Positions 1-28,746 of a DNA stretch of 28,746 bases are shown piece by piece. How positions within the stretch are numbered: the first letter of the stretch is position 1; each line of letters starts with the position of its first letter. Location of the stretch: IMG/VR virus record IMGVR_UViG_3300046817_000871, positions 1 to 28,746 of that record. One strand, 5' to 3'. The position numbers and the translations under genes were made by a program. Below the pieces are notes generated by a model, which was given only the letters and a program-made list of their open reading frames with translations, was not told the origin of the DNA and searched no databases. Origin of the DNA: a virus.

Positions 1-498
1 CACCAGCGCTCCGGCGGTCGGCAGCGACAGGGCGTTCGCGTGGACCTGGGGGACCGCGCCCGTGAGGACCAGGGCACCGGCTGTCGGGGCGATGCCGCTG
101 GCGGTGATACCGAGCGCCGGCACCGAGCCGGTCAGGGTCATGGCGCCCGCAGACGGGGCGATACCGGTGGCCGTGATACCGAGAGTGGGCGTCGCCCCGC
201 TCAGGACCAGGGCGCCACCGGTGGGCAGGCTCTTGACCGGTGTGACGACTGCGGGGACGGCGCCGGTCAGGACCAGTGCACCAGCCGTCGGTAGCGACAG
301 TGCGTTGGCGACGACCGTCGGCACCGACCCGGTCAGGATCATCGCGGCGGCGGTCGGTGCCACCTTGACGCCGACGTTGACGGTCGGGGTCGACCCGGTC
401 AGGACGATGGCGCCGGCGGTCGGAGCAGCGGCAACGTTGGCGGTCGCGGTGACGGTCGGCGTGGCGGCCGTCAGGACGAGCGCGCCGGCGGTCGGCAG
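1..498 (-). repeat. Tandem repeats of about 66-72 bp coding the PTAGALVLTGA units (left part)
   Basis: About 7.5 degenerate copies, each encoding PTAGALVLTGAVPTV-like residues and a 6-9 residue spacer. Two spacer types alternate: one with ANALS before the Leu-Pro, one with TATGI or TASGI before Ala-Pro. The window edge cuts a copy after its Ala-Leu-Val. Confidence 0.9.
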
Positions 499-1068
499 CG
501 GGTTCTGGTTGGTCGGCGGCACATACGCCGTGATCGTCTCGGTGAATGTGACGAACGTGTCGCCATTGGCGGCGGATGTGGTCCCGCCATAACTCAGCGT
601 CGCGACCCCGACCGCCATCGTGCCGATCGCATCGGCATGGGGGATGACCTTCAGCCAGTCCCCGTCACTGAACGTCGTGCTGGTCGGCGTGGCCGTCCAC
701 GTCTGGAGGGCCGAGGCGGTGCCGTACTCGGCATTGTCGACATGGCCGGCGTTGGCATTGGCGACGACGTCGGACAGCTCTGTGCCCGCGCTGTCGCAAC
801 GGACGATGCGACACGCCGCCGTGGCGTTCGTCGTCATCGCGTCCTCGAGGCCCCAGAAGTTGAAGCTGACGGTGCCCGAGATCGTGACGGCGTTGACCTG
901 GATGAACCACCAGTCCGGGCTGCTGCTGTATTCGAGGTGGTTGCCGCTGGCCGTCGTCGAAACGGTGTTCGTCGTCACGCCGCTGTCGCGAGTCGTCCGC
1001 AGGTTGCGCTGGTTCGCCGCACCCGGCCCTGACGTGGTGCTCTTGCCGAGGTAGAAAGTCGTCGCCAC
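1..1068 (-). CDS. Repeat-rich structural protein, N-terminal part (runs off left end)
   Basis: The frame opens at a GTG directly after the TAG of the gene to its right and stays open to base 1, giving 356 codons with no stop. Residues 1-190 are a non-repetitive, Thr/Ser/Trp-rich region that looks all-beta. From about residue 191 a 22-24 residue unit of the form LPTAGALVLTGAVPTV plus a variable spacer repeats seven times and is cut in the eighth copy. The same repeats, in the same frame, end at 27733 from the right edge of the window, so this is very probably the front half of one gene of at least 693 codons. It lies between head and head-tail adaptor genes, which suggests a virion protein such as a head fibre or decoration. 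I do not recognise a named family, and the exact role is unknown. Confidence 0.8.
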   Translation of the reverse strand, partial: MATTFYLGKSTTSGPGAANQRNLRTTRDSGVTTNTVSTTASGNHLEYSSSPDWWFIQVNAVTISGTVSFNFWGLEDAMTTNATAACRIVRCDSAGTELSDVVANANAGHVDNAEYGTASALQTWTATPTSTTFSDGDWLKVIPHADAIGTMAVGVATLSYGGTTSAANGDTFVTFTETITAYVPPTNQNPLPTAGALVLTAATPTVTATANVAAAPTAGAIVLTGSTPTVNVGVKVAPTAAAMILTGSVPTVVANALSLPTAGALVLTGAVPAVVTPVKSLPTGGALVLSGATPTLGITATGIAPSAGAMTLTGSVPALGITASGIAPTAGALVLTGAVPQVHANALSLPTAGALV

Positions 1069-1305
1069 CTAGCCCCGCCTCCACGGCCTCCGATTGCGAC
1101 GCTCGGCGTTCCAGTCGGTCATCGGCCAGCCCTGCAACCAGAACCAGACCCGCTTCCACTGATGCGTCTGCGCGGTGTCGAGGCGTTGCTGGATGTCGCT
1201 GACCTGACGCCGCAACTCGGCGACCTGCCGGTACAGCGTGTCGAGTTGGACCTCGTCAGGCGAGGTAGTCTCCGGTCGAATCGGCGACGTTGTGTCGGAT
1301 GCCAT
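1069..1305 (-). CDS. Small coiled-coil, Trp-rich protein
   Basis: 78 residues from an ATG that overlaps the end of the gene to its right by about 50 bases; no better start lies closer. After a polar N-terminus, residues 18-45 show a heptad-like pattern (LDTLYRQVAELRRQV) typical of a short coiled coil. A basic, Trp-rich tail follows, with five Trp in about 27 residues and ending RRPWRRG. It sits between a small beta-rich gene and the repeat-protein gene, and its TAG abuts the next GTG. It may be a minor virion or assembly protein. No family is recognised, and the start is uncertain. Confidence 0.55.
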   Translation of the reverse strand: MASDTTSPIRPETTSPDEVQLDTLYRQVAELRRQVSDIQQRLDTAQTHQWKRVWFWLQGWPMTDWNAERRNRRPWRRG

Positions 1306-1558
1306 TCCTGAACTCGTAGAGCCACAGGTAGATGACCCCGCCACCGACGCCGTCCCAGGTCGGGGTCGGGCCGATCGTGAACGTCGTCTCGCCCGCGGTC
1401 AGGTGGTGCCAGCTATGGCTGTTGAAGGTACCGTCGGGCAGGCCCAGCGCGGCCTCCGCCCAGGCATCGTCGGGCAGGCCCGTCCATGTGATCGTCGCCA
1501 TCGCGTCGTGGGCCAGCGGATCCGGGCTGAACGAGATCGTCGGCTTCTGACCGGGCAT
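1256..1558 (-). CDS. Hypothetical small beta-rich protein
   Basis: 100 residues beginning MPGQKPTISFSPDPL. An upstream in-frame ATG overlaps the previous stop codon (ATGA), but a clear AAGGAG lies 7 bases before the ATG at 1558, so that start is preferred. The sequence has alternating hydrophobic stretches (ATITWTGL, TTFTIGPTPTW, GVIYLWLYEF), which suggests a small beta-sandwich. It is in the head region between a conserved structural-type protein and the coiled-coil gene. A virion function is inferred from position only. Confidence 0.7.
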   Translation of the reverse strand: MPGQKPTISFSPDPLAHDAMATITWTGLPDDAWAEAALGLPDGTFNSHSWHHLTAGETTFTIGPTPTWDGVGGGVIYLWLYEFRNGIRHNVADSTGDYLA

Positions 1559-1578
1559 GTGGGACTCCTTCCGCGCCA

Positions 1579-2004
1579 TCAGGCCAGCGTGAAGACGGTG
1601 CCGCCGTTACTGCCGACCGTCATCGTGTTCGTGTTGGTCGCGGTAACGTTCGCGCCGCCCGAGTCGAGCAGGGCGAAGCACACGACGTCGCCGCCGACCT
1701 CGTAGATGGCCGCCCACTTCACCGTGATCCCGGCCGTCCCGGCGGTCCAGACGGGTGCCGTGGTCATCACAACGGTAACGGTGGTGGTGCCCGACTGGGT
1801 GAGCGCCACGGCGATGCCACCAGTCGTGTAGCCGGTACTGACGTTGGTGAGCTCGTTGGTGACGCCGGCATAGGTCGTCGATCCGACGGCCAGGTTCGAC
1901 GTGCTGGGATAGAGCGCCATCTTGTAGGAGTCGGCCAGCACGAACTGGCCGGTCAGGAACTTGGATCGGGTCGAGTCGGTGAAGACCCACGCGCCGGCGG
2001 CCAT
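1579..2004 (-). CDS. Conserved phage structural-region protein (KMALYPSTSN / YTTGG type)
   Basis: 141 residues, with AAGGAG 7 bases before the ATG. The pattern F...L..........KMALYPSTSN, then ATTYAGVTNE-like residues, then GYTTGGIAVAL, then AAIYE with ICYxDLGG-like residues near the end resembles a protein seen in many siphophage and Mu-like structural modules, usually near head or tail genes. The family is known to me only as a conserved phage protein without an agreed function. It ends two bases into the alternative start of the next gene. A minor virion component is the likely role, inferred from position. Confidence 0.7.
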   Translation of the reverse strand: MAAGAWVFTDSTRSKFLTGQFVLADSYKMALYPSTSNLAVGSTTYAGVTNELTNVSTGYTTGGIAVALTQSGTTTVTVVMTTAPVWTAGTAGITVKWAAIYEVGGDVVCFALLDSGGANVTATNTNTMTVGSNGGTVFTLA

Positions 2005-2007
2005 GTG

Positions 2008-2208
2008 CTACTCCTTGGTCGCGCGGCGGGCGCGCGTCTTGACGGGTGTCGGCTTGACGACGACCGCCGCCTCGAGCGGCGCGAGCTGGTGGCCGAGGGA
2101 ATGGTCCTCGCAGATCGGGTGCGAGGCGTGACACAGGTCGAGCCCGACGGCGGGCTTGCCGTCGTAGATGCAGCCGGTGTTGGTGACGCTCGTCGTGGTC
2201 TCGCTCAC
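2008..2208 (-). CDS. Small Cys/His protein, hypothetical
   Basis: 66 residues starting at GTG within a GTGA overlap with the stop of the gene to its right. Residues 12-36 hold a cluster of Cys and His (Cys12, Cys26, His27, His30, Cys33, His36), spaced so that a single metal site is possible. The tail is basic (KTRARRATKE). The AAGGAG of the next gene lies inside its last codons. It is in the head-gene cluster; function unknown. An upstream ATG would lengthen it but overlap the previous gene by 70 bases, so I rejected it. Confidence 0.6.
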   Translation of the reverse strand: MSETTTSVTNTGCIYDGKPAVGLDLCHASHPICEDHSLGHQLAPLEAAVVVKPTPVKTRARRATKE

Positions 2209-3065
2209 GTCATCACCAGGCTCGAGGACATGATGATGTTGGTCGAGCTCGTGAACTTGAGTCGGAAGTAGCGCCACGCCTGCCCGCCCACGGCCGGCGC
2301 CTGGGCCGACGTCAGGTTGTAGTTGGTCGTCGTGGACGTGGTGATCGGTCCGAGCTGCGTGCCGGCGATGGCCGTCTGCGGCGAGGCGAGGGCGCTGTAG
2401 ATGACGTTGAACCAGCTCACGCCGTCGTAGCTGCCCTGCATGTCGACGAGGGTGGTCGGCGGCGTGGTCCCGATGACGCTGGTGATCGAGATCCCGCCCG
2501 CCTCGCAGTCGTTCGGCCGGACGTAGACGTCGCTGTAGAAAGTGGTCTTGGTGAAGTGCGCCGCGGTCGTCGAACCGACGACCGTAGTCGGCGCGGCCGA
2601 GGTCAGCACCCGGAACGAGCGCGGGTCGTCGACCGCGGTCACGGTCTGCACGCCGTCGAGCGACGGGGTCGAGCCCGAGGCCACGATCGTCACCGTGTCA
2701 CCCACGCGGAGGTCGTGGTTGCGCCCGACGTTGATGAGCGGTGCCGCGCCGGGGGTGAGCGGGATGCTCGTGATGGCGTAGTCGTAGGCGCCCGAGGTGG
2801 CGCCCGCCGAGGTGTTGACCGGGATCGAGAAGGTCTTGTCGGTCACGACCGTGACGACCTGCTGCGGCGTCACGGTCAGGGCCGGGTTCGCCCCGCCGCT
2901 GGCCGTCCAGAAGATCGTGTCACCGGTCGTCAGGCCGTGCGGCGCGAGGGTGGTGACGACGGTCGCTGCGGCGATCGTGCTCGACACGATCTGCTCGACG
3001 CCGCCGGGGCGGATGCCGAGCTGGCCGGTCAGGGTCGCGCCGGGCGTGTTGACGATGGTGCCCAT
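2205..3065 (-). CDS. Putative head/virion decoration-type protein with two HGLxxGDxV modules
   Basis: 286 residues, ATG directly after the TAG of the previous gene. Two copies of a module seen in many phage structural proteins are visible. One is at about residues 38-88 (APHGLTTGDTIFW ... DKTFSIP). The other is at about 115-165 (NHDLRVGDTVTIV ... DPRSFRVL). The C-terminal third carries a QGSYDGVSWFNV segment followed by a beta-rich stretch (WRYFRLKF). The protein is all-beta in appearance, lacks a signal peptide, and sits two genes after the capsid. A decoration or minor structural role is inferred from this position; no assay-backed relative is known to me. Confidence 0.65.
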   Translation of the reverse strand: MGTIVNTPGATLTGQLGIRPGGVEQIVSSTIAAATVVTTLAPHGLTTGDTIFWTASGGANPALTVTPQQVVTVVTDKTFSIPVNTSAGATSGAYDYAITSIPLTPGAAPLINVGRNHDLRVGDTVTIVASGSTPSLDGVQTVTAVDDPRSFRVLTSAAPTTVVGSTTAAHFTKTTFYSDVYVRPNDCEAGGISITSVIGTTPPTTLVDMQGSYDGVSWFNVIYSALASPQTAIAGTQLGPITTSTTTNYNLTSAQAPAVGGQAWRYFRLKFTSSTNIIMSSSLVMT

Positions 3066-3299
3066 CTAGCCGCCTCGCTTCTGGCCGGGGCCGGCCACCG
3101 CCGCCTCGACCTCGGGCGCCGAGCGGTCGGACGAGAGGAGCGGCTCGAACAGGTGGGGGTACTTGCGGTAGAGGGGATCCGACCCGCGCACGCGCGTCCG
3201 GCCCCTCACGCCGCCGAGGAAGTCCGGGAACTCGGGGTCGGCATTCGCCCAGGACGTCTTGGCGACGTACCAGGTGTCCTGTGGATCGGTCCTCGCCAT
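3066..3299 (-). CDS. Small head protein following capsid, hypothetical
   Basis: 77 residues from an ATG with GGAGG five to six bases upstream, which is better than the longer start at 3353. That longer start would run into the hairpin after the capsid gene. The segment TRVRGSDPLYRKYPHLFEP resembles the short proteins that often follow the capsid gene in siphophages of high-GC hosts. The function of those is generally unassigned. Its TAG abuts the next ATG. Confidence 0.65.
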   Translation of the reverse strand: MARTDPQDTWYVAKTSWANADPEFPDFLGGVRGRTRVRGSDPLYRKYPHLFEPLLSSDRSAPEVEAAVAGPGQKRGG

Positions 3300-3319
3300 G
3301 CTGGCCTCCGGTGGGTGTC

Positions 3320-3351
3320 GAGGAGCGGGACCGGGGGGCGACCCGCTCCTC
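3320..3351 (-). terminator. GC-rich hairpin after the capsid gene (partial terminator or mRNA stabiliser)
   Basis: A perfect 10-bp stem, GAGGAGCGGG with CCCGCTCCTC, and a 12-base loop. It starts 9 bases after the capsid stop codon and ends before the Shine-Dalgarno of the next gene. There is no U-run after it on the minus strand, so full termination is unlikely. Partial termination or protection of the capsid mRNA 3' end fits better. Confidence 0.7.
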
Positions 3352-3360
3352 AATCGGGGA

Positions 3361-4872
3361 TTACTTGCCGCGGAAGATGCACGCCTCGCGTCCGGCGCCG
3401 AGGGTGTTGAGGCCCAGGCCGACCGAGGTGTTGCGCCACCACGCGTAGACCATCCGCTGGCCGGTCGGGAGACCGGTCGCCGCGGACAGGAAGTTCGGGA
3501 TGAGCTCGATGTTGAGTCCGACCCGGTCGATGATCACGAACCGGGTCCGGTCGGCGAGGATCGCCACCTTCTCGGTCGAGGCCATCGAGGTGTTGGCCGG
3601 CGCGATGGCCTCGTAGGCCGGGTAGCCGACGAGGTTACCGAGACGGCCGTTGTTGGCGTAGTCGCCGAGCGAGCCGCCGAGGGTCAGGTTGTCGACCCAC
3701 AGCCCGGCGCCGCCGGCGGTGTCGATGCCGCGGACGAGGCTGTAGAAGTACGGGCTGCCGAGCCAGACCGCGTTGCCGCGGTAGCGCGGGCCGAGGTTGG
3801 CCGCGAGCTTGTACAGGTCGGCCGGCACGATCGTGAGGGTCGTGGTCGTGTCGAGGAAGTTGAGGGTGTAGTAGGTGTAGATGCCCATCGGGTGATGGCC
3901 CGTGCCGATGGCCGTCGAGAACTCGGTCGCCTCGAGGACGTCCTTGGCGTCGGCGATCTCCTTGGTCAGCTCGGCCTCGAGCGAGCCGAGCGCGTAGTCG
4001 CCCTCGATCTCGACCGAGAAGGTGGCCGCGGTGTGGGCCTTGACCAGCAGGCGAGCAGGTGCCGTGAAGGCGGGCGACAGGTCCGTGGCCGCGGTGGCCT
4101 CGTCCTCGTACACCGCCGTCATGCCCGAGGACACCGACGGCCGCCAGTCGTTGCTGGTCGTCTTGACGACGCGGAACGCCGCCCGGAACGGGTTGATGGC
4201 ACCCGAGGTGTTGATGATCATCGTGGGGTCGAGATCGAACGGGACCGCCGTGTTGGACGCCGTGACCAGTGCGGTCCGGGCCTCCTCGAAGGCGTGGGAC
4301 TCCTCGGCCGTGAACGCGGCGCCCGCCGGCCCCTGGGTCAGGAACTTGCGGTATGCCCGCCGGTACGCCGGGGCGCCGGTGTACAAGACGCGCTTGTCCA
4401 TCTCGACCGGATCGATCGTGTCGCCAGGCTTGCCGCCGTTGAGCAGCGACTCGATCTCGCCCTGGCCCTTGGCCCGCTCGGTCGTCGGGAAGTGGGCGCC
4501 TTCGACGGCCCGCATCGCGGCGTCGTGCAGGTTGCTGACCCGCTGCTCCTCGCTGCGCGCCTCGCGCTCGATGCGCCGGACGTCGTAGATCGACTCGAGG
4601 TCGCGACCCTTGATGACCGCCGGCGGGCTGTAGGTCTGGACGACCCGCTCGGGATCTTCGGAGTTCACGCGAACCTGAAGTTGGCGGGTACGCTGGGCGG
4701 TGATCTCGGCTTCGAGTTGGCCGCGCTCCGTCACCCGATCGTCGAACAAGGTCTGCTCGGACTCGGACAGGATGCCCGGCACGTCGGCCGCCCGCTTGAT
4801 CTCGGCGTTGAGCTCGACGACGCGGGCGGTCTTGTCCTCGATCGTGACGTACTTGCTGGTATCGATTGCCAC
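3361..4872 (-). CDS. Possible separately initiated major capsid protein
   Basis: An internal, in-frame start for the capsid half of the fused frame. A GTG at 4872 is preceded at 7 bases by a full AAGGAG (4880-4885). It would give a 503-residue protein beginning MAIDTSKYVTIEDK, a normal length for an unprocessed HK97-type capsid with its delta domain. Initiation here would make more capsid than protease, which assembly requires. This is an alternative product of the same frame, not an extra gene. Confidence 0.5.
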   Translation of the reverse strand: MAIDTSKYVTIEDKTARVVELNAEIKRAADVPGILSESEQTLFDDRVTERGQLEAEITAQRTRQLQVRVNSEDPERVVQTYSPPAVIKGRDLESIYDVRRIEREARSEEQRVSNLHDAAMRAVEGAHFPTTERAKGQGEIESLLNGGKPGDTIDPVEMDKRVLYTGAPAYRRAYRKFLTQGPAGAAFTAEESHAFEEARTALVTASNTAVPFDLDPTMIINTSGAINPFRAAFRVVKTTSNDWRPSVSSGMTAVYEDEATAATDLSPAFTAPARLLVKAHTAATFSVEIEGDYALGSLEAELTKEIADAKDVLEATEFSTAIGTGHHPMGIYTYYTLNFLDTTTTLTIVPADLYKLAANLGPRYRGNAVWLGSPYFYSLVRGIDTAGGAGLWVDNLTLGGSLGDYANNGRLGNLVGYPAYEAIAPANTSMASTEKVAILADRTRFVIIDRVGLNIELIPNFLSAATGLPTGQRMVYAWWRNTSVGLGLNTLGAGREACIFRGK

Positions 4873-5625
4873 GTGTTCGCTCCTTGAATCAGAAGACCCG
4901 CCTTCCGGCGGGTCCTGGGCTGCGATGACTGCCGCGTCTGGCGGCGGGTCCGGCTCATCGCGGCGCTCCGGTTCGAGGTGAGCCTCTTCGGGCTCGGCGT
5001 CGACGGAGGGTGCTACCGGCTCTGTGGTGGTGAACGTGACCGGCGAGCGCATCTCGTCGGTCAGCGAGCGCAGGGCGACCGACGCCCCGGCATAGGCGGG
5101 CCAGGTGACCGGCCCGAGCTCGTGCAGGCGGGCCTCGGTGATGGTCCGCTCGGGCAGGCCCTTCGGATTGTGGGCCGAGACCGGTGCGTCCTTGGTCCAC
5201 CATTGCGGCGGGTCCTCGCGGACGACCGAGAAGCGGTGGCTGGCGCCGTAGACGCCCTTGCGGATACCGTCGACGATCAGTTCGGGAACGCCATCGAGCA
5301 GGCGACCGCGGACGAACGGGCTGGTCGCATCCTCGCCGACCTCGTCGGTCGTGGCGATCGGCGACTCCCCGATCGAACCCTTGCCATGCTGGAACAGGAT
5401 CTTCGGAGGGCGCTCAGCCATCGTCTTCTTGTAGGCCGAACGGCTGAACCGCTCCATGAAGTGGCCCTCGGCCACCGATTCGATCTCGGCCCACTGGTCG
5501 TGGGGCGCGAGACGGACCGTCAGCGTCTTGCCGTCCTCGGACACGCCGCCGGGCATCGCCCGATACAGGTCGTCGCGGACGTGCTGCACCTCGGCTTCGG
5601 CCTCGGGCTCCTCGGTCATCGTCAT
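3361..5625 (-). CDS. Prohead protease - major capsid protein in one open frame (HK97 type)
   Basis: 754 residues. The ATG overlaps the portal stop (ATGA), with GGGAG upstream. Residues 15-190 match the HK97 prohead protease (S78) pattern: candidate catalytic His80 in ILFQHGKGSIG, Ser129 in YGASHRFSV, and the typical ELGPVTWPAYAGASVALRSL end. Residues 195-250 are an acidic, Pro-rich linker. From residue 252 on is an HK97-fold capsid: a coiled-coil delta-like region (about 255-315), a conserved body, and a C-terminus with LGNLVGYPAYE and RVGLNIELIPN. In most phages these are two genes. Here no stop codon separates them, but a hairpin, an AAGGAG and a GTG at codon 252 lie at the boundary, so separate capsid synthesis is also possible. 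Self-cleavage could also separate the parts. Confidence 0.9.
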   Translation of the reverse strand: MTMTEEPEAEAEVQHVRDDLYRAMPGGVSEDGKTLTVRLAPHDQWAEIESVAEGHFMERFSRSAYKKTMAERPPKILFQHGKGSIGESPIATTDEVGEDATSPFVRGRLLDGVPELIVDGIRKGVYGASHRFSVVREDPPQWWTKDAPVSAHNPKGLPERTITEARLHELGPVTWPAYAGASVALRSLTDEMRSPVTFTTTEPVAPSVDAEPEEAHLEPERRDEPDPPPDAAVIAAQDPPEGGSSDSRSEHVAIDTSKYVTIEDKTARVVELNAEIKRAADVPGILSESEQTLFDDRVTERGQLEAEITAQRTRQLQVRVNSEDPERVVQTYSPPAVIKGRDLESIYDVRRIEREARSEEQRVSNLHDAAMRAVEGAHFPTTERAKGQGEIESLLNGGKPGDTIDPVEMDKRVLYTGAPAYRRAYRKFLTQGPAGAAFTAEESHAFEEARTALVTASNTAVPFDLDPTMIINTSGAINPFRAAFRVVKTTSNDWRPSVSSGMTAVYEDEATAATDLSPAFTAPARLLVKAHTAATFSVEIEGDYALGSLEAELTKEIADAKDVLEATEFSTAIGTGHHPMGIYTYYTLNFLDTTTTLTIVPADLYKLAANLGPRYRGNAVWLGSPYFYSLVRGIDTAGGAGLWVDNLTLGGSLGDYANNGRLGNLVGYPAYEAIAPANTSMASTEKVAILADRTRFVIIDRVGLNIELIPNFLSAATGLPTGQRMVYAWWRNTSVGLGLNTLGAGREACIFRGK
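4870..4914 (-). promoter_or_regulatory. Internal ribosome-binding site and hairpin between protease and capsid parts
   Basis: On the minus strand a perfect 8-bp stem GACCCGCC/GGCGGGTC closed by a GGAA tetraloop (4895-4914) is followed by AAGGAG (4880-4885), a 7-base spacer and GTG (4870-4872). The stem sits in coding sequence yet looks like an intergenic element. The spacing of site to start equals that of other genes in the window. Confidence 0.65.
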
Positions 5626-7088
5626 GGCTTCTTGCTCCCATTGGCGGGCATCATCGGCATGGCCGGCTTGCTCCCGTTGGTCGCGGGTGCCTTGCCGACC
5701 ACGGCCGGCACGGTGCCCTCGACAGGCGTCTCGCCGGGTGCCTCGCCGACCGGCATCTTGGTGCTGCCCGGGGCTTGCAGCTGCACGCTGAACAGCCCGG
5801 TGTGGTTCCCGATCAGCAGGGTGTAGTCGTCGGCCTCGACCGCCTTGATGGCGTCGTCGGCCTTGAAGCCGGTGACGATGAGTTTGTCGATCGTGGCCGC
5901 CTTGGTCGCCGCGATGTCGGCCCGGTCGCGCTCGTCCTCGGCCAGGAACTGGATGCCCGAGGCGTCGTACCAGAGCTCGGACCCGGTCGGCGGTGGCACG
6001 ATCGACTCGAGGCTCGAGGCGATGTTCTGCCACTGCGGCCGCGCCCACAGGTCCGCGAACGCCCGCCGCGCCTGGCCGTAGTTGCTGTAGGTCGCGGCCT
6101 GCAAGCCCTCGGACAGGCCGACGATGATCGGCGGCACGCCGGCCGCGGCCGCCACGCGGGTCTCGCCGTGGCCCTGGACGATGGCGAAGTCGAGCTGCTG
6201 GAGGTTGGCGCCGACCACGGTCGCGTCGGCACCGCCCGACAGGTACAGCGTGCGGTAGGCGTTGGCGGCGCCGGCGTGGCCCGCCTCCATGAGCCGGACC
6301 CAGTCGTTCCACTCCTCCTTGGGCAGCGTCTCGGGTCGCTTGACCACGAGGTTGGGCGTCGCACCGTTCTCGAAGAAGCTGAGCTTGTGACGGGTCGCCG
6401 CACTGTCCGACATGACCTCGCGGATGAGCGGCGTCAGCCAGCTGATGCCGCGGAACGACGCGAGCGGATCGGCGATCGGCGCGAAGTGGGCGACCTGCTC
6501 GGGCAGCAGGATGACCGGCTTCTGGCCCGAGCCGACGCCGCCCGGCGTGTAGGCGTAGCCGACGACCTGCGCGTCGAGGTCCTGCGCCGGCGCGTCGAGG
6601 ATGATCCGCGTCCAGTCGGGGCGCATGACCCGCAGTCGGTTGCCGGGACGCCGCGCGATGTAGCCGTTGCCGGCCATGTCGGCGTGCTGGAGCGCCCGCC
6701 CGAGCAGGTCACCCGTCGTGGCGCCCGGCCACGGGTGCTCGAGGATGCCGAGGCTCTGGTCGCCCCACAGGTCGCCGGTGTTGCCGGCCCGGATGCGGCG
6801 GTACTTGAAGCGGGCCTGGACGAACAGCCGGCGGCGGGCGTCCATGCACGCGAACACGATCGCGTTGCCGCGGTAGCCCTGGTCGACGAAGCCGCCGAAG
6901 GTGCCGTCGATGTCCTCCTGCTTCGCACCGGGCAGGGTCTGGTTGAGGCCCAGCGGATACGTGCGCCCGCCGAAGTTGACGAACGGCCACGGGTCCTGCA
7001 TCGACGACCACGGGTCGTAGCTCGAGGCACGGCTGCTGCCGTAGGCGGCAGGGTCGAACAGGGACCGGACCCGGTCGAGGACACTCAT
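5622..7088 (-). CDS. Portal protein (HK97 family)
   Basis: 488 residues, ATG with CGGAG five bases upstream. It follows the terminase and precedes the protease-capsid gene, as in HK97-like phages. Recognisable portal features include the N-terminal VFACMDARRRLFVQARFKYRRI region, AGNGYIARR, and ISWLTPLIREVMSDSAATRHKLSFFENGATPNLVV. VGLSEGLQAATYSNYGQARRAFADLWARP and the LAEDERDRADIAATKAATIDKLIVTGFKADDAI tail are also typical. The length is usual for the family. The last 60 residues are Pro/Ala/Gly-rich and low-complexity. Its product would form the dodecameric ring at the head vertex through which DNA is packaged. Confidence 0.95.
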   Translation of the reverse strand: MSVLDRVRSLFDPAAYGSSRASSYDPWSSMQDPWPFVNFGGRTYPLGLNQTLPGAKQEDIDGTFGGFVDQGYRGNAIVFACMDARRRLFVQARFKYRRIRAGNTGDLWGDQSLGILEHPWPGATTGDLLGRALQHADMAGNGYIARRPGNRLRVMRPDWTRIILDAPAQDLDAQVVGYAYTPGGVGSGQKPVILLPEQVAHFAPIADPLASFRGISWLTPLIREVMSDSAATRHKLSFFENGATPNLVVKRPETLPKEEWNDWVRLMEAGHAGAANAYRTLYLSGGADATVVGANLQQLDFAIVQGHGETRVAAAAGVPPIIVGLSEGLQAATYSNYGQARRAFADLWARPQWQNIASSLESIVPPPTGSELWYDASGIQFLAEDERDRADIAATKAATIDKLIVTGFKADDAIKAVEADDYTLLIGNHTGLFSVQLQAPGSTKMPVGEAPGETPVEGTVPAVVGKAPATNGSKPAMPMMPANGSKKP

Positions 7089-7103
7089 CGCGACTCCGGT
7101 GTG

Positions 7104-8585
7104 CTAGGCCCAGGCGAAGTTCGACTCCGCTGGCGGTGGCGGCATCCGCATGGCGCGGTCGCAGGCGAGGGCGAGGGCGATCACGCCGTCGATCCGGCCG
7201 CGGGACTTGCCCTTCTCGAGGGTGAAGCCGTGCTGGTTGAAGCGCGGCATGGCGTTGAGCACGTGCTCGGTCAGCCCGCCCTCGCCGTCGTGCCGGATAC
7301 CGCCCGTCTTGATGAGTTCGAACAGCGAGCCGCAGACCGTCGTCATCCGCTCGACCGACTGCGGGATCTCGACCATCGCCAGTCCCTCATCGGCCAGCAT
7401 CTTGGCCGGCACGTCGAAGAACCGGGGGTCGTAACTGACCGCGGCGACGTCGTAGGCACGTCCGAGCTCGCGGATGTGCTCCATGACGTCGGTCACGTCG
7501 ACCGGCTCGTCCTTGGTCGGGATCCACAGCCGCGAGACGGCCCGCAACAGGCCTTCGGGGTCGCGCTGGACGGCCACGACGGCCGTCGAGTCGCGTTTGA
7601 GGCCGACATCGACGCCGATCCACGTCGATTCGCCCGGGATGAAGTCGTATGGGTCGGCCAGGGCGTCCCAGGTGGCCCGCCCGGACGGTCCGAGCCACGA
7701 ATCGACGCCGTCGTACCACTGTCCGAGCCGGAAGACGCGGAAATGGCCCTCGGGCGTGATGCCGATGTCGGTCTCGAGTGCCGAGACCCGCAGGAAACCG
7801 GCCCTGATGGCCGGATTCGCCACCTTCCACGCCTCCCGGTCGTCGATCGCGCAGCCATCGGGCGCCGCGTGCTCGTGGAAGACGACGCCAGGCAAGCTGC
7901 CGGCCTCGCGGACACGGCTGCGGAGCAGGAACAGGGCGTTGTCGCGGTCCAGACCGGGCGTCCCGACCCCGACGATGAGGCTGCGCTCGCGCTTGCCGGT
8001 CGCCAGCCGCAGCGCCTCCCACGACCCGACCGGCTGGAAGCCGATCTCGTCCATGATGGCGAGGCTCGGATCGAGCCCCTGGAGCCCGTCGGGGTCCGAG
8101 GCGATCGGGAACAGCTCGCCGCCGTTGAACGGGGTCGTCACCCGGGGCGTCGTGATGCCGGTGAAGACGAGCGACCGGCGCAGGAGCTCCGGCTCGGCCT
8201 TGATCATGCTGACGGCGACGCCGTAGACGGAGCGGATGGCCTGCCCGACGGTCGTGGCAACGATGGGCACCTGCGGGGCACCCGTCTCATCGTCGGCGAA
8301 CAGCGCCCAGACGGCCAGCGCACCGCCGCCCGACGACTTGCCGTTACCACGGGGCGTCGCCAGGACGGCTGTGTCGATGCCATCGGCCAGCGCCTCCTCG
8401 AGGAACTCCTTCTGGAAGCGAGCCAGCCTGATCGGCTGGCCGTGCCCGGTGCCCTTGGGCGGCCGGCAGTACGTCTCGATGAACCGGATGGCCCGGCCGT
8501 GGCGAGTGCGGATCCGCCACTTCGACCACGGCCCGGCTGACGTGTCGGCGACGTGCTTGGTCGCGTAGCCGTAGCGGTCAGCCAT
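7104..8585 (-). CDS. Terminase large subunit
   Basis: 493 residues. The ATPase half shows Walker A ATPRGNGKS (residues 76-84) and Walker B LAIMDE (175-180). The nuclease half shows acidic residues in the RNase H-like arrangement: Asp326 in WIGVDVGLKRDSTAV, Asp386 in SYDPRFFD, and Asp466 in RIDGVIALALA. This enzyme pumps DNA into the prohead and cuts concatemers. A separate small terminase is not visible directly upstream. The nearest gene is an HNH endonuclease, a neighbour known to assist packaging in other cos-type phages. The ATG has only a modest GAGG or AGGA upstream. Confidence 0.95.
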   Translation of the reverse strand: MADRYGYATKHVADTSAGPWSKWRIRTRHGRAIRFIETYCRPPKGTGHGQPIRLARFQKEFLEEALADGIDTAVLATPRGNGKSSGGGALAVWALFADDETGAPQVPIVATTVGQAIRSVYGVAVSMIKAEPELLRRSLVFTGITTPRVTTPFNGGELFPIASDPDGLQGLDPSLAIMDEIGFQPVGSWEALRLATGKRERSLIVGVGTPGLDRDNALFLLRSRVREAGSLPGVVFHEHAAPDGCAIDDREAWKVANPAIRAGFLRVSALETDIGITPEGHFRVFRLGQWYDGVDSWLGPSGRATWDALADPYDFIPGESTWIGVDVGLKRDSTAVVAVQRDPEGLLRAVSRLWIPTKDEPVDVTDVMEHIRELGRAYDVAAVSYDPRFFDVPAKMLADEGLAMVEIPQSVERMTTVCGSLFELIKTGGIRHDGEGGLTEHVLNAMPRFNQHGFTLEKGKSRGRIDGVIALALACDRAMRMPPPPAESNFAWA

Positions 8586-8643
8586 CAGCCTCGTTCCTGG
8601 AGTGTGTGCGGATCGCAGGCTGGGGGTTTGCGAGCACCCGTCG

Positions 8644-9018
8644 TCAGACTAGTGGCGACCGGTACCCCGTACGGGCGCCGCGCGCACTGTTGCAGCGACG
8701 ACACAAGACGACGAGCGTGCTGTGCTGTCCATGCAGGGACACGGGCACACTGTGATCAGCAGTCAGCGGGTTGCTCGTGCTGCCCGCATCAGGGTAGGGG
8801 CACCCTCCCGGGGTGTGACACCACGGCTCCCCCGCCACCGCTGCCTTGTGACGCCTAGCGTAACCACTGCCGTAGCGTTGCGTGCTACTGGGTCGACGTG
8901 CCCGGTCGTATGCACGCTGGCAGTCAGGGTGCCGACGTCCGCCGCCCTGCATGAGTCGCCCGCAACCGAGACACGGACGCATGATCACGTCAACGTCACG
9001 ATGATGCTCGGATGTCAT
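8644..9018 (-). CDS. HNH endonuclease
   Basis: 124 residues from the ATG at 9018. A second ATG at 8982 (MRPCLGCGRL) matches the usual family start, but neither has a good ribosome-binding site. Zinc-type Cys pairs are present (Cys16/Cys19; Cys67, Cys73, Cys106, Cys109). The core reads LTADHSVPVSL ... LVVLCRRCNSARGAR, with Asp88-His89 and Asn110 as expected HNH residues. It sits just before the large terminase, the classic location of phage HNH proteins that stimulate terminase cleavage, so a packaging role is likely rather than homing. A 58-base gap follows before the terminase gene. Confidence 0.85.
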   Translation of the reverse strand: MTSEHHRDVDVIMRPCLGCGRLMQGGGRRHPDCQRAYDRARRPSSTQRYGSGYARRHKAAVAGEPWCHTPGGCPYPDAGSTSNPLTADHSVPVSLHGQHSTLVVLCRRCNSARGARTGYRSPLV

Positions 9019-9193
9019 GCGTGATGGGGGAAGGCACCCGGGTCTTCGCTGCCAGAGGGTAGGCTAACGCCGTGTTCTTGGCGCTCGTTCTTTGTGCCGG
9101 GCCCATAGCGCGGGGTGTGACGTACCGGCAAGGCTCTGGTTCGATTGCCGACACAGTACACCCACGGTGCAAGGGCCGAACGGCACGGGTCAT
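8996..9193 (-). CDS. Doubtful small ORF, 65 codons
   Basis: An ATG overlaps the stop of the gene to its right (ATGA) and the frame runs to 8996, overlapping the HNH start by 23 bases. The ATGA junction fits the pattern of the block. However, the predicted protein is basic and featureless, with a Thr/Arg/Pro/Ser-rich composition and no compact hydrophobic core, and the codon use is less GC3-biased than in its neighbours. It could equally be a leader or promoter region for the HNH-terminase genes. Confidence 0.3.
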   Translation of the reverse strand: MTRAVRPLHRGCTVSAIEPEPCRYVTPRAMGPAQRTSAKNTALAYPLAAKTRVPSPITHDIRASS

Positions 9194-9783
9194 GCGCTCT
9201 CTGCGTTCCGTTGCGCGTCGCTCTGCTCGAGATACGGCACGCTCGCTTCCTCGTAGCGGCTGTGCAGCTGGCGGATCGCTCGCAGGATATCGATCCCGGT
9301 GTAGCGCACGGCGCCGGCATCCCAGCCATGCGAGGCGAGGCTGACCACGATCCAGTACGGGTGGACGCCGACGTAGCGGCTGTTGGCGAGCCGCGTCAGC
9401 GCCAGTGTCATCGGGTAGCGATACCGCTCGGCATCGTGCTCGTAGACGCCCGTCTCGACCAGGGCGTTGCCCTCGCCGTCGTAGATCGCGCACATCGGGC
9501 ACGCCTTGCCCGGAGCGCGTCCCGGGTGGGCACACGTCGTCGTGATCGTGACGACCATGACCGCCGACGCGGATCCGTCGAGCGTGGCCGCGAAGGCGTG
9601 GCTGAACGGCGGCGAGCCGAGGCGCTCGTCAGCATACGTCGCGGTCCCGGTGTCGAGGCTGCCCTGGACGCTGAAGCGGCCCTCGGTGCCGCGGACGTGC
9701 AGCCGCACCGGCGCCGCGCGCTGGCCGTCCCAGCACGACTCGAGCCAGGCGATCGCCTCGGGCAGGGACGCCAGCACGGTCAC
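9190..9783 (-). CDS. Hypothetical protein with Cys cluster
   Basis: 197 residues from a GTG in a GTGA overlap with the tiny membrane protein gene to its right. Residues 85-103 hold CAHP ... ACPMC, a Cys-x10-Cys-x2-Cys group that may bind metal. Around it are beta-type segments (VMVVTITTT, MTLALTRL, YWIVVSLASHGWDAGAV) and a helical C-terminus. I do not recognise the family. It belongs to the early block between small membrane proteins and the HNH gene. Confidence 0.6.
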   Translation of the reverse strand: MTVLASLPEAIAWLESCWDGQRAAPVRLHVRGTEGRFSVQGSLDTGTATYADERLGSPPFSHAFAATLDGSASAVMVVTITTTCAHPGRAPGKACPMCAIYDGEGNALVETGVYEHDAERYRYPMTLALTRLANSRYVGVHPYWIVVSLASHGWDAGAVRYTGIDILRAIRQLHSRYEEASVPYLEQSDAQRNAESA

Positions 9784-9902
9784 GCCCAGTCCACCCGCTC
9801 GAGGTCGCGCCAGCCCGTATCCGCCACCGGCTCGTCGTGCGCTCGTGATGCGAGCCAGAGGATGCCGAGAGCGGCGGCTGCGAGGAGAAGGATGCGGATC
9901 AC
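9780..9902 (-). CDS. Tiny membrane protein, 40 residues
   Basis: GTG start in a GTGA overlap with the preceding stop; its own TGA overlaps the next GTG in the same way. The product begins MIRILLLAAAALGILWLA, a single membrane segment or signal anchor, then turns polar (SRAHDEPVADTGWRDLERV). Overlaps at both ends and the sharp hydrophobic/polar split support it as real. A lipobox is absent. The function is unknown; small anchored peptides in phages are often lysis or exclusion factors, but nothing here shows that. Confidence 0.6.
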   Translation of the reverse strand: MIRILLLAAAALGILWLASRAHDEPVADTGWRDLERVDWA

Positions 9903-10156
9903 GCCAGCACCCACACGTTGCTGGTCGCCCCGACGCACCCCACGACCACGGCCAGCAGCGCGCCCCAGCGACGCCAGCGCGGTCGGAGGGCAGCCAGGAT
10001 CAGCAGCATCACGACGATGGCCGCGGCCTTGACGATGACGGCCTGCTGCGGGCTGACGGCTCCGAGGGCTCCTGCTTCGTAGCCGTTCGGGTTGCCGATG
10101 ACGAGGCTGTAGGTCGCCAGGTCGAGGAGTTGCGCGAGGGCGACGGCCAGGGTCAC
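9899..10156 (-). CDS. Small multi-pass membrane protein, paralogue of 11576-11854
   Basis: 85 residues, GTG in a GTGA overlap. There are three hydrophobic segments: TLAVALAQLLDLATYSLVI (2-20), VIVKAAAIVVMLLILAAL (40-57) and WGALLAVVVGCVGATSNVWVL (64-84). The spacing and the residues LD.xTY, N.xGxEAG, the RPRWRRW turn and GATSN match the protein at 11576-11854. The D-x-x-T ... G-x-E-x-(N) arrangement recalls DUF5658-type membrane proteins, a weak similarity made by eye. Role unknown. Confidence 0.65.
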   Translation of the reverse strand: MTLAVALAQLLDLATYSLVIGNPNGYEAGALGAVSPQQAVIVKAAAIVVMLLILAALRPRWRRWGALLAVVVGCVGATSNVWVLA

Positions 10157-10641
10157 GGCGTCTCGGTGTCTGCGGACGAGAGGCGGGCGAGCAACCGGTC
10201 GATACCGCGCTGCGTCCGGCACGGCCACGGCATGTCGCAATACGCGCACTCGCCTAGCCCGCGAACGCCGTCCGACGCTTCGCCGTGAGCGATCTCGTCC
10301 TCTGACACTAACGCGGCACGAACCGCGTCCAGACCGGCTTCCGTGCCCCGGATGGCGGCTTCGCGCGTGTCTATCACCGCTCTCAGTTCGGCCTTCGTCA
10401 CCCACACGAGGCCATCGCTGTTCTCGGGCAGGCTTTCCACCCACCGCAACAGGTTCAGCGCCGCATCAGCCGATGCGGGAGCGGGTGGCTGGGCTAGGGC
10501 GGCACATTCAGAACAGGGCGGCTCACAGAACTGCTCGCAGCGAGAGCAGGACCAACCGCCGCTATCCAAGACTCGGGCGCTACAGGGATGGTCGCAGAGG
10601 ATGGGCGGGAACCGCTGCATCTCGCTGTATCGGTCCGTCAT
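10153..10641 (-). CDS. Cys-rich hypothetical protein
   Basis: 162 residues from an ATG in an ATGA overlap. Residues 16-46 carry seven Cys (Cys16, 20, 32, 35, 39, 43, 46, with His18) in a zinc-finger-like cluster. Near the C-terminus, GLGECAYCDMPWPCRTQRGIDRLLARL adds a second Cys group. Between them is a helical stretch, LLRWVESLPENSDGLVWVTKAELRAVIDTREAAI. The neighbouring 110-residue gene shares the idea of a helical body ending in a Cys motif. It is probably a metal-binding protein; a nucleic acid role is possible but not shown. Confidence 0.6.
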   Translation of the reverse strand: MTDRYSEMQRFPPILCDHPCSARVLDSGGWSCSRCEQFCEPPCSECAALAQPPAPASADAALNLLRWVESLPENSDGLVWVTKAELRAVIDTREAAIRGTEAGLDAVRAALVSEDEIAHGEASDGVRGLGECAYCDMPWPCRTQRGIDRLLARLSSADTETP

Positions 10642-10970
10642 CGAGCGTCCTCCACTAGGAGGCTGTAGCACTCGTCGCAGTAGCACGCCTCGTTGTCGTT
10701 GCCGTGTTCCGGGAATAGGGCTCGCCGGAGCCGGTGGTAGACATTCGCTGGCAGCGCCTCTGACTCCAACGCCTCGATTGCCGCCGCTCGCAATCCCGGC
10801 GGCTCGGCCTCTGCGGGTGCGACGGGTTCGCGGGCTGCGGCGAGGGCGGCACGCTCGATGAGTCGCAGCACATCGCGCCGGGTCACCCAAACGTTCGGCG
10901 TCGCAAAGCCATTGCGCCGGGTGTGAGTCGGCAACGCCATGACGGCCTCTCGCAGCGCCCCTGCGTCCAT
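10638..10970 (-). CDS. Hypothetical helical protein with C-terminal CxCxxC
   Basis: 110 residues. Three in-frame ATGs exist. The one at 10970 is chosen because AAGGAGGAG ends three bases before it and it lies after the previous stop. The middle is rich in Ala/Glu/Arg helices (RDVLRLIERAALAAA, PANVYHRLRRALF) and includes VWVTRRDVLRLIE, similar in feel to VWVTKAELRAVID in the next gene. The end is EACYCDECYSLLVEDAR. The Shine-Dalgarno lies in a 20-bp sequence repeated exactly upstream of the gene at 11245. Confidence 0.6.
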   Translation of the reverse strand: MDAGALREAVMALPTHTRRNGFATPNVWVTRRDVLRLIERAALAAAREPVAPAEAEPPGLRAAAIEALESEALPANVYHRLRRALFPEHGNDNEACYCDECYSLLVEDAR

Positions 10971-10990
10971 CGTCTCCTCCTTCATCCCGG
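10971..10990 (-). repeat. 20-bp direct repeat carrying a Shine-Dalgarno site (copy 1)
   Basis: Plus-strand sequence cgtctcctccttcatcccgg, identical to 11251-11270. On the coding strand it reads CCGGGATGAAGGAGGAGACG and supplies the ribosome-binding site for the gene starting at 10970. Confidence 0.85.
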
Positions 10991-11245
10991 CTGCCATCCG
11001 GGCGGGCGCTCGGTTTCCGTCGGGGCCGTCGATGCGTCCTCATCGATCCACACGATGTCGGTCGAGCCGTCATGGCCGTGGATTGCGACGGCATCGGCGA
11101 GGCTGTTGTAGATGGCGATGGACGACAGGAACGTCAGCCAACGCAGGACCACGCGGCCATCTGAGAGCAGGACCGCTTCACACACGGCCCCGGTGCCGCT
11201 AGTCCCAGACACGTCGGTCTGTCGCACGAAATAGAAACGCCTCAC
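10982..11245 (-). CDS. Hypothetical protein, RWLT / IHGHxG type
   Basis: 87 residues from GTG at 11245, with GGAGGAG eight bases upstream; a longer frame upstream lacks a site. The protein begins MRRFYFVRQTDVSGTSGTG and contains VLLSDGRVVLRWLTFLSSIAIYNSLADAVAIHGHDGSTDIVWIDED. I have met similar short proteins in environmental phage genomes without a function. The compact alternating pattern suggests a small alpha/beta fold. The C-terminal 15 residues are Pro/Thr-rich. Confidence 0.65.
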   Translation of the reverse strand: MRRFYFVRQTDVSGTSGTGAVCEAVLLSDGRVVLRWLTFLSSIAIYNSLADAVAIHGHDGSTDIVWIDEDASTAPTETERPPGWQPG

Positions 11246-11250
11246 GGCTG

Positions 11251-11270
11251 CGTCTCCTCCTTCATCCCGG
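11251..11270 (-). repeat. 20-bp direct repeat carrying a Shine-Dalgarno site (copy 2)
   Basis: Identical to 10971-10990. It lies in the 34-base gap before the gene starting at 11245 and provides its GGAGGAG. Confidence 0.85.
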
Positions 11271-11279
11271 TATCCGGGG

Positions 11280-11579
11280 TCACGCACGAGGCTCCAACAT
11301 CATCGAGTTCGGCGGCAACGCCTCGTCAACGACGACCGGCTCTCCGAACAGTTGAGCGCCGACCGGCTGTTGCCCGTGGTCGTTCATCCCGGCGTAGTCG
11401 CACAGTTCGTCCCAAACGTCCTGAGACAGCCGCCAGCGATAGCCAGGAGCGGTGATCGGCTTCCCGAACGGGGCGGCAACGCGAGGGTCACCGTCAGGGA
11501 CAAACTCGCTCAACGGGACGCCGCGATACTCGGACCACACCACAGAAGCGACCTCGAAGGCGCGGTCGAGCACGTTCAC
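11280..11579 (-). CDS. Hypothetical protein, 99 residues
   Basis: GTG in a GTGA overlap with the preceding membrane-protein gene. It contains VVWSEYRGVPLSEFVPDGDPRVAAPFGKPI, GYRWRLSQDVWDELCDYAGMND and a C-terminal FGEPVVVDEALPPNSMMLEPRA. The layout, a W-rich start, a helix with an acidic patch and then a beta tail, suggests a small soluble protein. No family is recognised. It stands between small genes with strong Shine-Dalgarno sites and a membrane-protein gene. Confidence 0.6.
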   Translation of the reverse strand: MNVLDRAFEVASVVWSEYRGVPLSEFVPDGDPRVAAPFGKPITAPGYRWRLSQDVWDELCDYAGMNDHGQQPVGAQLFGEPVVVDEALPPNSMMLEPRA

Positions 11580-11854
11580 AGCAGCCCTCCTCCGATGATG
11601 TTCGTCGCAGCGCCGAAGCCGCCCACGATCCCCGCGAACGCTGCCGCTCCGAGATACAGCGGCCGGTAGCGGCGGACGGCCACGAGGATGACGACGCATG
11701 CCGCGATCCCGACGAGCTTGGCGCCGAGCATCGCATCGAGGGACGTGGCCGCTGCCAGGGGGTTCGACTCGCCGTGCGGGTAGCGGGCGAGGGCCGGGGC
11801 GTAGGTCAGCGCGTCAAGGGCCTGGAGGACGATGGCGAGGACGGCGGCGGTCAC
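11576..11854 (-). CDS. Small multi-pass membrane protein, paralogue of 9899-10156
   Basis: 92 residues, GTG in a GTGA overlap. Hydrophobic segments are at about residues 2-20 (TAAVLAIVLQALDALTYAPAL), 44-60 (KLVGIAACVVILVAVRR) and 66-90 (LGAAAFAGIVGGFGAATNII). The motif LDALTY...YPHGESNPLAAA, followed by Lys, a hydrophobic helix, an Arg-rich turn and GAATN, matches the 85-residue protein at 9899-10156 along its whole length. The ALDxxTY and GExNP elements are reminiscent of DUF5658-type membrane proteins. It follows the exported RlpA-like gene, so an envelope role is plausible. Confidence 0.65.
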   Translation of the reverse strand: MTAAVLAIVLQALDALTYAPALARYPHGESNPLAAATSLDAMLGAKLVGIAACVVILVAVRRYRPLYLGAAAFAGIVGGFGAATNIIGGGLL

Positions 11855-12240
11855 GGCACGTAGTCCGTCGGTGGCGCGATCGGCAGCCCTGTCGTGATCG
11901 TGACCGTGAGCACACCCTGCGACAGCGGCGCGAGCTCGGCGAAGTCCGCCGTGGCAAGGTCGATGACCCGGTCCGGGCACGCGCACCAGTCGTCGAGCAC
12001 GACCGACACGCAGCGGGTCGCGCAGACGGTGACGTGACGGCCGCGCCAGTCGCCGGTGCGGAGGGCCGGGCCGGCGGCGGCGTGTCCCGCTCCGGGGCCG
12101 GTGGCGTACCAGGTGGCCGTGCCGGTCAACGGGACGCGGCTCGCGGCGGTCTCAGCGCTCGCCGACGAGCCTACCGAGCTGATCGGCGTCCCAGACGACA
12201 GCATAAGCCCGAGGACGATGGCGAGGATGAGGTCGGTCAT
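11851..12240 (-). CDS. Exported RlpA-like double-psi beta-barrel protein
   Basis: 129 residues, ATG in an ATGA overlap. Residues 1-30 form a signal peptide (MTDLILAIVLGLMLSSG then small residues). Residues 38-115 match the RlpA/expansin-type double-psi barrel: LTGTATWYATG, GHAAAGPALR, WRGRHVTVCATRCVSVVLDDWC, RVIDLATADFAELAPLSQGVLTV. The candidate catalytic Asp is at 83-84 in LDDW. Four Cys (73, 77, 86, 88) could form disulphides after export. Such domains act on or bind peptidoglycan, so the protein may assist lysis or modify the envelope. Its place in the early block, far from the lysis cluster, is unusual. Confidence 0.75.
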   Translation of the reverse strand: MTDLILAIVLGLMLSSGTPISSVGSSASAETAASRVPLTGTATWYATGPGAGHAAAGPALRTGDWRGRHVTVCATRCVSVVLDDWCACPDRVIDLATADFAELAPLSQGVLTVTITTGLPIAPPTDYVP

Positions 12241-12542
12241 GCGTGCCAGCTCGCGAACTCGTCGAGGTCGAACGTGATCGTCCGCACCGCCCGCTTGCCG
12301 CTGCCGGGACGGGTGACGACGACGCACGCCCGCAGCCGGTCACGCCGCGGGATCGCCTCGAGGTATGCCATGACCGCGGCCAGCGACGGCAGGCTGCGGA
12401 CGGCCTTGACCTGGACGTCGAGGTAGCCCTCGACGATGACGTCGACCGGGCCGCCGTCCATGCCGACACGGGTGCCGTCGAGAGCAGCCGCGACCGCGCG
12501 CTCGGCCGCGGATCCGATCGCCTTGGAGCGGGACGTGGTCAT
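12237..12542 (-). CDS. PD-(D/E)XK-like small nuclease or resolvase-like protein
   Basis: 101 residues, ATG in an ATGA overlap. The order Glu14 (SAAERAVAAAL), Asp34 (GPVDVIVEG) and QVK at 44-46 (LDVQVKAVRSLPS), then a helix and the final strand and tail (TITFDLDEFASWHA), fits the small single-domain PD-(D/E)XK nucleases of phages, some of which act on branched DNA. The usual E-x-K is Q-x-K here, an accepted variant in the superfamily. It is next to a replication-initiation-like gene and near recombination genes, which fits a resolvase or VRR-type job. Confidence 0.65.
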   Translation of the reverse strand: MTTSRSKAIGSAAERAVAAALDGTRVGMDGGPVDVIVEGYLDVQVKAVRSLPSLAAVMAYLEAIPRRDRLRACVVVTRPGSGKRAVRTITFDLDEFASWHA

Positions 12543-13009
12543 GCGCCCTGGCCTCGTCGTCTCATCTCCGTGATCTTGTCCGTCCAGTCCCCCCCAGACC
12601 CCCCCTCTTCTATTCCCCCCTTACCCTTACCTACCGGCGTATCGCTACGGACTGGTACGGACTCATCCGTAACTAGGTGCCATTTGTGCTTGTCGCGGTA
12701 CTGGTAGGACGGCCTGCCACCGATGCGCTGATGCTTCACGAGAGTCGGGATGAAGGCGCAGCCGCAGGGGTGCCGGACGATCCGGCCGGTCTGCACCAGG
12801 ACGTCGCCCCAGCCATCGATATCCCGCTCGCGGCGGTGCACCGTCCGGTACGGGTAAAGCGACGCCCCGAGCTGCGACGGCTTCCACTCGAGCCAGCCGG
12901 CGTCGTCGGCCATGCACCACAGGCCGATGTAGAACAGGCGCACGGCATCCGATAGGTGGCCGAGCGTGTCGTCCTGCCAGAAGTCGGGACGCACCGCGCG
13001 GATCCTCAC
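12539..13009 (-). CDS. Replication initiation / replisome organizer-like protein
   Basis: 156 residues from GTG in a GTGA overlap. The N-terminal 110 residues match the pattern of phage replisome-organizer N-domains: MRIRAVRPDFWQDDTLGHLSDAVRLFYIGLWCMADDAGWLEWKPSQLGASLYPY, then L.QTGRIVRH and AFIPTLVKHQRIGGRPSY. This is a winged-helix type DNA-binding region. The C-terminal part is short and low-complexity (GKGKGGIEEGGSGGDW) and lacks a helicase-loader domain. It may therefore bind the origin or act as a regulator. Its 3' end on the coding strand is strongly G-rich (12589-12626). Confidence 0.65.
   Translation of the reverse strand: MRIRAVRPDFWQDDTLGHLSDAVRLFYIGLWCMADDAGWLEWKPSQLGASLYPYRTVHRRERDIDGWGDVLVQTGRIVRHPCGCAFIPTLVKHQRIGGRPSYQYRDKHKWHLVTDESVPVRSDTPVGKGKGGIEEGGSGGDWTDKITEMRRRGQGA
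12589..12626 (-). other. G-rich tracts, candidate G-quadruplex on the coding strand
   Basis: Runs of 7, 7, 6 and 3 G on the minus strand, separated by 3, 9 and 3 bases, inside the 3' end of the replication-like gene. The long runs can supply several GGG tracts each, so a quadruplex is feasible in DNA or RNA. Confidence 0.5.
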
Positions 13010-13215
13010 GTCAGCCGCCAGGCCGCGTGGCGCGCCGATCGCGCGTGCTGCTCGGCAGCGCGGCGCTTGCTCTCGAGGTCGTCGGCCGCCTCGAGCGTGG
13101 CACCGCAGACGCACGTGCAGCGTGCCAGGGGCCGGCACTCGCACGGATTGCGGCGGCACCAGGCACAGGCGTACTCGACGAAGGCGAAGAACGGACGGGT
13201 AGGGGAGGTCTTCAT
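13006..13215 (-). CDS. Small Cys-rich protein, putative zinc-binding
   Basis: 69 residues, ATG in an ATGA overlap; its TGA overlaps the next GTG. Seven Cys are packed in residues 23-43 (ACAWCRRNPCECRPLARCTCVCG), followed by a charged helix (ADDLESKRRAAEQHARSARHAAWRL). It looks like a zinc-binding knuckle on a helical tail. Partner or nucleic acid unknown. It is located between a nuclease-like and a replication-like gene. Confidence 0.6.
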   Translation of the reverse strand: MKTSPTRPFFAFVEYACAWCRRNPCECRPLARCTCVCGATLEAADDLESKRRAAEQHARSARHAAWRLT

Positions 13216-13799
13216 GCCGACGTCTCGTTGCACGTCAGGCCGACCGGGTGGCGCTCACCACAGGCGGGACACAGACGATCAGCCGTCAAGGGCGTACCAG
13301 CCACCGTCTGCCCGTAGATGTCGAACAGCAGGCGCCCGACCGGGACGGGCACGAATCGTGTCTCCCACGACGAGCCAGCGGCGGTGACTGAATGACTCGA
13401 CTTCGGCCCGTACCAGCGGGCGTACTCGTCGCGGTGCTCCTTGGCGACGGCTTTCAAGGACGGGAAGTCGATCAGCCATTCCCGTCGTGGCCAGAGGTTG
13501 AGGACGTAGTCGGTGATGTACCGATCGTTGACGGTCCAGCCGGCGATTCCTTCGCCGAGGCGTGACACGTACTCGAGGCGCACCTCGCCGTACCTGTTGT
13601 CCTTGACGTCGACCCCCACGTTCTTCCGGTTCGGCAACAGGGCGAACACATCGACGCCACTGCGGTCATCCTGCCCGCCCGGCTCGGTCCAACGGAACTT
13701 GCGAGCCTCGAGCTTGGCGGTCAGGATCCGCTCGACCCGCTCGCGGATACTCGGACTCGAGCTGGCAGCGGCGCGGCTCTCGAACGAGTGAGTGCTCAC
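13212..13799 (-). CDS. PD-(D/E)XK nuclease-like protein with C-terminal zinc ribbon
   Basis: 195 residues, GTG in a GTGA overlap. A candidate nuclease core reads DDRSGVDVFALLPNRKNVGVDVKDNRYGEV, with Asp50, Asp64 and Lys66 in a D-x13-D-x-K arrangement. It is preceded by a helical N-terminus (SIRERVERILTAKLEARKF). The C-terminus has CPACGERHPVGLTC (Cys177, Cys180, His184, Cys190), a small zinc site. It lies downstream of the methyltransferase gene. A role as a DNA nuclease in recombination or in degrading other DNA is inferred from the motif only. Confidence 0.55.
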   Translation of the reverse strand: MSTHSFESRAAASSSPSIRERVERILTAKLEARKFRWTEPGGQDDRSGVDVFALLPNRKNVGVDVKDNRYGEVRLEYVSRLGEGIAGWTVNDRYITDYVLNLWPRREWLIDFPSLKAVAKEHRDEYARWYGPKSSHSVTAAGSSWETRFVPVPVGRLLFDIYGQTVAGTPLTADRLCPACGERHPVGLTCNETSA

Positions 13800-14662
13800 G
13801 CCTGATTGCCGAACCGCGTCCAGCCTGGTCGTTCCGACCGGGCGAACACTTCGAGCCGCGAGGCGTCGGGGAACATCGACTCGATCAGGCTGTATGCCGC
13901 CTCGGGTTTGGCCGAGTGCTGGCCACGCCGCGCGTCGATGACGCTCGACTGCCGGATCTCCTGCTCGGGCGGTGACACGTCGCCACGCCGGCCGATGAGG
14001 ATCGTTTCGTGTTGCTGGCGGACCCAGTAACCCATACCGATGCGGTCCTTGACCCAGACGGCCTGGGTGACGTACTCGAATCCCCAGCCATCCATGACGA
14101 CCAAGGCTTCACGCAACTTCGGGCTGGTCGCCCACAGGAACAGCACTGCGTCGGCCGCCAGGACGTCCTGTATCGGCTTGCCGGCGTCGTCGCGATACGC
14201 GGCGATCTCGACCACGTCCATCGTCGGGTACTGATTCTCGATGGCCCTGTTGTCCGTCTCGGCGAAGTCGTACTGCCAAGGCGGATCAGCGAGGACGACG
14301 TCAAAGACGCCGGCCGGCAGAAGGGCAGGAATGGTCGGCGCGGCGATCCGGGGACTGAGGGTCAGCCCCTCGTTGACGATCTCATGCCACGAACCGAAGT
14401 TAGTAACGGCGTTACGAACTTGCTCGGGCGTCGGGTAGAGGTAGGCGAAGGCGGCCCGTTTTACGACCTCCTCCCGCGACTTGCCGATAGCCCCCGCGAT
14501 CTCATCGAGTCGCCCGGCCGGGAGTTGCTTGCGATCGCCACGCTCGGCCAACACGAGCAAGCCGAACTCCCAGCGGGCCATGATCCCGTTGCCCTCGGCC
14601 TCGTCCACCTTGCGGTCGAGCTCGATATAGCGACCGTCTGGCCCGAGGATCGAGACGTTCAC
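13796..14662 (-). CDS. MT-A70 family adenine-N6 DNA methyltransferase
   Basis: 288 residues, GTG in a GTGA overlap. The catalytic motif DPPW is at 126-129 in FDVVLADPPWQYDF. Other family marks follow: YPTMDVVEIAAY, DAVLFLWATSPKLREALVVMDGWGFEYVTQAVWVK, QQHETILIGRRG, and HSAKPEAAYSLIESMFPDASRLEVFARSERPGWTRFGNQ. Residues 1-105 are an added region with an HTH-like segment (RLDEIAGAIGKSREEVVKRAAFAYLYP), perhaps a ParB-like or DNA-binding domain. It probably methylates phage DNA at a short site, protecting it from host restriction or regulating it. No cognate restriction enzyme is obvious, though two nuclease-like genes follow. Confidence 0.9.
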   Translation of the reverse strand: MNVSILGPDGRYIELDRKVDEAEGNGIMARWEFGLLVLAERGDRKQLPAGRLDEIAGAIGKSREEVVKRAAFAYLYPTPEQVRNAVTNFGSWHEIVNEGLTLSPRIAAPTIPALLPAGVFDVVLADPPWQYDFAETDNRAIENQYPTMDVVEIAAYRDDAGKPIQDVLAADAVLFLWATSPKLREALVVMDGWGFEYVTQAVWVKDRIGMGYWVRQQHETILIGRRGDVSPPEQEIRQSSVIDARRGQHSAKPEAAYSLIESMFPDASRLEVFARSERPGWTRFGNQA

Positions 14663-15420
14663 GCCGTCAGCACCAGCCAGAAGAAGCCGCGCTCCTCGTC
14701 GGTGAGACTGGCCATCGTCTCCTTGTCCGGGTACGTCTCGTGGAACAGCCGCGACGCGGTGTCGACCGAGATCGGCGACTTGCCGAGCCGCTCCTTGAAC
14801 TCCCTCGCCGTCAGCGGTCCGCCCTTGCCGTCCTCGGGCCACGCCGGGACCGACTCGGCCTCGTCCACCGGCTCGGGCTCGACGACGCGCTGGCGCGTTG
14901 CCGCGGCCACCTCGGCGAGCGTCTGCCTGGGCGCCGTCGGCTCGACCGTCGGCACGTCGGTGTCCCACCGCTCGTCGGCTGCTGGCGCCGCCACGTCGAA
15001 TGCGCGCCGCAGCGCCATCGACTCGGCGACCTTGACGGCCATCTCGGGGCCGAACGCGGCGTTCTTGCCCTTGACCGGGTAGCGGCCCGAGTAGGTGAAC
15101 GCCCGGCTCATGTCCTTGCGGTAGACACTGCACGTCGCCCGCCAGTAGCCGTCGACCTCGATCGGCTCGCTCGTCTCGATGCCATCCAGCTGGCCCGAGC
15201 GGTGCGCGATGTGCAGCAACCCGTCGCGGGTGATGAACGGCCGGCCATCGATCAGGACCAGGTGCTTGAGCATCAGGTCGAGCTCGTACCGCTGGGCGAT
15301 GTTGAGCGCCAGCTCGCGCTGCTCGGGCGCCACGCGGTCGAGGCCGATCGCCTTGAGCAGTGCCAGCTCGCGCGGGTCCTTCCACGCCTCGGGGGTCCGG
15401 GTCGGTGCGTCGGTCGCCAT
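14659..15420 (-). CDS. RecT/Bet-like single-strand annealing protein
   Basis: 253 residues. AAGGAG sits in the last codons of the exonuclease gene, 8 bases before the ATG. Residues 35-145 show the features expected of this group: ALNIAQRYELDLMLKHLVLIDGRPFITRDGLLHIAHRSGQLDGIE, then GYWRATCSVYRKDM, then YPVKGKNAAFGPEMAVKVAESMALRRAF. A Pro/Glu-rich linker (150-195) leads to a small C-terminal helical part. Placed directly after a YqaJ-type exonuclease, it would coat and anneal the single strands made by that enzyme. The pair forms a Red-like recombination system, which could also drive replication. Confidence 0.8.
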   Translation of the reverse strand: MATDAPTRTPEAWKDPRELALLKAIGLDRVAPEQRELALNIAQRYELDLMLKHLVLIDGRPFITRDGLLHIAHRSGQLDGIETSEPIEVDGYWRATCSVYRKDMSRAFTYSGRYPVKGKNAAFGPEMAVKVAESMALRRAFDVAAPAADERWDTDVPTVEPTAPRQTLAEVAAATRQRVVEPEPVDEAESVPAWPEDGKGGPLTAREFKERLGKSPISVDTASRLFHETYPDKETMASLTDEERGFFWLVLTA

Positions 15421-15424
15421 GTCC

Positions 15425-16357
15425 TTACTCCTTCTCGAGCGTCACCCGGAAGGGTCGGAACCCTGGCGTGATGCTCGTGTGCAGCCCGACGAGCGCAGCG
15501 CGCTCCGTCTCGGGCATCTGTCGCAGCAGGCCGTCGGCGATCGACTTCCAGTCGGTCTTGCCCACGTCCCTGGTCTGCTTCCAGGTGATGGCGAAGCCCG
15601 GCCCGGTGAGCCGTGCGGCGTCGCCCATGCGTGCCTTGATGGCCGTCTCGATGCGCTCCTCGGCGGCCTCCATGTCCTTGCGCTGCGCTCGCAGTGCGAC
15701 CAGCGCGGTGACGGCCTCGGTGAGCTCGGCGTCGGCCGTCAGCTCCGAGCCGTCGTCCGATGGGTGGTCGCGCCGGATGCGCGCCGAGTCGCGGGCGAAG
15801 GGCCCCCCCTCGAGCAGCCGCCGGCGGAAGTCGACCGCCACCGCCACGAGGTCGTCGAACAGCGCCGGGTCGGCCGCCACCTCGAAGACCTCGAGCTCGT
15901 CGTCGGCGACCAGCGCCGCCACATCGGCCACCGGGTAGCCCGTGACGCCGAGCTGCCAGGCGACCTGTGCCTCGATGTCCTGCGGCAGGCCGTCGGCGAA
16001 GCGCGACCGGCTCGAGGTGCGCTTGGCCTCGACGAGGCGCCGCTCGCCGATGACCCGGAAGTCGGGCGACGCGCCGGCCCACGGGATGCCCGGGTGCGTG
16101 TGCAGCCGCAAGTCGCGCTTGACGCGCCGGCCGGTGCTCTCGCTGTACGCCTCGCCGATGAGGTCCTGGACGGCCAGCCCGATCCGCATCCGCAGCGTCT
16201 GCGGCTGCATGTCGCCGAACAGCTTGTCGTCGGCCAGGTCGGCCTCGCACTTGTACGGCGACAGGCCGAGCAGGACCGGGATGTCGCTGGCCGTCACGAG
16301 GTCCCGGCGTGCGGCCAGCCAGGCGTCAGTGCCCTGGACGTAGGCCGTGGCCGTCAC
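15425..16357 (-). CDS. YqaJ-like viral recombinase / exonuclease
   Basis: 310 residues, GTG in a GTGA overlap. Family motifs in order: GTDAWLAARRDLVTASDIPVLLG (9-31), IGLAVQDLIGEAYSESTGRRV (59-79), GASPDFRVIGERRLVEAKRT (95-114) with Asp99, Glu110 and Lys112 as the D...E-x-K site, and QDIEAQVAWQLGVTGYPVADVAALV (about 125-150). Such lambda-exonuclease-like enzymes resect double-stranded ends 5' to 3'. The C-terminal part holds a coiled-coil-like stretch (AQRKDMEAAEERIETAIKARMG) and a beta end, as in other members. It is coupled to the annealing protein downstream. Confidence 0.9.
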   Translation of the reverse strand: MTATAYVQGTDAWLAARRDLVTASDIPVLLGLSPYKCEADLADDKLFGDMQPQTLRMRIGLAVQDLIGEAYSESTGRRVKRDLRLHTHPGIPWAGASPDFRVIGERRLVEAKRTSSRSRFADGLPQDIEAQVAWQLGVTGYPVADVAALVADDELEVFEVAADPALFDDLVAVAVDFRRRLLEGGPFARDSARIRRDHPSDDGSELTADAELTEAVTALVALRAQRKDMEAAEERIETAIKARMGDAARLTGPGFAITWKQTRDVGKTDWKSIADGLLRQMPETERAALVGLHTSITPGFRPFRVTLEKE

Positions 16358-16554
16358 TTGCCGAACGCCTCTCGCAGCTCGGCCTCGGCCCAGTCGGCAT
16401 ACTGCTCGAGCGGCCCGCCGCCGATGGGGGGATCGGCGACGGGCGCTACGCCGCGAGGATCGAGCGGCGAGGGAAGCGGAGCAGCCTCCTCCGAGGCACG
16501 GTCCGGGGTCCCCGTTCCGTCCGGGTGCTCCGCTTCCCTCGACTCGCTCGTCAT
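16354..16554 (-). CDS. Small Pro-rich protein containing a structured DNA element
   Basis: 66 residues, ATG in an ATGA overlap; its TGA overlaps the GTG of the exonuclease gene. The first 48 residues are charged and then Pro/Asp-rich without hydrophobic core. Only the end, PLEQYADWAEAELREAFGK, looks like a folded helix. Codons 2-31 are occupied by the inverted-repeat element at 16461-16550, whose length is a multiple of three. The reading frame could thus have absorbed the element without damage, or the frame may be incidental to it. Function unknown. Confidence 0.5.
   Translation of the reverse strand: MTSESREAEHPDGTGTPDRASEEAAPLPSPLDPRGVAPVADPPIGGGPLEQYADWAEAELREAFGK
16461..16550. repeat. 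Large nested inverted repeat (15-bp perfect stem plus outer 6-bp stem)
   Basis: Arm GAGGGAAGCGGAGCA (16469-16483) is perfectly complementary to TGCTCCGCTTCCCTC (16526-16540). Outside it CGAGCG (16461-16466) pairs with CGCTCG (16545-16550). Inside the 42-base loop are two smaller hairpins, GCCTC-CTCC-GAGGC (16484-16497) and ACGG...CCGT (16498-16520) with an inner CGG/CCG. The whole can fold as a three-way junction in either strand. It lies in a small gene near the start of the early block. Confidence 0.85.
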
Positions 16555-16712
16555 CGGGCCACGACCAGCGGCGCGATCAGGTAGATGGCCAGCAGCAGCA
16601 CGATCGCCCACGCGATCACGGCCGCGTCGCGCATGGCGCTGTCCTCCTGGTAGCGGGGCGGATACGCCATGTACTTCGGGACGTGGCGCTGGACGCGGGG
16701 CTGCGGCTTCAT
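16551..16712 (-). CDS. Small membrane protein, 53 residues
   Basis: ATG overlaps the preceding TGA (ATGA), and its own TGA overlaps the next ATG. The first 28 residues are basic and polar (MKPQPRVQRHVPKYMAYPPR). Residues 30-50 form one membrane segment (AAVIAWAIVLLLAIYLIAPLV). An internal ATG at 16634 with AGGAGG eight bases upstream would give a 27-residue form containing only the membrane segment, so two products are possible. This dual start recalls holin/antiholin pairs, but the gene is not in the lysis cluster and no function is shown. Confidence 0.55.
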   Translation of the reverse strand: MKPQPRVQRHVPKYMAYPPRYQEDSAMRDAAVIAWAIVLLLAIYLIAPLVVAR

Positions 16713-16819
16713 CGGATCCGCCGCAGCGACCAGCGGGCCGAGATCGCGAGCAGGCCCGCGATGAGCATCGGCGTCAGTGCGCTGATCGCGTCCATGACGG
16801 TGGTGACGTGGGTGGTCAC
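16709..16819 (-). CDS. Tiny membrane protein, 36 residues
   Basis: GTG in a GTGA overlap with the previous stop, and an ATGA overlap with the next gene. The product has a short polar start (MTTHVTTVMDA), one membrane segment (ALTPMLIAGLLAISA) and a basic end (RWSLRRIR), so the C-terminus probably faces the cytoplasm. It pairs with the neighbouring 53-residue membrane protein. Function unknown. It is supported by coupling and composition only. Confidence 0.5.
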   Translation of the reverse strand: MTTHVTTVMDAISALTPMLIAGLLAISARWSLRRIR

Positions 16820-17028
16820 GCCACGGCCGCCTTCCACGCGGCCCACTCGTCGAGGGTCGGGATCAGCAGCCGGTCACCTGCACCGCCGCGACGGGCGAAC
16901 GCAGACATAACCGGCGAGCTGGTGGCAGACCTGTCAGCGAGACGTGACAGTCGGGTGACAGTCGCGTTTACACCTGTCTGACAGCGAGTCAGACATAACT
17001 CACCTTGGGGGTAGGGGAGACGTGTCAT
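16816..17028 (-). CDS. Hypothetical protein overlapping an operator-like region
   Basis: 70 residues if it starts at the ATG that overlaps the repressor stop (ATGA). A second start at 16908 (MSAFARRGG) would give 30 residues. The last 30 residues (GDRLLIPTLDEWAAWKAAVA) look protein-like. The first 40 are unconvincing, and the DNA coding them contains a cluster of TGACAG/CTGTCA words and a 10-bp direct repeat, so it may be regulatory sequence read through by chance. The shorter form is a real possibility, although no clear Shine-Dalgarno supports it. Confidence 0.45.
   Translation of the reverse strand: MTRLPYPQGELCLTRCQTGVNATVTRLSRLADRSATSSPVMSAFARRGGAGDRLLIPTLDEWAAWKAAVA
16902..16999. promoter_or_regulatory. 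Cluster of TGACAG / CTGTCA words and a direct repeat, possible operator region
   Basis: Plus-strand words: CTGTCAG at 16931-16937, TGACAG at 16945-16950 and 16956-16961 (both followed by TCG), and the palindrome CTGTCTGACAG at 16974-16984. CAGACATAAC occurs at 16902-16911 and again at 16990-16999. The words share the TGAC/GTCA half-sites of the two operators by the divergent promoters. No good promoter is seen here. Confidence 0.45.
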
Positions 17029-17228
17029 GCCACGCGCTCCTTTGCCGCCACGATGGCGTCATGCAAGGCGGCATGGTAGGCGCGGATCCGATCGGGGGTC
17101 AGGACGACGCGTCCGCTCTCGATGCTCCAGACCGTCATCCGCGACACGCCCATCCGTGCGGCAAGGTCGACCTGGGTGATGTCCGCGAGACGCCGTTCGG
17201 CTCGCAGTTCGCGTCCCGTCAGTGGCAT
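17025..17228 (-). CDS. Small XRE-type HTH repressor
   Basis: 67 residues starting MPLTGRELRAERRLADITQVDLAARMGVSRMTVWSIESGR; the helix-turn-helix is at about 16-40. The length is that of a minimal Cro/CI DNA-binding domain, with no dimerisation or cleavage domain. The start at 17228 is chosen over the upstream GTG because the promoter at 17236-17264 would begin transcription at or one base before this ATG, making a leaderless mRNA. It is the first gene of the long minus-strand unit and is divergent from another HTH gene. Its own promoter overlaps a 12-bp palindrome, so autoregulation or cross-regulation is likely. Confidence 0.8.
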   Translation of the reverse strand: MPLTGRELRAERRLADITQVDLAARMGVSRMTVWSIESGRVVLTPDRIRAYHAALHDAIVAAKERVA

Positions 17229-17235
17229 GTCGCAG

Positions 17236-17264
17236 ACTCTAGCGACCCCGGTGACGTATGTCAA
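17236..17264 (-). promoter_or_regulatory. Promoter for the leftward (minus) unit
   Basis: On the minus strand, TTGACA (17259-17264), a 17-base spacer and TAGAGT (17236-17241). Expected transcription start is at about 17228-17230, on the ATG of the small repressor, so the message would be leaderless. Confidence 0.75.
17252..17263. promoter_or_regulatory. Operator-like palindrome by the leftward promoter
   Basis: TGACGTATGTCA, an inverted repeat of TGAC with a 4-base centre, overlapping the minus-strand -35 box. It shares 9 of 12 bases with the site at 17316-17327; the centres are 64 bp apart, about six helical turns. Confidence 0.6.
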
Positions 17265-17314
17265 ACCGGTACGTGACGACGTGGCAATTGCTACCAGTCC
17301 ATGCGCGACGGCAC

Positions 17315-17342
17315 TTGACAGTTGTCACAACCTTCGTACACT
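17315..17342 (+). promoter_or_regulatory. Promoter for the rightward (plus) unit
   Basis: TTGACA (17315-17320), a 16-base spacer and TACACT (17337-17342). The expected start is at about 17349, two to four bases before the ATG at 17352, so this message would also be almost leaderless. Confidence 0.7.
17316..17327. promoter_or_regulatory. Operator-like palindrome over the rightward -35 box
   Basis: TGACAGTTGTCA, a perfect 5-bp inverted repeat with a 2-base centre, covering most of the plus-strand -35 box. A protein bound here would block the rightward promoter. Confidence 0.65.
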
Positions 17343-17351
17343 CTCAGGACT

Positions 17352-17732
17352 ATGTACCGGCCGCCATCACGGAGCCCACGAGGGGCGTGGGCCCGCCACA
17401 TACATGAGAAGCGTCGCGATCGCGGACTGTCGCAATCCGCGGCCTTCGAGTTGCTGTACGAGGGACTTGGCCTGTCACCCCGTAGCCGGTCGGCATACCT
17501 GGCGATCGACATGGGCGACCGGCAACCGAACGAGCGAGAGGCGGCCTATCTCGCGTCGGTCTTCGGCTGGCCGTCCACGGACGTCCCAGAGGCCGCTGGA
17601 GCCACGGAGAGCAACGAGGTGCTGGTTGCCGCGATCGACCGCCAGACCGCCATGCTCGAGCGGCTGCTGATGGCCCTGACAGGCCCTGCATCGAACGGCT
17701 CCGTGCCGACCAAGCGTTCCGGAATAGGATAG
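17352..17732 (+). CDS. HTH-type regulator, divergent from the main unit
   Basis: 126 residues from ATG 17352, chosen because the promoter start point lies just before it; no strong Shine-Dalgarno is present. Residues 10-75 (GAWARHIHEKRRDRGLSQSAAFELL ... SAYLAIDMGDRQPNEREAAYLASVFG) look like a Cro/CI-type domain: the GLSQSAAFELL helix, a connecting loop, and an end resembling E.G...P....Y.A. A helical C-terminus (NEVLVAAIDRQTAMLERLLMAL) may dimerise. It is one of only two plus-strand genes and is the candidate lysogeny or immunity regulator opposing the small repressor. There is no LexA-like cleavage domain. Confidence 0.75.
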   Translation: MYRPPSRSPRGAWARHIHEKRRDRGLSQSAAFELLYEGLGLSPRSRSAYLAIDMGDRQPNEREAAYLASVFGWPSTDVPEAAGATESNEVLVAAIDRQTAMLERLLMALTGPASNGSVPTKRSGIG

Positions 17733-17739
17733 GTTCGCC

Positions 17740-18069
17740 ATGTCTCAGATCCAGATCCCGCGCACCGTCACCCAGCGCCAGCTCAAGTGGGGCATCGGGG
17801 CCCTCGTCGTCGGGCTGCTCGTGTTCAACGTCATCCGCGGCACGCTCGCCGGCGGCGCATCCCCGGCCCCCATCACCGTCAACGGGCCGGGTTCGCAGGC
17901 CGTCTACCAGCAGATCGCCGCCGACACCGACTGCGCCTCGGTGCAGGCCCAGTTCGACCAGGCGTACAGCGACAACCAGACCGCCCCCGCAGGCTCGAAC
18001 GGCAAGGCCTGGACGCTCGGCTACATGGAGGCGGCACAGGCCCGCCTGGTCGCCCTCCACTGTCCGTAG
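17740..18069 (+). CDS. Membrane-anchored small protein next to the plus-strand regulator
   Basis: 109 residues. The ATG follows a weak AGGATAGG, 7 bases after the regulator's stop, so both are probably one transcript. The N-terminus is polar and basic (MSQIQIPRTVTQRQLK). Residues 17-36 are one membrane segment (WGIGALVVGLLVFNVIRGTL). The rest would be outside the cell and includes two Cys (in DTDCAS and LHCP) near the ends of the domain, possibly a disulphide. Its expression with a repressor-type gene and its surface location suggest superinfection exclusion, as an inference only. It is followed by the convergent terminator. Confidence 0.6.
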   Translation: MSQIQIPRTVTQRQLKWGIGALVVGLLVFNVIRGTLAGGASPAPITVNGPGSQAVYQQIAADTDCASVQAQFDQAYSDNQTAPAGSNGKAWTLGYMEAAQARLVALHCP

Positions 18070-18077
18070 ACACGAAG

Positions 18078-18115
18078 ACGCCCCCTCCCGCTGGCCCATC
18101 AGCAGGAGGGGGCGT
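18078..18115. terminator. Bidirectional hairpin terminator between convergent units
   Basis: ACGCCCCCTCC (18078-18088) pairs perfectly with GGAGGGGGCGT (18105-18115). A second short stem GCTG/CAGC extends the arm over a single mismatch, leaving a 6-base loop. It lies between the stop of the plus-strand unit (18069) and that of the minus-strand unit (18127). No U-run flanks it, as is common in high-GC genomes. Confidence 0.85.
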
Positions 18116-18126
18116 GTGAGGGCAGG

Positions 18127-18348
18127 CTAGCCGCCGGGTGGCGGACTGGTGAAGTGGATGATGAACCACATCGCGAGCGCGCCGAGCAGGAACGACAGTC
18201 CCATCAGCCCGGGCCGGTCCGCCAGCGACGAGACCGTCTGGGTGTCCGCGCTGATCGTCCGCCGGCCGGTGTAGACCGCCCAGCCCTCGACGATGAGGAG
18301 CGCGACCAGACCGACCACGACGACGATGAGCGCGAGCCAGCCCGCCAT
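18127..18348 (-). CDS. Two-pass small membrane protein (holin candidate)
   Basis: 73 residues; ATG shares one base with the preceding stop (TGATG). There are two membrane segments, residues 3-26 (GWLALIVVVVGLVALLIVEGWAVY) and 47-66 (LMGLSFLLGALAMWFIIHF), with a polar loop between. It is the last gene of the long minus-strand unit, next to another small membrane protein and near a peptidase-like gene. Holin or antiholin function is inferred from size, topology and place. No specific holin family is recognised. Confidence 0.6.
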   Translation of the reverse strand: MAGWLALIVVVVGLVALLIVEGWAVYTGRRTISADTQTVSSLADRPGLMGLSFLLGALAMWFIIHFTSPPPGG

Positions 18349-18608
18349 CAGGGCGCCGGCGGTGTCGGTGTCGCCAGCGCCTGCTCGGCACCCGAGGCCG
18401 CCGAGCTCTGCGCCGCCCGGGTCGCGGCCTTGGCCGATTCCTGGCCGAACACGAACGTGATCGCGCCGCCCATGAAGCCGACGATCGCGAGCCGGACGCT
18501 CTCGGCGTCAGCCTGGCCGATCGTCAGGAACAGGAACAGCCCGCCCCCGACGACCACGACCAGTGCGAGCGTGTAGGTGAAGACGAGCTTGAACAGGTCG
18601 GTCTGCAT
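18348..18608 (-). CDS. Small membrane protein, holin-like
   Basis: 86 residues, TGATG overlap at both ends. Hydrophobic segments are at about 6-30 (LFKLVFTYTLALVVVVGGGLFLFLT) and 40-56 (LAIVGFMGGAITFVFG). A hydrophilic Ala/Ser/Thr/Pro-rich tail follows (QESAKAATRAAQSSAASG). The two-segment plan with a polar C-terminus is typical of class II holins and of phage-encoded membrane proteins next to lysins. It forms a coupled set with the acidic protein before it and the 73-residue membrane protein after it. Confidence 0.6.
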   Translation of the reverse strand: MQTDLFKLVFTYTLALVVVVGGGLFLFLTIGQADAESVRLAIVGFMGGAITFVFGQESAKAATRAAQSSAASGAEQALATPTPPAP

Positions 18609-18781
18609 CAGGTGTCCTCGCCCGTGTGCGTGACCGCCCCGTCGTCGCTGTCGGCTCCGGGGATCTCGCCGTCTTCCACGTCATCGGGCAGCCCAGCCGC
18701 GTCGGGGACCGGCTCGGGCGGCGTCTTGGCCGCCTCGATCGCCTCCACCAGGATCTCGTCGGTATCGGTTTCCTCGGTCAT
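18608..18781 (-). CDS. Small acidic protein in the lysis cluster
   Basis: 57 residues starting MTEETDTDEILVEAIEAAK, with AGGAGG six bases upstream, just after the stop of the peptidase-like gene. About a third of residues are Asp or Glu and only two Lys/His are present, so it is strongly acidic and probably disordered. Its TGA shares a base with the holin-like ATG. Function unknown. The strong ribosome site and coupling argue that it is expressed. Confidence 0.65.
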   Translation of the reverse strand: MTEETDTDEILVEAIEAAKTPPEPVPDAAGLPDDVEDGEIPGADSDDGAVTHTGEDT

Positions 18782-18790
18782 CAGTGCCTC

Positions 18791-19597
18791 CTAGCTGACC
18801 GTCACGCTCGGCGGGTAGACCTGGATCGTATGGCCGGCGTAGACGCCGCTGGTCACCTTGACGGTGGTCGCCGCCGATGTCCCGTCGCACGTCCGCCGGT
18901 GGACCGGCGGCTCGCACAGGGCCGCCGATGCCCGGTTGCTCCAGTGGGTGTCGGACCAGCTCGCGATGCAGGCGCCGGTCAGTTGGTACGAGCGGACGCG
19001 CGCCAGCGGTGCGAAGTGGACGACGTGGCTGGTCGGTGGCGGAGCCGGCAGGATGCCCGCGTAGAACTTGCCCGGACCGAGCGTGCGCGGGTCGGTCTCG
19101 CCCCACGGGTGCAGCGCGGCGGCGAAGGTCAGCACCTTCCACCACGGCCACGCCGCGAAGCCCTTCGACCAAGGATCGCCGACATCCGCGTAGGCCGGCA
19201 CGGTGAGCGTCCCGCCCGACACGCCGTTGACCTCGACGGCATGGTTGACGTTGCCCCTGCCGTCCGGCAGCGTGTTGCCCTGGAGGATGAGCGGGCGCCC
19301 GGCGCGGAGCTGCGTGGCGGCATAGCCGGGGGTGCAGACACCCGCCCCGACGTGCACCTCGACATGGACGCCGTGCGTCTCGATGGCTGCGGCGACCTGT
19401 GGCAGCGTCACGCCGCCGTAGTAGTCGCCGGTCTCGTCGCGGAGCTGGCAGCCCGAGACGACGGTCCTGCCGCCCGTCGCGGCGTCGAGCGCCATCCCGC
19501 CCGAGAGCGGGGTGCAGTTCTTCCAGCCGAGCGCCTGCCCGTGCAGGACGCAGGCGGTGGCCGGTCCCTCGACCTGGAACGCGGGACGGTAGGTCAT
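18791..19597 (-). CDS. Papain/C39-like peptidase candidate, possible endolysin
   Basis: 268 residues, AGGAGG nine bases before the ATG. The N-terminal domain reads GWKNCTPLSGGMALDAATGG (Cys28), later GRGNVNHAVEVNGV (a candidate His in NHAVxV), then YADVGDPWSKGFAAWPWWKVLTFAA. The Cys...His...Asp order resembles C39/papain-fold peptidases. I have met similar proteins in environmental phages next to small membrane proteins. The C-terminus has several Cys and a segment VKVTSGVYAGHTIQVYPPS that may bind cell wall. No amidase or lysozyme domain is present elsewhere in the window, so this is the best lysin candidate. A virion protease is the alternative. Confidence 0.55.
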   Translation of the reverse strand: MTYRPAFQVEGPATACVLHGQALGWKNCTPLSGGMALDAATGGRTVVSGCQLRDETGDYYGGVTLPQVAAAIETHGVHVEVHVGAGVCTPGYAATQLRAGRPLILQGNTLPDGRGNVNHAVEVNGVSGGTLTVPAYADVGDPWSKGFAAWPWWKVLTFAAALHPWGETDPRTLGPGKFYAGILPAPPPTSHVVHFAPLARVRSYQLTGACIASWSDTHWSNRASAALCEPPVHRRTCDGTSAATTVKVTSGVYAGHTIQVYPPSVTVS

Positions 19598-19619
19598 CGG
19601 ACTCGCCTCCTCGAGGGTC

Positions 19620-20117
19620 TCACCCGCCGGTGAGCAGGATGTGTGCCGTGAACAGGACGACGGTCAGGAGCTGGCCCAGGATCGTCAGGGTGACCGTGAC
19701 GGCGAGCGCGATCAGCCAGCGTCGGTTCGTCGCCGTCGATTCGTTGGAGGTGCGGACGCCGCTGAGGATCTTCTCGGTCGTCTCATCGCGGGCCTTGCGG
19801 GCGGCCTCCGACTCGCGGTAGCCCTCGGTGCCCGACTCGTTCAGGGTGCCGATCTCCCGCGTCAGCGACGCGGCGAGTTGCGCGACGGCCTTGTCCAGCT
19901 TGTCGTCCCACGCCTTCTCGAGGGCGGCCAGCGCATCCTTGGTCGCGAACGTCGCGGCCTGCTCGCGGAGCTGGAAGCGGACGCCGTTGAGCTCCTCGTC
20001 CTTCTTGGCGCGGTCGATCCGGTCCTCAGCGCGCTGCTGGAGGATGAACGCCTGCTGCTGGTCGCGCAGCCGCCGCTCGCCCCGGATCCGCTCGGCGAGG
20101 ACTGCGCGGCTAGGCAC
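19620..20117 (-). CDS. Coiled-coil protein with C-terminal membrane anchor
   Basis: 165 residues from a GTG overlapping the end of the preceding gene by 8 bases. Residues 1-130 are almost entirely charged helices (ERIRGERRLRDQQQAFILQQRAEDRIDRAKKDEE; LREQAATFATKDALAALEKAWDDKLDKAVAQL). Residues 135-160 form a membrane segment (LIALAVTVTLTILGQLLTVVLFTAHIL). This plan resembles XhlA-type lysis accessory proteins but is about twice as long. It stands between the tail tip region and the peptidase-like gene, which fits a lysis or spanin-like role, not proven. Confidence 0.6.
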   Translation of the reverse strand: MPSRAVLAERIRGERRLRDQQQAFILQQRAEDRIDRAKKDEELNGVRFQLREQAATFATKDALAALEKAWDDKLDKAVAQLAASLTREIGTLNESGTEGYRESEAARKARDETTEKILSGVRTSNESTATNRRWLIALAVTVTLTILGQLLTVVLFTAHILLTGG

Positions 20118-20529
20118 CCCCCGATACCAGCGGCAGGTGGGCGGGCGTGCCGGCATCGGTCGGACGGGGCACCGTCCTGCCGTCGGCGTCGAGGGCGAGG
20201 CGCGCGCCCGGTTCGACCGCGGCCCGCTCGCGGCGGTGGCCTGAGGTCTTGTGGACGAGCGCGGCGATGTGCCTGGCACCGGGCGGGCCGGCGAGCTCGA
20301 CGCGAAAGTCGTAGATGCCGCTGCCGATGGCTTCGGGCCAGACCTTCGAGCCCTTGACCGGATGCGCTGGGTCGTGGGTGTCCACCAGCCAGATGTCGGT
20401 GTGATCGCCACCGCCCTCCTCGTGAGCGGCGAAGTCGATCAGGCCGGCCACCGACCCGTCCGCGCCGCGCGCGACCATGTGGTCGAGGTGGCCGATGACG
20501 TTCCCGTCGGCATCGTAGGCGACCAGCAT
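20110..20529 (-). CDS. Hypothetical protein after the tail-tip gene
   Basis: 139 residues; ATG shares a base with the stop of the tail-tip gene (TGATG). It begins MLVAYDADGNVIGHLDHMVARGADG and includes VAGLIDFAAHEEGGG, HTDIWLVD, GIYDFRVELAGPPGARHIAALVHKTSGHRRERAAVE. Similar short proteins follow tail-tip genes in environmental siphophages I have seen, with no known role. The predicted structure is a beta-rich domain, possibly a small virion component or a chaperone for the tip protein. The last 35 residues are Pro/Thr-rich. Confidence 0.6.
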   Translation of the reverse strand: MLVAYDADGNVIGHLDHMVARGADGSVAGLIDFAAHEEGGGDHTDIWLVDTHDPAHPVKGSKVWPEAIGSGIYDFRVELAGPPGARHIAALVHKTSGHRRERAAVEPGARLALDADGRTVPRPTDAGTPAHLPLVSGGA

Positions 20530-22274
20530 CACAGCGCCGCCTCCACGAGGATGTAGTAGTGGCCGTAGAGGGTCTCGCTGGACGTGTAGGCGTTGTTGAC
20601 GTCGAGCTGCACGATGCAGATCGAGCTGCCGTTGAGGTGCGTCGACATGTTGCCCGCGATGGACGTGGGCAGGATCGCCTGCCCGGACGTGGCCCCCCCG
20701 CTGGTGACGCCGGTCCAGGCGGCGGACGGGACGTTGTACAGCAGGTCGTGGCCGACCGACCGCGTGCCGGTGTTGCCGTTGTTGTCGGCGATCGAGCTCA
20801 GGTGCATCGGCGTGGCGGACAGGGCCCCGAGGCCGCTCAGTGTCGCGGTGGCGACCGAGGTCGAGTAGTTGGCGCCCGACAATGCGGCGCACGTCGAGGA
20901 CAGGGATCCGCTCGCCGCGATCTTGAACATGTCGGACGTGCCGTCGATGATGACGACCGCCCCCGCGTTGGTCACGGTCAGGGCGCCGTTGGTGATCGCG
21001 AGCCCGCTCGTGTCGATGGTGACTTCCCCCGGCGTATTGAGGAGCGTGTCAGCGTATGGATACAACTCCACGTCGTCGAAGACGATCCCGTTGCCGCCGG
21101 CCGAGCTGTTGTGGTTGACGAGGACCACCCTGACACTGGCGGCATTGCTTGGGGCGACGGTCGTGCCGATGAGTTCGACCCAGGTGGTCGTCGTGACAGT
21201 CGTGCTGACCGGCCCCTGGACAAGCGTGATGCTGCCGATCGCGGCTGCGGTGTTGTCGTACCACTGGACGTACAGCGAGCCGTTGCTGGCGCCGCTGTTG
21301 GCGGCCCGACCGCGCATGAACGTCCGGCCAAGATAGGTTCGCCCGGGGATGATCGACAGGAAGTCGCTGTAGACCCATAGCGAGCCGCTCGGCGTTCCCG
21401 GACCCCAGGTGAGCGTGATGTTGTTGACCCCTGTATGTGGGCTGTAGATGACGCCCGAGAAGACCTCGACGCGGTTGCCCGCGAAGGTCGTCGCGACAGC
21501 CGTCCAGCCTGGCAGGGCGGCGGCGATCAACGGACCCGTGTTGAGGTTCGCCGGCGCGACCGAGTCGCACGTCTCGAAGCCGCCGTTGACGACCAGGTTA
21601 TGCGAGCCGCTGACGTTGATCTTGGCGGCGGTCACGGCACCGGTCGCGAGTTTCGGGGTGGTGACCGAGAGGTCGGTGATCTTCGTCCCGCTGATGCTGC
21701 CGTCGGGCATCGTCGAGACGGTGTTGTTCATCCAGACCGACATGGTCACGATCGGGTCGCCGAAGGTCAGGTGGTAGAACGGCACGCCCTTGACCCAGGT
21801 CACCTCCATGCCGGTGACGCTGAATGAGGTCGCGCTGTAGCCGAGATCGGCGTTGGTCAGCGCGAACGTCATGGCCGGCCACAGCCCGGTGTCGTATAGC
21901 GTCGCGGTGCCGGTCGTGGTGATCGTCGCGTCGAGGTTGGTGCTGACCGTGACCCGCAGGTCCTTGTACCCGCGCAGCGTCGTGCCGTTCGGCACGTCCG
22001 ACAGGCCCCACGGCCCGGCCGAGGCCGACGCGACGTCGGTGTTGGTCGCGGTCAGGGTCACGTAGTCGTGACCGATGCGCGGCCCCGGGTAGCGGGTGAC
22101 CGACGTGACGGTGCCGGCCCAGGTCGGGGTCGTGAGCGTCAACGCGTTGCCGTTGACCGGCACGGTGGCCGGGTCGACGAGCGTGACGTCGAACGTGTTG
22201 AACTTGAGCGACCCGGAGCCCTCGAGGATCTTGGTCGTCTGGGTCACGCCACCGATGACGAGCGCGAGCGGCAT
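20529..22274 (-). CDS. Tail-tip / receptor-binding protein with carbohydrate-binding-like domain
   Basis: 581 residues, one base after the tape-measure stop. Residues 1-185 are an N-terminal beta domain with VDPATVPVNGNALTLTTPTWAGTVTSV, seen in tail-tip proteins. Residues 188-222 form a short repeat-like linker (DGSISGTKITDLSVTTPKLATGAVTAAKI) typical of fibres. Residues 225-405 read NLVVNGGFE ... WTAV ... GRTYLGRTFMRGRA ... NGIVFDDVELYP, the pattern of a CBM4/9-type jelly roll. The C-terminal 175 residues are beta-rich and may trimerise. It is the only large protein between tape measure and lysis genes, so it probably both closes the tail tip and binds the host surface. Confidence 0.75.
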   Translation of the reverse strand: MPLALVIGGVTQTTKILEGSGSLKFNTFDVTLVDPATVPVNGNALTLTTPTWAGTVTSVTRYPGPRIGHDYVTLTATNTDVASASAGPWGLSDVPNGTTLRGYKDLRVTVSTNLDATITTTGTATLYDTGLWPAMTFALTNADLGYSATSFSVTGMEVTWVKGVPFYHLTFGDPIVTMSVWMNNTVSTMPDGSISGTKITDLSVTTPKLATGAVTAAKINVSGSHNLVVNGGFETCDSVAPANLNTGPLIAAALPGWTAVATTFAGNRVEVFSGVIYSPHTGVNNITLTWGPGTPSGSLWVYSDFLSIIPGRTYLGRTFMRGRAANSGASNGSLYVQWYDNTAAAIGSITLVQGPVSTTVTTTTWVELIGTTVAPSNAASVRVVLVNHNSSAGGNGIVFDDVELYPYADTLLNTPGEVTIDTSGLAITNGALTVTNAGAVVIIDGTSDMFKIAASGSLSSTCAALSGANYSTSVATATLSGLGALSATPMHLSSIADNNGNTGTRSVGHDLLYNVPSAAWTGVTSGGATSGQAILPTSIAGNMSTHLNGSSICIVQLDVNNAYTSSETLYGHYYILVEAAL

Positions 22275-22275
22275 G

Positions 22276-24084
22276 TCAGACGCCCGGCGCGAAGCGCAAG
22301 CGGCGCGCGATCTCGTTGGTGAAGCGGTCCAGCGCCGGGCCGTCGATCACGGTGCCGTAGACGGTGATGTTGATGGTCTGGCCGCCACCGCCCATGGCCA
22401 TCCCGTTGGGGATGATGGTGCCTGACGATGACGGCACGAACAGTTCGGGACCGTTCTCACCCACCCACGAGATCTGGCCTGCACCCAGCGGTCCGCCGCC
22501 CGCGTTGTGCGGGAAGACCGGCTGCTTGTACAGGTCGGTGTTGCCGATGTAGCCGAGCTTCTTGGCGAGTGTGTCCAGCGCCTGCGCCCCGTAGATCTTG
22601 ACGGTGACCGTCGGCGCGGCGTGGATCTTGGCGACCTCGTGCAGGTGGTCGATGATCTTCTGGATCTCGGCCGGGACCTTCAGCCCCATCGCCTTGTAGG
22701 CCGCCGTGACGTCCCTGGCGTAGGTGTCGACCTGCTTCTGGGTCAGCCTGTGCTGGTCGCCGAGCCCGGCCAGCGTGGTGGCCTGGTCGTCGAGGTCCTG
22801 GACGATCGCCTCGCGTGCGACGCGGCTGGCGTTCCTGTTCTTGGCATGGAGCAGGCTGAACAGGTCCGACGACGCCGTCGCCCGCTGGTCGGCCAGCTTG
22901 TTGGCCAGTTCGATCGGGTCGAAGTAGCCCCGGATCATGGCGTTGGTATCGGTCACGAGCTGGTGGACAGTGGCGTCGCTGGCGGCGCGGATCCGGCGCT
23001 GGTTCGCCTCGTAATCGCGGGCTAGCTGGAGCGAGGACGTACTGACCGCAGCGAGCGCCACGCTGGCGTGGCCGTGGAAGGAGTCCATGCCGTCCGACGC
23101 CGTGCTCGAGACGGTGGCGACGGTGGTGACCAAGTCGTCGAGGTTCTTGCCCGTGTGGTCGGTCTGGACTCCGAGGTTCTGCTGGTCGGTCGCCGCCTGC
23201 TTGGCGGCGTCGGCCATCTGGCCGAGGCCCGGGATCAGCACTCCGAACGCACCGGCGAGGTCGAGGACGGAAGTGGCCTGCTCGGTCGCCGTGTCGCTGT
23301 TGGCCGACATCCCGTCCTGGAGGATGCCGAGGACGTTGGCGAGGTCCGTCGTCCGGTCGGCCAGTTCGGTCATGACCTTGACCTGTACCGGCGCGATGGA
23401 CTTGCCGAACGTCTCCATCGCCTCGTTGACCTTGACCTGGCTGATGAGCAGCTGGCCCGCGTTGGTCTTGGCGAAATCGGCAGCGGCCCCGCCGACCACC
23501 TTCTCGACCGCGGCCAGCCGCTCGGTCGTCGTCGCGTAGTCCTTGGTGTTGATGCCGAGGGTCGCGAGCCCGCGCGCCTTGCCGGCTTCGATGTTGGTCA
23601 GCGCCTGACTGGCTTCCATCAGGCTGATGTTCTTGAACCGGGCGAGGTCCATCGCCACGGACTGGATCCGCTGCGCCTCGGTGACGTCATGGGTGGCGGC
23701 CACAAGCAGCTGCAACGAGGACCGCTGCTCGTCGTCGGTGAAGCCCAGCTTCATCTGGGCCTCGATGACCTTCTCGATCGCGGTCGTGTTGCCGTCCCAG
23801 CCCGGGATGTTGGCCCTGAGCGACTGACCGAGCGCAGCGACCGACGCCTGGTCCTCGTTGAACGCGGCGACGCTGTCGCCGATGAAGTCGGTGACCTTGC
23901 CGACCGCGGTCTGGAACAGCCCGGCCGCGGTCGTGGCGAAGCCGAACCCGAGTCCGGCGGCGAGGCCCTTGCCGAGCGGCGTCAGCTTGGTCTGGAGCTG
24001 GCCCGCCGACGACTCGACCTTCTGGGTCGCGCCGACGAACGAGGCCGCGTTGCCGATGAAGTTGACGACGACTTGTGACGCCAC
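22276..24084 (-). CDS. Tail tape measure protein
   Basis: 602 residues from a GTG directly after the previous TAG. It has the usual parts: a Val/Ala-rich start, a hydrophobic stretch at 38-62 (LGKGLAAGLGFGFATTAAGLFQTAVG), and long helical regions with Gln/Asp/Ala. The family's C-terminal end follows: PHNAGGGPLGAGQISWVGENGPELFVPSSSGTIIPN, then GGGGQTINITVYG. By the usual 1.5 angstrom per residue, the tail would be about 90 nm. No lysozyme or peptidase domain is inserted. It is short for the family, which fits the small genome. Confidence 0.9.
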   Translation of the reverse strand: MASQVVVNFIGNAASFVGATQKVESSAGQLQTKLTPLGKGLAAGLGFGFATTAAGLFQTAVGKVTDFIGDSVAAFNEDQASVAALGQSLRANIPGWDGNTTAIEKVIEAQMKLGFTDDEQRSSLQLLVAATHDVTEAQRIQSVAMDLARFKNISLMEASQALTNIEAGKARGLATLGINTKDYATTTERLAAVEKVVGGAAADFAKTNAGQLLISQVKVNEAMETFGKSIAPVQVKVMTELADRTTDLANVLGILQDGMSANSDTATEQATSVLDLAGAFGVLIPGLGQMADAAKQAATDQQNLGVQTDHTGKNLDDLVTTVATVSSTASDGMDSFHGHASVALAAVSTSSLQLARDYEANQRRIRAASDATVHQLVTDTNAMIRGYFDPIELANKLADQRATASSDLFSLLHAKNRNASRVAREAIVQDLDDQATTLAGLGDQHRLTQKQVDTYARDVTAAYKAMGLKVPAEIQKIIDHLHEVAKIHAAPTVTVKIYGAQALDTLAKKLGYIGNTDLYKQPVFPHNAGGGPLGAGQISWVGENGPELFVPSSSGTIIPNGMAMGGGGQTINITVYGTVIDGPALDRFTNEIARRLRFAPGV

Positions 24085-24522
24085 CTACAGCCCCGCGTTC
24101 TTGATGGCGTCCTCGAGCACGGCCGCGGCCGCCGCTTGGATGTACGGTCGGTTCGCCGCGATGGTCGGGAAGATGTAGCGGCCCTCGGGGATGAACGGGC
24201 GCGAGATCGCGCCTGAGAATGCCTTGCCGGGCGTGTGGCCGCGACCGACGGTGCCACCGAAGTCGAGCCACGGGTAGTACGGCGCCCGCGAGCCGCCAGC
24301 GACGATGCTGGCACTGGTCGTGTCGGCCCGCGGCTTGACCGACATCGAGGCGCGGCGGGTGGCGCCCGACGGCACCTTGCCCGCGATCTTGGACGCGAGC
24401 ACGCCCGCGATGCCCTTGAAGCCGGCGCGCATCTGGCGCGGGAACTCGGCGTCGAGCTTCTTGATGGCGTTGCGGAACTCGCGCAGCCCGGTGACGCTGA
24501 GCTTGACGTCCTCGGCAGCCAT
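24085..24522 (-). CDS. HK97 gp10-like tail protein
   Basis: 145 residues. The ATG at 24522 is chosen over a GTG one codon upstream because AAGGAG lies 8 bases before it and it shares a base with the stop of the frameshifted chaperone extension. The sequence VKLSVTGLREFRNAIKKLDAEFPRQMRAGFKGIAGVLASKIAGKVP, then a basic patch, then YYPWLDFGGTVGRG and RYIFPTIAANRPYIQAAAAAVLEDAI, fits the HK97 gp10 group. Members join the tail to the head or finish the tail. Normally that gene lies before the tail-tube gene. Here it is between the chaperone and the tape measure. Confidence 0.75.
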   Translation of the reverse strand: MAAEDVKLSVTGLREFRNAIKKLDAEFPRQMRAGFKGIAGVLASKIAGKVPSGATRRASMSVKPRADTTSASIVAGGSRAPYYPWLDFGGTVGRGHTPGKAFSGAISRPFIPEGRYIFPTIAANRPYIQAAAAAVLEDAIKNAGL

Positions 24523-24695
24523 CACTCGATCTCCTTCATGGCCGCTCGCCAGACAAAGAACGCCTGCCAGCGCACGATCTCGTCGTTGGGCAGCTCGCCG
24601 ATCTCGGCCAGTGACTTGTGCAGGTGCTCGGCCAGCATGAAGTCGAACGTGTCGAGCGTCCCCTCGATCAGGGCTCGCTCGTATCGGGTTTGGGG
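24522..24695 (-). CDS. Frameshifted extension of the tail assembly chaperone (T-like part)
   Basis: An open frame in -1 relative to the preceding gene, with no well-placed start of its own. It reads TRYERALIEGTLDTFDFMLAEHLHKSLAEIGELPNDEIVRWQAFFVWRAAMKEIE, a helical sequence typical of the T part of G/GT pairs. A slip at the C-run at 24692-24695 would fuse 92 residues of the upstream protein with 56 from this frame, for 148 in all. Its position between tail-tube and tape-measure genes is the classic one for this programmed shift. Confidence 0.7.
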   Translation of the reverse strand, partial: PQTRYERALIEGTLDTFDFMLAEHLHKSLAEIGELPNDEIVRWQAFFVWRAAMKEIE

Positions 24696-24967
24696 TTCGT
24701 GCCGTCGCTTCCGATGCCGCCCGACAGCGCGACGATCGCGTCGAGGATCGTGCCGGCGGTCTGCGGGTCGGTCGTGTTCAGCCAGGTCTTGGCCTCGTCG
24801 ACCGTGACGCCCGTGCCGGCCGACAGGATGAGCGCCTCACCGTCCTCGAAGCCGTCGCGCCCGAAGCGGCCGACGGCCAGGTACTCGGTCCGCGACAGGC
24901 CGCGGATGATGACCGTCTGGCCGTCGACGTCGACGGCACCGGTCGGGAGCGGGATCTTCGGGAGCAT
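24668..24967 (-). CDS. Tail assembly chaperone (G-like)
   Basis: 99 residues from an ATG with GGAGG six bases upstream; a longer frame runs back into the hairpin after the tail-tube gene. The sequence LPTGAVDVDGQTVIIRGLSRTEYLAVGRFGRDGFEDGEALILSAGTGVTVDEAKTWLNTTDPQTAGTILDAIVALSG is the usual make-up of a siphophage G protein: a beta start, then helices. Near its end it crosses CCCCAAACCC, where a -1 shift would open the T-like frame. The shorter and longer products together would coat the tape measure and recruit tail-tube subunits. Confidence 0.75.
   Translation of the reverse strand: MLPKIPLPTGAVDVDGQTVIIRGLSRTEYLAVGRFGRDGFEDGEALILSAGTGVTVDEAKTWLNTTDPQTAGTILDAIVALSGGIGSDGTNPKPDTSEP
24686..24697 (-). 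promoter_or_regulatory. Candidate -1 ribosomal frameshift site
   Basis: In the upstream frame the codons are AAC CCC AAA CCC. A tRNA-Pro on CCC (24694-24692) can slip back one base to CCC (24695-24693) with perfect pairing. The next codon in the new frame is CAA, leading into the T-like frame. It is not the textbook X-XXY-YYZ heptamer. Confidence 0.6.
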
Positions 24968-24984
24968 GGCTGCCTCCTCGCCGA

Positions 24985-25023
24985 GGGTGATGGGGGCGGG
25001 CGGGCGAGCGCCCACCCCCACCC
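24985..25023 (-). terminator. GC-rich hairpin after the tail-tube gene
   Basis: On the minus strand, GGGTGGGGGTGGGC, then a GCTC loop, then GCCCGCCCGCCCCCATCACCC. The stem has one G-T pair and one or two bulges. It begins two bases after the TAA of the tail-tube gene and ends before the chaperone's ribosome site. As after the capsid gene, there is no U-run. Confidence 0.6.
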
Positions 25024-25024
25024 G

Positions 25025-25432
25025 TTAGACGTGCCGCGACGGTGCGGCGTTCACGAACAGGTCGGCCTTGAAGGTGGCGACGCCACCGACCGGCGCGCTC
25101 TCGCTGTAGTTGCTGACGTAGACGCTCGTCAGCGTCCAGTCACCGGATGCGCCCGCCGCGCCGCCCGGGTTGTAGGCTGCGGTGACCGGTGCCGCCGCCA
25201 GCACGAGCGCCGCCAGCTTCCACGCCGGGCCGGTGGTGATGGTCGGGTCGTAGTCGCCCGTCAGGGTCATCTTGCCGCCCGGCACGCCGGCGACCGCGGT
25301 CTTCCACGACGAGCCGAACGTGGTCGTGTCGGCCATGTCGACGTCGATGGCCAGGTCGACGTTCGTGCAGAACGCACTCAATGAGACGGAATCGATCGTG
25401 AAGGTCGTCGCCTTACCGTGGCGGAATGGCAT
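25025..25432 (-). CDS. Tail tube protein, short paralogue
   Basis: 135 residues, AAGGAG nine bases before the ATG. It reads MPFRHGKATTFTIDSVSLSAFCTNVDLAIDVDMADTTTFGSSWKTAVAGVPGGKMTLTGDYDP and ends SNYSESAPVGGVATFKADLFV, matching the phage tail-tube beta-sandwich pattern (DTTTF, G.YDP, S.SAPVGGV). Its first half is clearly related to the 245-residue protein just upstream. Being last before a strong hairpin and directly before the chaperone gene, it is the better candidate for the abundant tube subunit, or the two may share the tube. Confidence 0.75.
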   Translation of the reverse strand: MPFRHGKATTFTIDSVSLSAFCTNVDLAIDVDMADTTTFGSSWKTAVAGVPGGKMTLTGDYDPTITTGPAWKLAALVLAAAPVTAAYNPGGAAGASGDWTLTSVYVSNYSESAPVGGVATFKADLFVNAAPSRHV

Positions 25433-25447
25433 AGCCGTATCTCCTTG

Positions 25448-26185
25448 CTAGAGGTTGCGGGCGACTGCGACGCCGAACGTGATCCGGTCGCCCACGACCC
25501 CACCGGTCCTGGTGGCGACGACCCGGACGTAGCGGCGCAGGGTGGCGCCGGATGCCGAGACGAGCCGCTGCTGGGTCGGGGCAGCGGTCGTCGTGAACGC
25601 GCCGCCGGTCACGTCGGCGACGGTGCCGAAGCCCGACGACGAGTCGTCGACGAGCTTGACCACCCAGGAACCGGAACCCGAGACCGCCGTGACGATGAGG
25701 TGGGCCTGCCAGCCGGTCGTGGTCGCGGCCAGGCCGTCGATGTAGGCGCTGGTGCCCGGGCTGGCACCGAGGTCGCTGATCGGGTTGACGACGTAACCGA
25801 AGCCGACCGAGGTGTCGGCCGTGATGTCCCACTTGATGGCCACCACGCCACCGACCGGCGACGACTCGCTCCAGGTCGTGCTGGCGACCTCGAGCAGGCG
25901 GGCCGGGTTGCCGGTCGTGCCGAGGCCGCCCGGGCCGAAGGTCACCAGCGCGCCCGTCGTCGAGAGGTAGGCCGGGCTGAACTTCTGGACGTTGGCCGGG
26001 TCGTAGTAGCCCTGCAGGCCGAGTTTGGCCGATGTCTGGCCCGGGATGGCCGTCTTCCACGTCGCGGCGAAGGTCGTGGTGTCGGCGAGGTCGACGTCGG
26101 TCGAGAAGTCGGCCCCCGTCAGGAAGGATGACCAGTCGATGGCGTCCAGCCAGACGCCGGCGTCTGAGCCGTGGATGAAGGGCAC
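25448..26185 (-). CDS. Tail tube protein, long paralogue
   Basis: 245 residues from GTG with AGGAGG eight bases upstream. Residues 1-65 (MPFIHGSDAGVWLDAIDWSSFLTGADFSTDVDLADTTTFAATWKTAIPGQTSAKLGLQGYYDP) and 100-122 (VASTTWSESSPVGGVVAIKWDIT) match the short paralogue downstream. The extra 120 residues at the C-terminus (from about PGTSAYIDGLAATTTG to VAVARNL) form a further beta domain with RRYVRVVATRTGG, perhaps exposed on the tail surface. It could be the main tube protein with a decoration domain, or a minor tube component. Confidence 0.75.
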   Translation of the reverse strand: MPFIHGSDAGVWLDAIDWSSFLTGADFSTDVDLADTTTFAATWKTAIPGQTSAKLGLQGYYDPANVQKFSPAYLSTTGALVTFGPGGLGTTGNPARLLEVASTTWSESSPVGGVVAIKWDITADTSVGFGYVVNPISDLGASPGTSAYIDGLAATTTGWQAHLIVTAVSGSGSWVVKLVDDSSSGFGTVADVTGGAFTTTAAPTQQRLVSASGATLRRYVRVVATRTGGVVGDRITFGVAVARNL

Positions 26186-26195
26186 GGGTGGCCTC

Positions 26196-26588
26196 CTACG
26201 TCACGATGTCGAGGGTGAACTTGAGTCCGAGGTAGGTGGCGTCGCCGATCTTGACCTGCGCGATCTCAGCGGCGGTGGTGTCGTAGTTGCCGGGCGTCGC
26301 ACTCTCGATGACGGCCACGAGGTCGGTCGCGCCGTGCATCGCCGCCGACAGCGCGTCGCGGGCGTCCTTGGTCCCGGTCAGCCCGACGAGGTAGAAGACC
26401 GGGATGACGACGTGGTCGCCGCCGCGCTGGAAGGTGATGCCGATCTCGATGGTGGACGGGTAGTCGACCAGCACGCACGGCACCGACACCGACTCGACCG
26501 GGTAGGCGTAACTGTTCGGCACGAGTCCCGAGGCCGCCACGGCGGCGGCGATGCCGTCCATCGTCGCGGACAGGTCGAACTCGCTCAC
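26196..26588 (-). CDS. Tail terminator / tail-completion-like protein
   Basis: 130 residues, GTG in a GTGA overlap. It reads FDLSATMDGIAAAVAASGLVPNSYAYPVESVSVPCVLVDYPSTIEIGITFQRGGDHVVIPVFYLVGLTGTKDARDALSAAM ... VKIGDATYLGLKFTLDIVT. A helix, then paired strands with Pro-Cys-Val, then a helix and a final strand is what is expected of terminator-type proteins (gpU-like group). Its place directly before the tail-tube genes fits this role of capping the tube at its head end. Confidence 0.7.
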   Translation of the reverse strand: MSEFDLSATMDGIAAAVAASGLVPNSYAYPVESVSVPCVLVDYPSTIEIGITFQRGGDHVVIPVFYLVGLTGTKDARDALSAAMHGATDLVAVIESATPGNYDTTAAEIAQVKIGDATYLGLKFTLDIVT

Positions 26589-26827
26589 GTCCTGGCCTGC
26601 TTGGTCAGGATCGGCTCGGCGTAGCCGTCGTCGGTGATGTGGACGCCGTCGAGCCTGGCGGTCTTGCCGTCGGGCGCGGTCCAGGTGCCGCCCAGCATCG
26701 CCTCGAGGAGCTCGGGCGTGATCTTGAGCCGAAGGTCGATGAACGCCTCGACGCCGTTGCCCTCGTTGAGGCCGGCACGATGACGCAGCTCGACGAGGTG
26801 CGCCAACTCGGCCCGCGTCCAGTCCAT
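26585..26827 (-). CDS. Small head-tail connector region protein
   Basis: 80 residues; the ATG shares a base with the adaptor stop (TGATG). It begins MDWTRAELAHLVELRHRAGLNEGNGVEAFIDLRLKITPELLEAMLGGTW, a helical part, and ends in a beta-type segment (GKTARLDGVHITDDGYAEPILTK). In this position other siphophages carry a head-closure or stopper protein, but the sequence is too short for me to assign it. Coupled to its neighbours on both sides. Confidence 0.6.
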   Translation of the reverse strand: MDWTRAELAHLVELRHRAGLNEGNGVEAFIDLRLKITPELLEAMLGGTWTAPDGKTARLDGVHITDDGYAEPILTKQART

Positions 26828-27732
26828 CACTGCACGCCCCACTCGAGCTTGTACGGACGCAGCAGGGTCGTGACGTCCGGGTCGAGCTTGGCCAGGAGCC
26901 GGATCTCGTTGCCCATGTCGGGCGAGCCGGCCACGCCGTAGGGCGAATCGCGGCGCTTGAGGAAGCGCGACGCCTGGATCAGGTTGGCGTTGACGATGTT
27001 GGGCGGCGTCGCCAGCCAGCCCCACTTGGCGGTGACCTGGACCATGCCGCCGTAGAACGGTGGCAGGAGGCCGATGTCGAACAGGAGGCCGGTGTACGGG
27101 AAGCCCTTGGCCGGGCCGTTGAACGGCACCGGGCGGTAGGCCGTGCTGACCGTGGTGTACGAGCCGTTGCCGGTCGCGTCGAACGCCACCTGCATCCCCG
27201 CCACGTCGGCGAAGTCGTCGGTGTCGACCGCGAAGCGCCGGCCGAACAGCGGCCAACTGACCGGCTGGGTCGACAGGCCGATGGCGTAGACCCGGGCGGT
27301 GGCCGTGGTCATGACGTGGAACTGGCGCCCGCACTCGCGGTCGATCGCGCGGGCCGCCGCCTCGAGCGCCAGCAGCTCGACGTCGCCGTCGGCCGAGGTC
27401 GTCCCGGCCTGGTCGCGCAGGAAGGCGCGGAAGGTCGCCAGCGACGCATACGCCCCGATGTCGGGACCGGACACCCACTCGGGCGAGTAGGGCGTCGGGG
27501 CCGAGCCGTCGGACTTGGAGTAGCGGACGCGGTAGAAGGAGCCGACCGCGCCCGACGGGTCGTAGACCGTGTAGAGCCGCGTCCCGGCTACCAGCGCGAA
27601 GGTGCCGATCTCGGCGAAGCCGACCCCGCCGCCGGTGGCGGACCGCTCCCAGCGCCCGAGCGCGCCGGCACCGAGGAAGCCGGTGTTGAGCAGCTCGTCG
27701 GGATTGTCGACCGGGATCTGGAGGATGCTCAC
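26827..27732 (-). CDS. Head-tail adaptor (gp6-like) with added N-terminal domain
   Basis: 301 residues from a GTG directly after the TGA of the repeat protein. Residues 95-140 (YASLATFRAFLRDQAGTTSADGDVELLALEAAARAIDRECGRQF) and the end (NIVNANLIQASRFLKRRDSPYGVAGSPDMGNEIRLLAKLDPDVTTLLRPYKLEW) match the gp6-like connector family, which docks under the portal. Between them lies a beta part (VYAIGLSTQPVSWPLFGRRFAVDTDDF). Residues 1-90 add a beta domain not usual for this family (LGRWERSATGGGVGFAEIGTFALVAGTRLYTVYDPSG). This domain may contact the neighbouring repeat protein. Confidence 0.8.
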   Translation of the reverse strand: MSILQIPVDNPDELLNTGFLGAGALGRWERSATGGGVGFAEIGTFALVAGTRLYTVYDPSGAVGSFYRVRYSKSDGSAPTPYSPEWVSGPDIGAYASLATFRAFLRDQAGTTSADGDVELLALEAAARAIDRECGRQFHVMTTATARVYAIGLSTQPVSWPLFGRRFAVDTDDFADVAGMQVAFDATGNGSYTTVSTAYRPVPFNGPAKGFPYTGLLFDIGLLPPFYGGMVQVTAKWGWLATPPNIVNANLIQASRFLKRRDSPYGVAGSPDMGNEIRLLAKLDPDVTTLLRPYKLEWGVQ

Positions 27733-28746
27733 TCAGGCTCCCTTCGAGGGCTGGCCGGCACCGGCCACGCCGGCCCCGGGGATCTCGTCGAACGTGCGAC
27801 CCGCGTCGATGCCCGAGACCGTGACGCCCGGCACCATGCCGTAGGCCGCGGACCCGGTGAGGAACGCCGCCGTGGCGTAACCCGCGTCCGGGATCCATTC
27901 GGTCCGGGCGCCGGTCACGAAGACGTAGGGCACCGCGAACCCGAACACGGCCGCAGCCGGAGTCGGCTGGACGATCCGGTAGTCGCTGATGACGACGTTG
28001 GGCGCGAAGGCCGTCATCACGAGCGCCGCGGCCGTTGGCAGGCTGACCCACTTGAGGGTGACCGTGACCGTGGGCACGGCTCCCGACAGGGTCATCGCCC
28101 CGGCCGTCGGCAGGCTCAGTGCATTGGCCCTGACGGTCGGAACGGAACCCGTCAGGACGAGGCTGGCCGCCGCCGGGACCGCGACCTGCTTGTCGCTGAC
28201 CGCGATCGTCGGCGTCGCGCCCGCGAGGACCAGCGCAGCAGCCGTCGGCTGCGGCTGGGCACTGCCGCCGGCGATGACCGCCGGGACCGCCCCTGTCAGC
28301 GTCAGGGCCGCCGCTGGCGGCAGGACGATCTTGAAGTCGGACAGAGTGACGGTCGGCACAGCGCCGGCCAGCAGGAGGGCTCCTGCGGTCGGCAGCGCGA
28401 CCGCCGAGCCGCCGGTGACGTTGACCGCCGGGACGGCGCCCGAGAGGATGAACGCACCCGCGCTCGGTGCGATGCCGTTGGCAGTGAGTGCGAGGGCCGG
28501 TGTCGCTCCGGCCAGGACCAGCGACCCGGCCGTCGGGAGGCTGACGGCATTGGCGACGACCGACGGGACGGAACCCGTCAGCGTCATGGCCGCCGTGGTC
28601 GGCAGGCTGACGACCGGCGTCCTGATCTGCGGGACCGCGCCGGTCAGCGTCATCGCTGCCGCGGACGGCGCGATCCCGTTCGCGGTGAGGGCGATGGCCG
28701 GCGTGGCCCCGCTGAGGGTCAGGGTCCCGGCGGTGGGCGCGATACC
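27733..28746 (-). CDS. Repeat-rich structural protein, C-terminal part (enters from right end)
   Basis: The frame is open from base 28746 and ends with TGA just before the GTG of the adaptor gene: 337 codons plus stop. An internal ATG at 28653 exists, but the repeats continue upstream of it, so it is not the true start. About 12 copies of the PTAGALVLTGAVPTV-type repeat are followed by a non-repetitive tail of some 58 residues (from ARTEWIPDAGYATAAF to AGQPSKGA). It is very probably the back half of the gene at 1-1068. Joined directly, the two give 693 codons in one frame but with one repeat shortened at the join. Confidence 0.8.
   Translation of the reverse strand, partial: GIAPTAGTLTLSGATPAIALTANGIAPSAAAMTLTGAVPQIRTPVVSLPTTAAMTLTGSVPSVVANAVSLPTAGSLVLAGATPALALTANGIAPSAGAFILSGAVPAVNVTGGSAVALPTAGALLLAGAVPTVTLSDFKIVLPPAAALTLTGAVPAVIAGGSAQPQPTAAALVLAGATPTIAVSDKQVAVPAAASLVLTGSVPTVRANALSLPTAGAMTLSGAVPTVTVTLKWVSLPTAAALVMTAFAPNVVISDYRIVQPTPAAAVFGFAVPYVFVTGARTEWIPDAGYATAAFLTGSAAYGMVPGVTVSGIDAGRTFDEIPGAGVAGAGQPSKGA
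27910..28746 (-). repeat. Tandem repeats of about 66-72 bp coding the PTAGALVLTGA units (right part)
   Basis: About 12 degenerate copies. Spacers vary (TANGI, ANALS, TGGSAVA, SDFKIV, AGGSAQP, SDKQVA, TLKWVS, SDYRIV), while the ALxLTGAxPxV core is kept. The last copy before the unique tail is the most divergent. Confidence 0.9.

Follow-up and report, generated by a model that had tools for sequence, protein, structure and literature searches.

The window, i.e. the whole 28,746-base stretch analysed here, is an uncultivated viral contig (~69% G+C) encoding a terminase, a portal, a head protease/major head protein, a replication initiator, a YqaJ/RecE-type exonuclease, a RecT/Bet-like annealing protein and an MT-A70 methylase. 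One 983-aa ORF (3361-6312, minus strand) has matches to phrog_80 (head maturation protease) as well as to phrog_10 (major head protein), which makes it a fused protease-capsid gene. Units of ~65 nt that belong to one family, spaced 66-75 nt apart, occur at both contig ends (23-495 and 28046-28669), which look as if one repeat-rich gene had been cut by the ends of the contig (circular or permuted genome). A search of phage records gave no DNA match to the window and matched the exonuclease protein at 22-26% identity only, while the exonuclease profile had no match in bacterial and archaeal genomes.

The feature under study lies within a 66-codon gene (p66; 16354-16554, minus strand) situated among small genes of the same direction. 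A Cro-like helix-turn-helix regulator (17025-17264, minus strand) probably opens the early operon, whose start we infer. Directly upstream of p66, a 53-aa ORF with one hydrophobic segment (16551-16712, minus strand) has its stop codon overlapped by the p66 ATG (ATGA), and the p66 stop codon in turn overlaps the GTG start (GTGA) of the YqaJ/RecE-like recombination exonuclease (15425-16357, minus strand). The latter is followed by the RecT/Bet-like single-strand annealing protein (14659-15420, minus strand; weak profile matches). Very probably p66 is a real gene, because homology to a gene that precedes the exonuclease in two relatives (L017 and L018) is recognisable over its last ~20 codons; the part that carries the hairpin (codons 5-29) shows no such homology. 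Scans of viral contigs with p66 and the p66 family gave no match, and the collections hold no close p66 relative. We also considered whether the hairpin took the place of 29 conserved codons of L018 with no change in length, and rejected this, as that part has no significant DNA similarity.

Both the gene coordinates and the overlaps bear out an earlier placement of the structure, in a preliminary description, within a 66-codon gene directly before the exonuclease. Its perfect inverted repeat was likewise confirmed, at 16 bp rather than the 15 bp first given, and is the longest in the 28.7-kb window. In gene sense, the 5' arm (16526-16541, minus strand; CGAGGGAAGCGGAGCA) and the 3' arm (16468-16483, minus strand; TGCTCCGCTTCCCTCG) enclose a 42-nt apical part with two small hairpins (16484-16525, minus strand; a three-way junction), and are themselves enclosed by an outer 6-bp stem (5' side 16545-16550, 3' side 16461-16466, minus strand). 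The outer stem and the two inner hairpins, also proposed before, are present in the predicted minimum-energy folds of both strands (-66.8 and -67.6 kcal/mol, the latter for the coding strand). The p66 start codon (16554-16552), beyond the outer stem at the hairpin base, is partly paired in the predicted fold. It had further been remarked that 72 and 90 bases, as multiples of three, would leave the reading frame intact with or without the element; the arithmetic is correct, but the relatives gave no case in which the element is present in one and missing from another, so that an in-frame insertion stays conjectural.

Chance was ruled out as the origin of this hairpin by two kinds of randomisation. 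Dinucleotide shuffles yielded z-scores of -6.45 and -5.79 for the two strands (none of 200 shuffles being as stable), and synonymous-codon shuffles with the protein held constant yielded -5.2 and -5.6. In 2000 synonymous-codon randomisations the longest stem was 12 bp, and 16 bp was never reached. Thus, the amino-acid sequence does not account for the 16-bp stem, since synonymous shuffling loses the structure while the protein is kept. Three 16-bp coding stems (in W, the window's phage, and in the relatives G008 and G010) carry rare codons on both arms, with G or C at 20 of 32 third positions in the arms (vs. a fraction of 0.88 in the clade), as expected if pairing dictates the synonymous sites; this codon signature is absent from the other stems.

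Exonuclease searches recovered about 21 related contigs (43-75% identity), of which fifteen were read fully and six partly; the hairpin comparison set comprised 22 related contigs (about 500 kb), with genes called by a simple gene finder. In the 16 full contigs, 11 of the 14 perfect inverted repeats of at least 13 bp lay no more than 1.7 kb ahead of the exonuclease start. Within the coding sequence of the 22 related contigs, six perfect stems of at least 15 bp were observed (vs. 0.42 in synonymous-codon shuffles), five of them within 1.7 kb upstream of the exonuclease (vs. 0.02 expected). A G-U-tolerant scan of the ~500 kb placed its top six hairpins (G007, G013, G010, G008, W and L220), from six phages, all at most 2 kb upstream of the exonuclease; these 2-kb intervals make up 8.6% of the scanned DNA and were defined only after the first relatives had been seen, and with W left out the remaining five top hairpins are all still inside them. 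Upstream of the exonuclease the hairpins number 162 per Mb, whereas unrelated viral contigs of high GC content have 8.6 per Mb. Lack of constraint alone does not explain the excess, which is seen both in intergenic DNA (0.98 per kb vs. 0.12) and, taken separately, in genes shorter than 500 nt (0.32 per kb vs. 0.06).

The hairpins of the relatives have stems unrelated in sequence, measure mostly 48-108 nt in total with spacers of 16-78 nt, and sit at variable positions relative to the exonuclease (-148 to about -1600): mid-gene, near gene ends or between genes, and not at start codons. The number of strong hairpins ranges from none to three per relative, a good part of the relatives being without one. 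A loop motif (CGGAACnGGGACnCCG) was tried as a core common to W and L006/L011 and discarded, as a collection scan found it to be a frequent GC-rich word that almost never occurs in hairpins elsewhere. Ahead of the exonuclease, L008 (~3500-3800), L010 (~2600-2900), L011 (~3310-3650), L022 (~3130-3430) and L220 (~3280-3560) have stretches of weak coding character that form strong hairpins in tandem. In a non-coding leader, the stems that G003 and G015 carry at one and the same position differ (12 against 11 bp, within a hairpin of 31 nt), an apparent compensatory change, and in G010 a 12-bp inverted repeat surrounds an apparent tRNA-Cys (GCA) gene downstream of the exonuclease (C1:15235-15332).

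Among wider exonuclease relatives (104 loci) few such hairpins were found, and their concentration (three of five; p 0.14) was not significant; hence, the feature belongs to this lineage. Two of the distant exonuclease loci have, upstream of the gene, hairpins that resemble the window's in anatomy (L245:1910-1982 and L249:2753-2861, with 15- and 18-bp stems and structured apical parts of 43 and 73 nt, respectively).

Paired changes were found in one pair of relatives. In L017/L018 (contigs G010/G011), the gene of a putatively secreted small protein contains two adjacent coding hairpins, both retained across six double compensatory changes (97% of cells are paired, vs. 35-56% for slid partners; 9 of 500 column shuffles as high). 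The p66 homologue contains a third hairpin, whose stem is the same in L017 and L018. The compensatory changes are suggestive of selected pairing, as far as two sequences and hairpins analogous, not homologous, to that of p66 can indicate. Long-standing selection for RNA pairing should leave more G-U than A-C mismatches; the upstream hairpins scoring at least 13 show 15 of each, with no RNA-specific excess, which speaks against a long-conserved RNA and not against recently formed perfect stems.

We reason, tentatively, that the likeliest single account is a selected, sequence-independent RNA hairpin in an early polycistronic mRNA running from the Cro-like gene through the small genes to those of the exonuclease and annealing protein. 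Such a structure-only element is favoured because the hairpins cluster ahead of a single operon and on its transcribed strand, their sequence and place being free. Of the three origins offered by the preliminary description, a structured RNA in the early transcript is the best supported, by the shared operon position in the relatives and the compensatory changes in the analogous hairpins of G010/G011. Counting against this account are the equal numbers of G-U and A-C mismatches, the relatives that have no strong hairpin in the interval, the varying distance to the exonuclease and the non-significant concentration in the more distant exonuclease loci. The hairpin would act in cis after transcription: a single early message would carry it into the exonuclease and annealing-protein genes, the most likely mechanism being RNase III cleavage at a double-stranded RNA site, and the cut would separate or stabilise the downstream exonuclease-annealing protein message, with an effect on the expression of both. 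RNase III sites lie in transcribed regions and have some 20 base pairs or more, and the window's hairpin has about 25 bp in all (16 of them perfect) in a region that gene direction suggests is transcribed. In W, the p66 start codon would in addition be held at the hairpin base, so translation of p66 and of the exonuclease would depend on ribosomes arriving from the 53-aa ORF. It is possible, if rather doubtful, that the lineage repeatedly evolves a 15-20-bp hairpin at the entrance of its recombination operon, even inside genes, with selection on structure and not on sequence or exact place.

The main and strongest rival, a serious one which we nevertheless hold to be somewhat unlikely, is that the palindromes are non-adaptive: template switching during replication (quasipalindrome correction) would make and re-perfect inverted repeats in weakly constrained early genes, where the encoded linker tolerates them. 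Template switching can create and maintain hairpins (PMC8794818), and several observations agree with it, namely the perfect Watson-Crick pairing of most top stems, the strand-symmetric mismatch types, and the clustering of the L017/L018 changes, as expected for multi-base events (PMC8794818, PMC8604942); similar coding palindromes are known in nematomorph mitochondria (PMC6649704). Yet the spacers preferred by this process are short (PMC8604942), unlike those of most of the strongest hairpins here (16-74 nt), the excess is confined to one operon interval even when compared with other small genes and intergenic DNA, and the unusual codons of three stems fall on both arms and not on one.

A narrower alternative, which appears unlikely, limits the role of the hairpin to translation, as a structure at the p66 start codon that would throttle or couple re-initiation from the 53-aa ORF through p66 to the exonuclease. 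The ATGA and GTGA overlaps and the partly paired start codon at the stem base are in line with it, but the hairpins of the relatives, lying mid-gene, near gene ends or between genes, do not share this placement.

Lambda-type early operons have terminators before their recombination genes, and on this precedent the hairpin could be a terminator or attenuator overcome by phage antitermination, an explanation we regard as improbable. In G003/G015 and G004, hairpins with short loops stand before genes, and the window itself contains a terminator-like, GC-rich hairpin (18078-18115; 16 bp, one of the pairs being G-U, and a loop of 6 nt) between the convergent genes 17740-18069 (plus strand) and 18127-18348 (minus strand), a probable two-way terminator. 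The p66 hairpin, however, lies inside a translated gene, has a 42-nt apical part and is followed by no U run on either strand, and thus lacks the features of an intrinsic terminator.

Still less probable is an element acting as DNA (a replication origin, primosome or nicking site), even though the hairpin could form in single-stranded DNA and the mismatches are strand-symmetric. The replication-initiation gene (12539-13159) is 3.4 kb from the hairpin, the relatives have zero to three hairpins each, and their unrelated stems share no common sequence or nick motif, so that the origin or nicking structure suggested earlier appears unsupported at the level of sequence. The other earlier suggestion, an absorbed hairpin-type mobile element, has in its favour a length divisible by three and is highly improbable, as the stem is single-copy in its own genome, whereas mobile hairpins (of the REP, MITE or Rickettsia palindromic element type) occur in several copies of the same sequence. 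The stem does not belong to a repeat family, because its inverted-repeat pattern recurs in no other viral contig. Bacterial genomes gave one match to the pattern, 12 bp within coding sequence rich in E and P, from a Nocardioidaceae MAG (L283); an element common to both was rejected as a coincidence, since the 12 bp stand alone and the loop and flanks are dissimilar.

Returning to the proposed early-mRNA hairpin, no Rfam 15 covariance model matched positions 15900-17400 at E-values up to 1, and nothing in the window and nine relatives reached the gathering threshold. If the hairpins are selected, the recombination operons of phages contain RNA control elements of structure only, invisible to similarity searches and to Rfam, and protein linkers are shaped by such elements. 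If they arise by template switching instead, the region upstream of the exonuclease is a natural hot spot of a mutational process rarely seen so concentrated in phages.

Known systems resemble these hairpins in part. RNase III processing hairpins occur in phage early mRNAs, such as the T7 R sites and the lambda N leader, and are likewise long, stable, little conserved in sequence, placed in early polycistronic transcripts and tolerant of position; the present ones differ in being often inside coding sequence and in having 15-20 perfect base pairs, and their cleavage is putative. In the mitochondria of Nematomorpha, perfect inverted repeats without known function are found within protein-coding genes (PMC6649704); there, too, the repeats are dynamic between species and their arms are translated, but they reach 284 bp and spread across many genes, whereas the phage hairpins are 15-20 bp long and concentrated in one operon interval. 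RNA hairpins shaped by template switching (PMC8794818, PMC8604942) share the perfect stems and the multi-base compensatory changes, though they favour short spacers and would not be predicted to concentrate locally before one operon. The extended start-associated sequences (ESAS) of Cluster K mycobacteriophages (PMC3203893) are also long inverted repeats (17 bp) with a variable spacer in phages of GC-rich hosts; their sequence is conserved and they immediately precede start sites, beside a 13-bp motif, whereas the stems described here are unrelated to one another in sequence and may lie inside genes.
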